DNA from: Actinobacteria bacterium OV450
GTDB lineage: Bacteria > Actinomycetota > Actinomycetes > Streptomycetales > Streptomycetaceae
NCBI GenBank assembly: GCA_001298555.1
Contig: LJCW01000011.1
Span: 1-64,000 of the forward strand
Direction: 5' to 3'
Length of the DNA: 64,000 nucleotides
The position numbers and the translations under genes were made by a program. The notes beneath the pieces were generated by a model. It was not told the origin of the DNA and searched no databases. It saw nothing but the letters and a program-made list of their open reading frames with translations. Shown one piece after another: positions 1 through 64,000 of this stretch. The stretch's first letter is position 1, and every line of letters begins with the position of its first letter.

Positions 1-27
1 ACGCGCAATGCGAAGTTTAGCCCTGAC

Positions 28-1260
28 GTGAGTTCAGGCGTGTGCACTGCCGATCTGGGCGGCGGAGGCTCGGCGGCGCGGGCGGCGGCCGGCCCCCTCT
101 CCGGCCCGGGGCCGGTCTCCCTCGACATCCCCGGCCCCGCCGCCGACGGCCCCGGCCCTGCCGCCCCCGCCGCCGACGGCCCCGGCTCCCCGCAGGGCGG
201 CCGGTCCCCCCTGCACGGCCGCCCGGTCCCGGCGAAGCCGCCGGGCGCGCCCGGGGCGCCGTCGGCGGTCAAGCGGATCGACCGGACCTCGATCATCAAC
301 CGGGCGAAGCTGTGGCTGGACGCGAAGGTCCCGTACAGCATGTCCGCGTACTGGTCCGACGGCTACCGGCAGGACTGCTCCGGCTTCGTCTCGATGGCCT
401 GGAACCTCGGTTCGAACGAGTGGACCGGAAGTCTCGACAAATTCGCTACCAAGATCACCAAAGAGGAGCTGCTCCCCGGGGACATGCTGCTCTTCCACAA
501 CCCGGCCGACCCCACCAACGGCTCGCACGTGGTGCTCTTCGGCGGGTGGGTCGACGAGACGCGCACGCACTACGTCGCGTACGAGCAGACCCGCCCGAAC
601 ACGCGCAAGGGCGCCACCCCGTACGGCTACTGGACCAACGCGACGAAGTACCTCCCGTACCGGTTCAACGGCGTGACGAGCGGCATCACCGAGCAGGACC
701 CGTCGACGACCGACCCGAAACCGGCGGTCCCGACCGTCTTCCCCGGCGCCACGCAGTTCGGCCCCGGCGCGAACAACGAGCACGTCGCCCAGCTGGCCCG
801 GATGCTGATCGACCGGGGCGGCCGGCGCTTCTACCCCAAGGGCGCGAGCACGGCGTGGAGCGACGCCGACCGGCTGGCCACGCAGGCCTTCCAGAGCGCC
901 CAGGGCTGGACGGGCACGGACGCCGACGGGATCCCGGGCGCGCACACCTGGCAACTGCTCGTCGAGCACAAGGGCAACGACATCCGGCCGACGGTGGACG
1001 CGGCGCCGGGGCCCGCCGGGGTGCCGGCCTATCCGGGGCTGTCGGCGTTCCGCCCCGGGTCGTCCCACCCGTTCATCACCGCCCTCGGCCGCCAGCTGGT
1101 GAAGAAGGGCTTCGGCAAGAACTACACGAACGGCCCGGGGCCCCTCTGGGGCGAGGCCGACCGCCGCAGCGTCGAGGCCTTCCAGCGAGCCCAGGGCTGG
1201 CGCGGCGCCGAGGCCGACGGCTACCCGGGCCCGGAAACCTGGCGCCGGCTGTTCGCATGA
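28..1260 (+). CDS. Peptidoglycan-binding, NlpC/P60- or CHAP-like cell-wall protein
   Basis: Probable secreted cell-wall protein. Residues about 90-210 look like a cysteine-peptidase fold: a DCSGFVSMAWN block (candidate catalytic Cys) and a SHVVLFGGW block (candidate His), with GDMLLF between them. Two ~70-residue peptidoglycan-binding repeats follow, at about 245-320 and 340-410, each with the pattern FQ.AQGW...DADG.PG..TW. Residues 30-80 are Gly/Pro/Ala rich with short repeats. The reading frame is open to the left edge of the window and no signal peptide is visible after the GTG at 28, so the true start may lie upstream and the entry may be 5' partial. The stop is 11 nt before the next ATG, suggesting co-transcription with the SPFH gene. 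The substrate is inferred from the family only. Confidence 0.75.
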   Translation: MSSGVCTADLGGGGSAARAAAGPLSGPGPVSLDIPGPAADGPGPAAPAADGPGSPQGGRSPLHGRPVPAKPPGAPGAPSAVKRIDRTSIINRAKLWLDAKVPYSMSAYWSDGYRQDCSGFVSMAWNLGSNEWTGSLDKFATKITKEELLPGDMLLFHNPADPTNGSHVVLFGGWVDETRTHYVAYEQTRPNTRKGATPYGYWTNATKYLPYRFNGVTSGITEQDPSTTDPKPAVPTVFPGATQFGPGANNEHVAQLARMLIDRGGRRFYPKGASTAWSDADRLATQAFQSAQGWTGTDADGIPGAHTWQLLVEHKGNDIRPTVDAAPGPAGVPAYPGLSAFRPGSSHPFITALGRQLVKKGFGKNYTNGPGPLWGEADRRSVEAFQRAQGWRGAEADGYPGPETWRRLFA

Positions 1261-1271
1261 CGGAGGCAACG

Positions 1272-3977
1272 ATGTACCCCACGAGCACCACCTCGACGAC
1301 GGGCACCTTCCGAGTGCCACCCGCTGCGGCGGCCCCGCAGCCCCCGAAGGCCCCGGCCCTGCGGGGCACGGCCGAGCTCTTCCCCACCCCGCCGCTGTGC
1401 CGGGGCGCGGCCCAGGCCGGGCCGCCCTCCGGATCCCCGGCGGTGTCCGCCGCCCCGTCCCCGGCAGCGGCGCACCCGCCCCGCGTCGAACCGGAGGCTC
1501 CCCCTCCACCCGCACCACCGCAGGCCGACCCGCCGCCCCACCGCCTGCCCGGTGCCGGCTTTCCGGGGCCTGCGGGCGCGCACCCGTACGCGGCTCAGGC
1601 CGGCCGGGAGGCGGAGCCGAGGCCCGCGCACGCGGGCGCGCAGCCGTACGCGGGCCAGGCCGGTCGGGAGACGGTGCCGGGGCCCGGGCATGTGGCGGGG
1701 GCCGTGTCGGAGCCGGCGTTGACGGCCGCGTCGGTGGATGCGGCCCCTGGGCCGGGGGCCGGGTTGCCCGGGCCTGCGGGCGCGCAGCCGTACGTGGGCC
1801 CGGTCGGCCGGGAGGCGGTGCCGGGACCCGCGCACGCTGCGGGGGCCGAGCCCGAGCCGGCGTTGACGGCCGTGTCGGTGGATGCGGGCCCCGGCGCGGG
1901 GGCCGACTTCCCCGGAGCTGCGGGCGCGCAGTCGTACGCGGCTCAGGCCGGCCGGGAGGCGGAGCCGAGGCCCGCGCACGCGGCCGGGGTGGAGTCCGGG
2001 GATGCGGGCCCTGGCGCGGGGGCCGACTTCCCCGGAGCTGCGGGCGCGCAGTCGTACGCGGCTCAGGCCGGCCGGGAGGCGGTGCCGGGGCCCGGGCATG
2101 TGGCGGGGGCCGAGTCGGAGTCGGCGTTGACGGCCGTGGCGGAGCTGCCGTTCCGTGCCGCACCGGTGGAGCCGGTGACCGGTGCGGAGCCCGCGGCCGG
2201 GATTCCCGGACCGTGCGCGGTCCGGGCCGTTGCGGAGTCCGCTGGTCCACTGCCGCCTGTGGGCCGTGCGGAGTCCGACGTGGCCGGAGGGGGCCGGGGC
2301 GTCGCTCCGGACGGGCCCTGGGAGGTCGCGTTGCCGCACGGGCGGCCGGCCGCGGATGAGGACGCCGGCTGGAGCGAGGTTCCGGCGGCCCGGGCCCGGG
2401 TCGAGCCCGAGTCGGTGCACGCCCTGGCCGGGGCCGCAGACCGCGCCGAGTCCGGCGCGGGCTCGTACGGTCGGGAACCCGACCCCGTGGTCTGTGTACC
2501 GGCCCCGGCCGGGTCGCATGACGAGACCGCGCCCACCGGGGTGGCCACCTTGCGGCTGCGGGCCCTGGACGCCGGGGGCGAGCCCCCGGCCCCGCAGGGC
2601 CAGGTCTGCCCTGCGGAATCCGGGCTGCCGGTGGCGAACGGTCCCGCGCACCGGTACGGCGAGGCATGGCCGCCCGGTCCGCACCCCGGTCCGCAGCCCG
2701 GTCCGCACCCAGCTCCGCAGCCCGGCCCCGAGGCCCCGTACCCTCACCCGCACGGCGACGCCGGGCCCGCAGGCCCGCACGTCCCGCACCCGCACCCGCA
2801 CGGCGAAGCCGACGCCGACGAGCCACTGCCCGTCGCAGTGCCTGGGCCCGCCGCCGCCGACATCGTCGCGCAGGCCGTGGCACGCGGCATGGAGGCCGAC
2901 ACGCACGACCTGCCGCGGGTCGCGCCGGTCCGCGGGGCGGCGGCCACCGAAGTGCCGGTGCACCTCCCGTTCCGCGCCAAGGCCCGGCCGGCCGCCCCGC
3001 AGACCCCTGCCGCCCCGCAGACCCCTGCCGCCGCCCGTGCCCTGCGGGCCTCCCGGCCCACCCCCGGCCGGCGGGTCCCGCGCGGCGACGAACGGCTGCG
3101 GGAGCACCGCGGCCCCGTCCTGCCCGGCTGGGTCGGCGTCGGCGTCGGCGGGCTCGCCCTCGCCGGCTGCCTGGCGGTGCTCTGGCGCGCCGGGGCGGTC
3201 CCCGCCGCCTTCGTGGCCGCGTTCGGCGCGAGCCCCCGCGCCTACCAGGGGCTGCGCGCCACCCACTGGCCCCCGCTCGCCTTCCTCGGCATCGTGGCGC
3301 TGCTCGCGCTCGGCGGCCTCGGCCGCGGCAAGGCCGGTCACGCCTGGGTGCTCACCCTGTTCGGCCGTTACCGCGGCACCGTACGTCGCACCGGACTCAC
3401 CTGGGTCAGTCCCCTCCTGCTACGCCGGCGCGTCGACGTCCGGCTGCGGCACTGGCGCAGCGAGCCCATGCCGGCGGTGGACTCGGGCGGCCTGGCCCTG
3501 CGGGTCGTCGTCCAGGTCGTGTGGCAGGTCAAGGACACGGCGCGGGCCACCCTCGCCGTCGAGGACCACACCGAGTACCTCGCCGAGCAGGTCGAGTCGG
3601 CGATGGCGCGGGTCCTGTCCCAGCTGCCCGCCGACGCCTTCCACGAGGACGCCCCGACCCTGCGCGATTCCGAGGCGGTCGGCGACGCGCTGACCCGGAT
3701 GCTGGCGACCGAGACCGAGGCGGTGGGGATCGAGGTGTACTCGGCCCAGCCGACCCGGATCGAGTACGCCCCCGAGGTCGCCGAGGCCATGCGGCGGCGC
3801 CGGGTCGCGGCGATCGACGCCAAGCACCGGGACACGGTGCTGACCTCGGTCGTGGACGCGGTCGACGACACCGTCCACCGGCTGACCTCGCGGGGGCTGG
3901 TCGAGCTCGACGACTACGAGCGCAAGGCCCTCGTGAAGGACCTCACCGTCGCCTTCTACACGGGCCGCCCGGAGTAG
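1272..3977 (+). CDS. SPFH/band 7 (stomatin-like) membrane protein with long repetitive N-terminus
   Basis: 901-residue protein. The first ~600 residues are Pro/Ala/Gly-rich, low-complexity and repetitive. At about 616-690 two hydrophobic stretches (GWVGVGVGGLALAGCLAVLW and PLAFLGIVALLALGGLG) are likely membrane segments. A C-terminal SPFH domain follows: FGRYRGTVRRTGLTWVSP, then VVVQVVWQVKD, then a helical region with many charged residues. SPFH proteins organise membrane microdomains; the cargo here is unknown. The start at 1272 has GGAGG 5 nt upstream. An in-frame ATG at 1257 overlaps the previous stop as ATGA and is the alternative. The disordered N-terminus is much longer than in ordinary stomatins. 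Confidence 0.8.
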   Translation: MYPTSTTSTTGTFRVPPAAAAPQPPKAPALRGTAELFPTPPLCRGAAQAGPPSGSPAVSAAPSPAAAHPPRVEPEAPPPPAPPQADPPPHRLPGAGFPGPAGAHPYAAQAGREAEPRPAHAGAQPYAGQAGRETVPGPGHVAGAVSEPALTAASVDAAPGPGAGLPGPAGAQPYVGPVGREAVPGPAHAAGAEPEPALTAVSVDAGPGAGADFPGAAGAQSYAAQAGREAEPRPAHAAGVESGDAGPGAGADFPGAAGAQSYAAQAGREAVPGPGHVAGAESESALTAVAELPFRAAPVEPVTGAEPAAGIPGPCAVRAVAESAGPLPPVGRAESDVAGGGRGVAPDGPWEVALPHGRPAADEDAGWSEVPAARARVEPESVHALAGAADRAESGAGSYGREPDPVVCVPAPAGSHDETAPTGVATLRLRALDAGGEPPAPQGQVCPAESGLPVANGPAHRYGEAWPPGPHPGPQPGPHPAPQPGPEAPYPHPHGDAGPAGPHVPHPHPHGEADADEPLPVAVPGPAAADIVAQAVARGMEADTHDLPRVAPVRGAAATEVPVHLPFRAKARPAAPQTPAAPQTPAAARALRASRPTPGRRVPRGDERLREHRGPVLPGWVGVGVGGLALAGCLAVLWRAGAVPAAFVAAFGASPRAYQGLRATHWPPLAFLGIVALLALGGLGRGKAGHAWVLTLFGRYRGTVRRTGLTWVSPLLLRRRVDVRLRHWRSEPMPAVDSGGLALRVVVQVVWQVKDTARATLAVEDHTEYLAEQVESAMARVLSQLPADAFHEDAPTLRDSEAVGDALTRMLATETEAVGIEVYSAQPTRIEYAPEVAEAMRRRRVAAIDAKHRDTVLTSVVDAVDDTVHRLTSRGLVELDDYERKALVKDLTVAFYTGRPE
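1881..2100. repeat. Near-perfect 120-bp tandem duplication inside the SPFH gene
   Basis: The stretch beginning GATGCGGGCC at 1881 recurs at 2001, exactly 120 bp later, and stays almost identical through the GGCCGGGAGGCGG block at about 1949 and 2069. More degenerate copies of the same unit (GCGGGCGCGCAGCCGTACG and similar) lie upstream from about 1570 to 1830. The unit is a multiple of three, so it adds 40 residues per copy without shifting the frame. Confidence 0.85.
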
Positions 3978-3980
3978 GGC

Positions 3981-3999
3981 GTCCCGCGGGGCGCGGGAC
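3981..3999 (+). terminator. Short GC hairpin after the SPFH gene
   Basis: GTCCCGC and GCGGGAC form a 7-bp stem with a 5-nt loop just after the stop codon at 3977. It could be a weak terminator separating the SPFH gene from the LPMO promoter. There is no U-tract. Confidence 0.35.
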
Positions 4000-4054
4000 C
4001 GGGACGAGCGAGCGAACGGGTGGCCGGATCCGACCGGACCACCCGTTCTTTCAT

Positions 4055-4106
4055 TGGTCTGGACATGTCCAACTCCCGTCAATAACCTGGTACTTGGTCT
4101 AGACCT
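4055..4106 (+). promoter_or_regulatory. Chitin-type direct repeats / DasR-like operator upstream of the LPMO
   Basis: TGGTCTGGACAT (4055-4066) and TGGTCTAGACCT (4095-4106) lie exactly 40 bp apart, 55-106 nt before the LPMO start. The second copy matches the Streptomyces chi-box (TGGTCYAGACCT) and the core of the DasR dre site (ACTGGTCTAGACCACT). By family knowledge this predicts derepression when GlcNAc-phosphates are present. Confidence 0.75.
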
Positions 4107-4160
4107 GAATCCCCATGCGTGTGCACGCTCTCGCCGTCCCCCCCACGCCCAAGGAGCATC

Positions 4161-4781
4161 ATGCGTCCCATCCGCATGCCCGTTCGCCTGCCCGGACGAG
4201 CCGGCGCCGCCACGGTCGGCCTCGGCGTCATCGCCGGCCTGGCGCTCCTCACCGCCCCCACCGCCAGCGGCCACGGCTACACGGACACCCCCATCAGCCG
4301 CTAGAAGCTCTGCGCCAACAAGACCGTCTCCGACTGCGGCCCGATCCAGTGGGAACCGCAGAGCGTCGAGGGCTACAAGGGCTTCCCGGCCGCCGGTCCG
4401 GCCGACGGCCAGATATGTTCCGGCGGGCACAGTGAGTTCGCGCAGCTCGACGACCCGCGCGGCGGCGCCTGGCCCACCACCAAGGTCACCGCCGGGCAGA
4501 GCTACGGCTTCCGGTGGCAGTTCACGGCCAACCACTCCACCACCGACTTCAAGTACTACGTCACCAAGAACGGCTGGGACCCCACCAGGCCCCTCACGCG
4601 CGCCTCCCTCGAATCCCAGCCCTTCCTCACCGTCGCCTACAACGGCGCCCGGCCCGCCATGACCACCGTCCACCAGGGCACCATGCCGAGCGGCAAGACC
4701 GGCCGGCACATGATCCTGGCCGTCTGGACCGTCAACGACACGCCCATGGCGTTCTACTCCTGCTCCGACGTCCAGTTCTGA
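4161..4781 (+). pseudogene. AA10 (CBM33) lytic polysaccharide monooxygenase interrupted by an in-frame TAG
   Basis: From ATG 4161 (AGGAG 5 nt upstream) to TGA 4779-4781 the frame encodes a typical small secreted chitin-active LPMO of 206 codons. It has a signal peptide ending ...TAPTASG, a mature N-terminus starting HGYTDTPISR (His38, the first copper-brace ligand), TANHSTTDFKYYV with the second His, and the C-terminal FYSCSDVQF. Codon 48 (4302-4304) is TAG where the family normally has Gln after HGYxxxPxSR, so one C-to-T change from CAG explains it. The frame before and after is otherwise intact. As written, only a 47-residue pre-peptide would be made. Explanations: a recent pseudogene, a sequencing error or nonsense suppression. 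TAG is a normal stop elsewhere in the window (for example at 3975-3977). Confidence 0.85.
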
Positions 4782-4851
4782 ATCCCGGCCCGGCGGCCGC
4801 CCCGCCGGCCGGCATTCAGTTCTGACACAACGTCAGCTACCCTCCGGCGGC

Positions 4852-6531
4852 ATGCGGACGACACCCGGAACCGTCGCGGAGCTCATCGCGCGCCAATGGG
4901 GCGACCACCGGCCCGGGCTGAAGTACGGCGGCAGCAAGGGCACCGCCGTCCTCAGCCGCCACCGGACCGCCCAGGAGGCCGCGGCGCGCGCCGCGCTGCT
5001 CGTCGACCTCCTGTCGGCGGAAGCCGAACCGCACATCGGGGTGCTGCTCGACAACACCCCCGAGTTCCCGTTCTGGCTCGGCGCGGCGGCCCCCGCCGGG
5101 GCCGCCGTCGCCGGGATCAACCCCACCCGGCGCGGTCCCGAGCTGGCGCGCGACATCCTGCACACCGACTGCCGGATCCTGGTCACCGAGCGCGCCCACC
5201 TGCCGCTGCTGCGCGGGCTGGACCTGCCGGGCGTACGGATCCTGGTGACCGGCACCGAGGTGTACGCGGCCCTGCTCGCCCCGTACGCGGGCGCGAAACC
5301 GGGCGAGGCCGTCCTCGCCGCCCCCGGCCCGGGCTCCCGCTTCCTCCTCTACTTCACCTCGGGCTCCACCGGCGCCCCCAAGGCAGCCCTCTGCAGCCAG
5401 GGCCGGATCGCCGCCGCCGGCGCCTCGCTTGCCCGGCAGTTCTCCGTGACCCCCGACGACGTGCACTACGTCTGCATGCCGCTCTTCCACGGCAACGCGG
5501 TCATCGCCGACTGGCTGCCCGCCCTCGCCGGGGAGGCGGCCGTGGCCCTGCGCCCCCGGTTCTCCGCCTCCGCGTTCCTGGACGACGTCCGCGCGTACGG
5601 GGCGACGTACTTCACCTACGTCGGCCGGGCGGTCCAGTACCTGCTGGCCACCGAGCCCCGCCCCGACGACCGCGACCACACCCTGCGACTCGGCTTCGGG
5701 ACCGAGGCCGGGGCGGTGGACGCAGCCCGCTTCACCGAGCGGTTCGGGGTCCGGCTGGTGGAGGGGTACGGGGCCACCGAGGGCGGGGCCTCCGTCCAGC
5801 GGACCCCGGACACCCCGCCGGGCGCCCTGGGCCGCGCCGGGGCCGGGGACGACCTGGCGGTGGTGGATCCGGAGACGGGCGCGGAGTGCCCGCCGGCCGT
5901 CCTGGACGCCCGGGGCCGCCTCCTCAACGGCTCCGCGGCGATCGGCGAGCTGGTCAACCGCGGCCGGAGCCTGTTCGAGGGCTACTGGCGCAATCCCGAC
6001 GCGGAAGCCGCACGCACCCGGGACGGCTGGTACTGGACGGGCGACCTCTTCTTCCGCGACGCGGACGGGTTCCTCTACTTCGCGGGCCGGACCGACGACC
6101 GGCTGCGGGTCGACAGCGAGAACCTCGCCGCGGCAGTCATCGAGAACATCCTTGCGCGCTGGTCCCCGGCGGCCGCGGTCGCCGTCTACGCGGTGCCGGA
6201 CGAGGCCGCCGGCGACCAGGTGATGGCGGCGGTCGCACTGGAGGAGGGGCGGCGGTTCTCGCCGCAGGAGTTCTCCGCGTTCCTCGCCGCCCAGCCGGAC
6301 CTGGGCACGAAGATGGCGCCGCGCTACGTCCGGATCGTGGGGTCGATGCCCACCACGGCGACGAACAAGGTCCACCGGGTCGCCCTGCGCCGCTCCGGTT
6401 TCCGCTGCCCGGACCCGGTCTGGTGGCGCCCGCCGGGCGGCTCCGGTTACCGGCCCCTGGACCCGGAGGACCTCGCCGGCCTGCTGGCGGCGTACGCGGC
6501 GCACGGCCGGGGCGAGCTCCTGGACCGCTGA
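4852..6531 (+). CDS. AMP-dependent acyl-CoA synthetase/ligase (FadD17-like)
   Basis: 559-residue adenylate-forming enzyme expected to activate a fatty or other carboxylic acid to its acyl-CoA. The P-loop-like motif YFTSGSTGAPKA is at about residue 167, the adenine motif VEGYGATEGG at about 302, the YWTGDLFFRDADG hinge motif at about 390, and the C-terminal TATNKVHR with the candidate catalytic Lys at about 504. Overall form resembles the FadD17 / very-long-chain acyl-CoA synthetase branch. The substrate cannot be read from the sequence. It starts 70 nt after the LPMO frame and looks like an independent unit. The 3' end carries a duplicated stop-codon segment. Confidence 0.85.
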   Translation: MRTTPGTVAELIARQWGDHRPGLKYGGSKGTAVLSRHRTAQEAAARAALLVDLLSAEAEPHIGVLLDNTPEFPFWLGAAAPAGAAVAGINPTRRGPELARDILHTDCRILVTERAHLPLLRGLDLPGVRILVTGTEVYAALLAPYAGAKPGEAVLAAPGPGSRFLLYFTSGSTGAPKAALCSQGRIAAAGASLARQFSVTPDDVHYVCMPLFHGNAVIADWLPALAGEAAVALRPRFSASAFLDDVRAYGATYFTYVGRAVQYLLATEPRPDDRDHTLRLGFGTEAGAVDAARFTERFGVRLVEGYGATEGGASVQRTPDTPPGALGRAGAGDDLAVVDPETGAECPPAVLDARGRLLNGSAAIGELVNRGRSLFEGYWRNPDAEAARTRDGWYWTGDLFFRDADGFLYFAGRTDDRLRVDSENLAAAVIENILARWSPAAAVAVYAVPDEAAGDQVMAAVALEEGRRFSPQEFSAFLAAQPDLGTKMAPRYVRIVGSMPTTATNKVHRVALRRSGFRCPDPVWWRPPGGSGYRPLDPEDLAGLLAAYAAHGRGELLDR

Positions 6532-6556
6532 TCCGCGCGCCCTGGACCGCTGATCC
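6519..6556. repeat. 16-bp direct repeat spanning the acyl-CoA synthetase stop codon
   Basis: CCTGGACCGCTGATCC occurs at 6519-6534 and again at 6541-6556. The first copy contains the TGA stop (6529-6531), so the end of the gene and its stop are duplicated with a 22-bp period. Confidence 0.85.
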
Positions 6557-6617
6557 CCGCGCCCGCGGGCATTGGTTTTGAGCACCCCTGAGGACCAGGT
6601 AGTATTTTCTCTGTCAG

Positions 6618-6691
6618 GCGCCGCTAGCTCAGTTGGTTAGAGCAGCTGACTCTTAATCAGCGGGTCCGGGGTTCGAGTCCCTGGCGGCGCA
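6618..6691 (+). tRNA. tRNA-Lys (anticodon CTT)
   Basis: Seven-bp acceptor stem GCGCCGC/GCGGCGC, anticodon stem GCTGA/TCAGC with loop CTCTTAA (anticodon CTT at 6652-6654), T-loop GTTCGAGTC, discriminator A. CCA is not encoded. An identical copy lies at 16300-16373 on the other strand. Confidence 0.97.
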
Positions 6692-6696
6692 CCTGT

Positions 6697-6736
6697 ACTT
6701 CGGGCGGTTTCCGGTTCACCGGGAACCGCCCGAAGT
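6697..6736. terminator. Long perfect hairpin between tRNA-Lys and the IclR gene
   Basis: ACTTCGGGCGGTT pairs with AACCGCCCGAAGT, with an inner CCGG/CCGG stem closing a TTCA loop. It lies right after the tRNA and at the 3' side of the convergent IclR gene, so it can end transcription from both sides. Confidence 0.8.
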
Positions 6737-6804
6737 GTTTCCGGCCCGTCCGGGCCCTCGCCCTCTCGGCCCGTGAGGACCGCGGCTCACAGGAAGACCG
6801 TCGC

Positions 6805-7563
6805 TCACAGCGTGAGCGACAGCAGCAGTGGCGCGGCCTTCCGGTTCAGTGCCTCCGCGGCGGCCCGGAGCCGGTGCGCGTGCTCGACCGGCATCGACAG
6901 GGCCAGGCAGCCCACCGACGCCCCGGCGGTGATCGGTACCGCGGCGCAGACGGTGCCCACCGCGTACTCCTGGAGGTCCAGCACCGGAACCGTGGCCGGC
7001 TGGCTGTCCAGCTTGGAGAAGAGGATCCGCTCGTTCACGATCGTCTTCGACGTGAGCCGGGCGATCTTGTGCCGCGAGAGGTGGTCGCGCCGCCCGTTCT
7101 GGTCGAGCTGCGTCAGCAGGCACTTGCCGACCGCGCTGGCGTGCGCCGCCGAGCGGAAGTCGACCCACTCGTGCACCTTCGGGGTGCGCGGGCTGTCCGC
7201 GAACTGCGTGATCTTCACCTCGCCGTCCACGTACCGGCTGATGTAGACCGCCGCGCCCACCGAGTCCCGGAGCCGGTCCAGGGTCTCCTGGAGCTTGTTC
7301 TGGAGCGCCTGCTGCCTGTCTATGCCGGAGCCGAGCAGCACCAGGGAGTCACCTATGGCGTAGGCGCCGTCCGACACCTGGAGCACGTACCCCTCCCGGC
7401 GCAGCATGAGGAGCATGGGGGCGAGATGGGCCGCGGGCAGGCCGGTCTCGCGCGCGATCTGTATGTCGGTCACACCGCCGGTGTGGCGGGCGATCGTTTC
7501 GAGTACGCGCAGGGCGTACTGCACCGAATGGAACGGCGCGGTCGGCTCGGGCTTCAGCGCCAC
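6805..7563 (-). CDS. IclR-family transcriptional regulator
   Basis: 252 residues. The N-terminal winged helix-turn-helix (about 10-75; TDIQIARETGLPAAHLAPML as recognition region) is followed by an IclR effector domain with GAAVYISRYVDGEVKI, SAAHASAVGKCLL and VCAAVPITAGASVGCLALS, all typical of the family. It binds DNA as a dimer or tetramer and responds to a small ligand, unknown here. Start is GTG 7563 with AGGGGG 6 nt upstream. It is divergent from the LLM oxidoreductase gene (230-nt gap), which is a plausible target. Confidence 0.88.
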   Translation of the reverse strand: MALKPEPTAPFHSVQYALRVLETIARHTGGVTDIQIARETGLPAAHLAPMLLMLRREGYVLQVSDGAYAIGDSLVLLGSGIDRQQALQNKLQETLDRLRDSVGAAVYISRYVDGEVKITQFADSPRTPKVHEWVDFRSAAHASAVGKCLLTQLDQNGRRDHLSRHKIARLTSKTIVNERILFSKLDSQPATVPVLDLQEYAVGTVCAAVPITAGASVGCLALSMPVEHAHRLRAAAEALNRKAAPLLLSLTL

Positions 7564-7793
7564 GGTTTTCCCCCTAGCAGGTTGTTACCGCTTGCCCTAC
7601 CACGATAGCCATCAAGAGGCCCACGTGGAGCGCCTGTTGGGGATATTGATGGCTCGATCACGTCCCCTCGCCAGCGTCTACCCCGCTGGCATATGCCACC
7701 GTCATGGCCGCCCCCCGGGTGTGCCGGGAATGACCGTGCGCCGCCGATGGTTCGAGTTCTTCGTACGGACAGCGAAGCGAGGCGGGAGCGACT

Positions 7794-8927
7794 ATGAGTG
7801 ACACCGGGGACGCGGGTCGGGGTGCGGACCGGGACGGCCGCGGAGACCGGATCCGGGGTGAGGCCCGCGGCCACGCGCCGGTGCCGCTCTCGGTGCTGGA
7901 CCTCGTCACGGTCGGCAGCGGCAGCACCGCCCACGACTCCCTGCGCACGAGCGTCGACATCGCCCGCCTCGCCGAGTCCCGCGGGTACCACCGCCACTGG
8001 GTCGCCGAGCACCACTCGATGCCCGGGGTGGCCAGCTCCTCCCCGGCGGTGATCCTGGCCCACCTCGCCGCCCACACCTCCCGCATCCGGCTCGGCTCGG
8101 GCGGGGTCATGCTGCCCAACCACGCCCCGCTCGCGATCGCCGAGCAGTTCGGCACCCTGGAGGCGCTCGCCCCGGGCCGGATCGACCTCGGACTCGGCCG
8201 GGCCCCCGGCACCGACGGCCGCACCGCCGCGGCCCTGCGCGGGCCGGGGCGCCTCGACGAGGCCGCGGAGGAGTTCCCCCGGCAGCTCGTGGAGCTCACC
8301 CGCTTCCTCGACGACGACTTCCCCGACGGGCACCCCTACGCCCGCGTGCACGCGGTGCCCGGTCCCGTGCAGGGCCCCGCCGGGCGGCCTCCGCTGTGGC
8401 TGCTCGGCTCCTCCGGGTTCAGCGCCCGCCTCGCCGCCGAGCTCGGTCTGCCCTTCGCGTACGCCCACCACTTCTCGGCAGCCGGCACCCTGCCCGCGCT
8501 GGAGCTCTACCGGCAGACGTTCCGGCCCTCCGCCGTGCTGGACGCCCCGTACGCGGTGATCGGGGTGTCGGCGCTCGCCGCCGACACCGACGAGCAGGCC
8601 CGCGCCCAGGTGCTCACGGGGGCGCTGTCGATGCTGCGGCTGCGCAGCGGCCGGCCCGGACTGATCCCGACGCCCGAGGAGGCGGCGCGGTACGGGTTCT
8701 CCCCGCTGGAGCGGGAGTTCGTGGACGGCTGGCTCGCCAACGTCGTCCACGGCACGCCCGACGAGGTCCGCGCCGGCCTCGACGCCCTGGTGAAGCGCAC
8801 GGGCGCCGACGAGTTGATGCTGACCTCCAACGCACACAGCGGGGCGGCACGGGTGCGCTCGTACGGACTCCTGGCGGACGCGTACGGAATGCCGGTCCGG
8901 GAGCAGGGCGCGGCCACCGCGGTGTGA
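7794..8927 (+). CDS. LLM-class (luciferase-like) flavin-dependent oxidoreductase
   Basis: 377-residue TIM-barrel flavin enzyme of the MsnO8-type LLM subfamily. After a ~30-residue polar extension the conserved blocks are PLSVLDLVTVG, YHRHWVAEHHSMPGVASSSP, LGSGGVMLPNHAPL, EQFGTLEALAPGRIDLGLGRAPGTD and PLWLLGSSGFSARLAAELGL. These enzymes use FMNH2 or F420H2 on diverse substrates; the substrate is not predictable. GGGAG precedes the ATG. The next reading frame (lipoprotein) begins immediately after its TGA. Confidence 0.9.
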   Translation: MSDTGDAGRGADRDGRGDRIRGEARGHAPVPLSVLDLVTVGSGSTAHDSLRTSVDIARLAESRGYHRHWVAEHHSMPGVASSSPAVILAHLAAHTSRIRLGSGGVMLPNHAPLAIAEQFGTLEALAPGRIDLGLGRAPGTDGRTAAALRGPGRLDEAAEEFPRQLVELTRFLDDDFPDGHPYARVHAVPGPVQGPAGRPPLWLLGSSGFSARLAAELGLPFAYAHHFSAAGTLPALELYRQTFRPSAVLDAPYAVIGVSALAADTDEQARAQVLTGALSMLRLRSGRPGLIPTPEEAARYGFSPLEREFVDGWLANVVHGTPDEVRAGLDALVKRTGADELMLTSNAHSGAARVRSYGLLADAYGMPVREQGAATAV

Positions 8928-9038
8928 CCCGCCCGTGTCATCGGCACCATCGCGCTCGTCGCCGCGCTCGGCGGCGGCCTGGCCGCGTGCGGACCGCAGG
9001 AGGACGCCGCCGGCGGCTCCTCCTCCGGTCCGTCCGCG

Positions 9039-9473
9039 GTGGCGAAGCCGTCCGCGTCCGCAGGTGCCTCCAAGGCCGACCCCGCCGGGTCGGGCGGCGG
9101 CGGGAACGACTGCGGCAAGCCGCCGACGCCGCCCGCCGGCGTCAAGATCGTCCAGGTGGGCCTGCACCGCGACATCGCGGTCTTCGAGGCCATGGACGCC
9201 CAGCCCAAGTGCACGTCCAACGACTGGATCTACCACGGCGAGGGCGAGCCGAAGGGGTACAAGCTGCCCGCCGGGGTCAAGGGCGAACTGGCCACCGGCC
9301 CGGGCAAGTTCCAGGCGGTGTACCGCGAGGAGCTGTCGAAGCACATCGACGGCTGCCTGCGCGAGGACTGCAACGTCGTCAAGCAGCCCTACTCCTGTTA
9401 CGGCAACGTCTACGAGATCACGCTCGACTCCAAGGGCGAGGTGCAGACGATGCGCGAGCGCTGGTCGGTCTGA
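9039..9473 (+). CDS. Small putative lipoprotein; conserved 5' part lacks a start codon
   Basis: From GTG 9039 the frame encodes 144 residues with a Ser/Ala/Gly-rich start and a folded Cys-containing C-terminal half (NDCGKPP..., AQPKCTSNDWIYHGEGEP, DGCLREDCNVVKQPYSCYG). In the same frame the codons 8940-9038 encode IGTIALVAALGGGLAACG, a textbook lipoprotein signal with lipobox LAAC, but there is no ATG/GTG/TTG between the upstream in-frame TGA (8925-8927) and that signal. Either a rare start (ATC 8940), a frameshift or indel near 8930, or loss of the start has occurred. Function unknown. The Cys count suggests disulfides in an extracytoplasmic protein. Confidence 0.6.
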   Translation: MAKPSASAGASKADPAGSGGGGNDCGKPPTPPAGVKIVQVGLHRDIAVFEAMDAQPKCTSNDWIYHGEGEPKGYKLPAGVKGELATGPGKFQAVYREELSKHIDGCLREDCNVVKQPYSCYGNVYEITLDSKGEVQTMRERWSV

Positions 9474-9584
9474 CCCGGCGGCGGCGCCGGCCCGGTGCGC
9501 CCGCGAGGTGATGGATCGCAGGCGAACGGAGTTCTGCTGGTTTGTTGCCGCAACCTTGCGGGAGTGTGGCCTAAGGCACCCTTA

Positions 9585-9615
9585 AACCGCTCGTCACCCG
9601 GGGTGGCGAGCGGTT
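9585..9615. terminator. Hairpin between the lipoprotein and chitinase genes
   Basis: AACCGCTCG..CACC pairs with GGTG..CGAGCGGTT around a 3-nt loop, giving about 14 bp with one T-G pair. It insulates the chitinase promoter from upstream transcription. Confidence 0.7.
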
Positions 9616-9660
9616 CCGTATATGCGCTCAAGCCTCTGACAAGGGGATTTCCCCGCCAAG

Positions 9661-9688
9661 TGGTCTAGTCCTTCTTTGGTCCAAACCA
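9661..9688 (+). promoter_or_regulatory. Tandem chi-box / DasR-like operator of the chitinase
   Basis: TGGTCTAGTCCT (9661-9672) and TGGTCCAAACCA (9677-9688) are directly repeated with a 16-bp period, 85-112 nt before the chitinase ATG. Both resemble the Streptomyces chitinase direct repeat and the DasR dre core. Confidence 0.75.
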
Positions 9689-9772
9689 TTGACTCGGGCC
9701 TCGGGTGATCGCTATCACTTCTCACACCCGAACCTCTTGCTTCCCCCCTCCCATCCCCCCCGGAGGCAGTTC

Positions 9773-11467
<1,695 letters not shown>

Positions 11468-11498
11468 TCTCCCCCCACCCCGCGCCGAGCGATGCCTG

Positions 11499-11530
11499 CG
11501 CCCCGCACCCGGTTCCCCCGGTGCGGGGCG
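11499..11530 (+). terminator. Hairpin after the chitinase
   Basis: CGCCCCGCACC pairs perfectly with GGTGCGGGGCG around a 10-nt loop, 31 nt after the chitinase stop. Confidence 0.8.
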
Positions 11531-11570
11531 GAGGTGTGTCACATGGCTGCCGGATTCCGGACACCGCTGA

Positions 11571-12485
11571 GTGGCGGCCTCGCTACGCTCGGCCACAGGT
11601 GAATCCGACCCGCGTCTCGATGGGGGTGACCGTCCCTTGGTCCTGGCCCGCGACCTCGATCCCAGCGCCTCACCGCTGGACTACTACGGCTACGAACTGC
11701 GTCGGCTGAGAGAGGCCGCAGGTCTGAAACAGGGGCAGTTGGGGGACATCATCTACTGCACGGGCTCGCTGATCGGCCAAGTGGAGTGCACGAAGAGGGT
11801 GCCGACCAGGGATTTCTCGGAGCGGCTGGACGCCGCGCTCGGCACGGACGGGACGTTCTCCCGGCTGGTGGGTCTCGTCCTGCGGAGCGTGCTGCCGACG
11901 TGGTTCCAGGCGTACGCGGAGATGGAGGCCCGGGCGACGTACATCTCGACGTTCCAGTGCCAGTTGGTGTACGGGCTCCTTCAGACGGAGGCTTATGCCC
12001 GGGCGGTGCTGGGCGTCGAGAATCCAGGCACGCTCGACGCTGCCGTAGCGGCCCGCATGGATCGGCAGCGCGTACTGACCCGCGAAAATCCGCCAGTCCT
12101 GTGGGTGGTCCTGGACGAGGCCGCTCTCCATCGGGAGATCGGAGGCCGTGAGGTCATGCGCAAGCAACTGGCCCACCTGTTGAGCCTCCAGGGCCAGCAG
12201 TGGCTGGAGATCCAGGTCCTACCCTTCAAGGTCGGCCAGCACGCGGGAATGATGGGCTCGTTTACCCTGCTGCGCTTCGGCGACGATCCGGATGTCCACT
12301 ACTGCGAGAGCTACGACTCCGGGCACATGACAGCCAATCCGCAAGTGATCAAGGAGCGTTCGGTCGGCTACGCTCGCCTCCAGGCCGAGGCTCTCTCTCC
12401 CCGGGCGTCGGCAGAGCTGATCGCTCGCGTAATGGAGGAACGCTATGGGAAGCATCCAGAACCTGACGAGCGCGCTGTGGCGTAA
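11571..12485 (+). CDS. XRE-type helix-turn-helix, DUF5753 (Scr1-like) regulator
   Basis: Typical Streptomyces XRE-DUF5753 protein, up to 304 residues. The HTH is at about 45-100 (LRRLREAAGLKQGQLGDIIY, GSLIGQVECTKR). The DUF5753 domain follows with VLRSVLPTWFQAYAEMEARA, QLVYGLLQTEAYARAVL and the late QWLEIQVLPFKVGQHAGMMG. TTG 11637, preceded by GGGGGTG, would remove 22 poorly conserved residues and is a credible alternative to GTG 11571. The gene overlaps the DUF397 gene by 41 nt. Such pairs are abundant in streptomycetes and act on development or antibiotic genes; the target here is unknown. Confidence 0.85.
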   Translation: MAASLRSATGESDPRLDGGDRPLVLARDLDPSASPLDYYGYELRRLREAAGLKQGQLGDIIYCTGSLIGQVECTKRVPTRDFSERLDAALGTDGTFSRLVGLVLRSVLPTWFQAYAEMEARATYISTFQCQLVYGLLQTEAYARAVLGVENPGTLDAAVAARMDRQRVLTRENPPVLWVVLDEAALHREIGGREVMRKQLAHLLSLQGQQWLEIQVLPFKVGQHAGMMGSFTLLRFGDDPDVHYCESYDSGHMTANPQVIKERSVGYARLQAEALSPRASAELIARVMEERYGKHPEPDERAVA

Positions 12486-12705
12486 GTCGTCCTACAGCGG
12501 CTCCAACGGCGGCGAGTGCGTCGAGTGCGCCCCCCTCGGCGCCGCCGCCTGGCGCAAGGCTTCGTTCAGCGGCGGGACCGGCGGTGACTGCGTCGAGGTG
12601 GCCACTCAACCCTGCCTCGTCGCCGTCCGGGACTCCAAGGACCCCGAAGGCCCCGCCTTCACCGTCGCCCCCGCGGCCTTCGCGGCCTTCGTGCGCAGCC
12701 TCTGA
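12445..12705 (+). CDS. DUF397 protein with two DUF397 units
   Basis: 86 residues with two copies of the DUF397 signature: ALWRKSSYSGSNGGECVEC and AAWRKASFSGGTGGDCVEV, then VAVRDSKDPEGPAF. DUF397 proteins are the usual partners of XRE-DUF5753 regulators, and this start lies inside the 3' end of that gene. GGAGG is 8 nt upstream of the ATG. The doubled motif is seen in only part of the family. Confidence 0.88.
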   Translation: MGSIQNLTSALWRKSSYSGSNGGECVECAPLGAAAWRKASFSGGTGGDCVEVATQPCLVAVRDSKDPEGPAFTVAPAAFAAFVRSL

Positions 12706-12722
12706 CGGGCCCGGGCGGAGCC

Positions 12723-12753
12723 CTGGGGGCACCTCCCAGCGGTAGCTGGGGAG
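12723..12753. repeat. Dispersed Streptomyces palindromic element
   Basis: CTGGGGGCACCTCCCAGCGG followed by TAGCTGGGGAG can fold with CTCCCAGC against GCTGGGGAG. This sequence type is, from general knowledge, scattered through many Streptomyces genomes between genes. Here it sits just after the DUF397 stop and may also act as a terminator. Confidence 0.55.
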
Positions 12754-12828
12754 AAACGGAGAAAGGGCGGGGCGGGGAGACGGCACCGCGCAGCGGCCCC
12801 TGCACCCGCCCCGCAGGGCCCCGCAGGG

Positions 12829-14658
12829 TCACGCCCCGGGGCAGGTGCCGATCATCTCGGCGATCCGCTCCGGGGCCACCGCGCGCGAGTACAGCCACCC
12901 CTGACCGGTGTCGCAGCCGACGCGGCGCAGCCGGGCCGCCTGACCGGCCGTCTCCACGCACTCCGCCGTCACCGTCAGGCCCAGCCGGTGCGCGAGCTGC
13001 ACCAGGGCCTCGACGATGGTCTCGTCGGCCGGGTTCGGGTGGGCGCCCTCGTCGTAGCGGAACCCGCGGACGAAGGAGCCGTCCAGCTTCAGCACGGACA
13101 CCGGAAGCCGGCTCAGGTACGCCAGGTTCGAATAGCCGGTGCCGAAGTCGTCGATGGCGATCCGCACCCCCATGTCGCTCAGCGCCTGGAGCGCCTGGAG
13201 CGGGCGTCCCGCGGAGCCCATCACCGCCGACTCGGTCAGCTCCAGCTGGAGCAGCTGGGGGGCCAGCCCGGTCTCGGCCAGGATCTCCGCCACGTCGCCG
13301 ACCAGGTCGGAGTCCCACACCTGGCGGACCGCCACGTTGACGGACACGAAGACCGGGGAGTCGCTCGGCTGCTCGATCTGCCAGCGCCGGGCCTGCCGGC
13401 AGGCGGTCCGCAGCACCCACCGTCCCAACTGGACGATGGAGCCGTCCTCTTCGGCGATCCCGATGAACCGATTCGGCGTCAGCGTGCCGAACTGGGGGTG
13501 GTTCCAGCGGACCAGGGCCTCCACCCCGCGCACCGCGCCGCTCTCCAGGTCCACGAGCGGCTGGTACTCCAGCGCGAACTCGCCCCGCTCCACCGCCGGC
13601 CGCAGGGTCGAGCTGAGCGCCTGGCGGGTCATCCGGTGCGCGTTGCGCTCCGGGTCGAACAGCGTCCAACGCGCCTTGCCGTCCGCCTTCGCCCAGTACA
13701 GGGTCGTGTCCGCGGCCTGCATCAGCCCGGTCGCCGAGGTCCCGTCCGTGGCCCGCTCCACCACGCCGATCGACGCCGAGACCGACAGCCGCTGCCCGGC
13801 CAGGTCGAACGGCTCCTGTACGGCGGCCAGGACGCTGCGCGCCAGGTCGGCGAGCTCTTCGGTGCCGGTGGAGTCCTCGACCAGCAGGGCGAACTCGTCG
13901 CCGCCGAGGCGTGCCACCAGGTGCCCGCCGGTGCGCCCGTAGCCGGACTGGTCGGCGCACTGCGTCAGCCGGGCCGCGACGGCGGTCAGCAGCCGGTCGC
14001 CGACCCGGTGGCCGAGGGTGTCGTTGACCGCCTTGAACCCGTCGAGGTCGAGGTAGCACAGGCCGATCCGCCCGGTGCCGCCCTGCTCGTACGAGGAGGC
14101 CTCCAGGGCGGCGGAGAGCCGCTCGAAGAACAGCGCCCGGTTGGGCAGCCGGGTCACCGGGTCGTGCATCTGGAGGTGGCGCAGCCGGGCCTGGAGGTCG
14201 CGGCGGTCGCTGATGTCGGCCACGGACAGCAGGACGTCCCGGGTGCCGGGCACGGGCCCGAGGGTGACCTCGGTCCACAGCGAGTGCCCGTCGGGGTGTT
14301 TGAGCCGGCGGGTGCAGCGCAGCCGGGCCTGCCGGCCCCGGAGCACCTCCTGGTAGGCCTGCCAGGTGCGGGCCTCGGCGCCGAGGTCGACCAGGTCGGC
14401 CGCGGCCTGTTCGACGAGCGCGTGCGGCTCGGTGCCCAGCAGCCCGGCCAGGGCCGCGTTGGCGGCGACGACGTGGCCGGACCGGTCGACGACGGCCATG
14501 GCGAGGTGGGCCGCGTTGAAGGCGGCCCGGTAGTCGCGCAGTTCGGACTCGGTGCGGGTGGGCTTCGGCGGCGTGTCCGGCACGGCTTGGTGACGCTCCG
14601 TAATGTCCGATCGGGTGCTGCCGGCCGCCGAACCGGTTCCCTCTGAGGTTCCGCTCAC
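12829..14658 (-). CDS. cdgA: PAS-GGDEF-EAL cyclic-di-GMP signalling protein (CdgA-type)
   Basis: 609 residues from GTG 14658 (GGGAG about 7 nt upstream). Order: PAS (about 40-150; AFNAAHLAMAVVDRSGHVVA), GGDEF (160-335; ARLGGDEFALL with intact GGDEF at 252-256 and LDLDGFKAVNDTLGH), EAL (345-605; GVEALVRWNHPQFG, DDFGTGYSNLAYL, TAECVET). Both catalytic signatures are intact, so synthesis and breakdown of c-di-GMP are both possible. The inhibitory RxxD site before GGDEF is absent (RTGG). There are no membrane segments, so it is probably cytoplasmic. The symbol rests on domain order and remembered gene order (S. coelicolor cdgA, a BldD target), not on alignment. An in-frame extension to 14931 is unlikely to be translated. 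Confidence 0.85.
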   Translation of the reverse strand: MSGTSEGTGSAAGSTRSDITERHQAVPDTPPKPTRTESELRDYRAAFNAAHLAMAVVDRSGHVVAANAALAGLLGTEPHALVEQAAADLVDLGAEARTWQAYQEVLRGRQARLRCTRRLKHPDGHSLWTEVTLGPVPGTRDVLLSVADISDRRDLQARLRHLQMHDPVTRLPNRALFFERLSAALEASSYEQGGTGRIGLCYLDLDGFKAVNDTLGHRVGDRLLTAVAARLTQCADQSGYGRTGGHLVARLGGDEFALLVEDSTGTEELADLARSVLAAVQEPFDLAGQRLSVSASIGVVERATDGTSATGLMQAADTTLYWAKADGKARWTLFDPERNAHRMTRQALSSTLRPAVERGEFALEYQPLVDLESGAVRGVEALVRWNHPQFGTLTPNRFIGIAEEDGSIVQLGRWVLRTACRQARRWQIEQPSDSPVFVSVNVAVRQVWDSDLVGDVAEILAETGLAPQLLQLELTESAVMGSAGRPLQALQALSDMGVRIAIDDFGTGYSNLAYLSRLPVSVLKLDGSFVRGFRYDEGAHPNPADETIVEALVQLAHRLGLTVTAECVETAGQAARLRRVGCDTGQGWLYSRAVAPERIAEMIGTCPGA

Positions 14659-15004
14659 CGTTGGCTCCCGCAGTGCTCGTGAGTGTCCGTGCAGGAAAGT
14701 GTGCCGATCATAGAGGCACCGTACGGCCCTATCCAGCGGCGTCGCCGTGCGGGGCACGGGACTTCGGCGTGCTGACGCCCCCTCGGTCACGTACCGCGCG
14801 ATCGTTTCTGCACAGCTCTGAGCAGCGGAAGCCTGCTGTTGATCTCCCGTGATCGGTCGTGACGTTCTGTAGGCATGTGGGTGAACCCCGCGGGTCACCG
14901 GCTTGCCGTAGTGCTCACTCGTGTGGGGCACCGGAACAGGGCATTAGTAAGACAATCCCCTCAGGGTGGGACGAGATGGTACGAATCCACCACCGGAGGT
15001 CGAT
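14659..15004. other. Divergent intergenic region, cdgA / metalloprotease
   Basis: 346 nt between two divergent genes, so it should hold both promoters. I see no tRNA, no strong hairpin and no clearly recognisable operator. Short reading frames here have no family features. Confidence 0.5.
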
Positions 15005-16240
15005 GTGCGGCGACAGCAGACACCCGGGGGAGTGGAACGCTCCCCGATGAGAAGCACGGCGGCCGCGCTCACCTCCATGACGGCGCTCGCCGCCATGTCC
15101 CTCGTCGCGGGTCCCGCGGTCGCCGATCCGGGGGCCGCCCCGTGCGCCCTGACCCGCACGTCGGCGCACCACTCCCTCGGCCTGGACACCTGGAACCGCG
15201 CCTATCCCAGGCCCGTGCGCACCCTCAACGCGGTCATGGTGTTCCTCTCCTTCCCCGATCACGGGACCACGCTGACGACGGACCAGCTGACCGGCGACTA
15301 CTTCCCCGCGACCAGCGACTTCTTCGAGCGGGCCTCCTACGGGAGGTTCCGGCTGGTCCCGCACCCGCAGAAGCAGTGGATCCGGATGCCCAAGCCCTCC
15401 ACGGCGTACGGGATACAGCGTGACTGGGCCGCCGAGGACCGGGCGGCGTACCTGCGGGACGCGGTCGCGGCCGCCGACCGCGAGGTGGACTTCTCGCAGT
15501 ACGACATCGTGTACTTCATCGCCGACCCGGACGCGCCCGGCGTGGACTCGGACGCCACCAAGGTCGTCAACTTCGACCGTCCGATCAGGGCGGACGGGAA
15601 GGACCTGCGGCGGATCGTGACCGTCTTCGAGCGGCACCCCCCGGACCGCAACGTACTGGCGCACGAGACCGGCCACGTCTTCGACCTGCCCGACCTCTAC
15701 CACCGGCCGACGGACGGCAAGGGCGACTGGGACACGTACGTCGGCGACTGGGACGTCATGGGCAGCCAGTTCGGCATGGCGCCGGACCTGTTCGCCTGGC
15801 ACAAGTGGAAGCTCGGCTGGCTGGACGCCTCGCAGGTGGACTGCGTGCAGTCGGGTTCCTCGCTGCACACCCTGCTGCCGCTGGCCCAGGCCCCGGCGCC
15901 GGGTGCGACGGGCGGGACCCGGCTCGCGGTGATCCGCACCGGCACCGGCAGTGCGATCGCGGTCGAGGCGCGGGGCTCCGCCGGCAACGACGGGGACACC
16001 TGCACCGAGGGCGTCCTGGTCTACCGGGTGCGCAACGAGGCCGCGTCGGGCGGCGGGCCGATCGAGGTGCTCGACGGGCATCCGGGTACGGAGGCGTGCT
16101 GGGACCGCTCGGTGTACCCGCCGCTGGCGGACGCGCCGCTGGAGGTGGGCGAGGCGTTCACGGTGCCGGGGGAGCGGATCAGGATCGAAGTGGCGGACCG
16201 CACCCCCTCGGGTGCGTACACGGTCAAGATCACGACCTAG
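15005..16240 (+). CDS. Secreted M6-like zinc metalloprotease
   Basis: 411 residues from GTG 15005 (GGAGG 5 nt upstream). Signal peptide: MRSTAAALTSMTALAAMSLV ... GPAVA, cut near ADPGAAPC. Zinc motif HETGHVFDLPDLY at about 207 and a Met-turn-like DVMGSQFG further on. FERASYGRF and YDIVYFIADPD match the immune-inhibitor-A-type catalytic domain, and a ~120-residue beta-rich C-terminal part follows. Compared with the usual HExxHxxGxxD, the glycine is Asp here. It probably degrades extracellular proteins. ATG 15047 is an alternative start that would shorten the n-region. A terminator follows directly. Confidence 0.82.
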   Translation: MRRQQTPGGVERSPMRSTAAALTSMTALAAMSLVAGPAVADPGAAPCALTRTSAHHSLGLDTWNRAYPRPVRTLNAVMVFLSFPDHGTTLTTDQLTGDYFPATSDFFERASYGRFRLVPHPQKQWIRMPKPSTAYGIQRDWAAEDRAAYLRDAVAAADREVDFSQYDIVYFIADPDAPGVDSDATKVVNFDRPIRADGKDLRRIVTVFERHPPDRNVLAHETGHVFDLPDLYHRPTDGKGDWDTYVGDWDVMGSQFGMAPDLFAWHKWKLGWLDASQVDCVQSGSSLHTLLPLAQAPAPGATGGTRLAVIRTGTGSAIAVEARGSAGNDGDTCTEGVLVYRVRNEAASGGGPIEVLDGHPGTEACWDRSVYPPLADAPLEVGEAFTVPGERIRIEVADRTPSGAYTVKITT

Positions 16241-16259
16241 TGCGGCGGTGCAGCACGAC

Positions 16260-16293
16260 GAAGAAGGCCCCCACTTGCGTGGGGGCCTTCTTC
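16260..16293. terminator. Bidirectional terminator between the protease and tRNA-Lys
   Basis: GAAGAAGGCCCCCAC pairs perfectly with GTGGGGGCCTTCTTC around a TTGC loop, with T/C-rich flank on the plus strand. It serves the protease gene on plus and the tRNA on minus. Confidence 0.92.
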
Positions 16294-16299
16294 CGTCTG

Positions 16300-16373
16300 T
16301 GCGCCGCCAGGGACTCGAACCCCGGACCCGCTGATTAAGAGTCAGCTGCTCTAACCAACTGAGCTAGCGGCGC
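16300..16373 (-). tRNA. tRNA-Lys (anticodon CTT), second identical copy
   Basis: The reverse complement is identical over all 74 nt to the tRNA at 6618-6691, including anticodon CTT and discriminator A. CCA is not encoded. Confidence 0.97.
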
Positions 16374-16391
16374 TTGCTGACGAGGAAGACA

Positions 16392-16943
16392 TTAGCAGGG
16401 AGATGGCCGGAAGGAAAAATCGATATCCGCAGCTCGGGCGGCGCGGACGTACGCCCACAGGAGCGCCTCCGGTCCCGGCAGCCAGGGGGTGCGGGTGTCG
16501 GGGGCGACGAGCCAGCGGGACGGGCCGGGGGTGGCGGCCAGCGGCGGCACGGTGACGGCGTCACCGTGGCCGTGGCACAGCGGCGCGGGAACGGAACTGC
16601 CCCACTCCTCCCACGCCAGCAGCGCGGGCAGGCGGTGCGCGGTCCCGGTCGCGGCGAACAGCAGCATCCGTCCCCGGTGCACGGCGACGGGCCCGGAGCC
16701 GGGACCCTCGGCCCAGAGCAGGTCGAGCATGCGGCGCCCGAGGACGACCGGGACGTTGACGACGTCGAAGGCGGTCCCGCAGGGCAGTACGGCCGGCGCG
16801 GTGGCCCGGGCCTCCCAGAGCTCCAGGGTGCGGTGCGGGTGCGCGGACGCGGAGGCGAGCCAGGCGGCGCCCTGGGGGGTGACGTGGGTGGCGGTGCGTG
16901 CGTCGAGGGTGGGGCAGGCCGGTGCCGTCGTCAGCGTCGTCAT
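16392..16943 (-). CDS. Small bifunctional DNA primase/polymerase-like protein
   Basis: 183 residues from ATG 16943. Resembles the short actinomycete prim-pol (AEP) proteins: TPQGAAWLASASAHPHRTLE, CGTAFDVVNVPVVLGRRML, GPVAVHRGRMLLFAATGT, HGHGDAVTVPP and a C-terminal WLPGPEALLWAYVRAAR. The catalytic Asp pair of true primases is not obvious, so activity is uncertain. It lies 18 nt upstream of the tRNA-Lys 5' end on the same strand. Such genes occur both in core streptomycete genomes and near tRNAs in integrative elements; nothing else here indicates an element. Confidence 0.65.
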   Translation of the reverse strand: MTTLTTAPACPTLDARTATHVTPQGAAWLASASAHPHRTLELWEARATAPAVLPCGTAFDVVNVPVVLGRRMLDLLWAEGPGSGPVAVHRGRMLLFAATGTAHRLPALLAWEEWGSSVPAPLCHGHGDAVTVPPLAATPGPSRWLVAPDTRTPWLPGPEALLWAYVRAARAADIDFSFRPSPC

Positions 16944-17095
16944 ACGGACCGGTCTACCCGGCGTAGCGAACCGGTTTCCGGGAGTTACGGAAAATCCGGA
17001 CAGGGCGGGGGGTGATGGGCTATGTTGCGCCCCGCATATGCCAGGTGTGAGATCCGTCGCATCCGAGGGGGCCGCCGGGCACGGCCGAGCCGGGG

Positions 17096-17446
17096 CTATG
17101 CGCTTTCCGGGCCCGCCTCGCGCCGGAGGGATTCGCCGAACTCGATCATCTTGTACGCGTAGTCCTCGGTCCACTCCGCCCGCGCGGCGATCTCCGCCGC
17201 CGGCAGCCGGTCGAACCGGCGGGGATCGGCGAGCTGCGCGGCGGCCAGCGCCTGGAACTCCACCGCCCGCTCCTGCGCCGCCCGGAAGGCGAGCGTCAGC
17301 TCGGTGGCGCGGGCCAGCAGCTCGCGCGGATCCTCGATCGACTCCAGGTCGAAGAAGTGCTCCGGGTCCGTGGCGGCCTCCGAGGGCTCGAAGAGCAGCG
17401 GCGCGGGCCGCGGCTTCCGCTCGGTCGTCCGCTCGGGCTCTGCCAT
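17096..17446 (-). CDS. Conserved hypothetical protein, helical
   Basis: 116 residues from ATG 17446, chosen because GGAGG lies about 9 nt upstream. Acidic and helix-rich, without signal peptide or membrane segment: DPEHFFDLESIEDPRELLAR, FRAAQERAVEFQALAAAQLA, WTEDYAYKMIEFGESLRREA. I do not recognise a family. It stands alone between two other small minus-strand genes. Confidence 0.65.
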   Translation of the reverse strand: MAEPERTTERKPRPAPLLFEPSEAATDPEHFFDLESIEDPRELLARATELTLAFRAAQERAVEFQALAAAQLADPRRFDRLPAAEIAARAEWTEDYAYKMIEFGESLRREAGPESA

Positions 17447-17540
17447 GCCTGTCCTCCTGGTGCGCGTTCGGGATCCTTCCGGGCCACCCTCCATTGTCCA
17501 ACGTCGCGCAAGAGCGCCCCTTCCCGCTCGTGGCGGGCTC

Positions 17541-17590
17541 TTCGACGGTCCTCGGCGGTCCTCGCCGGTCCTCGGCGGTCCCGGGCGGTC
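17541..17590. repeat. Five 10-bp tandem repeats (CTCGGCGGTC)
   Basis: TTCGACGGTC, CTCGGCGGTC, CTCGCCGGTC, CTCGGCGGTC, CCGGGCGGTC in succession in the gap between two minus-strand genes. All units end in GGTC. Confidence 0.9.
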
Positions 17591-17605
17591 CTGCGCGCAG
17601 GCCGG

Positions 17606-17989
17606 TCAGCGCGTGAAGCCGGCGACCCGGGAGTGGATCGTGACGGTGGCGCCGCCGAGGAGGGCGGCCTTGGCGCGCAGCCGGTCCCGCAGGGAAGGGC
17701 CGACGCTCCCGTACACGTCGATGGAGCGCATGCGGATCAGGGGGACGAAGGCGCGGAACTTCGGCCCGCCCAGCTCCATGTGGAGCTCCAGCGACGCCGC
17801 GTCGGGGTGGACCGCCACCAGGGTCATGGTGGCGGTCGGCTCGTCGACGTAGAAGTGGTAGGTGAGCAGCTGCGGTTCGACCACGTCGACGAAGGCCGCC
17901 AGATCACGCATCGCGGCCTTCGCGTCGTCGAGCCGACCGGGCAGGACGTCGGAGCGGTCGACGTAGTAGATCTTGTCCAGGATGGCCAT
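17606..17989 (-). CDS. Dimeric alpha-beta-barrel protein, ABM-like
   Basis: 127 residues. KIYYVDRSDVLPGRLDDAKA, VVEPQLLTYHFYVDEPTATM and LVAVHPDAASLELHMELGG suggest the ferredoxin-like fold of the antibiotic-biosynthesis-monooxygenase / dimeric alpha-beta barrel superfamily. The role cannot be inferred: small members include monooxygenases, heme-binding and purely structural proteins. No signal peptide. Single gene. Confidence 0.7.
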   Translation of the reverse strand: MAILDKIYYVDRSDVLPGRLDDAKAAMRDLAAFVDVVEPQLLTYHFYVDEPTATMTLVAVHPDAASLELHMELGGPKFRAFVPLIRMRSIDVYGSVGPSLRDRLRAKAALLGGATVTIHSRVAGFTR

Positions 17990-18081
17990 GGCCCGACGCT
18001 AGCCGGGGCCGGGCGGCCACCCCCGGGCGGCGCGCGGGGCCGCGACGCACCCCGGGGCGTCCGGGGCCCCCGCTCCCGCGG

Positions 18082-19416
18082 CTACGGCCGCCAGGCCACC
18101 CGGTGCTCCGCGAGGTGGGCCAGGACCGAGTGGTTGGCCTCCCAGCCGTCCGGGAACTTCACCGTCACGCCCAACTGGACCGGTTCCGTGGACGGATGGT
18201 CGTCCAGCAGCTGGGCGATGCCCGCCCGGGCCACGACCACGCAGGCGTGCCGGTGCCGCGAGGCCAGCACGCACAGACGGCCCGTCTCCAGGTGGAACGC
18301 CGTCGCGTCCGGGCGGCCCGACAGCGGGTGCAGCACCACCGTGAGGTCGTACTCCCGCCCCTGGAGCCGGTTCGCGGTGTCCACGGTGACCCCGGCCACG
18401 CCCAGGTCCGCCAGGGCGGCGCGGACGGCCGACGCCTGGTCCCGGTGCGCCGTGCCGACCGCGATCCGGTCCGCGGTCAGCGGGGCCGGAGCCGCGGACT
18501 GCTCGTCCGTCGTCACCGCCCCCCGGTCCAGCGCGCGGCGGACCACCAGGGCCACCGCCCGCACCGCCTCCGGGTCGGTGCGCGGGGTGTGCCGCGCGGG
18601 CAGCTCCAGCAGGCCCCAGCCCGCCTCGGCGGCCTCGTCCAGCACCCGGTCCGGGCCCGAGCCGTCGCCCGCGACCCCGTACGACAGCTGCCGCTCACCC
18701 GGGCCCGTACCGCTGCGGAACTGCGTGTACGGGTAGAACGCGCGGGAGACCAGCGGCGCGGCCGTCGCCGGGAGCCGCCAGGACACCGGCAGCCGGTGCT
18801 GCGGCAGCTGCGGGTTGTGGGCGAGGAGGGTGCTGACGGCGCTGGCCGACGGGTCGTACGAAAGCCCCGCCCACTGCTCGGCGCCGACCACGCTGAACGG
18901 GTCCAACTGCCCCGGGTCGCCCACGAACAGCGCGCGCTCGAACAGCCCGGCCACGGCCAGCAGCGCGTCCGAGCGCATCTGGTACGCCTCGTCGACGATG
19001 GCGTGCTCCCAGGGCTCCGTGTCCTTCACGTACGCCCACTTCGCCGCCGTCGAGATGGTGATCGGCAGCGCCGCGAGGTCCCCCGGCTTGGCCGAGAGCG
19101 TGACCGACGGGAGCTCCCGCAGCGCCGGGTCGTACGCGTCGCCGTCGCTGCTGTGCAGCCGGCCGACCTTCAGCTCCGGATCCTTGTCCGCGAGCCGCAG
19201 CACCAGGTCGTCGACCTGCGCGTTGGTCTGCGCGACCACCATCAGCCGGCGCCCGGCCGCGGCCAGTTCCCGGGCGGCCCGCACCACGAGCGTGGACTTG
19301 CCGGCCCCGGGAGGGGAGTCGACGACCACGCCCCGCTCGCTCCCGTGCAGGGTGTCGCGCAGGATGGCGGCGGTCGCCTCGGCGGCGGCCGCGCCCGGGT
19401 CGAATGCGGTGCTCAC
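18082..19416 (-). CDS. SF1-like DNA/RNA helicase or AAA ATPase
   Basis: 444 residues. Walker A SPPGAGKST at 34-42; motif Ia VVAQTNAQVDDLVLRLA; Walker B IVDEAYQM (DEAY at 142-145); motif III VGDPGQLDPF (165-174); LPVSWRLP near 209; motif V VDTANRLQGREYDL (345-358); and motif VI region VLASRHRHACVVVAR. These mark it as a superfamily 1 helicase/translocase related to Pif1/RecD and UvrD-type cores, in a compact form without large insertions. GTG 19416 overlaps the upstream stop as GTGA, so translation is coupled to the 524-residue protein. It is the last gene of the nuclease-unknown-helicase operon. Confidence 0.88.
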   Translation of the reverse strand: MSTAFDPGAAAAEATAAILRDTLHGSERGVVVDSPPGAGKSTLVVRAARELAAAGRRLMVVAQTNAQVDDLVLRLADKDPELKVGRLHSSDGDAYDPALRELPSVTLSAKPGDLAALPITISTAAKWAYVKDTEPWEHAIVDEAYQMRSDALLAVAGLFERALFVGDPGQLDPFSVVGAEQWAGLSYDPSASAVSTLLAHNPQLPQHRLPVSWRLPATAAPLVSRAFYPYTQFRSGTGPGERQLSYGVAGDGSGPDRVLDEAAEAGWGLLELPARHTPRTDPEAVRAVALVVRRALDRGAVTTDEQSAAPAPLTADRIAVGTAHRDQASAVRAALADLGVAGVTVDTANRLQGREYDLTVVLHPLSGRPDATAFHLETGRLCVLASRHRHACVVVARAGIAQLLDDHPSTEPVQLGVTVKFPDGWEANHSVLAHLAEHRVAWRP

Positions 19417-20987
19417 AGGATGTCCTCGGCGGTCACGGGGTCGGGCGCGGTGTCGGGCGGGACGGTGGCGGTCGACGATGCCGGGGGTCCGCCGTGCGTC
19501 CACGGCGTCCGCTCCGGGTCCGGCAGCTTGGGGCCGCCGCGCGCGTCGTGCTCGAACAGCGTCCAGCAGACCCGGTCGCCCTTCTCCGGCACCGAGCCCG
19601 GCTCCGGCTCCCGGCCGCGGCCCATCTTGTCCAGCAGCCGCAGCACCAGCCGCCCGTCCTCCTCGAAGCGGACGAACTGCGCGGCCTGCGGGCGCCCCTC
19701 CAGCGAGCGGAACACCTTGCCGCCGCCCTCCGCGAGCTGCGGACGGTCCTCCGTCGCCACCGTCACCAGCGGGCGCGGACTCGGCCGCTTCGACTCCGTC
19801 CACTCCATCACGACCTCGGTGACCTCGCCCGCGAAGGCCTCGCCCGCCAGCCGCCGGCCCGCCATCACCAGCGGGTCGTCCAGCGCCTCCTGGGCGTCGA
19901 GGCGCACCTGCTCGGTCTCCCGCGTCGCCAGCTTCTGCGCCGCCGTCACCGCGTCGTCGCGTCGCGGCTGCGGAGGCTCGCCCGCCCGGACCCGGTCCCG
20001 GTGGCCGGTGTACGACCAGCGGTCCCGGGTCCAGCGCTCCTCGGCCCGCTCCCCGGGCTCCAGCGCGCGCAGCAGCTCCAGCGACTGCCACACCGCCCGC
20101 CAGGTGGGCTGCATCTGCTCCGCGACGAGCTCGCGCACGGCCGCCTCGGCGCGGGCCACGGCCCGCGGGTCGCCTTCGGTGCGCGCCGCGTCGTAGCGGG
20201 CCATCGCCGGGGCGAGCAGTTTGTTGTCGAAGGCCGGGTCGGTGGCCGGTCCGGCGGGCGGGACCAGCAGCTGCCCGTCGCGGTCGCGGCCCAGTTCGGC
20301 GCGCAGCGCGGCCGCCGCCCCCGATTCCCCCTCGGGCGGGGCTATCCACGACAGCAGGGCGCCCAGGTGCTGGTCCTCCAGACTGCTCTGCCCGGTGGCC
20401 CAGTGCCGTGAGAGCAGCTCCGTCGCGGCCAGCAGCATCGAGGCCCCGGGGACCCGGGAGCGCTCGCCGAGGTGCGTGAACCAGCGGCCCAGCAGCGGGA
20501 CCCGCGTGGGCACCGGATACGGATTCTCCGGATCCTCCTCCGCCGTCCGCCGGAACCGCATCGACCGGCCCAGGAGGCGTACGTACTCGATGCCGGCCCG
20601 GCTCGGCACGATCAGCTGCGGCGCGTCCAGGCACAGCTCGGCGGCGACCTTGCTCTTCGCGCCGGTCTCCGGGTCGGTCTCGGTCCGCTCGACGTACTCG
20701 ACGTCGTCCGCGTACGCGTCCACGTAGGGCAGGACCGTCTCCGCGAGGTCCGCCAGGAACCTCCAGCGCAGGTCCCGGTCGCGCGGCTGCGGCACCACCA
20801 GCAGCCGCGGCTCCGCCGGGTCCGTGCCGACCAGCACGCCGAGCGGGGCCCCGGCCTCGCCCGCCGTCGTCAGCGGGACGAGGACCAGCGGGCGCTCGCT
20901 CAGGTGCCGGTGCCGTACGGTCGCCAGCGCCTGGGCCCGGCCCGTCCGGACGGCCTGGAGGCGCGCGAGGGTGTTCAGGAGGGACAT
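19413..20987 (-). CDS. Unknown 524-residue protein of the nuclease/helicase operon
   Basis: Starts ATG 20987 (MSLLNTLARLQAVRTGRAQA). No domain recognised. The N-terminal part has beta-rich blocks (RPLVLVPLTTAGEAGAPLGV, RLLVVPQPRDRDLRWRFLAD), the centre is helical and charged, with LAPAMARYDAARTEGDPRAV and WQSLELLRALEPGERAEERW, and the C-terminal part contains GRLVLRLLDKMGRGREPEPG and GDRVCWTLFEHDARG. No signal peptide, no membrane segment, no P-loop. It overlaps the upstream nuclease gene by 13 nt and the downstream helicase gene by 4 nt, so the three proteins are probably made together. It may be an adaptor or DNA-binding subunit; that is inference from position only. Confidence 0.85.
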   Translation of the reverse strand: MSLLNTLARLQAVRTGRAQALATVRHRHLSERPLVLVPLTTAGEAGAPLGVLVGTDPAEPRLLVVPQPRDRDLRWRFLADLAETVLPYVDAYADDVEYVERTETDPETGAKSKVAAELCLDAPQLIVPSRAGIEYVRLLGRSMRFRRTAEEDPENPYPVPTRVPLLGRWFTHLGERSRVPGASMLLAATELLSRHWATGQSSLEDQHLGALLSWIAPPEGESGAAAALRAELGRDRDGQLLVPPAGPATDPAFDNKLLAPAMARYDAARTEGDPRAVARAEAAVRELVAEQMQPTWRAVWQSLELLRALEPGERAEERWTRDRWSYTGHRDRVRAGEPPQPRRDDAVTAAQKLATRETEQVRLDAQEALDDPLVMAGRRLAGEAFAGEVTEVVMEWTESKRPSPRPLVTVATEDRPQLAEGGGKVFRSLEGRPQAAQFVRFEEDGRLVLRLLDKMGRGREPEPGSVPEKGDRVCWTLFEHDARGGPKLPDPERTPWTHGGPPASSTATVPPDTAPDPVTAEDIL

Positions 20988-22150
20988 GCGGCGGCCTCCA
21001 GGGCCTCGGCGCGCAGCCGGGCCGCCCGGTGCAGCGCGGCCGCGGCGGGGTCGTCGGGGCCACCGCCGCCGGAAGCGGCCGCGAGGGCCTCCCCGACGGT
21101 GGTGAGCGCTCCGAGCTCCCCCCGTACGGAGCGCCCCAGTGCGGTCACCTCGTCGGCGGCGCGGGCCCGCTCGCGGCAGTGGAAGGCGAGCTCGCAGGCG
21201 GCCAGGCACTCGGGGGCGTAGGCGGCCGCGACCGCCGACACCGCGGCGGTCAGTTCCTCGGCGGGCAGCGAGGGGTCGAAGCCGAGCCCCTCGGGCAGGG
21301 CCGCGGCCAGTTCCTCGACCCGCGTCAGCCGCTCCAGCCTGCGCCGGGTCACGGCCCGCTCGCGGCGGACGTCGACGGGCGCGGCGGCGGGCAGGTTGGA
21401 GAAGTCCTTCGGGCAGACGAGCAGCACGGTGTGCCCGACCACGGCGGAGGCCAGCTTTCCGGCGGTCCTCTCCAGGGCCAGGACGTACACGGCGGCCTGC
21501 CGGGCGGCGGCGCCCACCTTCGCGGCGTCGGCCGCCCCGTCGATCATCGGGAACGACTTGATCTCCACGACGGTCCAGCGGCCGTCGGGGTGCACCACGA
21601 CGGCGTCCGGTTCCAGGTAGGCGGGGGAGCCCGCCACCTCCAGGGCCAGCATCGGGTGGTCCAGCAGGGTCCAGGCGCCGGAGGCGGCCGCGGCGGCGGT
21701 CGCCTCGCGCAACGCGAGGGCGGTGCGGGCGGCGCGGCCCTCCGGCCCGGCGGCGGTCAGGTCGGGGACGCGGGCGTCCGGGCCGGGCGGTTCGGCCCCG
21801 GCGCCCAGGTGCCGGTGGACCAGTTCCAGCAGGACGGCTCCGCCGTCGCCCTTGACCCTGGCCTCGAAGGAGTTCCCGCGGGCGATGGCGAACTGCGACT
21901 GGCCGAACGGGGCGGGCGAGCCCAGGGCCGCGGCCAGGGCCGTCTTGTCCACCCCGGCTCCGTCGAGCAGGGTGCGTCTGCCGCAGCCGGGGTTGGCGGC
22001 GAGCGCCGCCAGCGCACGTGCGTCGAGGGGACGGGGCGGCACGGCGGGGCCGCGCAGGTCAGCGAGCCGCTGCCGCAGTGTCGTCGTCGGAGGCGGGCCG
22101 CTGGGCGGGTAGGAGCTCACGGGCGGAAGTGTCCCATCCGCCACTGACAA
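20975..22150 (-). CDS. RecB/Cas4-like PD-(D/E)XK nuclease with predicted Fe-S cluster
   Basis: 391 residues from ATG 22150 (GTG 22120 is an alternative). Nuclease core: GNSFE (92-96), LEPDAVVV with Asp182, WTVVEIKSF with Glu196 and Lys198, then QAAVY (Gln218, Tyr222), the QxxxY motif of RecB-family nucleases. Four cysteines flank the core as in Cas4, AddB and Dna2: Cys56 at the N-terminus and Cys315-x3-Cys319-x5-Cys325 near the C-terminus. A 4Fe-4S nuclease acting on DNA ends or single strands is therefore the best guess. The first gene of the three overlaps the preceding PAP2 gene by 92 nt. There is no CRISPR array or cas gene in the window. Confidence 0.85.
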   Translation of the reverse strand: MSVADGTLPPVSSYPPSGPPPTTTLRQRLADLRGPAVPPRPLDARALAALAANPGCGRRTLLDGAGVDKTALAAALGSPAPFGQSQFAIARGNSFEARVKGDGGAVLLELVHRHLGAGAEPPGPDARVPDLTAAGPEGRAARTALALREATAAAAASGAWTLLDHPMLALEVAGSPAYLEPDAVVVHPDGRWTVVEIKSFPMIDGAADAAKVGAAARQAAVYVLALERTAGKLASAVVGHTVLLVCPKDFSNLPAAAPVDVRRERAVTRRRLERLTRVEELAAALPEGLGFDPSLPAEELTAAVSAVAAAYAPECLAACELAFHCRERARAADEVTALGRSVRGELGALTTVGEALAAASGGGGPDDPAAAALHRAARLRAEALEAAACPS

Positions 22151-22895
22151 TCGTGGTCGTACCGCGAAAACCGGCTGCTCGGCCGGGCAGCCGGCGCGCG
22201 ATCGCGTACCCGGCGGCCGTCACGGCGACCCCGGCGGCCGCGTCCAGGAAGTAGTGGTTGGCGGTGCCCATGACCACGAGCGCGGTGAGGGCCGGATAGG
22301 CGATGCCGAGTCCCCGCAGCAGCGGGCGGCGCCCGTAACGCCACAGCAGGACCCCGCACCACAGCGCCCAGCCGACGTGCAGGCTCGGCATGGCCGCGTA
22401 CTGGTTGGTCAGGCCCCCGAGCCCGCGCGGGGCGCTGGCCTCGGCGCCCCACCAGCCGTAGCCGCTGTACCGGGCCATCGTGTCGGTGAACCCGTACGCG
22501 GGGTCCAGCAGCCGGGGCGGGCACGTGGGCATCAGGGTGAAGCCGACGAGCCCGAGGAGGGTGGAGACCACCAGCCAGGTGCGGGCGCTGCGGTAGTGCC
22601 CCGGCCGGCACAGGTACAGCCAGACCAGCACCGCCGGGGTGACGAGGTAGTGCAGGGAGGCGTAGACGAAGTCGGCGGGTATCCCGAGCAGCCCCTGATC
22701 GGAGAAGAGCCGGTTGAGGGGGTGTTCGAAGTCGATCCCCAGCAGCTCCTCGGTCCGGAGGATCGCGAGCCCGTGGCCGGTGGCGAGGTGGACGTCACCG
22801 CGGGCGAGGAGTCTGCCACCGGTGTACGCGCCGTAGACGAGTCCCAGGAGCAGCAGTTCGGCCCACCACCGGGTGGGCTTCTGCCGGTCAGTCAT
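22059..22895 (-). CDS. PAP2-family membrane phosphatase (inositolphosphotransferase-like)
   Basis: 278 residues with about six membrane segments, including WWAELLLLGLVYGAYTGGRL, WLVVSTLLGLVGFTLMPTCP and YPALTALVVMGT. The PAP2 motifs of the Aur1/Ipt1-like branch are present: AAMPSLHVGWALW and GTANHYFLDAAAGV with its His and Asp. It is expected to hydrolyse or transfer a lipid phosphate at the outer membrane face. Divergent from the histidine phosphatase gene. Its last ~30 codons (a polar, Asp/Ala-rich tail) overlap the start of the nuclease gene in another frame. Confidence 0.85.
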   Translation of the reverse strand: MTDRQKPTRWWAELLLLGLVYGAYTGGRLLARGDVHLATGHGLAILRTEELLGIDFEHPLNRLFSDQGLLGIPADFVYASLHYLVTPAVLVWLYLCRPGHYRSARTWLVVSTLLGLVGFTLMPTCPPRLLDPAYGFTDTMARYSGYGWWGAEASAPRGLGGLTNQYAAMPSLHVGWALWCGVLLWRYGRRPLLRGLGIAYPALTALVVMGTANHYFLDAAAGVAVTAAGYAIARRLPGRAAGFRGTTTIVSGGWDTSARELLPAQRPASDDDTAAAAR

Positions 22896-23030
22896 ACGGT
22901 GTAGGACGCTTGTGCGACTGGGTGGGTTGCCCGGTGTTCATGTGATGGATGATGGACGGACGACGCATTCGCCCGAACATGTACGAACCAGCATGAACCG
23001 TACGAACCCTTCGCACCGGGAGTATTTCCT

Positions 23031-23627
23031 ATGGCCCCCCGCATCCTCCTGGCCCGCCACGGCCAGACGGCGTGGTCCCAGCTCGGCAAGCACACCGGAC
23101 GCACGGACGTGCCCATGCTGGAGGAGGGCAGGCGGGGCGCGAAGCTGCTGGGCGAGCGGCTGGCCCGCGCCCCGTGGAACGGGCTGCCCGGAGTGGAGGT
23201 GCGCACCAGCCCCCTGGTCCGTGCGAGCGAGAGCTGCGACCTGGCGGGCTTCGGTGCCCGGGCGGAGCCGTGGGACGCGCTGATGGAGTGGGACTACGGC
23301 GACTACGAGGGCATGACCCCGGCGGAGATCCAGGCGATCCGCCCGGGCTGGCTGATCTGGCGCGACGGCGTCCCGGGCGGCGAGTCGGTGGCCGACGTCG
23401 CGGCCCGCGCCGACGAGGTCGTCTCCTGGGCCCGTTCGGCCGAGCACGACGTCCTGGTCTTCGCCCACGGCCACGTCCTGCGCACCCTGGCCGCCCGCTG
23501 GCTCGGCCTGGAGGCCTCCTTCGGCGCGCGCATCCGCCTGGAGCCCACCTCCCTCTCGGTCCTGGGCTGGGCGTACGGGGCCCCCGCGCTGGAACGCTGG
23601 AACGACACGGGCCACCTGGACCTCTGA
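23031..23627 (+). CDS. Histidine phosphatase family protein (phosphoglycerate-mutase-like)
   Basis: 198 residues. [20 protein letters not shown] carries the phosphohistidine motif at residues 8-10, [14 protein letters not shown] the second Arg, [14 protein letters not shown] the Glu region, and [20 protein letters not shown] the second His. Broad-specificity acid phosphatase or cofactor-dependent mutase-like phosphatase; the substrate is not predictable. GGGAG precedes the ATG. Divergent from PAP2. Confidence 0.92.
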
Positions 23628-23635
23628 CCGCCCGG

Positions 23636-23712
23636 CCCGAAGTCCCCTGCGGGCCCGGCCGCGCCCGAGCGGGGCGCCCGAAGTCCCGTACGGCCCGGCC
23701 GCGTCGGAGCGG
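23636..23712. repeat. Imperfect 37-bp tandem repeat
   Basis: CCCGAAGTCCC...CCCGGCCGCG...GAGCGG occurs at 23636-23672 and again at 23677-23712, with four differences and a 1-nt gap. It fills the convergent gap between the histidine phosphatase and the XRE-TPR gene. Confidence 0.8.
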
Positions 23713-23745
23713 CGCGGCCGGGTGGGTCGCGTGGGTCGCGGCGGG

Positions 23746-25041
23746 TCAGGTCGCGGCGTGGCGGGCGAGGAAGGCCCCCACGCGGGGGCTGCGCTGGTGC
23801 GGGACCAGGGCGCGGGCCGTGCCCGAGAGCATGGACCGGATCCGCGTGGACTGGACCTCGGTGAGCAGGTCCAGGACCCGCCCGCCGGCCCAGGCCGCCT
23901 CGTCCGGGGCGCCCGCACGGGCCAGGTCGTCGGCCAGCTCGGCGGTGTAGAGGGCCACGTTCCGGGCGAAGTGCGGATCCTGCAGGTCCGCCGCGCGGCG
24001 GGCGTGCCGGGCCGCGCGGGCGTACTCGCCGAGGGCCGCCCAGCACCGTGACTCCAGCGATTCCAGCTCGGCTTCACCGAAGAAGGACATCCACTCCGGG
24101 TCCGCGGCGCTCCCGCCGCGCGAGAACTCCGTGTGCGCCCGGGCCAGCGCCTCCTCGCACGCCCGGCGGTCGGCCAGACCCGCCCAGCCGCCCGCCTCCC
24201 GCAGCGCGAGCAGCGACAGGAGCCGCGGGGAACCGAGGGAGCGGGCGGCGCGGCGGCCCGCCTGGGCCGCCCGTACCGATTCCCGGGGCCGGCCGCAGTC
24301 CCGGGCCAGGAAGGCCATGTTGCTGAAGGCGTGCGCCTCCAGGGCCGCGTCACCCGAGACCCGGGCCGTCGCCAGTGCCTCCGCGTAGTGCGAGCGGGCG
24401 TCGTCGAAGCGGCCGGAGTCGTGGGCCAGCCAGCCGACGGAGATGGCCAGTTCGCCGGCGCCCGCGTGCAGCCGGTCCTCGGTGGACTGCCGGGTGGCCC
24501 CGGCGTCCAGCAGCGCGTAGGCGGCGCGCAGGGGTTCGGCGGCCTTGCGGTAGAGGGCGTCGGCCCCGTGCCGGTCGTCCAGCAGCCGGATCTGGCGTAC
24601 GGCCTCCTCGACCGCCGCCGCCTCGGACTCGCCGGCCCGGGAGGGCGGCCGACGGGTGTCGCCGAGCAGGGTGAGGCCGATCGTCGCGGCCGCCACGGTC
24701 GCGGAACCGCCCGCCATGAACGCGCGACGCAGCACGTCGCTCTCCTTGAGGGTGAAGGGGGCGGTGCGCTGCGCGGACCGGCCGCGGACCGCCTCGCGCG
24801 GGGAGAAGCCGAGGTCGGCCAGGGTCAGGCCGGGGAACATGTGCAGGAAGACCCGCTCGTAGGCGTAGTTGGGGCAACGGATCTCGCCGGACTCGACCCG
24901 GCCGATGTAGCGGGCGTCGCAGGAAACCGTTTCTCCGATCTCCTTGGCGGCCCGGCGCACCATGGCCGCGAACTCGGCCGGGGAGTGCCGGCCGCGCAGT
25001 CGCCGGAACGTCTGATTGGGTGAGTGCGGGAACGCCGCCAT
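23746..25041 (-). CDS. XRE-family regulator with TPR-like domain
   Basis: 431 residues. A divergent helix-turn-helix at about 15-70 (FAAMVRRAAKEIGETVSCDA, YIGRVESGEIRCPNYAYERV) is followed by RRAFMAGGSATVAAATIGLT, which looks like a Tat-type or membrane-anchor stretch around residue 107, then helical TPR-like repeats to the end (ARSHYAEALATARVSGDAAL, EAHAFSNMAFLARDCGRPRE). Such proteins are common in streptomycetes as pleiotropic regulators; no target is visible. ATG 25041. Confidence 0.83.
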   Translation of the reverse strand: MAAFPHSPNQTFRRLRGRHSPAEFAAMVRRAAKEIGETVSCDARYIGRVESGEIRCPNYAYERVFLHMFPGLTLADLGFSPREAVRGRSAQRTAPFTLKESDVLRRAFMAGGSATVAAATIGLTLLGDTRRPPSRAGESEAAAVEEAVRQIRLLDDRHGADALYRKAAEPLRAAYALLDAGATRQSTEDRLHAGAGELAISVGWLAHDSGRFDDARSHYAEALATARVSGDAALEAHAFSNMAFLARDCGRPRESVRAAQAGRRAARSLGSPRLLSLLALREAGGWAGLADRRACEEALARAHTEFSRGGSAADPEWMSFFGEAELESLESRCWAALGEYARAARHARRAADLQDPHFARNVALYTAELADDLARAGAPDEAAWAGGRVLDLLTEVQSTRIRSMLSGTARALVPHQRSPRVGAFLARHAAT

Positions 25042-25304
25042 GGACGTGGCCTCTCTGGCAAGGGACGCACCGCCGGTTCTGCGGAACGGAGTCCGGGCCC
25101 GGCGCGCATGAACGTACCGCCGGAGGAGGCCCGTTGATGCGGTGTTTGGCTACAAAAGGGATATCTCACCCACGATCCGCCATGAACTGCCATCCTTTGC
25201 AGCGTCTTGCCGCCGCACCCGTTGACGTTTTGGCGCGTTGAGCCCATGCGGGGTGTGAGGTCGCTCCTCCCGCCCCGCTCGTACGCGAAGCAGGAGGGGT
25301 TCCC

Positions 25305-25820
25305 TTGGTGGAGGGCGGCATGGAGAGCACTGGAATGAACACCGCGCCCGTGTCTTCGGGCGTGACCCCCGTCCCGGCCGTCGTGGCCACCGTGGTCGTC
25401 CCGGCCGTCGCCGCCGCTCCGGCCGCCGTCGCCGCTCCGGCCGCCGTCGCCGTGACGAGCGCCCCGGCCGACGCGCCGGACCTGGTGACCGTGCCCGCCC
25501 GGCAGGGCCTGGAGGCCGTGGACATCATCCGCCGCGCCGCGAGCCCGGCCGGCGGGGTCGGCCCGGTGCTGCACGACGGGTCCGGGGACACCCTCGGCTT
25601 CCTCGTCCCGCCCGGCACCGCCGACGCCTGGGACATGCCGGGCAGCGCCTGCACCCAGACCAACGGGCGCGGCATGCGCTTCGACGTGTCGCCCACCGCC
25701 GGGGACACCGGCTGGCTGCTCCCCCCGGAAGCCGTCGGTCCGGTCACCGACCCGGAGGTGCTGCGGGCCGCGCTCGGCGAGGCCGCCCGGCTGATCGAGG
25801 CCGCGGACAACTGCCGCTGA
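25305..25820 (+). CDS. Hypothetical Ala/Val-rich protein
   Basis: 171 residues from TTG 25305, which has AGGAGGGG about 6 nt upstream. GTG 25308 and ATG 25320 (GGAGGG 5 nt upstream) are also good starts. After a Val/Ala/Pro-rich stretch (about 20-60), the conserved-looking part reads RQGLEAVDIIRRAASPAGGV, LGFLVPPGTADAWDMPGSAC and MRFDVSPTAGDTGWLLPPEA. I do not recognise the family. It ends 17 nt before the next gene, likely one transcript. Confidence 0.7.
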   Translation: MVEGGMESTGMNTAPVSSGVTPVPAVVATVVVPAVAAAPAAVAAPAAVAVTSAPADAPDLVTVPARQGLEAVDIIRRAASPAGGVGPVLHDGSGDTLGFLVPPGTADAWDMPGSACTQTNGRGMRFDVSPTAGDTGWLLPPEAVGPVTDPEVLRAALGEAARLIEAADNCR

Positions 25821-25837
25821 CCGGCGACAATGGTGGG

Positions 25838-26716
25838 GTGGCAGGCAAGGGCAAGGGCAGCAGCAGGCAGCGCGGACGCGGGAACTCCGAGGCGGTCGTC
25901 GGGCAGGTGGACGGCGGCACGGCGGAGCTGGCTCCCGACCGGGAGCGCGCGGACGGCTGGACGCTGCTGATCGACGGAGCCCCGCAGTCGCACGTGGACC
26001 TGGGCGATCCGCAGTACCTGGACTTCGCCTACCAGCGGCGGATCGGCCACCTCATCGACCTCGTCGCGCCCGCCCGGCAGCCGCTGAACGTGGTGCACCT
26101 GGGCGGGGGAGCCTTCACCCTCGCGCGCTACACGGCCGCCGCCCGCCCCCGCTCGACCCAGCAGGTCGTGGAGATCGACGCCGCGCTGGTGGCCTTCGTA
26201 CGGGAACACCTGCCGCTGGACCCGCAGGCGCGGGTCCGGGTCCGGGCGGTGGACGCGCGGGCCGGCCTGGCCAAGGTCCCGGACGGCTGGGCCGACCTGG
26301 TGATCGCCGACGTGTTCAGCGGCGCGCGCACCCCGGCGCACCTGACCAGCGCCGAGTTCCTGGACGACGTACGGCGGGCCCTGGCGCCCGGCGGGTGGTA
26401 CGTGGCCAACCTCGCGGACGGCCCGCCGCTCGCGCACCTGAAGGGCCAGATCGCGACCGCCGCGTCCCGCTTCGCGCACCTGGCGCTGGCCGCCGACCCG
26501 GTGGTGTGGCGGGGGAAACGATTCGGCAATGCGGTGCTGGTGGCCGCCGACCGGGAGCTGCCCGTCGCCGAGTTCACCCGCAGGGTGGCGAGCGACCCGC
26601 ATCCCGGCCGGGTCGAGCACGGCCGCGGCCTCGCCGATTTCGCGGGTGGCGCGGCCCCCGTCGCGGACGCCTCGGCGGTGGCCTCGCCGGAGCCCCCGCC
26701 GTCGGTCTTCCGCTGA
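25838..26716 (+). CDS. Spermidine-synthase-fold SAM-dependent transferase
   Basis: 292 residues. LNVVHLGGGAFTLARY is the SAM/dcSAM-binding glycine motif, VVEIDAALVAFVREHL the acidic strand-2 end, and VDARAGLAKVPDGWADLVIA and FLDDVRRALAPGGWYVANLA follow as in spermidine synthases and related fused-domain methyltransferases. Residues required for polyamine specificity are not clear, so the activity is unassigned. GTG start. A Lys/Arg/Gly-rich N-terminal extension of ~25 residues and a Pro/Ala tail are present. Confidence 0.83.
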   Translation: MAGKGKGSSRQRGRGNSEAVVGQVDGGTAELAPDRERADGWTLLIDGAPQSHVDLGDPQYLDFAYQRRIGHLIDLVAPARQPLNVVHLGGGAFTLARYTAAARPRSTQQVVEIDAALVAFVREHLPLDPQARVRVRAVDARAGLAKVPDGWADLVIADVFSGARTPAHLTSAEFLDDVRRALAPGGWYVANLADGPPLAHLKGQIATAASRFAHLALAADPVVWRGKRFGNAVLVAADRELPVAEFTRRVASDPHPGRVEHGRGLADFAGGAAPVADASAVASPEPPPSVFR

Positions 26717-26837
26717 GCGCGGGGCTCCGCCGCGACCCGCCCTCGTTCGGATGACCTTGCGCTCCGACCACCGCGGAGCGGGCAGGCCTTCGCCGTGAGC
26801 GCCCCGGGCGGGCCCGGCCCGATCCGGACGACAGGGC

Positions 26838-27383
26838 CTAGCCCTCGTACGTCTCCACCATCGGCGGGTGGCCGTTCCAGGTGCAGAAGACCGACATCTC
26901 CCGGCCCGCCCTCGTGAAGGTGACCCGGATCCAGTACGGCTGCTTCCACACCTGCATCTGCCAGCCGGCGTCCGGCGTCGCCGACACCAGCTCGGCCGAC
27001 GACGTCCCGAGGTCGAAGACCACCCGGCCACCGTTGACCGGGTAGGCCTTCACGCTGCCGGCATCCCCGCCGTCGCCCCGCTGCCCGTCCGGGCTCGGGC
27101 CCGGCGGGGCCGCCTTCGGCGACGGCTTCGCCGGGGAGGCCGCGGCGGACGGCGAACCCGACGGGGAGTCGGACGGGGACGGCGAACCGGAAGCCGGGGC
27201 CGGATCCGGCGACGCCGTCGCGCCGTGCGTCGAGGAGGACAGCGGCCGCGTCGTCAACGGCACCGCCAGCGGCGGATCGTAGGCGGTTCCGGACATGACC
27301 GAGTGCACGCCCCACCAGGACAGCGTCACCGCCGCCCCGGTCGCCAGCGTCCAGGCGAGAGCATGAACAAGTCCTCGGTGCAT
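26838..27383 (-). CDS. Membrane-anchored hypothetical protein with Pro/Ser linker
   Basis: 181 residues from ATG 27383. N-terminal membrane segment LVHALAWTLATGAAVTLSWW, a long Pro/Ser/Ala linker (about 45-110), then a ~70-residue folded extracytoplasmic part (AYPVNGGRVVFDLGTSSAEL, WQMQVWKQPYWIRVTFT, VFCTWNGHPPMVE). Function unknown. Divergent from the response-regulator gene with a 79-nt gap, so it may be controlled by that system; the position gives no more than a hint. Confidence 0.75.
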   Translation of the reverse strand: MHRGLVHALAWTLATGAAVTLSWWGVHSVMSGTAYDPPLAVPLTTRPLSSSTHGATASPDPAPASGSPSPSDSPSGSPSAAASPAKPSPKAAPPGPSPDGQRGDGGDAGSVKAYPVNGGRVVFDLGTSSAELVSATPDAGWQMQVWKQPYWIRVTFTRAGREMSVFCTWNGHPPMVETYEG

Positions 27384-27462
27384 CAGGGCACATACTGCAC
27401 CACCCGTCCGGGAGGCGGACCGACACCCCGCGGGGTCCCCCGAATGGACTACGGTGCCGCCC

Positions 27463-28152
27463 ATGGCAAGTGTGCTCGTGGTCGAGGACGACCAGTTCGT
27501 ACGTTCGGCGCTGATCCGGCACCTGACCGAGGCCTCGCACACCGTGCGCAGCGTCGGTACGGCCCTGGAGGCGCTGCGCGAGGTCGCCCACCACCGGTTC
27601 GACGTGGTCATCCTCGACCTCGGGCTGCCCGACCTCGACGGGTCGGAGGCCCTGAAGATGCTGCGCGGCATCACCGACGTGCCGGTGATCATCGCCACCG
27701 CCCGCGACGACGAGGCCGAGATCGTCCGGCTCCTCAACGACGGCGCCGACGACTACCTGACCAAGCCGTTCTCCGTGGAGCACCTCTCCGCCCGGATGGC
27801 GGCCGTCCTGCGCCGCGCCCGCGCGGCCGCCGGGGCCGAACCGCCCTCGCGCGTCCTGCGCGTGGGCGGCCTCGCCATCGACCCGCTGCGGCGGCAGGCC
27901 GAGCTGGACGGCGTCGCGCTGGACCTGACCCGGCGGGAGTTCGACCTGCTGGCCTTCCTCGCCGGACGCCCCGGGGTGGTCGTGGCCCGGCGCGAGCTGC
28001 TCGCCGAGGTGTGGCAGCAGTCGTACGGGGACGACCAGACCATCGACGTGCACCTGTCGTGGCTTCGCCGCAAGCTGGGTGAGACGGCGGCCAACCCGCG
28101 CTACCTGCACACGCTCCGGGGGGTCGGCGTCAAGCTGGAGCCGCCGCTGTGA
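27463..28152 (+). CDS. OmpR-family response regulator
   Basis: 229 residues. Receiver domain 1-115: acidic pair VVEDD, phospho-acceptor Asp in VVILDLGLPDLDG at about 51, TARDD, and KPF with the conserved Lys. Winged-helix output domain 130-229: LTRREFDLLAFLAGRPGVVV, IDVHLSWLRRKLGE, LHTLRGVGVKL. ATG 27463 is used; GTG 27454 is in frame. The stop overlaps a GTG of the repeat-encoded mini-ROF region leading to the kinase gene. Confidence 0.93.
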   Translation: MASVLVVEDDQFVRSALIRHLTEASHTVRSVGTALEALREVAHHRFDVVILDLGLPDLDGSEALKMLRGITDVPVIIATARDDEAEIVRLLNDGADDYLTKPFSVEHLSARMAAVLRRARAAAGAEPPSRVLRVGGLAIDPLRRQAELDGVALDLTRREFDLLAFLAGRPGVVVARRELLAEVWQQSYGDDQTIDVHLSWLRRKLGETAANPRYLHTLRGVGVKLEPPL

Positions 28153-28220
28153 GCGCGCCGGGCGCGGTGAGTACGCCGGGCATGGTGCGTACGCCGGCTG
28201 CGGGGAGTACGCCGGGCCCG
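28149..28220. repeat. Four 18-bp tandem repeats
   Basis: Units at 28149, 28167, 28185 and 28203 follow GTGAGTACGCCGGGCNNG with 1-5 differences each. A partial fifth (GTGAGCGTGC) runs into the kinase start. Confidence 0.9.
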
Positions 28221-28235
28221 GTGAGCGTGCGATGA
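28149..28235 (+). CDS. Repeat-encoded mini-ORF bridging the response regulator and kinase (translation unproven)
   Basis: 28 codons from GTG 28149 (GTGA overlap with the response-regulator stop) to TGA 28233-28235 (ATGA overlap with the kinase start). It is made of four imperfect 18-bp units encoding VSAPGA, VSTPGM, VRTPAA, GSTPGP, then VSVR. All three frames are open through the array. It may serve only as a coupling device that carries ribosomes from one gene to the next, and a stable product is doubtful. Confidence 0.35.
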   Translation: MSAPGAVSTPGMVRTPAAGSTPGPVSVR

Positions 28236-29614
28236 GGTGGGCGCTGGTCAAGGTGTGCCTCGCGGTCACGGCCATGGTGGTCGTGGCCTTTGCCGTACCG
28301 CTCGGGCTGGTCGTCCAGGAGATGGCCAGCGACCGCGCCTTCTCCAACGCCGAGCGGCAGGCCGCCACCATCGGGCCGACCCTGTCCATCACCACCGACC
28401 CGGTACAGCTGCGCAAGGCCGTGGAGTCCACGCAGACGGGCGCGGCCCGGCGGATGGCGGTCCACGTCCCGGCGGTCGGCGGCGACGCGCCGGTGGACAT
28501 CGGCACCGGCCGGGCCGGGGCGCACGCCGTGGAGGAGACCCGGAGGATGGGCCGGGCGATGACGGCCCCGCTGGCCGGCGGGGGCTCGGCGCTGCTCCAG
28601 CCGACCGCGCTCGGGTCGGGGGACATCGCCGTCGTGGAGATCTTCGTACCCGAGAGCGAGGTCAGCAACGGCGTCGCGACGGCCTGGGTGGTCCTCGCCG
28701 GCGTGGGCTTGGCGCTGATCGTGGGCTCGGTGGCGGTCGCCGACCGGCTCGGCGCCCGGCTGGTCCGGCCGGCGGAGCGGCTCGCGGACGCCGCGCACCA
28801 GCTGGGGGAGGGCCGGCTGGGGGCGCGCGTGCAGGAGGCCGGGCCGAAGGAACTCCGCTCGGCGGCCGTCGCGTTCAACTCGATGGCGGACCAGGTGGTG
28901 GAACTCCTCGCCAACGAGCGGGAGCTGGCCGCCGACCTCTCGCACCGGCTGCGGACGCCGCTGACGGTGCTGCGGCTCAACGCGGCCTCGCTCGGCGACG
29001 GGCCGGCCGCGGAACAGACCCGGGCCGCGGTCGAGCAGCTGGAACGGGAGGTCGACACGATCATCCGCACGGCCCGCGAACAGCGCGCCCCCGCGTCCGC
29101 CGCGGGCGGGGCCGGGGCGGGCTGCGACGCCTCCGAGGTGATCCGCGACCGGATGGCGTTCTGGTCGGCGCTGGCGGAGGACGAGGGCCGCGAGGTGCGG
29201 CTCGCGGGGGTGGACCGTACGGTACGGCTCCCGGTCGCCCGTCCGGAGCTCGCGGCCGCCCTCGACGCCCTGCTGGGCAACGTGTTCCGGCACACCCCGG
29301 AGGGCACCCCGTTCGCCGTGGACGTCCACGACGCGGGAGACGCGGTCATCGTGCTCGTCTCGGACGCGGGCCCCGGGATCGCCGACCCGGACGCGGCGCT
29401 GCGGCGCGGCAACGACGGCGGACGGGACGGCTCGACGGGCCTCGGCCTGGACATCGTGCGCCGCGTCGCGGAGTCGACGGGCGGGGACGTCCGGATCGGC
29501 CGGTCGATGCTGGGCGGGACCGAGGTCAGGGTGTGGATCGCCCTGGACGGCCGGGCGCGGGGCGGGGCGGAGGGCGTACGGACGCGCCGGGGCCGCCGCA
29601 AACGCCGCGGCTGA
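28232..29614 (+). CDS. Sensor histidine kinase, two-component system
   Basis: 460 residues. Two membrane segments (about 4-28 and 150-172) bracket an extracytoplasmic sensor. A HAMP domain (RLVRPAERLADAAHQLGEGR) leads to the H-box LAADLSHRLRTPLTVLRLNA (His about 232), then the N-box GNVFRHTPEGTPF, the G-box VSDAGPGIADPD and GLGLDIVRRVAESTGG. It pairs with the OmpR-type regulator upstream. The signal is unknown. The last 20 residues are Arg/Gly-rich. Confidence 0.92.
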   Translation: MRWALVKVCLAVTAMVVVAFAVPLGLVVQEMASDRAFSNAERQAATIGPTLSITTDPVQLRKAVESTQTGAARRMAVHVPAVGGDAPVDIGTGRAGAHAVEETRRMGRAMTAPLAGGGSALLQPTALGSGDIAVVEIFVPESEVSNGVATAWVVLAGVGLALIVGSVAVADRLGARLVRPAERLADAAHQLGEGRLGARVQEAGPKELRSAAVAFNSMADQVVELLANERELAADLSHRLRTPLTVLRLNAASLGDGPAAEQTRAAVEQLEREVDTIIRTAREQRAPASAAGGAGAGCDASEVIRDRMAFWSALAEDEGREVRLAGVDRTVRLPVARPELAAALDALLGNVFRHTPEGTPFAVDVHDAGDAVIVLVSDAGPGIADPDAALRRGNDGGRDGSTGLGLDIVRRVAESTGGDVRIGRSMLGGTEVRVWIALDGRARGGAEGVRTRRGRRKRRG

Positions 29615-29741
29615 CAGGCCGGCACGGCGGTGAATTCCCGTCCGACGCAGGGACCTTGGCCGTGCGGAGGCGCCGGGAGGCATACCGTACGGGGTGCTGG
29701 GTTGTTCTTCGCTCCTTCCCCCGAACGGAATGGAACCGGTC

Positions 29742-30419
29742 ATGCGCTACGCAGTCCTCGGCACCGGGATCGTCGGCCGCACGGTCGCCGCCCGCCTCGC
29801 CTCCCTCGGCCACGAGGTGGTGATCGGCACCCGGGACACCGGGGCGACCCTCGCCCGTACCGAGTACGCCGAATGGCAGCGGGCCCACCCGCAGGTCGGC
29901 CTCGCCTCCTTCGCGGATGCCGCACGCCACGGCGACGTCCTGGTCAACGCCACCGGCGGGCAGGTCAGCGTGACCGCCCTGAAAGAGGCGGACGCCGAAC
30001 ACCTCGATGGCAAGGTGCTGATCGACATCGCCAACCCGCTGGACTTCTCGCAGGGGTTCCCGCCCACCCTCGACCCGGTCGACGACGACAGCCTCGGCGA
30101 GCTGCTCCAGCGGACGTTCCCCCGGCTGCGGGTGGTCAAGACGCTGAACACGATGAACTGCCGGATCATGGTCGATCCGGCCCGGGTGCCGGGCGAGCAC
30201 ACCGTCTTCCTCTCGGGTGACGACGCCGACGCCAAGAAGTCCGTACGCGAACTGCTGTACTCCTTCGGCTGGCCGGAGGCGAGCGTGATCGACCTCGGCG
30301 GCATCGAGACGGCCCGCGGCACCGAGATGCTCCTGCCCATCTGGCTGCGTCTGATGGGCGCCCTCGGCCACACGGACTTCAACTTCCACATCCAGAGCGC
30401 GCCGCCGCAGACCGGCTGA
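29742..30419 (+). CDS. NADP(+)/F420-type reductase, Rossmann protein
   Basis: 225 residues. The N-terminal dinucleotide motif AVLGTGIVGRTVAARLASLG and GTRD after strand 2 indicate NADP binding. LIDIANPLDFSQGFPP, VVKTLNTMNCRIMVDPARVP and VFLSGDDADAKKSVRELL match the NADPH-dependent F420 reductase / NADP oxidoreductase family. Whether it really uses F420 is not established. ATG 29730 (MEPVMRY) is an alternative start; neither has a strong ribosome-binding site. Confidence 0.85.
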   Translation: MRYAVLGTGIVGRTVAARLASLGHEVVIGTRDTGATLARTEYAEWQRAHPQVGLASFADAARHGDVLVNATGGQVSVTALKEADAEHLDGKVLIDIANPLDFSQGFPPTLDPVDDDSLGELLQRTFPRLRVVKTLNTMNCRIMVDPARVPGEHTVFLSGDDADAKKSVRELLYSFGWPEASVIDLGGIETARGTEMLLPIWLRLMGALGHTDFNFHIQSAPPQTG

Positions 30420-30514
30420 GGGCCCGTCCGCCGCCGTCCGTCCCGGATGGACGCCGAGATGTTGCCGGGCCCCGGGGCCGCGCCGAATGTGGGCCCTGAC
30501 GGAAGGAGTCAGGC

Positions 30515-30814
30515 ATGAAGGTCATGCTCAGGGCCCACATGGACACGGTCGCCACCAACGAGGCCATCAAGACCGGTGCCCTCCCGCACGCCGTGAAGAA
30601 GCTCATGGACACGGTCAAGCCCGAAGCCGCCTACTTCGGTCTCCACGAGGGCGTCCGCTCCTGCTGGATCGTCTTCGACCTTCAGGACAGTTCGGACCTC
30701 CCGCCGCTGCTGGAAGACCTGTTCGGGCAGAACGCGGAGGTGGAAGTGGCTCCGGTGATGGACGCGGCAGGACTGGCGAAGGGGCTCGCGGCGACGTCCG
30801 GTTCACCCGGCTGA
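30515..30814 (+). CDS. Small conserved hypothetical protein (99 aa)
   Basis: MLRAHMDTVATNEAIKTGAL, KPEAAYFGLHEGVRSCWIVF and LEDLFGQNAEVEVAPVMDA suggest a small alpha/beta fold of the DUF3303-like kind. Function unknown. GGAAGGAG lies upstream of the ATG. Its last 133 nt overlap, antisense, the 3' end of the MFS gene. Confidence 0.82.
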   Translation: MKVMLRAHMDTVATNEAIKTGALPHAVKKLMDTVKPEAAYFGLHEGVRSCWIVFDLQDSSDLPPLLEDLFGQNAEVEVAPVMDAAGLAKGLAATSGSPG

Positions 30815-32025
30815 GAACGCGACCCCCGGCCGGCGGCCGCCCACGCGAGCAGCGCGGAGGCGGCCGCCGCCGCGCACGCCACGGCGAACGCGGCCTGATG
30901 GCCGTACGCGTCCGCCAGTGGCCCGGCGACCGCCGCGGCCAGCGCCTGGCCCATGATCAGGCTGCTTGCCGCCATCGTCATGGCCTCGCCCATCCGCTGG
31001 GGCGGTGCCGCCCGCTCGACGAGCCCGAACAGCGCGATCAGGTGAGGGGCCACGGCCAGCCCGATCCCGGCGACGGCGAACGTCGCGCCGAGCAGCCCCG
31101 ACACGGCGAGCAGCGGCACGGTCAGCGCCGCCTGCACGGCGATGGTCCGGCGCAGCCGTACGGCGAGGTTCGCGGACCCCGGCCGGGCGACGGTCACGAA
31201 ACCGGCGATCGAGCTGGTCACGGCCATCGACGCCCACACCAGCCCGGCGGCCCCCGGCGTGCCCAGCGACTCGGCCAGTGCGTTGACCCCGGTGTTCGCC
31301 CCGCTCCACGCGGCACCCTGCAGCACGGCCATGGCGCACAGCAGCGCGAGGTCCGGCGACCACAGCCGTACGCCGGCCCGCGTACCGGCGCGCGGGGCGG
31401 CCTGGGGGCCGGGTGCGCTCGGATGGACGGCGAACAGGGTCCCGAAGACCAGGATCAGCCCGGCTGCGAGCACGAGCGCGGAGGCCGGGTGCACGGTCAC
31501 GGCCAGGATCCCGGCGAGGGCGGGCCCGAGCACGAACCCGATCTCGTCGAGGGTGGTGTCGAACGACAGGGCCGCGCCGAGCAGGGCTCCGTCCCCCCGT
31601 GCCAGGTGCACCCAGCGGGCCCGGGCCAGCGGGCCGACCTGGGGGACGGTGAGTCCGGCGGCGACGGCGAGCACCAACCGGGCGGACAGCGGCAGTCCGC
31701 CGAGGACGGCCGCGACGAGGGCGGCGAGGACGACGGCGTTCGCACCGCAGGCGGCGAGGAGGACGGGGCGGTGGCCGCGCCGGTCGGCCAGCCGGCCGAT
31801 GACCGGGCCGCCGAGGGCCTGGCCGAGCCAGAGGGCGGCCGCGACGGCGCCGGCGACGCCGATGCCGTCGCGTTCGTTGACGAGCAGGAGCGTCCCGATG
31901 GGGCACAGCGCGGCGGGCAGCCGCGCGAGGAACGCGTGGACGGGCAGGGCGGTCCCGCCGAGCGCGAAGACTCCGCGGAAGCCGCCGGGAGCGGCGGGCA
32001 TGGATCCGGAACCGGATGCGGACAC
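30682..32025 (-). CDS. MFS transporter
   Basis: 447 residues with about 12 hydrophobic segments. GQALGGPVIGRLADRRGHRP between segments 2 and 3 is the MFS signature loop. The central loop is VHPSAPGPQAAPRAGTRAG. Resembles streptomycete export-type MFS proteins; the substrate is unknown. The natural core ends near AWAAAGRGSRS. The last ~45 residues (Ser/Ala-rich) are read antisense through the neighbouring 99-aa gene, consistent with loss of an earlier stop. The MarR gene upstream lies on the same strand and may regulate it. Confidence 0.88.
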   Translation of the reverse strand: MSASGSGSMPAAPGGFRGVFALGGTALPVHAFLARLPAALCPIGTLLLVNERDGIGVAGAVAAALWLGQALGGPVIGRLADRRGHRPVLLAACGANAVVLAALVAAVLGGLPLSARLVLAVAAGLTVPQVGPLARARWVHLARGDGALLGAALSFDTTLDEIGFVLGPALAGILAVTVHPASALVLAAGLILVFGTLFAVHPSAPGPQAAPRAGTRAGVRLWSPDLALLCAMAVLQGAAWSGANTGVNALAESLGTPGAAGLVWASMAVTSSIAGFVTVARPGSANLAVRLRRTIAVQAALTVPLLAVSGLLGATFAVAGIGLAVAPHLIALFGLVERAAPPQRMGEAMTMAASSLIMGQALAAAVAGPLADAYGHQAAFAVACAAAAASALLAWAAAGRGSRSQPGEPDVAASPFASPAASITGATSTSAFCPNRSSSSGGRSELS

Positions 32026-32205
32026 CGGGCAACCTCCATCCGCACGCCGACCCTCCCGTGTCTCCGGCGCGCTGCGTTGCCCGTTGGGCGGGACCGTATC
32101 CGGGGAACGCGCGCTTCGGTAGGCCCCGGCTGCCCGGGGGCCGGCCGGGAGCGCGCACGGGGGGTCCGGCCGAGGGTCCGGCCGGGGGAGTCCGGCCGAG
32201 GGAGC

Positions 32206-32709
32206 TCAGCCGCCGGAGTTCAGGCGTTGGGCCTGGGCCCGGCCGACCTCGGCGGCGCGGTGCAGATAGTCGGCGATGACGGCGAGTTCGGAGTCGGAGT
32301 AGCTCTCCAGGACGGCGCCGAAGGCCCGGCCGGGGGTGTCCCAGGCCGCGCCGATCCGCTGGCGGGCCTCTGGGGCGAGGGAGACGAGGGAGCGGCGCCG
32401 GTCGTGGGGGTCGGCGTGCCGCTCGACGATGCCGGCCTTGACCAGCCGGTCGACGAGGCGGGTGGCGGAGCCCGAGGTCAGGCCGGTGAGGCGGGCGATG
32501 TCGCCGGTGCTGACGGGGCCGGGCTCCATGTCGAGGAGGGCGACGCACTGCATGTCGGTGGGGTGCAGGCCGACGTGGTCGGCCATCGCCTGGTTGAAGA
32601 GCGAGTAGTCGGCGTAGTGCCGCTGGCTCTCGGTGACGATGCGCGCGAGCAGCTCGGCGCGGCTCCACTCCTCGCGGGTCTCACTCGAACGAGGGGAATC
32701 GGTTGACAT
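32206..32709 (-). CDS. MarR-family transcriptional regulator
   Basis: 167 residues. Winged-helix core: MADHVGLHPTDMQCVALLDM, VSTGDIARLTGLTSGSATRL, VDRLVKAGIVERHADPHDRR, RRSLVSLAPEARQRI. The DxRR wing motif (DPHDRRR) is intact. Divergent from the NmrA-like gene at 32827 and upstream of the MFS gene on its own strand; either could be the target. Confidence 0.92.
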   Translation of the reverse strand: MSTDSPRSSETREEWSRAELLARIVTESQRHYADYSLFNQAMADHVGLHPTDMQCVALLDMEPGPVSTGDIARLTGLTSGSATRLVDRLVKAGIVERHADPHDRRRSLVSLAPEARQRIGAAWDTPGRAFGAVLESYSDSELAVIADYLHRAAEVGRAQAQRLNSGG

Positions 32710-32743
32710 CGGCGCCTCCCTGCCTGAAATTTATCTGTGTGAC

Positions 32744-32766
32744 GCAGAATATTTGTCATGCAGAAT
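32744..32766. promoter_or_regulatory. Candidate operator: GCAGAAT direct repeats in an AT-rich divergent gap
   Basis: GCAGAAT at 32744-32750 and 32760-32766 (16-bp period), within an unusually AT-rich stretch between the MarR and NmrA-like starts. Likely overlaps promoters and MarR binding; not a perfect palindrome. Confidence 0.45.
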
Positions 32767-32826
32767 CTGTGCCACGTTCATATCCTAGCGTGAAACACGC
32801 TCCGGAACAGGAAGCAGGAACCCGCC

Positions 32827-33648
32827 ATGTCGATCCTCGTCACCGGCGCCCGCGGCGCCGTCGCCCGTGGCCTCGCCCCTCTTCTCGCCGCCCGCGACAT
32901 CCCCCACCGCCTGGCCTCCCGGGCACCGGACACACCGGGCACGGTCCACTGCGACCTCGGTGATCCCTCGACCTTCCCCGGCGCCCTGGCCGGCATCCGG
33001 TCGGTCTTCCTCTACGCCGAGGCCTCCGCGATCGAAGCCTTCGTCAACGAGGCCGTCTCCGCGGGAGTCGAGCACGTCGTGCTCCTGTCCTCCTCCTCGG
33101 TGCTCGGACCCGGCGCCGGCGACAGCCCGTTGGCCGCCGCTCATCTCGCCGTGGAGGAGGCTCTGAAGGCCTCCCCGCTGCGCACCACCCTGCTGCGCCC
33201 CGGGGCGTTCGCGCGCAACGCCCTCGGCTGGGCCCGATCGCTGAAGTCCGGCCGCCCTATCCGTCTGCCCTACCCGGGTTCCCACGGTGACCCGGTCCAT
33301 GAGGCCGACCTCGCCGAGGCCGCGTCCGCCGTCCTCACCGACCCGGCCCTCGGCGGGCGCGCCTACCACCTGACCGGCCCGCAGTCGCTGACGTTCGCGA
33401 CGCAGCTCGCGATACTCGGCGGGGTCCTGGGAGCCCCGGTGCCCTTCGAGTCGGTGACCCCGCAGGAGTGGAAGTCCGAGGTCGACGGGTACATACCCGG
33501 CCCCTACGCCGACGCGCTCCTGGAGTACTGGGCCGCCGGCGACGGCCTCCCGGTCGAGATCACCGACACCGTGGAGCACCTCACCGGACACCCGGCCCGC
33601 AGCTTCGACACCTGGGCCCGGGACCACGCGGACGCCTTCCGGGGCTAG
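32827..33648 (+). CDS. NmrA-like / SDR-a NAD(P)-binding protein
   Basis: 273 residues. SILVTGARGAVARGLAPLLA is the NAD(P)-binding GxxGxxG-type motif. VEHVVLLSSSSVLGPGAG, LRTTLLRPGAFARNALGWAR and GDPVHEADLAEAASAVLTDP follow as in NmrA/HSCARG and QOR2-type proteins. It probably senses or uses NADPH; no catalytic Tyr-x3-Lys is visible, which fits the NmrA group. Divergently paired with MarR. Confidence 0.87.
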   Translation: MSILVTGARGAVARGLAPLLAARDIPHRLASRAPDTPGTVHCDLGDPSTFPGALAGIRSVFLYAEASAIEAFVNEAVSAGVEHVVLLSSSSVLGPGAGDSPLAAAHLAVEEALKASPLRTTLLRPGAFARNALGWARSLKSGRPIRLPYPGSHGDPVHEADLAEAASAVLTDPALGGRAYHLTGPQSLTFATQLAILGGVLGAPVPFESVTPQEWKSEVDGYIPGPYADALLEYWAAGDGLPVEITDTVEHLTGHPARSFDTWARDHADAFRG

Positions 33649-33696
33649 TCCGGCAGGGGCGCGGATCGCCGGGGAGGCGCCCGGGCCGGACAACAC

Positions 33697-33734
33697 AGAG
33701 GGCCCCGGTCCGCTTTCGCGTACCGGGGCCCTCT
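33697..33734. terminator. Bidirectional terminator between the NmrA-like gene and tRNA-His
   Basis: AGAGGGCCCCGGT pairs with ACCGGGGCCCTCT around a 12-nt loop. Downstream of both convergent genes. Confidence 0.88.
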
Positions 33735-33739
33735 CGCAG

Positions 33740-33813
33740 GGTGAGTGACGGGACTTGAACCCGCGGCCACCTGGACCACAACCAGGTGCTCTACCAACTG
33801 AGCTACACCCACC
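33740..33813 (-). tRNA. tRNA-His (anticodon GTG)
   Basis: Anticodon stem CCTGG/CCAGG with loop TTGTGGT. Acceptor GTGGGTG/CACTCAC with one G-T pair. The extra G(-1) at 33813 faces a C discriminator at 33740, the hallmark of bacterial tRNA-His. CCA is not encoded. Confidence 0.95.
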
Positions 33814-33918
33814 ATGTCCGGTCGGAAAACCGACCGGCCGAAGAAAAGGGTACAGGGTCCGGGAGGGTGCTCGCGCACTCCTTTTCCCCGCCCTGCCTTC
33901 GGAGGGTCCTGCCGGGTC

Positions 33919-34521
33919 CTATTCGGCGGACAGGGTGTGCTTGGCGGCGATCGCCCTGGCGGTGTCCGAGTCGGGCCCCGGCTGCGGCACGAAGACCGCC
34001 TCCCGGTAGTAGCGCAGCTCGGCGATGGACTCCCTGATGTCCGCGAGCGCCCGGTGGTTGCCGTTCTTCGGCGGACTGTTGAAGTAGGCCCGCGGGTACC
34101 AGCGGCGCGCCAGCTCCTTCACCGAGGACACGTCCACGATCCGGTAGTGCAGGTGGCTCTCCAGCGCGGGCATGTCACGCAGCAGGAAACCGCGGTCGGT
34201 GCCGACCGAGTTCCCGCACAGCGGAGCCTTGCGGGGTTCCTTGACGTGTTCCCGTACGTACGCCAGGACCTGGGCCTCGGCGTCCGCGAGGGTGATCCCG
34301 TCGGCCAGCTGGTCGAGCAGCCCGGAGGCGGTGTGCATCTCGCGCACCACGTCGGGCATGGTCTCCAGGGCCCTGTCCGGCGGGCGGATCACGAGGTCCA
34401 CGCCTTCGCCGAGCACGTTGAGCTCCGAGTCGGTGACCAGTGCGGCCACCTCGATAAGTGCGTCGTCCGTCAACGAGAGCCCGGTCATCTCGCAGTCGAT
34501 CCACACCATGCGATCGTTCAT
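33919..34521 (-). CDS. orn: Oligoribonuclease
   Basis: 200 residues of the DEDDh exonuclease family: [11 protein letters not shown] (Asp, Glu), [28 protein letters not shown] (Asp), [38 protein letters not shown] (His, Asp). It degrades 2-5-nt RNAs and the c-di-GMP product pGpG. It lies directly downstream of adpA on the same strand, separated by a strong hairpin, the arrangement known for adpA-ornA in streptomycetes. Confidence 0.96.
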
Positions 34522-34547
34522 GCGGCCCAGCTTATGCGGATTATGCG

Positions 34548-34589
34548 GAAGGTCCCCCGCTTCGGTGAGGACCGATGCGGGGGACCTTC
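34548..34589. terminator. Strong hairpin between adpA and orn
   Basis: GAAGGTCCCCCGC pairs perfectly with GCGGGGGACCTTC, with an inner TCGGT/ACCGA stem and GAGG loop. It ends adpA transcription and lies 27 nt before the orn start. Confidence 0.88.
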
Positions 34590-34613
34590 GTCAGGCAATG
34601 CCCCTGGCGGGGG

Positions 34614-35786
34614 CTACGCGTGCTCGCGCAGGACCCGGTTGGGGGCGTACAGCTCCGTCACCGTCGGGCCGGCCGCGGCCAGCGCCGCCGCCGCCCGCTG
34701 GGGCTGCGGGGTGCGCTGGTGCGGGAGCGGGCTCCCCGGCATCTCGGTCACCTGGGAGACGTCGGCCTGCGGCCGGCGCGCCCGGTAGGCCGAGCGGTAG
34801 GCGGCCGGGGAGGACCCCAGCTGCCGCCGGAAGTGTCCGCGCAGGGCGACCGGCGAGCGGAACCCGCAGCGCCCGGCGACCTCGTCGACCGAGTAGTCGG
34901 AGGTCTCCAGCAGCCGCTGGGCCTGGAGCACCCGCTGGGTGATCAGCCACTGGAGCGGTGCGCTGCCGGTGAGCGAGCGGAACCGCCGGTCGAAGGTGCG
35001 CCGGCTCATGTACGCGCGGGCGGCGAGCGTCTCCACGTCGAACTGCTCGTGGAGGTGCTCCAGTGCCCAGGCGACGACCTCGGCGAGCGGGTCGGCGCCG
35101 ATCTCCTCCGGCAGCGACCGGTCGAGGTAGCGCTCCTGGCCGCCCGTGCGCCGCGGCGGGACGACGAGCCGGCGGGCCAGTGCCCCGGCCGCCTCACTGC
35201 CGTGGTCCGTGCGCACGATGTGCAGGCACAGGTCGATTCCGGCCGCGGTGCCCGCGGACGTGAGCACGTCGCCGTCGTCGACGAACAGCTCGCGCGGATC
35301 GACATGGACGGACGGGTACCGCTTGGCCAGCGTCGGCGCGTACATCCAGTGCGTCGTCGCGGGCCGGCCGTCCAGCAGACCGGCGGCGGCGAGCACGAAG
35401 GCCCCCGTGCACAGTCCGACGATCCGGGCGCCCTCCTCGTGCGCCAGACGCAGTGCGTCGAGCGCCTCCGGCGGCGGCGGTGAAGTGATCGAGCGCCAGG
35501 CGGGAACGACGACCGTGCCTGCCCGGGCGATCGCCTCCAACCCGTACGGCGCGGTGAGCTCGAGTCCGCCGGTGGTCCGCAGCGGACCTTCCTCCCCGGC
35601 GCACACGAGCAGTCGATAGCGTGGAACTCCCGCGTCCTGCCGGTCGATGCCGAACACGGAAAGTGGAATGGAGCTCTCGAAGATCGGGCCGCCGCTGAAC
35701 AGCAGCACCGCGACGATCTCCCTGCGGCGACGCCCCGCGAGTTTCCTGCCGGCGTCCGCAATGACGGCGGTGGAATCCTGGCTCAT
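34614..35786 (-). CDS. adpA: AdpA, AraC-family developmental master regulator
   Basis: 390 residues from ATG 35786 (MSQDSTAVIADAGRKL). N-terminal DJ-1/PfpI-like dimerisation domain (about 20-205; IVAVLLFSGGPIFESSIPLS, IVGLCTGAFVLAAAGLLDG), then a C-terminal AraC/XylS domain with two HTH motifs (FDVETLAARAYMSRRTFDRR, YSVDEVAGRCGFRSPVALRG). It controls aerial development and antibiotic genes. No TTA codon occurs anywhere in this frame (no TAA is present on the plus strand from 34614 to 35786), whereas streptomycete adpA genes normally carry one and depend on bldA tRNA. The equivalent linker Leu in ALARRLVVPP is CTC. Followed by a hairpin and orn. Confidence 0.96.
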   Translation of the reverse strand: MSQDSTAVIADAGRKLAGRRRREIVAVLLFSGGPIFESSIPLSVFGIDRQDAGVPRYRLLVCAGEEGPLRTTGGLELTAPYGLEAIARAGTVVVPAWRSITSPPPPEALDALRLAHEEGARIVGLCTGAFVLAAAGLLDGRPATTHWMYAPTLAKRYPSVHVDPRELFVDDGDVLTSAGTAAGIDLCLHIVRTDHGSEAAGALARRLVVPPRRTGGQERYLDRSLPEEIGADPLAEVVAWALEHLHEQFDVETLAARAYMSRRTFDRRFRSLTGSAPLQWLITQRVLQAQRLLETSDYSVDEVAGRCGFRSPVALRGHFRRQLGSSPAAYRSAYRARRPQADVSQVTEMPGSPLPHQRTPQPQRAAAALAAAGPTVTELYAPNRVLREHA

Positions 35787-36160
35787 GGCTAAGCCCCCCT
35801 TGGGTGTCGCGACTCCTTGGTCTGGTCGCACCTGCACGTTTCCCCTCGGCCTTGCACGTGGATCCCCCGCCGTAAATACATGATCGAATCTACTGCGTCC
35901 CGTGGTGTCGGCGTGACAAGTTCAGCACGCAGCGCTATGTCGACTTGGCAACTTGGCGAAAAGCATTCGATCAGGAAGCCTTCCACTCCGCTACCGAAGT
36001 GGGAAGCTTGCCCTCCGGCCATGGCCAGTACCCGTAGGGTCTCCGGGGCCCCCTGGGTCTGTCGTCGCTGGTGGTGGAGGGGTTGAGGGGGCATTCCGGC
36101 AAGACCGGCACTGTTCCGGGAAGTTGGCTGAAAACATGCGGGTGTGGGTGTGCGAATCAG
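35787..36160. other. adpA upstream region
   Basis: 374 nt between adpA and a small membrane-protein gene on the same strand. It is less GC-rich than its surroundings around 35870-35990. It should hold the adpA promoter. I found no perfect AdpA site (TGGCSNGWWY), no hairpin and no convincing reading frame. Confidence 0.5.
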
Positions 36161-36565
36161 TCAGTCCCCTGAGGAAAATCCACCGGACGTGTAGCAGCCG
36201 CGGCGCGCCCGGCTTCCCGCACCGGGTCCGGAGCCGGCCCCGGTGCGCGAATGCCGGCGGCGCCCGGGGCCGGGCGGCACCCGCTCCTCCACGAGCACCA
36301 GGGCGGCGGCCCGCTCCGCCTTCTCCGAGTAGCGCAGCATCGCCCTGCACGCCGCGGTGACCGCGACCAGCCCGAGGGTTGCGACGGCGGCGCCGCCGAA
36401 GGAGGCTCCGTAGACGACGAGCACCACCGGCACGAGCAGGCAGCTGAAGGCGGCCCAGCGCACCACGTCACCCGCGGGGTCGTCATGGGGGCGTCTGCCG
36501 GACTGCACGGACGGGTGAACGGTCGGCTGAGCGGGCTGGACGGGGTGAACCGGATGGCCGGGCAC
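36161..36565 (-). CDS. Small two-helix membrane protein
   Basis: 134 residues. After a Pro/His-rich N-terminus, two hydrophobic segments (FSCLLVPVVLVVYGASF and AAVATLGLVAVTAACRAML) are followed by a basic, Gly/Arg-rich tail. No known family. It sits upstream of adpA on the same strand, and a membrane protein at this position is, from memory, conserved in streptomycetes. Confidence 0.65.
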   Translation of the reverse strand: MPGHPVHPVQPAQPTVHPSVQSGRRPHDDPAGDVVRWAAFSCLLVPVVLVVYGASFGGAAVATLGLVAVTAACRAMLRYSEKAERAAALVLVEERVPPGPGRRRHSRTGAGSGPGAGSRARRGCYTSGGFSSGD

Positions 36566-36918
36566 GGCGTGCTCCCTGCGGGCTCTTCCTGGACGTCGGA
36601 CGCCTGTCCAACGGCGCGCGGCGGGGCTCGGTCACTGCGCGCACGGGTGGTGCGCGCGGGGGCCCGTCACTGCCTGTAGGGGACAGCGGCCATTGCCAAG
36701 GAGCCCTCGCTCCGGCATGCTCCCTGGGACGCTCTCCAAGGGCGGCATGCCCTGTGCAGGACAGGAGTGTCGCCGTACCCTGGTGGGTATGGGCTTGGGA
36801 AGATGCTTCCCGGACAGAGCTCCGTCACCCTGAGTCGTCATTTTTCCATCGGTACTTCCGCCCAATGTCGCCCCGTCGCCTTGTCCCTTCCCCCGAGGAC
36901 CTCTTCGCCGAGACATCC
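36566..36918. other. Divergent gap before the universal stress protein gene
   Basis: 353 nt. Upstream in-frame ATGs of the stress-protein frame (36754, 36865) fall here but lack ribosome-binding sites. Nothing else recognised. Confidence 0.45.
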
Positions 36919-37449
36919 ATGGCCGGTCACGAATTCCACGAACCCGCGGACCGCAAGCGCAAACCGCTCGCCGACCACACGTCGAGCGACCTGCGCGCGG
37001 TGGAACAGACGCGTCATCCCTGCGATCCGGCCTTCCGGCACGGGGTCGTGGTCGGTTTCGACGGCTCCACGTCCAGTGAGCGAGCCCTGGCCTATGCGAT
37101 CGGCATGGCCCGCCGCTCCGGATCCGGCCTGATCATCGTGCACGTGGCCAACCGGCTGCCCACCACCGTGTGGGCCGGCTGCGAGCCGCCCGTCTTCGTG
37201 GACGTCCCGGACCACCGCACCGAGGTGCTGGGGCTGGAGCTCGCCTGCGCGGACTACCTGACCGAGGTGCCGTGGATCCTGGTCGAGCGGGGCGGGGACA
37301 TCTGCCACGAGCTGGAGGAGGTCGGCCGGGAGTACTCGGCGGACGCCATCGTGGTCGGCTCCACCCACGGGATCGTGGGGCGGATCTTCGGGTCCGTGGC
37401 GGGCCGGCTGGCCAAGCGCGCACAGCGACCGGTCGTTGTCATTCCGTAA
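36919..37449 (+). CDS. Universal stress protein (UspA family)
   Basis: 176 residues from ATG 36919. A polar N-terminal extension of ~40 residues precedes the Usp fold: VVVGFDGSTSSERALAYAIG at about 49 and the ATP-binding pattern GSTHGIVGRIFGSVAGRLAK (G-x2-G-x9-G-S type) near the end, closing with RPVVVIP. ATP-binding Usp proteins respond to stress or hypoxia. The start is the weakest point; the frame extends upstream to 36754. Confidence 0.85.
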   Translation: MAGHEFHEPADRKRKPLADHTSSDLRAVEQTRHPCDPAFRHGVVVGFDGSTSSERALAYAIGMARRSGSGLIIVHVANRLPTTVWAGCEPPVFVDVPDHRTEVLGLELACADYLTEVPWILVERGGDICHELEEVGREYSADAIVVGSTHGIVGRIFGSVAGRLAKRAQRPVVVIP

Positions 37450-37548
37450 CCCCCTGTACGTCGGTTGTGCGGTTGTGAACCCCCATGTAAAGGGTAGATA
37501 AGTGCTGCTGGGACGCAGCAAACAACTGCAGATCGAAGGGAGCCCGCC

Positions 37549-38118
37549 GTGGACAATGGTGTCTCTGCGGGAAGCACGGCCTCGACCTCGACCCTCGGGA
37601 ACATAGCCCTGGGTCTGACCCTTCTCGCATTCGGTATCGGCCACACCGCCATCGTCAGCGGCGTGTCCGCGGCCAACTCCGTGTCACTCGCGACCTACGT
37701 CGGCGGTCTCGCCCTGTTCGTCCTCGGAGTCCTGGAATTCCGCGGTGGCAACGGCTTCAACGGCACGGCGTTCGCGGGCCTCGGCGCCTTCTGGTTCACC
37801 TGGGCCTCGGGGGCGGACGGAAAGGTTTCGGCACACGCCGCCGGACTGTTCCTGGTCCTCTTCGCCCTGCTGGCGCTGACCCTCACCGTCAGCGCGTCGA
37901 GCGGACTCTTCGGTCAGGGCGCGTACGCCCTGCTCACCCTCTCCCTGCTGCTCCTCGCGGTCGGCTCCTTCGCGGACAGCGGCGGGCTCGCCAAGGCCGC
38001 CGGCTGGGCGGCCGCCCTTTCCGGCCTGATGTTCTGGTACGGCGCCACGGCGGCGCTGGCCCACTGGCCCATGGCACTGGGCAAGGCCTCCGGCAGGGGC
38101 GCGGTCGCCGCGGGCTGA
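37549..38118 (+). CDS. GPR1/FUN34/YaaH (SatP-like) acetate transporter
   Basis: 189 residues with six hydrophobic segments: NIALGLTLLAFGIGHTAIVS, YVGGLALFVLGVLEFRGGN, FAGLGAFWFTWASGA, AAGLFLVLFALLALTLTVSA, AYALLTLSLLLLAVGSF, AAALSGLMFWYGATAALAHW. The FRGGNGFNGTAFAGLGAFW region matches the family. It probably moves acetate or succinate. GTG start with GGGAG upstream. Confidence 0.88.
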   Translation: MDNGVSAGSTASTSTLGNIALGLTLLAFGIGHTAIVSGVSAANSVSLATYVGGLALFVLGVLEFRGGNGFNGTAFAGLGAFWFTWASGADGKVSAHAAGLFLVLFALLALTLTVSASSGLFGQGAYALLTLSLLLLAVGSFADSGGLAKAAGWAAALSGLMFWYGATAALAHWPMALGKASGRGAVAAG

Positions 38119-38157
38119 GCGCCGCGGACCGGCCGGGCCGGCGTGCCGGCGTACGGG

Positions 38158-38190
38158 AACGGCCCCCGGGGGAATCCCCCGGGGGCCGTT
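38158..38190. terminator. Bidirectional terminator, transporter / glmS
   Basis: AACGGCCCCCGGGGG pairs perfectly with CCCCCGGGGGCCGTT around an AAT loop, between two convergent genes. Confidence 0.93.
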
Positions 38191-38219
38191 CCGTGCGCCG
38201 AGCGGGCGCGCCCCGTCGG

Positions 38220-40037
38220 CTACTCGACGGTGACGGACTTCGCCAGGTTGCGCGGCTTGTCGATGTCCCGGCCCAGGGCCAGGGCCGTGTGGTACGCCAG
38301 CAGCTGGAGCGGGATGCCCATCAGGATCGGGTCGAGCTCGTCCTCGTTCTTGGGCACGACGATCGTGTGGTCGGCCTTCTCCTGCTCACGGTGGGCGACC
38401 GCCAGGATCCGGCCGCTGCGGGCCTTGATCTCCTCCAGCGCGGCGCGGTTCTTCTCCAGCAGGTCGTCGTCCGGGACGATCGCGACCGTCGGCATCGCCG
38501 GCTCGATGAGCGCGAGCGGGCCGTGCTTGAGCTCCGAGGCCGGGTAGGCCTCGGCGTGGATGTAGGAGATCTCCTTCAGCTTGAGGGAGGCCTCCAGGGC
38601 CACCGGGTAGCCGCGGACGCGGCCGATGAACATCATCGACTTGGCCTCCGCGTACTCGGCCGCCAGCTTCTTGATGTCCTCTTCGCCCTCGAGGATCTCC
38701 TGGATCTGCGCCGGCAGCTTGCGCAGGCCCTCGATGATCCGCTTGCCGTCGGTGACCGACAGGTCCCGGATCCGGCCGAGGTGGACGGCGAGCAGCGCGA
38801 AGGCCACGACCGTGTTGGTGAAGCACTTGGTGGAGACGACGCAGACCTCGGGACCGGCGTGCACGTACACGCCGCCGTCGGCCTCGCGGGCGATCGCGGA
38901 GCCCACCACGTTGACGACGCCGAGGACGCGGGCGCCCTTGCGCTTGAGCTCCTGCACCGCGGCCAGCACGTCGTACGTCTCGCCGGACTGGGAGACGGCG
39001 ATGTACAGGGTGTCGGGGTCCACGACCGGGTTGCGGTAGCGGAACTCGGAGGCCGGCTCGGCGTCCGCGGGGATGCGGGCCATGCTCTCGATGAGGCCGG
39101 CGCCGATCATGCCCGCGTGGTACGAGGTGCCGCAGCCCAGGATCTTGACCCGGCGGATGCCGCGCGCCTCGCGCGGGTCCAGGTTCAGGCCGCCCAGGTG
39201 CACGGTGTTGAAGCGGTCGTCGATCCGGCCGCGCAGCACGCGGTCGACCGCGTCGGGCTGCTCGGAGATCTCCTTGTGCATGTAGGTGTCGTGGCCGCCC
39301 ATGTCGTACGAGGCGGCCTCCCACTCCACGGTCTCCGGGGTGGCGGTGGTCTTCGTGCCGCTGGTGGTGTAGGTGCGGAAGTCGTCGGCCTTGAGGGTGG
39401 CCATCTCACCGTCGCCCAGGGTCACGACCTGGCGGGTGTGGGCGATCAGCGCGGCCACGTCGGAGGCGACGAGCATCTCCTTCTCGCCGATGCCGAGGAT
39501 GACGGGCGAGCCGTTGCGGGCCACGACGATGCGGTCGGCGAAGTCGTCGTGCATGACGGCGATCCCGTACGTGCCCTCGATCGCCTTGACGGCCTCGCGG
39601 ACCTTCTCCTCCAGGGTGTCGGCCTGGGAGCGGGCGATCAGGTGGACGATGACCTCGGTGTCGGTCTCCGACACGAACACGACGCCCTCGGACTCCAGCT
39701 TGGCGCGGAGCTCGGCGGCGTTGTCGACGATGCCGTTGTGGACGACCGCGACCTTGCTCTCGGGGTCCAGGTGCGGGTGCGAGTTGATGTCGCTCGGCGC
39801 GCCGTGGGTGGCCCAGCGGGTGTGGGCGATGCCGGTGGTGCCGGCGAAGCGCTTGGGCACCCGGGACTCCAGCTCGCGGACACGGCCCTTGGCCTTGACC
39901 ACCTTGAGCGCGGGGGACTTCGGGCTGTTGACGACGATGCCCGCGGAGTCGTACCCGCGGTACTCCAGTCGCTGCAGGCCTTCCAGCAGCAGCGGTGCCA
40001 CGTCACGCTTGCCGATGTAACCCACGATTCCGCACAT
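38220..40037 (-). CDS. glmS: Glutamine-fructose-6-phosphate aminotransferase (GlmS)
   Basis: 605 residues. N-terminal class II glutamine amidotransferase with catalytic Cys2 (MCGIVGYIGKRDVAPLLLEG), YRGYDSAGI and HTRWATHG. Two SIS domains: KILGCGTSYHAGMIGAGLIE, SQSGETYDVLAAV, IGRVRGYPVALEASLKLKEI, HAEAYPASELKHGPLALIEP. C-terminal PRNLAKSVTVE. Makes glucosamine-6-phosphate for cell-wall synthesis. AGGAGGGG precedes the ATG. The small 91-aa gene upstream and the DasR-type site at 40454-40469 suggest amino-sugar control. No glmS ribozyme is seen. Confidence 0.97.
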   Translation of the reverse strand: MCGIVGYIGKRDVAPLLLEGLQRLEYRGYDSAGIVVNSPKSPALKVVKAKGRVRELESRVPKRFAGTTGIAHTRWATHGAPSDINSHPHLDPESKVAVVHNGIVDNAAELRAKLESEGVVFVSETDTEVIVHLIARSQADTLEEKVREAVKAIEGTYGIAVMHDDFADRIVVARNGSPVILGIGEKEMLVASDVAALIAHTRQVVTLGDGEMATLKADDFRTYTTSGTKTTATPETVEWEAASYDMGGHDTYMHKEISEQPDAVDRVLRGRIDDRFNTVHLGGLNLDPREARGIRRVKILGCGTSYHAGMIGAGLIESMARIPADAEPASEFRYRNPVVDPDTLYIAVSQSGETYDVLAAVQELKRKGARVLGVVNVVGSAIAREADGGVYVHAGPEVCVVSTKCFTNTVVAFALLAVHLGRIRDLSVTDGKRIIEGLRKLPAQIQEILEGEEDIKKLAAEYAEAKSMMFIGRVRGYPVALEASLKLKEISYIHAEAYPASELKHGPLALIEPAMPTVAIVPDDDLLEKNRAALEEIKARSGRILAVAHREQEKADHTIVVPKNEDELDPILMGIPLQLLAYHTALALGRDIDKPRNLAKSVTVE

Positions 40038-40113
40038 AAAGTCTTGCCCCTCCTGAAGTTCGGTTGCCCTTGCCGCTCTTGTCGCCGCGCCTGCCGTCGG
40101 CCGGTCCTGTCGC

Positions 40114-40389
40114 TCAGCCGTAGACGATGCGGCGCAGCTGCCGGAGCGAGAGCTCCGGCGGCGCCACGGCGCGGTGCGGCAGCTCGGCCGCGATCCGCTC
40201 GAAGATCTCCGCGTTGACCGCGCCGCCGGACTGGAGCTCACGGTGGCGGCGGCGCACGAATTCCTCGGTGGTCTCGTCGAAGTACGCGAGCACGTCGAGC
40301 ACCACCCGGGCGGCCTCACCGCGCTGCAGCGCGGTGCTGCGCACCAGGTGGTCGACGAGATCGTCATGTGACGGGTGGCGGTCGAGCAC
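40114..40389 (-). CDS. Small conserved protein upstream of glmS
   Basis: 91 residues, GTG start. Mostly helical and charged: HDDLVDHLVRSTALQRGEAA, RVVLDVLAYFDETTEEFVRR, EIFERIAAELPHRAVAPPEL, LRQLRRIVYG. No signal peptide or DNA-binding motif recognised. 76 nt before glmS on the same strand and downstream of the DasR-type operator, so probably co-transcribed with glmS. Function unknown; a regulatory partner of GlmS is only a guess. Confidence 0.75.
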   Translation of the reverse strand: MLDRHPSHDDLVDHLVRSTALQRGEAARVVLDVLAYFDETTEEFVRRRHRELQSGGAVNAEIFERIAAELPHRAVAPPELSLRQLRRIVYG

Positions 40390-40425
40390 TCGTAGATATT
40401 GACGGGCTACGGCCGGGAACGCAAA

Positions 40426-40451
40426 GATCCTGCCCGAAATCGGGCAGGATC
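40426..40451. terminator. 11-bp hairpin beside the DasR-type site
   Basis: GATCCTGCCCG pairs perfectly with CGGGCAGGATC around an AAAT loop, 2 nt from the DasR-like operator. It may terminate the DUF4429 transcript or form in the leader of the glmS operon. Confidence 0.75.
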
Positions 40452-40453
40452 CA

Positions 40454-40469
40454 TCTGGTCCAGACCAGT
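40454..40469 (-). promoter_or_regulatory. DasR-type operator (dre) of the glmS operon
   Basis: On the minus strand ACTGGTCTGGACCAGA matches 13 of 16 positions of the dre consensus ACTGGTCTAGACCACT and is itself an almost perfect palindrome. It lies 65-80 nt upstream of the 91-aa gene that precedes glmS. Confidence 0.8.
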
Positions 40470-40507
40470 GGAAGGCGTAAATCCGGTCACTAAAGGAGGG
40501 TGAACGG

Positions 40508-41413
40508 TTAGAAACGACGCAAAACGGCCTGCTTGGCCGCGGCGAACTCCTCGGCCGTGAGGATGCCGCCCTGGTGCAGCTCGCCGAGCTCGCGCAGCCG
40601 GCGCAGCAGCGCGTCGTGGTCCTCGGGGGCCGTCGGCTCGGGGGCCGATGCCGCGAGCTCCGGCACCGGCGCCGGGGACAGGGACGGGACGGCCTCGGCG
40701 GGGGACGCGGCGTCCCGGGGATGGGGCATCCGTACCGCCACGGCCGCCGCGACGAGCGCCATCAGCGGGTCCTTCTTGAAGCCGAACAGCTCCACCGTGT
40801 ACGGGTCGTACTTCGGCGCGGGGGCGGCCGGGGCGCCCGCCAGCGTGAACCGGATCCACCCGTTGTCGAGGCCCTTGGACGGGGACCACTCCACCGTCCG
40901 CAGGTCCGCGACGCGGAACTCGCGCGGGCCGCCGGAGCTCTTGGCCTCCTCCGTCGTCCAGTTCCAGTCCAGGGCCACCCGGTCCCCGTCGAAGGCCACG
41001 GTCCCGTCACCGGCGGCCACCGAGATCGGCACGGCCGGCCCGGGCAGCAGGTACGCGTCCGCCGGGCCGGCGTCCACCTGGTCGAGCAGCAGCGCGTTGC
41101 GCACCTCGTCCACGAAGTACTCCGCCACGCCGGTCCGGTCCGCGTCCACCGTCAGCCGGTACGGATCGGAGGCCTCCGGCAGCCGCCCGCCCGTCACCTG
41201 GAGCAGCGGGTCGGCCCCCTCACGCAGCTTCAGCCTCAACCGGCCGCTCCTGCGGCCCGGTTCGTGGCTGATGCCGGCGAGCGCGCGCAGTGGGACGATC
41301 ACTTCGCCCAGCGTCTGGCGCAGCAGCCCCACCCCCTTGTCGCGGCCGGGCACGATGCGCACCGCGTCCCCGTCGAAGGTCCATGTGCCGTCCTTCTGGA
41401 TGATTTCCGCCAT
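40508..41413 (-). CDS. DUF4429 protein with C-terminal SHOCT domain
   Basis: 301 residues. Two DUF4429-like beta-rich units (KDGTWTFDGDAVRIVPGRDK at the start; DGTVAFDGDRVALDWNW in the middle), each with an acidic turn, then a Pro/Ala linker and a SHOCT domain (LLRRLRELGELHQGGILTAE, EFAAAKQAVLRR). Soluble. Common in actinomycetes and without assigned function. Divergent from the GH20 gene with a 51-nt gap. Confidence 0.9.
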   Translation of the reverse strand: MAEIIQKDGTWTFDGDAVRIVPGRDKGVGLLRQTLGEVIVPLRALAGISHEPGRRSGRLRLKLREGADPLLQVTGGRLPEASDPYRLTVDADRTGVAEYFVDEVRNALLLDQVDAGPADAYLLPGPAVPISVAAGDGTVAFDGDRVALDWNWTTEEAKSSGGPREFRVADLRTVEWSPSKGLDNGWIRFTLAGAPAAPAPKYDPYTVELFGFKKDPLMALVAAAVAVRMPHPRDAASPAEAVPSLSPAPVPELAASAPEPTAPEDHDALLRRLRELGELHQGGILTAEEFAAAKQAVLRRF

Positions 41414-41447
41414 CCGTCGATTCTCGCACCGCCCCCGGCAGGCCAGT

Positions 41448-41459
41448 TGGCCTATACCT
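41448..41459 (+). promoter_or_regulatory. Degenerate DasR-like site before the GH20 gene
   Basis: TGGCCTATACCT differs from the 12-bp chi/dre core TGGTCTAGACCT at three positions and ends 5 nt before the ATG. Weak by sequence; kept because the gene product is in the GlcNAc pathway. Confidence 0.35.
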
Positions 41460-41464
41460 GCCCT

Positions 41465-43048
41465 ATGAGAGTCCTGCGACGCACGCTCGGCACCCTCCTC
41501 GTCCTCGGCGCGGCCGCCTCCTGCGCCGCGTCCCCCGGCGGCGACGCCAGACCCGGCGACGCGCGCCCCGCCCTCCTCGCCCCCTACGCGCAGCTCCTGC
41601 CGGCGCCCGCCTCCGCCCGCGCCGGGGGCCCCGGGTACGCCCTGGGCGCGGGCACGGTCATCCGTACCGGCCCGACCGGCGACGAGGAGGTCCGCCGGGT
41701 CGGCGAGCTCCTCGCGCAGCAGCTCAGGGGTCCCAGCGGGCTCCCGCTGCCGGTGGTCGGCGGGGCCGGCGGGGACGGGATCCGGCTGCGCCTCGACGAG
41801 GGGGCCGCAGGGACCGGCGCCGAGGGGTACCGGCTGGAGTCCGGTCCGGACGGGGTCACGCTGACCGCGCGCACCCCGGCGGGGCTGTTCCACGCGGGGC
41901 AGACGCTGCGGCAGCTGCTGCCGCCGGCCGGCCCGGGCACGGTGCCCGGCGGCGAGATCACCGACGCGCCCCGTTTCGCGTACCGGGGGGCGATGCTCGA
42001 CATCGCCCGGCACCACTTCACGGTCGAGCAGGTCAAGCGGTACGTCGACCAGCTCGCCCGGTACAAGGTCAACACGCTGCACCTGCACCTGAGCGACGAC
42101 CAGGGCTGGCGGATCGCGATCGACTCCTGGCCGCGGCTGGCGGAGTACGGGGGCGGCAGCGAGGTGGGCGGCGGGCCGGGCGGGTACTGGACGAAGGACC
42201 AGTACCGGGACCTGGTGGCGTACGCGGGCGAGCGGTACGTGGACGTGGTCCCGGAGATCGACATGCCGGGGCACGTGAACGCGGCCCAGGCCTCGTACGC
42301 GGAACTGAACTGCGACGGGCAGGCCCGTGAGCGCTACACCGGCGTCAAGGTCGGCTTCAGCTCGCTGTGCGTCGGAGAGGAGCGGACGTACGAGTTCGTC
42401 GACGACGTGCTCGGCGAGCTGGCCGAACTGACGCCGGGCCGCTACCTGCACATCGGCGGCGACGAGGCGCACTCGACTCCGGCGGCGGACTACGCGGCGT
42501 TCATGGACCGCGCCCAGGAGATCGTGGGGCGCCACGGCAAGACGGTGGTGGCCTGGCACCAGCTGGCGACGGCCCGTCCGGCCCCCGGGGCGGTGCTCCA
42601 GTACTGGGGCCACGACAGGACCGCGGCGACCGAGAAGGCGGCGGTGGCCGCGGCGGCGAAGGCGGGGCATCCGCTGGTCCTCTCGCCCGCGGACCGGCTG
42701 TACCTGGACATGAAGTACGACGTGTCCACGAAGCCGGGCCTGGCGTGGGCGGGCTTCGTCCCGGTGCGCAGGGCCTACGACTGGGACCCGGGAACGTACC
42801 TGGCCGCCGCCGGGGTCCCGGAATCCGCCGTGCTCGGCGTCGAGGCCCCGCTGTGGACGGAGACCGTCGCGACCCGCACCGACCTGGAGTTCATGGCCTT
42901 CCCCCGGGTCCTGGGCCTCGCGGAACTGGGATGGAGCCGGGCTCCCCGCGACTGGACGGAGTACCGCACCCGGCTGGCGGCCCAGGCCCCCGGGCTGGAG
43001 GCCCAGGACATCACGTACTACCGGGCCCCGGACGTCCCCTGGCAGTAG
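41465..43048 (+). CDS. GH20 beta-N-acetylhexosaminidase, lipoprotein
   Basis: 527 residues. Lipoprotein signal LGTLLVLGAAASC (lipobox AASC), GH20b-type N-terminal domain (to about 165), then the catalytic barrel: FAYRGAMLDIARHHF, LHLHLSDDQGWRIAI, VVPEIDMPGHVNAAQASYAE, the catalytic pair in YLHIGGDEAH (Asp-Glu), and LGVEAPLWTET. It removes terminal GlcNAc from chitobiose and related sugars at the cell surface, completing the work of the chitinase. It may be DasR-controlled. Ends convergent to desD with a terminator between. Confidence 0.94.
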   Translation: MRVLRRTLGTLLVLGAAASCAASPGGDARPGDARPALLAPYAQLLPAPASARAGGPGYALGAGTVIRTGPTGDEEVRRVGELLAQQLRGPSGLPLPVVGGAGGDGIRLRLDEGAAGTGAEGYRLESGPDGVTLTARTPAGLFHAGQTLRQLLPPAGPGTVPGGEITDAPRFAYRGAMLDIARHHFTVEQVKRYVDQLARYKVNTLHLHLSDDQGWRIAIDSWPRLAEYGGGSEVGGGPGGYWTKDQYRDLVAYAGERYVDVVPEIDMPGHVNAAQASYAELNCDGQARERYTGVKVGFSSLCVGEERTYEFVDDVLGELAELTPGRYLHIGGDEAHSTPAADYAAFMDRAQEIVGRHGKTVVAWHQLATARPAPGAVLQYWGHDRTAATEKAAVAAAAKAGHPLVLSPADRLYLDMKYDVSTKPGLAWAGFVPVRRAYDWDPGTYLAAAGVPESAVLGVEAPLWTETVATRTDLEFMAFPRVLGLAELGWSRAPRDWTEYRTRLAAQAPGLEAQDITYYRAPDVPWQ

Positions 43049-43131
43049 CCGGGGAAGCGGGAGGGCCCGGGGCGCGTCCGTGAAGAGGGCCGGTCAGGGC
43101 TTCGCGGGCGCGCCCCGGCAGCAGGAGCAGG

Positions 43132-43175
43132 GGCGGGAGCGCTGTCGAGGGACCGTATTCGACAGCGCACCCGCC
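43132..43175. terminator. Bidirectional terminator, GH20 / desD
   Basis: GGCGGG-A-GCGCTGTCGA pairs with TCGACAGCGC-A-CCCGCC; 16 pairs with one A-A mismatch and an 11-nt loop. Confidence 0.88.
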
Positions 43176-43182
43176 CCCTTGA

Positions 43183-44967
43183 TCACCGCCGCGCTGCGTA
43201 CGGCGCGACGGGGTTCTTGAGGGTGCCGATCAGCTGGAGGGCGGCCGCCGGGTCGGCCAGGTCCACCATCTGCTTGTTGTTGCGCAGCTGGAGCCGGTTC
43301 AGGCAGGACAGCTGGAACTCCTCGGCGAACAGGTCATAGCGGGCGAAACGGTCTGCCAGGGCCGGCATGGAGTCCTGGTAGGCGTGGCCGCAGTCGGCGA
43401 CGGCCTTCCAGAAGACGTCCTCCTCACAGATGCCCTCGGTGGCGAGGATCGAGCCCAGGAAGCGGAAGAAGCAGTCGAACACGTCCGTGAAGACCGACAG
43501 GAGCTTCATGTCCTCCGGGATGCCGGCCTTGATCCGCTCGACCGCCGGCGGCAGGACCGCGTCCGGGTCCATGACCACGATCTCCTCGGCGATGTCCTTG
43601 AATATGGCCCGCTTCACCACGCCGTTCTCGATGACGAGGATCGTGTTCTCGCCGTGCGGCATGTACGCCAGGTCGTACCGGTAGAAGCAGTGCAGCAGCG
43701 GGACCAGGTACGCCCGCAGGTAGTGGTGCAGCCACTGCGCCGGGGTCAGTCCCGACTCCTCGATGAGCGCGCCGACGAAGGACCGGCCCTCGGCGTCCAC
43801 GTGCAGCAGCGAGGCCATGGTCGCAAGGCGCTCGCCCTCCTTCAGCGACTGCACCGGCGACTCGCGCCACAGGGCCGCCAGCATCTTGCGGTAGGGCGAG
43901 TGGCGGTCGGTGGCACGCTCGTACTGGCGGTGGTGGTAGCCGATCGCCGCACGCTCGCGGATGATCGAGAACTCCACGGACCGCAGGACCTCGTCGCCCT
44001 CGATCAGCTGGTGCAGCCAGTCGTTGATCGCCGGGGTGGCCTCCATGTACGCGGCGGACAGCCCGCGCATGAAGCCCATGTTGAGCACCGAGATCGCCGT
44101 TTTGACGTAGTGCTTCCCCGGGGCGCTGGTGTTGAAGAACGTACGGATCGACTGCTGCGCGAGGTACGCGTCCGAGCCTTCGCCCAGCAGGACCAGGCGG
44201 CGGTTCGCGATCTCGGCCGCGAAGGTGACCGTGGTCTTGTTCCACCACTGCCAGGGGTGGACCGGCAGGAAGTGGTAGTCCGCCGGGTCCAGGGCCAGGG
44301 CGGACAGTCTGGCCTCGAACCCCGCGATCGCCTCCTCGCCCAGCTCGGCGCGCATGAACGCGTCGTGGTCCAGGCCCGCGCCGGCGGTGAAGGTGGAGAC
44401 GTCCTTGCGGGCCGCGACCCACACCAGGTGGACGGGGCTCGCCGTCTCCGGGGCGTACGAGAGGTACTCGTGCACGCCGAAGCCCAGCCGGCCGTTGTTG
44501 GCCACGAAGCAGGGGTGGCCCTCGGTCATGCCCGTCTCGATGTCCTGGAACGAGGACTTCGCCAGGACCGCCGCCGGGACCTGCGGCTTCGTGTACTTGA
44601 AGCCCGAGCCCGCCAGGGTCGAGGAGATCTCCTCCAGGTAGACCGGCAGGACCTCCGCGCTCAGGCCCAGGGCCTCGCGCATCTCGATGTGGAAGTCGAG
44701 GGCGTCCAGGGGGAGCTCGACGCCGTCCTTGAGGCGGGTGACCGAGGCCTCGTCCACCGCCCAGTGGTCCAGGGCGTGGCGGGCGGCCGTGAAGCGGTAC
44801 TCGACCGAGCCGTCGTCGCTCGACACCGAGTACGCCGCGTCGCCCAGCGGCTTCGGGGTCAGCAGGCGCTCGTGCGAGAACTCGGCCAGGGCCTTGCGGA
44901 CCAGCGCCCGGTTCGCCCGGGCCCACAGCTCGGGGGAGAGGTGCGAGATCGCGTCGGTGAGGCTCAT
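43183..44967 (-). CDS. desD: Desferrioxamine synthetase DesD (IucA/IucC family NIS synthetase)
   Basis: 594 residues. NIS-synthetase motifs: GMTEGHPCFVANNGRLGFGV, HPWQWWNKTTVTFAAEIANR, SIRTFFNTSAPGKHYVKTAI, HGENTILVIENGVVKRAIFK. ATP-dependent enzyme that joins N-hydroxy-N-succinyl-cadaverine units and closes the ring to give desferrioxamines. ATG 44967 overlaps desC's stop by 4 nt. Last gene of desABCD. Confidence 0.97.
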   Translation of the reverse strand: MSLTDAISHLSPELWARANRALVRKALAEFSHERLLTPKPLGDAAYSVSSDDGSVEYRFTAARHALDHWAVDEASVTRLKDGVELPLDALDFHIEMREALGLSAEVLPVYLEEISSTLAGSGFKYTKPQVPAAVLAKSSFQDIETGMTEGHPCFVANNGRLGFGVHEYLSYAPETASPVHLVWVAARKDVSTFTAGAGLDHDAFMRAELGEEAIAGFEARLSALALDPADYHFLPVHPWQWWNKTTVTFAAEIANRRLVLLGEGSDAYLAQQSIRTFFNTSAPGKHYVKTAISVLNMGFMRGLSAAYMEATPAINDWLHQLIEGDEVLRSVEFSIIRERAAIGYHHRQYERATDRHSPYRKMLAALWRESPVQSLKEGERLATMASLLHVDAEGRSFVGALIEESGLTPAQWLHHYLRAYLVPLLHCFYRYDLAYMPHGENTILVIENGVVKRAIFKDIAEEIVVMDPDAVLPPAVERIKAGIPEDMKLLSVFTDVFDCFFRFLGSILATEGICEEDVFWKAVADCGHAYQDSMPALADRFARYDLFAEEFQLSCLNRLQLRNNKQMVDLADPAAALQLIGTLKNPVAPYAARR

Positions 44968-45554
44968 ATCGACCCTCCCGTCGTCAGGCCGGTGGCCGCC
45001 TCGAACCGCGCACGGGTGCAGAAGCTCAGCAGGGCCGTCTTCTCGGGCTTGTGCACCGGGCCGTCGGCGACGAAGCCGACGGCCTCGTTCAGGGCGTGCA
45101 CCGCCGTGTTCTCCACGTCCGGCTCCACCACCACCCGCGCCGTCTCCGGGTCGGCGAACAGCGCGGCCATCACCGTGGTGATCACGGCGCGGGTGAACCC
45201 GTGCAGGGGCCGTTCGCTCGGCGCGACGAGGAAGTGCATGCCGACATCGCCGGGCTGCGCCTCGTACAGGCCGACCAGCTCCAGCCTGCTCGGGTCGTAC
45301 TTCTCCATCAGGAAGGCCGGTCGGCCCTCGTGGAGGCCGATGAAGGCGTCGTGGTGCTCGGCCGCGGCGATCCTCATGTACTCGCGCTCGACGTCCGGCA
45401 GCGAGGCGTCCTGCATCATCCAGAAGGAGGCCTTGGGGTGCGTGACCCAGCCGTGGAGCAGCTCCGCGTCGGCGAAGGGGTCCAGCGGGCGGATCGCGAA
45501 GGTGCCGAGGACGGCGTCGCTGCGCGTGTAGAGGGTTTCGGTGGTGGTGCTCAT
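44964..45554 (-). CDS. desC: DesC, acyl-CoA-dependent N-acyltransferase
   Basis: 196 residues of the IucB/RhbD-like GNAT family: [80 protein letters not shown]. Acylates N-hydroxycadaverine with succinyl- or acetyl-CoA. The start overlaps desB's stop as ATGA. Confidence 0.95.
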
Positions 45555-46861
45555 GCGTGCATGCCTTCCGGGGCCGCGAACTGCTGGAACGCGATGGACT
45601 TCTCGACCTTGTAGTACTCGCGGCCGAGGAGCTCGCCGACGATGTACGCGTTGCGGTACGCGGCCATGCCCAGGTCGGGCGAGGTGATGGAGTGGTTGTG
45701 CACGGTGCCGTTCTGGAGGAACACCCCGCGGCCGGTGACGTCGATGCTGTAGTTGCGGGCCGCGTCGGGGCGGCCGTGGCCGTCGAAGGTGAGGCGGTCG
45801 CGCACGGGGTTCAGGAACTCCGGCAGCGTGTACTTGTACCCCGTCGCGAGGACCAGGCCCTCGGTGGAGAGCGAGAAGTCCCGCTCCTGCTCCTCCTGGC
45901 GCAGCCCCAGGGTGTAGACGCCCGTGGTGGTGTCGTACGCCGCCGAGTTCAGTGAGGTGTTGGTCAGCAGGGTGGTGGGGACCGGGCCCGGTGAGCTGAC
46001 CTTCTTCTGGTACAGCAGGTCGAAGATGGCGTTGATGAGCTCGCCGTCGATGCCCTTGAAGAGGTTCTTCTGCTGGGTCTCCAGCCGGTAGCGGGTCTCC
46101 TCGGGGAGGGCGTGGAAGTAGTCCACGTACTCCGGGGAGGTCATCTCCAGCGTCAGCTTCGTGTACTCCAGCGGGAAGAACCGCGGGGAGCGGGTCACCC
46201 AGTTGAGCTGGTAGCCGTGGACGTCGATCTCGGACAGCAGGTCGTAGTAGATCTCCGCGGCGCTCTGGCCGGAGCCGATGAGCGTGATCGACTTCTTCTG
46301 CCGGAGCTCCGCCCTGTTCTGCACGTACGCGGAGTTGTGCGTGAAGTCGCCGCCCAGTCCGGCGCAGGCCGGCGGGAGATGCGGCGGGGTGCCGGTGCCC
46401 AGGACCAGCCGGCGGGCCAGGTGGGTCTCGCCGCGGTCGGTGTGGACCTCGTACAGCCCGGCCCGCTCGTCGTAGGTGACCTCCGTGACCGAGGTGGAGT
46501 ACTGCACGTTGTCGAGGCGGTCGGCGGCCCAGCGGCAGTAGTCGTTGTACTCGGTCCGCAGGGGGTAGAAGTTCTCCCGGATGTAGAAGGAGTACAGCCG
46601 GTCCCTGTCCTTCAGGTAGTTCAGGAAGGAGAAGGGCGAGGTCGGGTCGGCCAGGGTGACCAGGTCCGACATGAACGGCGTCTGCAGGTGCGCGCCGTCC
46701 AGGAACATCCCGGCGTGCCACTCGAAGTGCGGCTTCGTCTCGATGAAGAGGCCGTCCAGCTCGCCGATCGGTGCGGTCAGGCAGGCGAGTCCCAGGTTGA
46801 AGGGACCGAGGCCGATACCGATGAAGTCGAAGGGGCGGCGGGGCTCACGAGGCGTGGACAA
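45551..46861 (-). CDS. desB: DesB, cadaverine N-monooxygenase
   Basis: 436 residues, flavin-dependent amine N-hydroxylase of the IucD/SidA family: [18 protein letters not shown] (FAD), [38 protein letters not shown] (NADPH), [18 protein letters not shown]. Hydroxylates cadaverine. The start codon is TTG (46861) with GGGAG 6 nt upstream, and it overlaps desA by 17 nt. Confidence 0.96.
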
Positions 46862-48326
46862 GGGATTCTCCCAGGTACTGCTCGGCGTGGGACGCGAGGA
46901 GGTCGAGGACGGCCGCGATGTCGGCCGTCGTGGTCTGCGGGTTGAGGAGCGTGAACTTCAGGTACTGGTCGCCGTCCACCCTGGTGCCGGCGACGACGGC
47001 CTCGCCGGAGGCGAACAGCGCCTTGCGGGCGTGCAGGTTGGCCTCGTCGACGAGGTCCTTGCGGACCTCGCCCCCGGGCACGTACCGGAAGACCAGGGTG
47101 GAGATCTGCGGGCGGACGACGACCTCGAAGCGCGGATCGGCGTCGATGATCTCCCAGCCGGCGGCGGCCAGGTCGATGACCTCGTCGAAGAGCGAGCCGA
47201 GGCCGTCGGCGCCCATGGTGCGCAGGGTCATCCAGAGCTTGAGCGCGTCGAAGCGGCGCGTGGTCTGGATGGACTTGTCGACCTGGTTCGGGATCCGCTC
47301 CTCCGCCATGCGGCGGGGGTTGAGGTAGTCCGCGTGGTACGTGGCGTGCTTGAGGGTGTCGCGGTCGCGCACCAGCATGGCGCTGGAACTGACCGGCTGG
47401 AAGAACGACTTGTGGTAGTCGACGGTGACGGAGTCGGCGTGCTCGATGCCGTCGAGGAGGTGCCGGCGGGTCGGGGAGACCAGCAGTCCGCAGCCGTAGG
47501 CGGCGTCCACGTGCATCCAGGCGGAGTGCTCGGCGGCCAGGCGGGAGATCTCGGGGAGCGGGTCGATGGACCCGAAGTCGGTGGTACCGGCGGTGGCGAC
47601 GACGGCCATCGGGAACAGGCCCTCGCGGATGCAGCTCTCCAGCTCCAGGGCGAGCACGGAGGTGTCCATGCGGCGGTTGCGGTCGACCGGGACGGCGATG
47701 ACGGCCTCGTAGCCGAGCCCGAGCATGGCGGCCGACTTCTTGACGCTGAAGTGGCTGGCCTCGGAGGTGAAGATGCGCAGCCGGGGCAGGACCTCGGACT
47801 TGGCGAGCGGGCGGTCGCCGCTCTGCATGACCTTGCGGCAGGCCTCGTCGCGGGCCAGCAGCAGCGCGTGGAAGTTGGACTGGCTGCCGCCGGAGGTGAA
47901 GACGCCGTCCGCGTCCGGGCCGAGGCCGATGCGCCGGGCGGTCCAGTCGATCAGGCGGCGTTCGATGAGCGTGCCGCCGATGGACTGGTCCCAGGTGTCC
48001 AGGGAGGAGTTGACGGCCGACAGGACGGCCTCGCCGAGGACGGCGGGGATGACGACCGGGCAGTTGAGGTGGCCCAGGTAGCGCGGGTGGTGGAAGTACA
48101 CCGCGTCGCGCAGGTAGACGTCTTCCAGTTCGTCGAGGACGGCGGCCGGATCATCGAGCGGCCGGTCCAGGTCGATCCCGTTGATGACCGGGGCGAGTTC
48201 GTCGACGGAGATCCCCGTGTGGGGGCGCTGCGTGGTCGCGAGTCTGGCCGCCACGCGCTCGACGCCTTCGGTGACGGAACGCCGGTAGAGGTCTGCGGTC
48301 GTCTCGTTCAGCAGATGCGAGCGCAT
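46845..48326 (-). CDS. desA: DesA, lysine decarboxylase (PLP)
   Basis: 493 residues, group II PLP decarboxylase. [51 protein letters not shown] and [20 protein letters not shown] with the PLP Lys (HK). Produces cadaverine, the first step of desferrioxamine synthesis. ATG 48326 is chosen over the adjacent TTG because GGAGG lies 7 nt upstream. The iron box at 48374-48392 controls the operon. Confidence 0.97.
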
Positions 48327-48373
48327 CAACGTTCCTCCGGGCAGGTGGGGAAGAGGGGGGCGGGGAAGGTGTC

Positions 48374-48392
48374 TTAGGTTAGCCTAACCTAA
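48374..48392 (-). promoter_or_regulatory. Iron box (DmdR/IdeR operator) upstream of desA
   Basis: TTAGGTTAGCCTAACCTAA, a 19-bp palindrome matching the actinobacterial IdeR/DmdR1 consensus TTAGGTTAGGCTAACCTAA at 18 of 19 positions. It lies 48-66 nt before the desA ATG and predicts repression by iron. Confidence 0.95.
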
Positions 48393-48409
48393 CTTGCGCT
48401 CCAAATGGT

Positions 48410-48440
48410 GATGGGCCCCGGCCAAAAGCCGGGGCCCATC
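48410..48440. terminator. Terminator after desF, ahead of the desA promoter
   Basis: GATGGGCCCCGGC pairs perfectly with GCCGGGGCCCATC around CAAAA. Separates desF from the desABCD transcript. Confidence 0.92.
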
Positions 48441-48471
48441 GCTGGAAACCGTTGTGGAAAAGGGGAGTTGA

Positions 48472-49416
48472 CTAGAGCTCGGACGTGGAGTCCTCGCTGG
48501 CGGCCTGGCCCGCGTACGCCTCGGCGAGGAGTTCCTCCTCGCTCGCGCCCAGGCGCCAGTAGCCGGTGAACCGCACCGCGCGCCGGTCGACGGCACGTTC
48601 CTGCACGAGGTGCCGGCGGACCGCCCGCACCGTGCCGGCCTCACCCGCGAGCCAGGCGTACGGAGCTTCGGCGACCGGCGGTCCGGCCGCCCGGAGCACC
48701 TCCAGCACGCGCTCGGCGCGCTCGTTGCCCGTGCCGCCCTCCCGCACGATCCAGGTGATGTCCGCGTCGGCGGGGGTCGGCAGGACGAGCCGGTCGTCGG
48801 GGTGCGGGACCTCGAACCAGGCCGCGACCGGGGTGCCGGCGGGGAGCCGGTCCAGGATCGCGGCGGCGGCCGGGAGCGCCGTCTCGTCCGCGTACATCAG
48901 CAGTGCGTCGGTGGCGGCCGGCGGCCGGCGCCGCACGGACTTGTTCTCCGCGACGGCCGGGCCGATCGCCATGATCCGGCGCCCGGTCACGGCCCGCCCG
49001 GCCCAGCGGGACGCGGGCGACGCATCCCCGTGCAGGACGAAGTCGATGTCGACCTCGTCCACACCCCCGGGCGTGCGGCGTTGCTCGCGCACGGTGTACG
49101 AGCGCATCACCGGCCGGTCGGCGTCGGGCACGGCGCGCCAGGCGCCGAACCAGGTGTCCTCGTCGGTGGACGGGAGCACGGTGTGCTCCTCGTGCTCGGG
49201 CGGCAGGAAGAGCGAGAGGCTCTGGTCGTAGCCGCCCGAGCGGAAGCCCGCGAGGGACTCTCCGCCGAACGTGACCCGCAGGAACGAGTGGCCGATCCGA
49301 CGGGTGCGGAGCACTTCGAGCTCGAAGAACCGGAAGTGCGCGGCGGCCGGGACGGCGTCTGAGGCAGCGTCGGAGGCCGCGTCGGATGCTGTGGCGTCGG
49401 ATGCGGTGGCGGTCAT
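48472..49416 (-). CDS. desF: Siderophore-interacting FAD protein (ferric reductase)
   Basis: 314 residues. ViuB/SIP family: FFELEVLRTRRIGHSFLRVT, RSYTVREQRRTPGGVDEVDI (FAD-binding RxYT), HGDASPASRWAGRA, AWLAGEAGTVRAVRRHLVQE. Reduces Fe(III)-desferrioxamine to release iron. The N-terminus contains an ASDA-repeat (TATASDATASDAASDAASDA). It lies between desE and desA on the same strand and may be read from the desE iron box; the symbol follows the desEFABCD usage. Confidence 0.92.
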   Translation of the reverse strand: MTATASDATASDAASDAASDAVPAAAHFRFFELEVLRTRRIGHSFLRVTFGGESLAGFRSGGYDQSLSLFLPPEHEEHTVLPSTDEDTWFGAWRAVPDADRPVMRSYTVREQRRTPGGVDEVDIDFVLHGDASPASRWAGRAVTGRRIMAIGPAVAENKSVRRRPPAATDALLMYADETALPAAAAILDRLPAGTPVAAWFEVPHPDDRLVLPTPADADITWIVREGGTGNERAERVLEVLRAAGPPVAEAPYAWLAGEAGTVRAVRRHLVQERAVDRRAVRFTGYWRLGASEEELLAEAYAGQAASEDSTSEL

Positions 49417-49468
49417 GCGGAGGGGTCCCCCTGGGAGTGGAAGCGGCGCCTGGTCCGGGCGCCGAGGG

Positions 49469-50506
49469 TCAGCTGACCTTCTTGGCGTTCTGGATCGCCT
49501 TCGCGAGGTCCTCCAGGACCTTGGCGCACTTGTCGTACGAGTAGATGGGCTCGGTCACGCGCGGGGCGACCTGGCCGGCCTTGACGGCGGGCATCTCGGC
49601 CCAGGTCGGCTTGGCCTTCAGCTCCTCCGGCTGCAGCGTGCCGGTGCGGTTGTCGAGCAGGACCAGGTCGGCCTTGTACTTGCCGGCGTTCTCCCAGCTC
49701 AGGCTCTCGAAGAAGTTGCCTTCGCCCAGCTTGTCCGGGGTGACGAACTCGACGCCCAGGGACTTGAAGTACTTCAGGTCGGCCGAGGTGTCGGGGGAGG
49801 AGGCGTAGAACAGGTCCGCGGAGCCCGAGCCGACGAGGACCTTGATGCCCGGGTTGGCCTTGGTGGCCTCGCGGACCTTGGCGGCGGCGGCGTCGAAGCG
49901 GGCCTTGCCGTCGGCGGCGGACTTGGCGTTCATGTCGGCGCCGAGGGACTTGGCGAGGTCCGCGGTGCGTTCCAGGGCCTTGTCCATGGAGACGTCGCCG
50001 CCGACGCCGACGGCGGCGGCCGGGGCCAGCTTCAGGATCTTGTCCTTGGAGGCCTCGGGCACGTACCAGTAGGTGCCGTCCCAGGTGTTGGTGACGAGCA
50101 GGTCGGGCTGGAGGGCCGCGTACTTCTCGACGTTGAACTCGTCGTAGACGTTGCCGAGGATCTCGACCTTGGAGATGTCCATCGAGCCGGCCTGGACATC
50201 GGCCTTGCCGTCGGCGGTCCTGGTCGGCCCGAAGACCCCCTTGACCTGGATGCCGTAGTCGTACAGCGCGGCGGCGGTGCCGGTGAACGCGACGATGTTC
50301 TTCGGCTTCGCCTTGAGGCTGATGTCCTTGCCGAGGTCGTCCTTGAAGGTCCAGGGGCCGGACGCGGCGGCGCCCTTGTCCTTGTCGCCCGCCCCGTCCT
50401 TCGCGTCGGATCCGCCGCACGCGGTGAGGGCCGCGACGAGGCCGAGGGCGCCGCCGGCCGCGATGAGACCTCGGCGGGAGAGGTGGGGGATACGGGACTT
50501 GGGCAT
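49469..50506 (-). CDS. desE: Ferrioxamine-binding ABC transporter lipoprotein DesE
   Basis: 345 residues, periplasmic-binding-protein fold of the FepB/FhuD type. The signal peptide has both a twin-arginine core (SRRGLIAAGGALGLVAALTA) and a lipobox Cys, so it is probably Tat-exported and lipidated. Binding domain: KNIVAFTGTAAALYDYGIQV, DLLVTNTWDGTYWYVPEASK, YKADLVLLDNRTGTLQPEEL. Takes up ferrioxamine; the permease and ATPase are not in this window. An iron box lies 51-69 nt upstream. Confidence 0.95.
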   Translation of the reverse strand: MPKSRIPHLSRRGLIAAGGALGLVAALTACGGSDAKDGAGDKDKGAAASGPWTFKDDLGKDISLKAKPKNIVAFTGTAAALYDYGIQVKGVFGPTRTADGKADVQAGSMDISKVEILGNVYDEFNVEKYAALQPDLLVTNTWDGTYWYVPEASKDKILKLAPAAAVGVGGDVSMDKALERTADLAKSLGADMNAKSAADGKARFDAAAAKVREATKANPGIKVLVGSGSADLFYASSPDTSADLKYFKSLGVEFVTPDKLGEGNFFESLSWENAGKYKADLVLLDNRTGTLQPEELKAKPTWAEMPAVKAGQVAPRVTEPIYSYDKCAKVLEDLAKAIQNAKKVS

Positions 50507-50556
50507 GTCTCTGTCCGCTTTCGTGCGTGCCGGGCGGCCACTGGGCCGTTCGGAAG

Positions 50557-50575
50557 GAAGGTTAGCCTAACCTTG
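50557..50575 (-). promoter_or_regulatory. Iron box upstream of desE
   Basis: The plus strand reads GAAGGTTAGCCTAACCTTG, a palindromic IdeR/DmdR-type operator with 2-bp flank changes relative to the desA box. Confidence 0.92.
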
Positions 50576-50736
50576 TCTGAAATTGGTAAGGCGGGCCTAA
50601 GTTCGCCCGGGCTCCTTCTCTCCCGCCGCTCCCCGGCGCGTACGCGGGACCTTCCCGCCGAACCGGGGGCGCCCGGCTCCATCCGTTGGCATCATGGCCC
50701 TGCCAGGAGGTCCCGACGGGGTGGGGTGGCGGTGCT

Positions 50737-52569
50737 GTGGCCGGTACGGAGGAGCACGGGCGTGAGCTGCGGCAGGGCGAACTCGCGGAACAGGTCGCCC
50801 TGCTGGCCGACCGCGCCGGGGCGGACTCGGCCGCCTCGCTGATCCGCCGCACCGCCCGCCGAGCGGAATCCCCACGAGCCCGGATATGCGTCATCGGCGG
50901 CAGCAACGTCGGCAAGTCCCGCCTCGTGAACGAGCTGATCGGCGCGGTGTGCGTGCCGGTGTCCGTACACCCGACGGACGGCCCGCCCGTGGTGGTGCGC
51001 CCGTACGCCGCGGAGCCGGGAGAGCCGGGGGAGCCGGAGGAGCAGGAGGAGTACTTAGGGGCCGCGGGGGCCCCGGGGGCCGACGGTTCCTCAGCGCCCG
51101 CCGCACCGGCGGGATCCGGCCGGTCCGCCGGCGCGGGGTCCGGCCTCCGTACCGTACGCGTCGAGGTCCCCTCCGGGGCCTGGGCGGCCCGTACCGGCGT
51201 GGAGCTCGTCGACACCCCCGGGTGGGAGGGCTGGTCCGGAATCCGGCAGCCCGACACCGCCGCCCTCGCCCGCATCGTCGGCGACTGCGACGTGGTGGTC
51301 GTCGTCACCGAGGCGCGCCGCGCGATGCTCGCCACCGAACAGGCCCGGATCAAGGCGCTCGCCGCCGCCCCGCACAGCCCTCCGCTCGCCGTCGTCGTCA
51401 CCAAGCTCGCCGAGGTCGACGACGAAGCGGCGGACATCATGCGCCGCGTCAACCACCTCGTCTCGGTCCTGGCCCCCGAGGCGCTGGTACTGCCCGGACC
51501 GGTCCCCGCGCCCGGCGCGGCCCCCGGGGCCGGGGAGCCCGACGGCGTCGACCCGCTCCGCGCGGTCCTGGGCCACCTGGCCGGGATCCGGCTGCGCCGA
51601 GCGCTGCGGACCATCCGCAGACTGCACCTCCTCGCCGCCACCTGCGCCCTCGTGGAGGAGGCCGCCGGGCGGGCGCTCGCGGACGTGCACCGGCCCGACC
51701 CGGTCCGGACCCGGGCCGCCCAGATCTGGCACACGGCCCACGAGAGCGCCCGCTTCCACTGGATCGTGCTCAGCGCCGACGCGGGGGAGTGGCGCGCCAC
51801 CCTCGTCCAGACGATCGCCGCCGAGGCGCGCAGGCGGCGGGCCGCCGCGGCCCGCGAACTCGCCGCCCGCTTCTCCGCGATGCTGGACACACCGGAGGAG
51901 CAGCACTTCATACGCCTCCACGCGGTCCCGTACACCGCCGAGGCACTCCAGCACTTCGAGGCGTGGATCACCGGGGCCGTCGACCGGGCGCTCGAAGGGG
52001 ACATCCGCCGGCTGCGGGCCGTCCTGCTCCGCAACCGGCCCGGCGAGGAACTCTTCCAGGGGCTGGCCGCCCCCGGCGCCGGGCGGGTCGTACCGGCCGC
52101 GGCCCTGCCCCGAGTCGCCGAGGAGGCCGCCGCCGCGGAGTCGCGCAGCACGACCGGCTGGGACGCCTCCTGGCTGCCGGAGTTCGTCGGCACCGCCATC
52201 GAGAGCGTGCTGACGCCGATGTCCGCCGAGGCCGTGGGGCAGATCGCGGGTGCGGCCGGTGCGGCGCTCGTGACGGAGGCGCTCGAACACGGCCAGGCGG
52301 AGCGCCGCGAACGCGCCATCGACGACCTGGAGCGCATCGTCCAGGCGGCGTTCGCGGAGCAGGTGGCGCGGACCGAGGCGCGCATCGGCCAGGTGTACGA
52401 CCACCTGCTGGACCAGGCGCGGGACCGCGACGAGCAGTGGTGGCGGCTGCACACGACGGCCGTCGCCGCCCGGCCGGAGTCCCTGGACCACTGGCGTTCA
52501 CTGCAGAGCACGGCGCGCACGCTGAGCCGCTCCGTGCACGCCCACCTCTCACCCCTGGAAGGGGCCTGA
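50737..52569 (+). CDS. Dynamin-like GTPase, first of a tandem pair
   Basis: 610 residues from GTG 50737. G1 GGSNVGKSRLVNELIG at 54-61 onward, G3 VELVDTPGWEGW, VVVVVTEARRAML, then VTKLAEVDDEA as the G4 region (TKxA rather than TKxD). The insert GAPGADGSSAPAAPAGSGRS precedes G3. The C-terminal half is long and helical (RIVQAAFAEQVARTEARIGQ, YDHLLDQARDRDEQWW) as in bacterial dynamin-like proteins, with a mildly hydrophobic stretch AEAVGQIAGAAGAALVTEAL. Its TGA overlaps the ATG of the next GTPase by 1 nt. Function unknown. Possible roles are membrane remodelling or defence. Confidence 0.82.
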   Translation: MAGTEEHGRELRQGELAEQVALLADRAGADSAASLIRRTARRAESPRARICVIGGSNVGKSRLVNELIGAVCVPVSVHPTDGPPVVVRPYAAEPGEPGEPEEQEEYLGAAGAPGADGSSAPAAPAGSGRSAGAGSGLRTVRVEVPSGAWAARTGVELVDTPGWEGWSGIRQPDTAALARIVGDCDVVVVVTEARRAMLATEQARIKALAAAPHSPPLAVVVTKLAEVDDEAADIMRRVNHLVSVLAPEALVLPGPVPAPGAAPGAGEPDGVDPLRAVLGHLAGIRLRRALRTIRRLHLLAATCALVEEAAGRALADVHRPDPVRTRAAQIWHTAHESARFHWIVLSADAGEWRATLVQTIAAEARRRRAAAARELAARFSAMLDTPEEQHFIRLHAVPYTAEALQHFEAWITGAVDRALEGDIRRLRAVLLRNRPGEELFQGLAAPGAGRVVPAAALPRVAEEAAAAESRSTTGWDASWLPEFVGTAIESVLTPMSAEAVGQIAGAAGAALVTEALEHGQAERRERAIDDLERIVQAAFAEQVARTEARIGQVYDHLLDQARDRDEQWWRLHTTAVAARPESLDHWRSLQSTARTLSRSVHAHLSPLEGA

Positions 52570-54638
52570 TGGCACACGAGAACCGGCGGCCGGCCGGACA
52601 GGAGTCACCGGCCGCGCAGTTCCGCGGCTGGAGCGAGAACATCGGCACGTTGCGCTCGTACTACCAGCGCCTCCAGCAGGTGGCCGGCGAGGCCGCGGTC
52701 GTCATAGCCCCGCCGGGCACCCCGGGCGGCCCACTGGACCTCGGCATCAACGGGGCGGTCTTCGAGCGCGAGACCTTCCGCATCATGGTGATCGGCGAGT
52801 TCAGCAGCGGCAAGAGCACCCTGATCAACGCCCTGCTGGGCAAGCGGCTGCTGCCCACCAAGGCCAATCCGGCCACCGCCTTCACCACCGTCCTGCGCTG
52901 GGGTGAGACCGAGCGGGCCTGGCTGTACCGGGACGGGGACCGGCGGGGCGCCGAGACGGCCGTCACGACGGAGGAGTTCAAGCGGGAGGTCGCCCTCCAG
53001 ATCGATGCGAAGGGCGCGCCCCGGACTCCGTCCTTCGCGCTGGCCGTCGTCGAGCAGCCGCTGGAGCTGCTGCGCAGGTCGGTCGAGATCGTGGACTCGG
53101 CCGGGATCAACGAGAGTTCCGACCGCGAGCTGGTCACCCTGCGGTACCTGGAGGAGGTGGACGCCGTCGTGTTCGTCACCGACGCCGGACGGCCGTTCAC
53201 CCTCCACGAGACCGAGAACTACCTCACCCGGGTCCGGAAGCTGGGGCACCGCGACATCTTCTTCGTGGTGAACCAGTTCGACCGGATCGAGGAGGAGGAA
53301 CGGGCGGAGGTGATGAGCCGCTGCCGCAACGCGGTCGCCGAGCTCGCCGGGGAATCCGGTGCGGCCGCCGCCAACGTCTTCTTCGTCAGCGCTCTGCAGG
53401 CCCTGCGGTCACGGATCGACGGCGACGAGGCGCAGCTGGCGGCCTCGGGGATCGGAGCGCTGGAGTCCGCGCTGGAGGTGTTCTGCATGCGCGACGCGGC
53501 CCGGGTGAAGTTCGTCCGGCTCGCCGAGTTCCTGCGCCACAACGCCGTCAACCTGCGCGTGCGCCTGCACGACGAGGGCGCGATCCTGATGAAGTCGACG
53601 GCGGAGCTGCGCGAGCTCCTCGACCGCAGCCAGTCCACCCAGGACCAGCTGCGCGCCAGTGCCGACGCGATCCGCGACATCGTCAGCGGCAAGATCCAGG
53701 GCATCGAGAACGAACTCCAGCTGAGGTTCGCCGCGTTCCTGACCGAGGTCAGCCGCGAGATCGGCGAGTGGCACCTCACGAGCGGCCCGGGGCGCCTGAG
53801 CCGGGCCATCCGGTCCTTCACCAAGGGCGGCCGCGTCGCCGCCCAGCACGAGCTGATGGACGCGTACACGGTCCGGCTCCAGGAACACATGCAGGTGTTC
53901 TGCGCGCAGGAGCTCGACCAGGTCATCGAGCAGCGGCAGGCCGATCTGGTGCGCCAGCTGGAACCGCTGATCCGGGCGCACGCGAACCTCCTCGACAAGC
54001 TGCGCGCGGAACTCACCGGCTCACAGTCGGAGCGGGACCAGAACTACCTGATCTACACGCTGGCCATCGCGGCGGGCAAGGGCAACGGACGCGACGGGCC
54101 CCGCCGCCGCGACGACGTGCCGCTGATGTTCCGCCCCAGCTCCCTCATGGCGCTCGGCGCGGGCGGCGGCGCGGTGGTCGCCGGCGGGACGACCGCGGCC
54201 GCGGCGGCCGGTCTGATCAGCCTGGGCCTGGCCGTTCCGCCCGTCGGCGTGGCGGTGGCCATCGGCGCCGCGATCGGGCCGCTGCTGGCCTCGGGGGCGG
54301 TCTTCTTCGCCGACGGCAAGCTGCAGACGCGCGCGGCCGAGGAGTTCGCGGCCCATGTGAAGGACTCGGCGGCCCAGACCGCCCGCCAGTACGCGGGCAG
54401 CCGCTCGGCCGACCTGCGCGAGATGTGGGGCGGAATCAGCGGAACGCTCCACCTCCAGCTCCAGGACCTCATCGGCATCGTCCAGCGCAACATCGAGGAG
54501 TCCCGGCAGGACGAGCAGGACAAGACGGGCATGCGGGACCAGCTCTACGCGTTCGAGCAGCGGATCACCGACGTCGAGCAGCACATCGCGCACTTCCTGC
54601 AGCCGTTCGTCTCCGACGCGGAGCGGGAACAGGCGTAG
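52569..54638 (+). CDS. Dynamin-like GTPase with C-terminal membrane segments, second of the pair
   Basis: 689 residues. G1 GEFSSGKST at 76-84, G3 VDSAGINESS, G4 VVNQFDRIEEEER (NxxD): a canonical bacterial dynamin-like GTPase head. Long helical middle (ILMKSTAELRELLDRSQSTQ, LRASADAIRDIVSGKIQGIE) and two adjacent hydrophobic segments at about 530-580 (ALGAGGGAVVAGGTTAAAAA, PPVGVAVAIGAAIGPLLASG). Then a helical C-terminus (LQDLIGIVQRNIEESRQDEQ, YAFEQRITDVEQHIAHF). Expected to tubulate or fuse membranes with its upstream partner. Streptomyces DynA/DynB is the nearest known parallel by architecture; orthology was not tested. Confidence 0.88.
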   Translation: MAHENRRPAGQESPAAQFRGWSENIGTLRSYYQRLQQVAGEAAVVIAPPGTPGGPLDLGINGAVFERETFRIMVIGEFSSGKSTLINALLGKRLLPTKANPATAFTTVLRWGETERAWLYRDGDRRGAETAVTTEEFKREVALQIDAKGAPRTPSFALAVVEQPLELLRRSVEIVDSAGINESSDRELVTLRYLEEVDAVVFVTDAGRPFTLHETENYLTRVRKLGHRDIFFVVNQFDRIEEEERAEVMSRCRNAVAELAGESGAAAANVFFVSALQALRSRIDGDEAQLAASGIGALESALEVFCMRDAARVKFVRLAEFLRHNAVNLRVRLHDEGAILMKSTAELRELLDRSQSTQDQLRASADAIRDIVSGKIQGIENELQLRFAAFLTEVSREIGEWHLTSGPGRLSRAIRSFTKGGRVAAQHELMDAYTVRLQEHMQVFCAQELDQVIEQRQADLVRQLEPLIRAHANLLDKLRAELTGSQSERDQNYLIYTLAIAAGKGNGRDGPRRRDDVPLMFRPSSLMALGAGGGAVVAGGTTAAAAAGLISLGLAVPPVGVAVAIGAAIGPLLASGAVFFADGKLQTRAAEEFAAHVKDSAAQTARQYAGSRSADLREMWGGISGTLHLQLQDLIGIVQRNIEESRQDEQDKTGMRDQLYAFEQRITDVEQHIAHFLQPFVSDAEREQA

Positions 54639-54647
54639 CCGGGACGC

Positions 54648-54686
54648 GGACGACCGCCGGACCCGTCCTGGGCCCGGCGGTCGTCC
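54648..54686. terminator. Bidirectional terminator, GTPase pair / acyl-CoA dehydrogenase
   Basis: GGACGACCGCCGG pairs perfectly with CCGGCGGTCGTCC, with an inner CCC/GGG stem, between convergent genes. Confidence 0.9.
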
Positions 54687-54710
54687 ACGTCCGGCCGCAC
54701 GCCGGGCCCG

Positions 54711-55871
54711 CTACCCGGCGAAGCCCAGCTCACGGGCGATGAGCATGCGCTGCACCTCGCTGGTGCCCTCGCCGATCTCCAGGATCTTGGAATCCCGCCA
54801 CATGCGGGCCACGGGGTACTCGTTCATGAACCCGTAGCCGCCGTGGATCTGCGTGGCGTCCCGGGCGTTGTCCACGGCGACCGTGGAGGAGTACAGCTTC
54901 GCGATCGCCGCCTCCTTCTTGAACGGCTCCCCGGCCACCAGGCGGGAGGCCGCGTCGCGCCAGCCGATCCGCGCCATGTGCGCGCGCATCTCCATGTCCG
55001 CCAGCTTGAACTGGATGGCCTGGTTGTCGCCGATGGGCCGGCCGAAGGCCTTGCGCTCCTTCGCGTACTTCACCGACTCGTCCACGCAGCCCTGGGCCAG
55101 GCCGGTCGCGAGCGCCGAAATCGCGATGCGGCCCTCGTCGAGGATGCGCAGGAACTGGGCGTAGCCGCGGCCCTCCTGGCCGACGAGGTTGGCCAGCGGC
55201 ACCCGTACGTTGTCGAAGGCCAGCTCACGGGTGTCCGAGGAGTTCCAGCCGACCTTGGAGTACGGCGCGGCCACCGTGAAGCCCGGCGTGCCGGACGGGA
55301 CGATGATCGAGGAGATCTCCGGGCGGCCGTCGGCCTTGCGGCCCGTGACGGCCGTGACGGTGACCAGACTGGTGATGTCCGTGCCGGAGTTGGTGATGAA
55401 GCACTTCGAACCGTTGATCACCCACTCGTCGCCGTCCTTGACGGCGGTGGTGCGGGTGCCGCCCGCGTCGGAACCGCCGTCCGGCTCGGTCAGGCCGAAC
55501 GCGCCGAGCACCTCACCGGCGCACATCTTCGGCAGCCACTGCTGCTTCTGCTCCTCGGTGCCGAACAGGTACAGCGGCATGGCGCCGAGCGAGACGCCCG
55601 CCTCCAGCGTGATCGCGACCGAGGAGTCGACGCGGGCCAGCTCCTCCAGGGCGATGCCGAGGGCGAGGTAGTCGCCGCCCATGCCGCCGTACTCCTCCGG
55701 GAAGGGCAGGCCGAACAGGCCCATGCGGCCCATCTCGCGGACGATCTCGTACGGGAACTCGTGCCGCTCGTACAGATCGCCGATCTTGGGGGCGATCACG
55801 TCGTGCGCGAACGCCTCGACGGTACGGCGGAGTTCCTCGTGCTCGGGGGTGAGCCGGTGGTCGAGGGCCAT
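54711..55871 (-). CDS. acdH: Acyl-CoA dehydrogenase
   Basis: 386 residues. FGLTEPDGGSDAGGTRTTA and FITNSGTDIT are FAD and substrate-binding motifs. The C-terminal QIHGGYGFMNEYPVARMWRD and ILEIGEGTSEVQRMLIAREL are the acyl-CoA dehydrogenase signature. Oxidises short branched acyl-CoA, probably isovaleryl- or isobutyryl-CoA, given the operon. AGGAG precedes ATG 55871 (GTG 55883 alternative). Last gene of the operon. The symbol is by remembered synteny with S. coelicolor. Confidence 0.92.
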   Translation of the reverse strand: MALDHRLTPEHEELRRTVEAFAHDVIAPKIGDLYERHEFPYEIVREMGRMGLFGLPFPEEYGGMGGDYLALGIALEELARVDSSVAITLEAGVSLGAMPLYLFGTEEQKQQWLPKMCAGEVLGAFGLTEPDGGSDAGGTRTTAVKDGDEWVINGSKCFITNSGTDITSLVTVTAVTGRKADGRPEISSIIVPSGTPGFTVAAPYSKVGWNSSDTRELAFDNVRVPLANLVGQEGRGYAQFLRILDEGRIAISALATGLAQGCVDESVKYAKERKAFGRPIGDNQAIQFKLADMEMRAHMARIGWRDAASRLVAGEPFKKEAAIAKLYSSTVAVDNARDATQIHGGYGFMNEYPVARMWRDSKILEIGEGTSEVQRMLIARELGFAG

Positions 55872-55885
55872 GATCTTCTTCACTC

Positions 55886-56812
55886 CTAGTGGGAGAGGGC
55901 GCGGACGGTACGGGAGGGGCTGGGGCGTCCCAGCTGTTCGGCCATCCACACGCTCGTGGCGGTGAGGGCGGCCAGGTCGACGCCGGTCTCGATGCCGAGA
56001 CCGTCGAGCATCCACACCAGGTCCTCGGTGGCGAGGTTGCCGGTGGCGCTCTTCGCGTACGGGCATCCGCCGAGGCCGCCCGCGGAGGCGTCGACGGTGG
56101 TCACCCCGTGCTGGAGCGCGGCGAGGGTGTTGGACAGGGCCTGGCCGTAGGTGTCGTGGAAGTGCACGCCGATCCGGTCGGTCGGCACGCCCTCCTCGCC
56201 CAGCTCGCCGAGGAGGGCCTGGACATGACCCGGGGTGGCGACGCCGATGGTGTCGCCGAGGCTCAGCTCGTCACAGCCGAGGTCGAGCAGGGCCTTGGCC
56301 ACGCGGACGACCTGGTGGACCGGGACCGCGCCTTCCCAGGGGTCGCCGAAGCACATGGACAGGTAGCCGCGGACGTGCGCGCCGCCCTCCTTCGCCCGGG
56401 CCACGACGGGCTCGAACATCGCGAGGGACTCGGCGACGGTCCGGTTGAGGTTGCGCGAGGCGAAGGTCTCGGTCGCCGAGCCGAACACGGCGATCCGGGT
56501 GGCCCCCAGCGCGAGCGCGCGGTCGAGGCCGCGCTCGTTGGGGACGAGCACCGGCAGGTCCGCCTCCACGTCGGCGAGCTGCGGGAGGAGCTGCTCGGCG
56601 TCGGCGAGCTGCGGGACCCACTTGGGGTGCACGAAGCTGGTGGCCTCGATGGTGGTGAGCCCGGCGGCGGCGAGCCGGTGGATGAACTCGGCCTTCACCC
56701 CGGTCGGTACGGCCGTCTTCTCGTTCTGCAGCCCGTCGCGCGCCCCGACCTCGTGGATGCGGACGCGGGGCGGCAGCCCGGGGGCCGGGACGTTCATGGG
56801 CAGCCCGTTCAC
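55886..56812 (-). CDS. Hydroxymethylglutaryl-CoA lyase
   Basis: 308 residues, DRE-TIM metallolyase: [76 protein letters not shown], and the HMG-CoA lyase signature [18 protein letters not shown] with its catalytic Cys. Splits HMG-CoA to acetoacetate and acetyl-CoA, the last step of leucine breakdown. GTG 56812 overlaps the carboxylase stop as GTGA; ATG 56797 is the alternative. Confidence 0.94.
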
Positions 56813-58863
56813 GCGGCCGCCTCCTCTTCCTCGTCGGGGGTGACGACGGCCAGGACCTGGTCCATGGCGACGGTCGTACCGGGGGAGACGTCGAGCTCGG
56901 TGACGGTGCCGGCGTGCGGGGCGGCGATGACGTGCTCCATCTTCATCGCCTCGACGACGAGCAGGCTCTGGCCGGCCACCACCTGGTCCCCGACGGCCAC
57001 CTTGACGACGGTGACGGTGCCGGGCATGGGAGCGGCGAGGGTGTCGGCTCCCGCGTGGCCGCGACCGCTGAGGGCGGCCTCGACGGGGTCGTGCCGCTGC
57101 ACGTGCCAGCTGTCCGCGTCGCGGCCCAGCCAGGTCCCCTCCGCGGAGGCGGCGTGGCTGAACCGGTGGGTGACGCCGTCCAGTTCGACGGTGACCTCGT
57201 CCGGGGTGCGGCTGACGACCCGCCCGCGGGCCGGAGCGCCGGGGCCCTCGGCCACCAGGAGCTCCGTGGCGGGGCCGGTTCCGGTGCCCGGCCCGGCGGG
57301 ACGGGTGCGGACCTGGACCGGGTCCCGGCCCGGGAGGCGGAAGTGGTGCACCGTCCAGGCCGGGGTGCCGCCGAGGCGCCAGCCGTCGGCGGCCGAGAAC
57401 GGGTCCACCCAGCCCGGGTTCCCCGAGCCCCCGGCCGGCCGGGAGGGAGCGGCGGCGGGGAGCGCCAGCAGGGCCGCCGCCGCGTACACCTCCGGCGGCA
57501 CGCCGTCCGGGAGCAGGCCGGACAGGTCCCGCTCCACCAGTCCCGTGTCCAGGTTCCCGGACACCACGTCCGGGTGCGCCAACAGCCTGCGCAGGAAGCC
57601 GGCGTTGGTCTGGACGCCCAGGATCACGGTGTCGGCGAGGGCGGCCCGCAGCATGCGCAGGGCCGTCGCCCGGTCGGGGCCGTGGACGATGACCTTCGAC
57701 AGCATCGGGTCGTACGTGGAACCCGTGTCCACCCCGGCCAGCAGCCCCGAGTCCGTGCGCACCGCACCGCCGGACGGCTCGGACAGCGCCAGCACCGTAC
57801 CGCCGGACGGCAGGAACCCGCGCGCCGGGTCCTCGGCGCACACGCGGGCCTCGATGGCGTGGCCGGTCAGGGTGACGTCGTCCTGGCCGAAGCCCAGTTC
57901 CGCGCCCGCGGCCACCCGCAGCTGCTGTTCGACCAGGTCCAGGCCCGTGATCAGCTCCGTCACCGGGTGCTCGACCTGGAGGCGGGTGTTCATCTCCATG
58001 AAGTAGTACGAGGACGGGTCCCCGCCCGGGACGATGAACTCCACCGTGCCCGCGCCGACGTAACCGCAGGAGCGCGCCGCCTCCACGGCCGCCGCGCCCA
58101 TCGCCGCCCGGATCTGCGGGGTCAGCAGGACCGACGGGGCCTCCTCGATGACCTTCTGGTGGCGCCGCTGGAGGGAGCACTCGCGCTCGCCCAGGTGCAC
58201 CACGTTCCCGTGTGCGTCCGCGAGCACCTGGATCTCGATGTGCCGGGGCCGGTCCACCCACCGCTCCACGAGCAGCGTGTCGTCGCCGAAGGAGGACCGG
58301 GCCTCGCGGCGCGCCGCCGCGATCTCCTCGCCCAGCAGCGAGGCGTCCCGGACCAGGCGCATGCCCTTGCCGCCGCCGCCCGCCGAGGGCTTGAGCAGCA
58401 CCGGCATGCCGATCTCCGCCGCGGCCGCCGCCAGTTCGGCGTCCGACAGGCCGCTCCCCGAGGAGCCGGGTACGACCGGGACCCCGGCCGCCTTCACGGT
58501 CTCCTTGGCCCGGATCTTGTCGCCCATCAGGGAGATCGCCGAGGCCGGCGGCCCGATGAAGGCGAGGCCGGCTTCCGCGCAGGCGGCCGCGAAGGCGGCG
58601 TTCTCGGCGAGGAAGCCGTAGCCGGGGTGGACGGCCTCGGCGCCGGTGCGGCGGGCCGCGTCGAGCAGCTTCTCCACCGACAGGTAGCTCTCGGCGGCGG
58701 CGGCCGGGCCGATCCGGACGGCCGTGTCGGCCTCCCGCACGTGACGGGCGTCCGCGTCCGCGTCGCTGAAGACGGCCACCGAGCGGATGCCGAGCTCCCT
58801 CAGGGTGCGGATGACGCGCACCGCGATCTCGCCCCGGTTCGCGACCAGAACAGTGCTGAACAT
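56809..58863 (-). CDS. Acyl-CoA carboxylase alpha subunit (biotin carboxylase + BCCP)
   Basis: 684 residues. Biotin carboxylase domain 1-450: [53 protein letters not shown] (ATP grasp), [18 protein letters not shown]-terminal biotinyl domain: [20 protein letters not shown] and [19 protein letters not shown] with the biotin Lys in EAMKM. With the beta subunit and HMG-CoA lyase beside it, 3-methylcrotonyl-CoA is the likely substrate (LiuD-like). Confidence 0.95.
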
Positions 58864-58886
58864 CGAAGAAGTCCTCACGTCACACG

Positions 58887-60503
58887 TCACATTCGGAAGA
58901 TGCCGAAGCCCGCGTCGCCCAGCGGGGCGTTCGCGCACGCGGTCAGGGCCAGTCCCAGCACCTGCCGGGTCTCCATCGGGTCGATGACCCCGTCGTCCCA
59001 CAGCCGCGCGGTGGCGTAGTAGGCGTTGCCCTGTTCCTCGTACTGCGCGCGGACCGGGGCCTTGAAGGCCTCCTCGTCCTCGGCGGACCACTCCTGGCCG
59101 GCGCCCTCGATCTGGTCGCGCTTGACGGTGGCGAGCACGGACGCCGCCTGTTCGCCGCCCATCACGGAGATCTTGGCGTTGGGCCACATCCACAGGAAGC
59201 GGGGCGAGTAGGCCCGGCCGCACATCGAGTAGTTGCCCGCGCCGTACGAGCCGCCGACGACCACGGTCAGCTTCGGGACGCGGGTGCAGGCCACGGCCGT
59301 GACCATCTTGGCGCCGTGCTTGGCGATGCCGCCGGCCTCGTAGTCGCGGCCGACCATGAAGCCCGAGATGTTCTGGAGGAAGAGGAGCGGGATCCCGCGC
59401 TGGTCGCACAGTTCGATGAAGTGCGCGCCCTTCTGGGCGGATTCGGAGAACAGGATGCCGTTGTTGGCGACGATGCCGACCGGGTGGCCGTGGATCCGGG
59501 CGAAGCCGGTGACCAGCGTCTGCCCGTACTCCGCCTTGAACTCCTGGAAGCGGGAGCCGTCCGTGATCCGCGCGATGATCTCGCGGGCGTCGTACGGGGT
59601 GCGCGAGTCGACCGGCACCGCGCCGTACAGCCCGTACGGGTCCACCTTCGGCTCCTCGGGAGCCTCGACCGGCCAGGGCAGGGGCCCGCGTTCCGGCAGG
59701 GTCGCCACGATGTTCCGTACGATCCGCAGCGCGTGCGCGTCGTCCTCCGCGAGGTGGTCGGTGACGCCGGAGGTCCGGGAGTGGACCTCGCCGCCGCCGA
59801 GCTCCTCGGCCGTGACCACCTCGCCGGTGGCGGCCTTCACCAGCGGCGGGCCGCCCAGGAAGATCGTGCCCTGGCCGCGGACGATGACGGCTTCGTCGCT
59901 CATCGCCGGGACGTACGCGCCGCCCGCCGTGCAGGAGCCGAGGACGGCGGCGATCTGCGGGATGCCCGCGCCGGACATGCGGGCCTGGTTGTAGAAGATG
60001 CGGCCGAAGTGCTCCCGGTCGGGGAAGACCTCGTCCTGCATGGGGAGGAAGGCGCCGCCCGAGTCGACCAGGTAGAGGCAGGGGAGACGGTTCTCCAGGG
60101 CCACCTCCTGCGCGCGCAGGTGCTTCTTGACGGTCATCGGGTAGTACGTGCCGCCCTTGACGGTGGCGTCGTTCGCGACGATGACGCATTCGCGGCCGCT
60201 GACCCGGCCGATGCCCGCGATGACCCCGGCGGCCGGGGCCGCGCCCCCGTACATGTCCTCGGCGGCCAGCGGGGCCAGCTCCAGGAAGGGCGATCCGGGG
60301 TCCAGGAGGGTGTCCACGCGGTCGCGGGGGAGCAGCTTCCCGCGGGCGGTGTGGCGGGCGCGGGCCTTCTCGCCGCCGCCGAGCCGGGCCGCGTCGAGCC
60401 GGGCCCGCAGCCCCTCGGCGAGCTCGCGGTGGGCGGCCTCGTTGGTCCGCCAGGCCTCGGACGCCGGGTCCGCGGCGCTCGTCAGCACTGGTGCCTGCTG
60501 CAT
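58887..60503 (-). CDS. Acyl-CoA carboxylase beta subunit (carboxyltransferase, MCC-type)
   Basis: 538 residues. Carboxyltransferase with [99 protein letters not shown] and [20 protein letters not shown]. The residues after DATVKGG match methylcrotonyl- and geranyl-CoA carboxylase beta subunits rather than propionyl-CoA ones. First gene of the catabolic operon, 100 nt from the divergent TetR gene. Confidence 0.95.
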
Positions 60504-60532
60504 CGGTCGAGCTCCCTTGCTCGGTGCACGCT

Positions 60533-60580
60533 GTTAATGAGCGTTAACGCATGTACCGCCTAGGTTAACGAGCGCTAACG
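60533..60580. promoter_or_regulatory. Tandem TetR operators between the carboxylase operon and its regulator
   Basis: GTTAATGAGCGTTAACG (60533-60549) and GTTAACGAGCGCTAACG (60564-60580) are direct repeats 31 bp apart, identical at 15 of 17 positions and each partly palindromic (GTTAA...TTAAC). They fill the 99-nt divergent gap. Confidence 0.85.
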
Positions 60581-60602
60581 GCCCTGTCTAGAATGGATTC
60601 CC

Positions 60603-61181
60603 ATGAGCACCAGAGCGGCCGCCCCGACCCGTCGCGAGCAGATCCTCAGTGAGGCCGCCCGCCTCTTCGCCGAGCGCGGGTTCCACGGCGTCGGCGTGGA
60701 CGAGATAGGGGCTGCGGTGGGCATCAGCGGGCCCGGCCTGTACCGCCACTTCGCGGGCAAGGACGCGATGCTCGCCGAGCTGCTGGTCGGGATCAGCGAA
60801 CGCCTGCTGACCGGCGGCCGCCACCGGGTGGCCGAGGCCGCGGGCGACCCGGACGGCGTGCTGGCCTCCCTCATCGACGGCCACATCGACTTCGCCCTCG
60901 ACGACCGGGCGCTGATCACCCTGCACGACAGGGAGCTGGACCGGCTGCGGGAGGCCGACCGCAAGCTGGTGCGCCAGCTCCAGCGGCAGTACGTCGAGCT
61001 GTGGGTGGAGGTCGTGCGCGAACTGCACCCGGAGGTCGTCGAGGCCGAGGTGCGCGTCTCCGTCCACGCCGTGTTCGGTCTGCTCAACTCCACGCCGCAC
61101 CTGGCGGCGCTCGGCCGGGCGGCGACGGAATCGCTGCTGCGGCGGCTGGCGCACGGGGCGTTCGGGGCGCTGTCGGGGTGA
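60603..61181 (+). CDS. TetR-family regulator of the leucine/branched acyl-CoA operon
   Basis: 192 residues. N-terminal HTH: REQILSEAARLFAERGFHGV, GVDEIGAAVGISGPGLYRHF, AGKDAMLAELL. The helical ligand domain includes YVELWVEVVRELHPEVVEAE and VRVSVHAVFGLLNSTPHLA. Divergent from the carboxylase operon with two matched operators between them, so it probably represses that operon until a CoA thioester accumulates. The 2-nt-off CCC before ATG suggests a short leader. Confidence 0.92.
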   Translation: MSTRAAAPTRREQILSEAARLFAERGFHGVGVDEIGAAVGISGPGLYRHFAGKDAMLAELLVGISERLLTGGRHRVAEAAGDPDGVLASLIDGHIDFALDDRALITLHDRELDRLREADRKLVRQLQRQYVELWVEVVRELHPEVVEAEVRVSVHAVFGLLNSTPHLAALGRAATESLLRRLAHGAFGALSG

Positions 61182-61246
61182 GGCGACACGTCCGCTGGTC
61201 GGAATGGAACCGGCGACGGGGGTTCGGCGGCGGCAGAATGGGCCGT

Positions 61247-62044
61247 ATGCCGAAGCCGATAGAGACGCCCGTACCGAACCGCGCCGAACTCATCGACCAC
61301 CTGGTCCGCACCCGGATCTCCGGTCAGGTCGCCACGCCGCGCGAGAACAACCTGTCGCACTACCGCAAGCTCGCCAACGGCGACCGGCACTACTGGCTGG
61401 GCCTGGAGCTGGGCGACCGCTGGACGGACGAGCAGGACGTGCTCGCCGTGATGGCGGAGAGGGTCGGCGTCGTCGACGACGCCGCGCACCGCTTCGGCCA
61501 GGACACCATCGACCCGGAGCTGACCGTCTCCGGTCTGGACCGGATGGCGGCCCGGCTGCGCAAGGCGGCCCTGGACCGGCAGAGCGTGCTGTTCGCCACG
61601 GGACACCCGGGCGGGCTGCTGGACGTCCACCGGGCGACGGCGGCGGCGTTGCGCGCGGCGGGCTGCGAGATCGTGGTGATCCCCCCGGACCTGGTCGCGG
61701 ACGAGGGCTCGGTGTGGCAGTTCGCGGACGTCGCCGTGCTGGAACGGGGCGCCACGCTGTGGCACACCCACTCCCCGGCGCCGATGGCCGCGATCCTGGA
61801 CGGCCTGGCGGCGGCGAACCGCCCCCAGCCGGACCTGGTCGTCGCCGACCACGGCTGGGCGGGGTGCGCGGCGCAGCGCGGGCTGGACGCGGTGGGGTAC
61901 GCGGACTGCAACGACCCCGCGCTGTTCCTCGGCGAGGCGGAGGGCACCCTCCAGGTGGCGGTCCCGTTGGACGACCACGTACGCGACCCGCGTTTCTACG
62001 ACCCGATGGTGGCCTACCTGCTGTCGTCGGCCGGCCTGCTGTAG
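61247..62044 (+). CDS. Conserved actinobacterial phosphatase-like protein
   Basis: 265 residues. Conserved-looking blocks are NNLSHYRKLANGDRHYWLGL, SVLFATGHPGGLLDVHRATA, TLWHTHSPAPMAAIL and LVVADHGWAGCAAQRGLDAV. HTHSP and ADHGWAG resemble metal- or phosphate-binding sites, and the family is annotated as phosphatase in actinobacteria; I cannot show the reaction. ATG 61238 is an in-frame alternative. Confidence 0.75.
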   Translation: MPKPIETPVPNRAELIDHLVRTRISGQVATPRENNLSHYRKLANGDRHYWLGLELGDRWTDEQDVLAVMAERVGVVDDAAHRFGQDTIDPELTVSGLDRMAARLRKAALDRQSVLFATGHPGGLLDVHRATAAALRAAGCEIVVIPPDLVADEGSVWQFADVAVLERGATLWHTHSPAPMAAILDGLAAANRPQPDLVVADHGWAGCAAQRGLDAVGYADCNDPALFLGEAEGTLQVAVPLDDHVRDPRFYDPMVAYLLSSAGLL

Positions 62045-62049
62045 TCCGA

Positions 62050-62077
62050 CCGGCGGGGCCTCACCCGGCCCCGCCGG
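62050..62077. terminator. Terminator between the phosphatase-like gene and the SDR gene
   Basis: CCGGCGGGGCC pairs perfectly with GGCCCCGCCGG around TCACCC. Serves both convergent genes. Confidence 0.88.
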
Positions 62078-62105
62078 CGTTCCGGCGGACCGGCCGGTCC
62101 GCCGA

Positions 62106-62966
62106 CTAGCCCAGCCAGGAGCCCATCTCGGTCTGGACCGCGGAGCCGTCGAGGTCGGCGAGCTTCATGCCGACGAAGGTGCGGGCCCAGTCGGAGGTCT
62201 GGATCCGGAACGGCATCTTCTCGGCGGTCAGCGCCTCGACGACCGGCGCCGCCGCCTGCTCCGGGGTCTGCGCGGTGTCGCTGCCGAAGGACTGCAGGGC
62301 GTGGTTGATGTAGCCCTGGAGCTGCGGGGCGTACGGACCGGCCTGGGCGAGCAGGGCCGGGATGTCGAGCCCGACGTTGTTCACGAACTCGCTGGAGACG
62401 GCGCCCGGTTCGACGACGGAGACCTGCACGCCGGCGGCCGCGGCGACCGGCGCGAGGGACTCCATGAAGCCCTCGACGGCGAACTTGGCCGCGCAGTAGG
62501 ACTCGTTGAACGGCTGGCCGACGACGCCGCCGACGCTCGTCACGGTGATGACCCGGCCGCCCGAGGCGCGCAGGTGGGGAAGTGCGGCGCGGGTGAGCTC
62601 GACGACGCCGAAGAAGTTGACCTCCATCACGGACCGCACCTGCTCCATGCCGTGCTGCTCGACGGTGCCGACGAAGCCGGCCCCGGCGTTGTTCACGACG
62701 GCGTCGAGGTGCCCGTGCTCGGCGACGACCTCGGCCACGCAGGCGGCCACGGAGTCCGCGTCGGTCACGTCCAGCCGCTTGACCTGGACGAGGTCGGTGA
62801 CGCCGGCCTCGGCGGCGGCCTTGACCAGGGCGTCGGAGCGGGTGGTGTCGCGCATGGTGGCGACGGCGTGCCAGCCGGCCCGTGCGGCGGCGACCGCGGC
62901 GGCCAGGCCGATGCCGGAGGAGGTGCCGGTGATGAGGACGGTCTTGGCGGCGGTGTTGGTGGTCAT
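62106..62966 (-). CDS. Short-chain dehydrogenase/reductase
   Basis: 286 residues, classical SDR. TVLITGTSSGIGLAAAVAAA (NADP-binding TGxxxGIG), VVNNAGAGFVGTVE (NNAG), VITVTSVGGVVGQPFNESYC with the catalytic Tyr-Cys-Ala-Ala-Lys (YCAAK). VVEPGAVSSEFVNNVG follows. Substrate unknown. ATG 62966 with GGGAG upstream. Divergent from MarR with a shared palindromic operator, so MarR-controlled. Confidence 0.93.
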   Translation of the reverse strand: MTTNTAAKTVLITGTSSGIGLAAAVAAARAGWHAVATMRDTTRSDALVKAAAEAGVTDLVQVKRLDVTDADSVAACVAEVVAEHGHLDAVVNNAGAGFVGTVEQHGMEQVRSVMEVNFFGVVELTRAALPHLRASGGRVITVTSVGGVVGQPFNESYCAAKFAVEGFMESLAPVAAAAGVQVSVVEPGAVSSEFVNNVGLDIPALLAQAGPYAPQLQGYINHALQSFGSDTAQTPEQAAAPVVEALTAEKMPFRIQTSDWARTFVGMKLADLDGSAVQTEMGSWLG

Positions 62967-62987
62967 GGAAGGCTCCCTCGATTTGTG

Positions 62988-63018
62988 CGTGCACACACAC
63001 ATTAACGATGTGTGCACG
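62988..63018. promoter_or_regulatory. Palindromic MarR operator between SDR and MarR genes
   Basis: CGTGCACAC (62988-62996) and GTGTGCACG (63010-63018) form a 9-bp inverted repeat over a 13-nt AT-containing spacer. An additional palindrome GTGCACGTGCAC lies at 63012-63023. Confidence 0.75.
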
Positions 63019-63044
63019 TGCACGCAACCCGGTATCCTTTCCCC

Positions 63045-63506
63045 ATGGCGCACGCGAATCTCAACTTGGACGGCCTCACCCCCCGCGACCACGCTTTCTA
63101 CGGCCTGGTCTGGGCCGGAACCACCCTCACCGCCCGGGTCGACCAGGCGCTCACGCGCCGGCACGACCTGCCGCTGTCGTGGTTCGAGGTGATGCTGTGG
63201 CTGAGCGTGCAGCAGGAGCCGGTCGCCCCGTCCGAGCTGGGCACGAGGACCCTGCTCAGCCGCAGCCAGGTCTCCCGAGTCGCCGATTCGCTCCGGGCCC
63301 GCGGCCTGGTCGAACGGGTCCCGTCCCCGACGGACGCCCGGTCCGTGGGCATCGCCCTCACCGCCGCGGGCCGCCGCGCCTTCGCGGAGGCCGACGCCAC
63401 CCGCCGGGAAGCCCTCGCCGAGGCCTTCGACGACCGCCTCGACGACGAGGACATAGCCGCGCTGGAAGCGGTCTGGGCCAAGCTCAAGGCGAAGCCCGAA
63501 GCCTGA
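63045..63506 (+). CDS. MarR-family transcriptional regulator
   Basis: 153 residues from ATG 63045. Winged helix: YGLVWAGTTLTARVDQALTR, WFEVMLWLSVQQEPVAPSEL, RTLLSRSQVSRVADSLRARG, LVERVPSPTDARSVGIALTA. The wing DxRS replaces the usual DxRR. Probably represses the divergent SDR gene and itself through the inverted repeat at 62988-63018. Confidence 0.92.
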   Translation: MAHANLNLDGLTPRDHAFYGLVWAGTTLTARVDQALTRRHDLPLSWFEVMLWLSVQQEPVAPSELGTRTLLSRSQVSRVADSLRARGLVERVPSPTDARSVGIALTAAGRRAFAEADATRREALAEAFDDRLDDEDIAALEAVWAKLKAKPEA

Positions 63507-63567
63507 GGCGCGTCACCGGCCCTTCCGGCAAAGGGCGTTGTCAGTGGCTGGGGTTAGCGTCGAAGGC

Positions 63568-64000
63568 GTGACGAAACCGCCGAAGAAGCAGAACGCGCTG
63601 TCCCTGCTGGCCGAGGACCCGCAAGGCCGTGCGCTGGGGCTGGACCTGCCGCGCGGCACGATCGTCGACGGACCCGCCGGGCGGCGGGCCCCGCTGCTGC
63701 GCGCCGGGGCGCGGCGCGAGCCGCTGCTGTGGGTCTCCGACGAGCCGGTCGGCGTCGGCGCGCTGGCCGCCTGCCGCGCCCGTCCCGCCCTGGCCGACGC
63801 GGGCCTGCAGGCGGTGCTCTTCCAGGACCGGCGCGGCCTGGAGCACTGGTGGACCCGCGACGAGCTGCGCCCCGGTTCGATGTCCGACCCCGACGACCAC
63901 CACGTCGAGCCGGTGCTGCGCGAGTTCTGGGCCGGGGTGGTTCCCGATCCCGAGGAGGGCGAGGGGCCCGACGGCGCGGGGCTCATAGCCCCCTTCGGCC
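63568..64000 (+). CDS. DUF4253 protein (3' end outside the window)
   Basis: Open from GTG 63568 to the window edge (144 codons seen). The start TKPPKKQNALSLLAEDPQGR, ALGLDLPRGTIVDGPAGRRA, LLWVSDEPVGVGALAACRAR and EHWWTRDELRPGSMSDPDDH is typical of streptomycete DUF4253 proteins, whose conserved domain lies further C-terminal. Function unknown. Partial. Confidence 0.75.
   Translation, partial: MTKPPKKQNALSLLAEDPQGRALGLDLPRGTIVDGPAGRRAPLLRAGARREPLLWVSDEPVGVGALAACRARPALADAGLQAVLFQDRRGLEHWWTRDELRPGSMSDPDDHHVEPVLREFWAGVVPDPEEGEGPDGAGLIAPFG

What the first reader, a model, noticed from the sequence alone, without database searches (positions are those of the whole stretch)
18082..22150. Compact operon: Fe-S PD-(D/E)XK nuclease, unknown 524-aa protein, SF1-like helicase
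Seen: three genes on the minus strand overlap by 13 and 4 nt. The first has D182, E196-x-K198, QxxxY and a Cys56 / Cys315-x3-Cys319-x5-Cys325 pattern. The third has full SF1 motifs. Known: Dna2, AddB and Cas4 join an Fe-S nuclease with SF1 helicase activity in DNA-end processing, recombination or adaptation. Inference: this is a split Dna2/AddAB-like machine with a third subunit of unknown fold, acting in repair, plasmid/phage DNA removal or recombination. I know no described system with this layout. If it is conserved in most streptomycetes a housekeeping repair role is likelier; if patchy, defence.
Basis: partly seen in the sequence, partly recalled or inferred. Interest (0 to 1): 0.75.

Follow-up and report, generated by a model that had tools for sequence, protein, structure and literature searches.

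The report
Three-gene split Dna2-like DNA machine
Three overlapping genes in Streptomyces appear to encode, in three separate pieces, the iron-sulphur nuclease, the barrel domain and the helicase motor that the DNA-repair enzyme Dna2 carries in one chain; nearly every streptomycete examined keeps them, and some relatives sit beside anti-plasmid defence genes.

Summary
In detail: three minus-strand genes overlap by 13 and 4 nt. In g1 the catalytic and Cys residues are kept in 34-35 of 35 aligned sequences; in g3 the helicase residues checked are kept in 24 of 24. g2, unknown to Pfam, has a confident model (pLDDT 90.6). Its C-terminal barrel matches that of IGHMBP2 (Z 9.2, 2.3 A); its N-terminal half resembles the exonuclease domain of family-B polymerases (Z 9.5) but lacks D-x-E in 42 of 42 rows. 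Nuclease, barrel, RecA1/RecA2 motor is Dna2's order (PMC4716839), so the operon reads as a colinear three-gene split of a Dna2-like machine. It is core in Streptomycetaceae: g1 146, g2 147, g3 147 of 150 genomes. Elsewhere it is patchy, often with a fourth gene; ten such loci carry SbcCD, and seven of these also Wadjet genes, of three types. I favour DNA-end processing: housekeeping in the core copy, foreign-DNA clearance beside Wadjet. Architecture rests on predicted folds; function and complex formation are untested. No published description turned up in the searches made. New variant of a known kind.

The parts
20975..22150 (-). g1: Fe-S-type PD-(D/E)XK (RecB/Cas4/AddB-like) nuclease, 391 aa
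21485..21607 (-). g1 residues D182-Y222: catalytic core D182, E196-x-K198, Q218-x3-Y222
21983..21985 (-). g1 Cys56, first ligand of the inferred Fe-S cluster
   Evidence: invariant in 35 of 35 rows
21176..21208 (-). g1 Cys315-x3-Cys319-x5-Cys325, other three inferred Fe-S ligands
   Evidence: invariant in 35 of 35 rows
19413..20987 (-). g2: 524 aa, pseudo-exonuclease-like N half, helical middle, C-terminal helicase-type beta barrel
20283..20897 (-). g2 residues 31-235: RNase H/DnaQ-like exonuclease fold without D-x-E on strand 1
   Evidence: VIA-align Z 9.5, 179 aligned, 3.6 A to Tgo 135-343 (aligned model range 31-321); 0 of 42 rows with D-x-E
19872..20237 (-). g2 residues 251-372: long helices; helix 346-370 lies where Dna2/IGHMBP2 have a stalk helix (by order only, not superposed)
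   Evidence: DSSP on the model
19551..19856 (-). g2 residues 378-479: beta barrel of the Dna2/Upf1-like SF1B helicases
   Evidence: VIA-align to IGHMBP2 4b3f 37-139, Z 9.2, 2.3 A, 83 residues; SETX and Sen1 Z 7.5-7.8
18082..19416 (-). g3: 444 aa SF1B (Dna2/Upf1-like) helicase core, RecA1 + RecA2 only, motif I starting near residue 33
22059..22895 (-). Upstream syntenic neighbour (PAP2-like by inspection, no family search made) whose 3' end overlaps the TTG start of g1
   Evidence: upstream on the same strand in 56 of 64 hyp281-less loci

Best explanation
g1-g2-g3 encode one machine: a Dna2-like nuclease-helicase split into three colinear subunits. g3 is the bare two-RecA SF1B motor. g2 supplies the barrel domain that in Dna2, IGHMBP2 and Upf1 precedes the motor in the same chain, and adds an RNase H-like exonuclease fold that has probably lost catalysis and may serve as a scaffold or DNA-binding part. 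g1 is the Fe-S 'stapled' nuclease through which single-stranded DNA would be threaded. Expected action: the complex loads on a DNA end or flap, g3 (with the g2 barrel) translocates 5'-3' on one strand and feeds it to g1, which cuts it. In Streptomycetaceae the chromosomal copy is a vertically inherited core locus, so its most likely job is DNA-end or flap processing in repair or replication. Relatives with a fourth gene, next to SbcCD and Wadjet, most likely do the same to foreign DNA, for example degrading plasmids that Wadjet has cut. Shown: gene layout, conservation of residues, predicted folds, distribution, neighbours. Inferred: complex formation, Fe-S cluster, polarity, substrate, both biological roles.
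For: Conserved catalytic and Cys residues of g1 and its fold. g2 barrel match to IGHMBP2/SETX/Sen1. g3 matches DNA2 best in the PDB by sequence (E 8e-8 alone; profile E 9e-17). Dna2's order is nuclease, then barrel held by a two-helix stalk, then helicase 1A/2A (PMC4716839, passages), the same order as g1-g2-g3. g3's profile hits the C-terminal ~400 residues of long fused proteins in 13 of 15 loci examined, E 5e-26 to 3e-33 (ten of the 15 were picked because g3 had matched, five by TIGR03491, of which three hit); in 12 of these 13 a TIGR03491 (TM0106) nuclease match lies in the same open frame. Overlaps kept in 85 of 101 and 86 of 96 loci. All three genes in 78 of 80 loci; g1 and g3 both present or both absent in 12 of 12 chosen genomes, even where g3 is about 37 and 50 kb away. 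Core in Streptomycetaceae, syntenic. SbcCD in 10 and Wadjet in 7 of 35 loci with the fourth gene, 0 and 0 of 69 without, at similar flank lengths.
Against: No complex was modelled and no biochemistry exists. A profile of g1 found no nuclease in the PDB at E <= 10, and a profile of g2 nothing meaningful. Profile comparison of g1 and g2 with the fused TM0106-type proteins is not significant (g1 E 0.0027-0.007, g2 barrel 0.02-0.28, g2 N half 0.1 or worse), so homology there rests on predicted folds. Z 9.5 and 9.2 are moderate; flavin-reductase-type barrels reach Z 8.2 against the same g2 region. Foldseek alone gave no E <= 0.001 for g1 or g2. Two near-identical paralogues (L065, L076) have E96, E196 and K198 of g1 replaced, so nuclease activity is not indispensable everywhere. 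On plasmids of Rhodococcus, Mycobacterium and others a g2-like/g3-like pair occurs with MoxR and VWA genes and without g1. No exact SOS-type box (GAAC-N4-GTTC) lies near the operon.
Confidence: 0.6

Rival explanations
1. The window operon is itself a fixed anti-plasmid/anti-phage module: it degrades incoming or cut foreign DNA, and its universality in streptomycetes reflects constant exposure to conjugative plasmids and phages.
For: Relatives sit with SbcCD in 10 of 35 hyp281-bearing loci and with Wadjet genes of three types in 7 of these 10; one with type I restriction genes (L115); one near a type III restriction-like and an Argonaute-system-like protein (L157); the distant G310 copy lies beside an integrase-like and a restriction-helicase-like gene (by inspection).
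Against: The core copy has a fixed chromosomal context, near-universal presence, no SbcCD or Wadjet found in 69 of 69 hyp281-less loci, and purifying selection.
Confidence: 0.25
2. RNA or R-loop machine: the motor is of the Upf1/senataxin group, so the complex may unwind RNA or RNA-DNA hybrids, with g1 trimming the freed strand.
For: g3 and the g2 barrel resemble Upf1, IGHMBP2, SETX and Sen1; viral cap-snatching RNA endonucleases are among g1's weaker fold matches.
Against: DNA2 is the best PDB sequence hit of g3; g1's better fold matches are DNA nucleases; SbcCD and Wadjet beside the relatives act on DNA.
Confidence: 0.1
3. The three proteins do not form one complex: g2 is a separate scaffold whose matches are superficial, and g1 and g3 act independently.
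For: Moderate Z values only; g1-g2 and g3 are unlinked in two genomes of family f6; g2-g3 occur without g1 on other plasmids.
Against: Conserved gene overlaps, co-retention, and the domain order of Dna2.
Confidence: 0.15

Closest known systems
Dna2 nuclease-helicase (eukaryotes)
   Same: Fe-S RecB-like nuclease, helicase barrel domain, SF1B Upf1-like motor, in the same order; g3's best PDB sequence hit
   Different: Three separate proteins; extra RNase H-like domain in g2; a Dna2-type N-terminal OB domain was not looked for; no activity shown
TM0106-family fused nuclease/helicases (TIGR03491; open frames of 1131-1447 aa)
   Same: g3 is homologous to their C-terminal helicase (E to 3e-33), and a TIGR03491 nuclease match precedes it in the same frame in 12 of 13; a TIGR03491 protein in L063 has an RNase_H_2 domain
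   Different: One chain; no significant sequence match to g1 or g2; g1-g3 do not hit TIGR03491 at E <= 1
IGHMBP2/Upf1/senataxin SF1B helicases
   Same: Barrel domain followed by RecA1/RecA2
   Different: Barrel and motor are on separate chains here; nuclease partner
AddAB / AdnAB / RecBCD
   Same: RecB-family nuclease, Fe-S in AddB, helicase partner
   Different: Their motors are UvrD-like SF1A fused to the nuclease (recalled); g3 is SF1B and separate
Solo Cas4 and Cas4-like nucleases linked to helicases (PMC5704561, passages seen)
   Same: Cas4-like fold, encoded beside helicases
   Different: The passages I saw describe UvrD-like and COG1205 partners, not a Dna2-like motor plus barrel subunit

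Membership tests
Dna2 | PD-(D/E)XK nuclease with four Cys of an Fe-S staple flanking the core | tested here: met
   Residues kept in 34-35 of 35 rows; fold match to Cas4, AddB and, weaker, Dna2 (Z 6.3-6.6). The cluster itself is not testable here.
Dna2 | Beta barrel between nuclease and helicase | tested here: met
   g2 375-478 vs IGHMBP2 barrel, Z 9.2, 2.3 A; lies between g1 and g3 in gene order. Predicted fold only.
Dna2 | SF1B Upf1-like helicase, RecA1 and RecA2 | tested here: met
   AAA_11/AAA_12 above cut-off; DNA2 best PDB hit; motif residues 24 of 24
Dna2 | All domains in one polypeptide | tested here: not met
   Three ORFs. Fused forms of g1-g3 were not searched for as such.
Dna2 | ssDNA-dependent nuclease and ATPase activity | not testable with these tools
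   needs protein
TM0106 family (TIGR03491) | Match to the family model above cut-off | tested here: not met
   No hit of g1, g2 or g3 to TIGR03491 at E <= 1; no match in the own genome at E <= 0.001
AddAB/AdnAB | UvrD-type SF1A motor fused to a RecB-type nuclease | tested here: not met
   Window g3 hits AAA_11/12/30, no UvrD model in Pfam at E <= 1 (the distant L064 g3 has one below cut-off, E 0.035); nuclease is a separate gene
Cas4 | Match to the cas4 equivalog model | tested here: not met
   g1: 0 families in NCBIfam at E <= 1; fold similarity only
Known anti-phage system (PADLOC 2.0.0) | Dedicated models for its proteins | tested here: not met
   g1 and g2: 0 hits at E <= 1; g3 only partial matches to helicases of other systems, best MkoA E 2e-9. 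Library is from 2023.

The most novel reading that the evidence does not exclude
A three-subunit bacterial Dna2 whose helicase barrel and motor are on different chains, working downstream of Wadjet and beside SbcCD to destroy plasmids after the first cut. Streptomycetes would have made this machine a permanent chromosomal gene set, so that one complex bridges repair and immunity.
Probability: 0.25. Interest if true: 0.8.

Novelty: new variant of a known kind. Interest (0 to 1): 0.62.

Why it matters
An operon kept by nearly every streptomycete examined, carrying what look like all the parts of a Dna2-like end-processing machine, had no family model above cut-off for two of its three proteins and did not turn up in the paper listings and passages I saw. 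A helicase whose barrel domain is supplied in trans would be an unusual design and a handle for biochemistry. The repeated neighbourhood with SbcCD and three Wadjet types gives a direct hypothesis for what happens to plasmid DNA after Wadjet cuts it.

Tried and rejected
AddAB-type machine: rejected, motor is SF1B. Membership of TM0106/TIGR03491: rejected for g1-g3; profile comparison of g1 and g2 with such proteins not significant. DUF3458_C match of g2 (E 0.001, below cut-off) and matches of g1's profile to designed repeat proteins (E 2e-10 summed from many weak pieces): judged artefacts. Phage origin: no match of g3 in phage records, none confirmed for g3 in viral contigs, nothing convincing for the g2 model among viral models; g1 and g2 were not searched in phages. 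The phrog_25411 (E 3e-17) and PLuB (E 6e-17) matches of g3 were not followed beyond one literature search. SOS regulation: no exact box near the operon.

Neighbourhood controls. PADLOC scan of 43 of the 44 predicted neighbours at nine SbcCD-type or same-clade loci (first 25 of 112 families shown) and of 43 of the 56 predicted neighbours at five other four-gene loci (all 24 families shown): the second set has no Wadjet family but does have a type II restriction-modification pair and other matches, so restriction genes alone are weak evidence. My first Wadjet count used only type I queries and gave 3; with type II and III queries taken from L218 and L073 it is 7 of 35 against 0 of 69. Loci are not independent (L077/L080, L065/L076, and L062/L146 from Nocardia carnea are close kin).

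Literature: searches for TM0106, PLuB, Cas4-like/Dna2 in actinobacteria, split helicase, Wadjet with SbcCD in Streptomyces, Fe-S/Dna2-like operons, Streptomyces defence, signature genes and IGHMBP2/Dna2 domains gave no description of this operon in the listings and passages I saw. Only passages were read, of PMC5704561, PMC10482375, PMC10586767 and PMC4716839. S. coelicolor gene numbers were not identified.
Full report
Observation. Three minus-strand genes lie at 22150-20975 (g1, 391 aa), 20987-19413 (g2, 524 aa) and 19416-18082 (g3, 444 aa), overlapping by 13 and 4 nt. Across 35 aligned g1 sequences (A6, window included), C56, C315, C319, C325, D182, Q218 and Y222 never change, and E96, E196, K198 are kept in 34 of 35. 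dN/dS is 0.11-0.32 for the three genes against two close relatives.

What the proteins are. Pfam finds only a sub-threshold PDDEXK_1 match for g1, nothing above cut-off for g2, and AAA_11/AAA_30/AAA_12 for g3. NCBIfam, PHROGs and PADLOC have nothing for g1 and g2 at E <= 1. g3's best PDB sequence relative is DNA2, alone (E 8e-8) and as a profile (9e-17). Profiles of g1 and g2 find no meaningful PDB sequence, no nuclease for g1. AlphaFold2 models built on homologue alignments are confident: g2 pLDDT 90.6, pTM 0.88; g1 pLDDT 89.7, pTM 0.84. g1 resembles Cas4-Cas1 (Z 10.3, 4.3 A, 198 residues), then DinG, RecE, AddAB, Exo5, lambda exonuclease, RecB, AdnA, and Dna2 at Z 6.3-6.6. Foldseek alone gives no E under 0.001 for either model.

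The middle protein. g2 has two recognisable parts. Residues 375-478 superpose on the barrel of the IGHMBP2 helicase (4b3f 37-139; Z 9.2, 2.3 A, 83 residues), with SETX and Sen1 at Z 7.5-7.8, but also flavin-reductase-type barrels at Z 7.2-8.2. Residues 31 to about 320 superpose on family-B polymerases in the stretch 135-343 of Tgo (Z 9.5, 3.6 A, 179 residues), with KOD, 9N, E. coli Pol II and a poxvirus polymerase also listed. That this stretch is the 3'-5' exonuclease domain, and that its strand 1 should carry D-x-E, is recalled knowledge. No D-x-E is present in the aligned stretch in 42 of 42 g2 rows, so I read it as a pseudo-exonuclease. g3 begins shortly before motif I and has no room for the barrel.

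Why Dna2-like. The Dna2 structure paper (PMC4716839, passages) describes an Fe-S nuclease, then a beta barrel held by a stalk of two long helices, then helicase domains 1A and 2A; it says barrel, stalk and helicase are Upf1-like and that the group moves 5'-3'. g1, g2 and g3 give the same order in three proteins. Fused TM0106-type proteins offer a second comparison. Of 15 loci fetched, ten were picked because g3 had matched and five by TIGR03491; g3's profile hits the C-terminal ~400 residues of a long frame in 13 (three of the five; hhalign 2.6e-33), and in 12 of the 13 the TIGR03491 nuclease match lies in the same frame. For g1 and g2 the sequence comparison with those proteins is not significant, although g1's best region is their nuclease (E 0.0027) and the g2 barrel's best region is the stretch just before their helicase (E 0.02). 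This part of the argument therefore rests on predicted folds and on order.

Do the genes belong together? Of the other two, L114 ends just after g1 and L091, a Micromonospora, has g1-g2 only. In two genomes of family f6 g3 is present but about 37 and 50 kb away. g1 and g3 were both present or both absent in 12 of 12 chosen genomes. A g3 start that gives a 4-nt overlap with g2 is available in 85 of 101 loci, and a g2 start overlapping g1 by about 15 nt or less in 86 of 96.

Distribution. In 150 Streptomycetaceae genomes, the window's included, g1 is found in 146, g2 in 147 and g3 in 149, of which G098 and G022 have weak matches only, leaving 147. G098 and G022 have no g3 at E <= 1e-20 by profile; G138 is 71% complete. 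In 394 genomes of the class, 70 have g1: 39 of 40 same-genus genomes (own included) and 31 of the rest, in 15 of 137 genera. In a 296-genome phylum sample strong g3 matches outside the genus were few: G346, G198, G393 and G310. The core copy is syntenic: the PAP2-like gene lies upstream on the same strand in 56 of 64 loci.

Two lifestyles. Outside the core copy the operon often has a fourth gene upstream, a ~255-290 aa protein (hyp281) without a Pfam assignment above cut-off. It is in 35 of 104 loci with g1 and gave no match in the window's genome. A maximum-likelihood tree of g3 (65 rows, long branches flagged) groups the Nocardia, most Actinomadura and the Streptomyces core copies by taxon. 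A separate clade of 10 rows (95/85) mixes Streptomyces plasmids and other Streptomycetaceae, Nocardia gamkensis, Thermomonospora and a genome of another family. SbcCD lies beside the operon in 10 of 35 hyp281-bearing loci and in 0 of 69 others; eight of the ten belong to that clade, L157 and L217 do not. With queries of all three Wadjet types, Wadjet genes are found in 7 of the 35 and in 0 of the 69, at similar flank lengths: JetABCD of the DUF3375/DUF4194 kind on two plasmids (L077, L080) and JetABC of it in L066, JetC3/JetD3 in L073 and L074, JetA2/JetB2 in L218, JetA2 in L217. All seven also have SbcCD. In L074 and L217 Wadjet lies beyond SbcCD. L115 has type I restriction genes, L157 type III restriction-like and Argonaute-system-like genes. 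In L080 SbcC and SbcD are broken into pieces. A control of 43 of 56 neighbours at five other four-gene loci shows no Wadjet but does show restriction genes.

Mechanism, with likelihood. I think it most likely (0.6) that the three proteins form a Dna2-like complex that processes DNA ends or flaps, with g3 as motor, g2 as barrel and scaffold, and g1 as threaded nuclease. The core copy is probably housekeeping, and the copies beside SbcCD and Wadjet probably clear foreign DNA. The Wadjet review (PMC10586767, passages) says that Wadjet cuts circular but not linear DNA and that Rad50 complexes recognise ends. A nuclease-helicase acting on the ends that Wadjet makes would complete such a path; this step is inference. 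About 42% of actinobacterial genomes carry Wadjet (PMC10482375, passages), so co-occurrence in a genome would mean little, but adjacency to three Wadjet types is less easily chance; I did not compute a probability, and the seven loci are not fully independent.

Novelty. Within the searches listed under Tried and rejected I found no description of this operon. I rate it a new variant of a known kind: a split Dna2-like machine with its barrel in trans.

Noticed in passing
L078 4032-9134, L079 3793-9137, L084 4749-10146, L085 4991-10131: Large plasmids of Rhodococcus, Mycolicibacterium, Mycobacterium and Xylanimonas carry MoxR, VWA (DUF2201 in L078), a small gene, a g2-like and a g3-like gene in a row, without g1; 49 plasmid records match g3.
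   Followed up: partly
L082 7484-10182: Euzebya plasmid has a two-gene form, g2-like plus g3-like, near a DpdB-named gene and a DNA cytosine methyltransferase.
   Followed up: no
L063 5062-6753 (-): A TIGR03491-type nuclease/RNase_H_2 protein of 564 aa, too short to hold a helicase (E 4e-46), overlaps the end of g3 by 17 nt, as if a fourth subunit.
   Followed up: partly
L065 7017-8135 and L076 5135-6253: Near-identical Streptomyces paralogues in which g1 has E96, E196 and K198 replaced by H, L and R, so its nuclease is probably dead while the operon is kept.
   Followed up: partly
L077 6971-7816 and homologues: hyp281, the fourth gene of the non-core operon, has a strongly conserved SLRRDEERSF-type stretch and no known family above cut-off.
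   Followed up: no
L066 3794-6043 and L075 9910-12150: A DEAD/ResIII helicase with HA domains follows g3 directly in two paralogous clusters; the L066 copy lies about 17 kb from a contig end of a one-contig genome.
   Followed up: no
L067 (G123 C2): A 64 kb contig holds g2 and g3 of the SbcCD-type clade but no g1 was recognised in the 18 kb read.
   Followed up: no
window 6618-6693 and 16299-16373: Two tRNA-Lys (CTT) genes lie about 9.7 kb apart on opposite strands, one about 1.7 kb downstream of the operon.
   Followed up: no
G098 and G022: Two fairly complete Streptomycetaceae genomes of small size (5.8 and 5.4 Mb) gave no match to g1 or g2 and none to g3 at E <= 1e-20.
   Followed up: no
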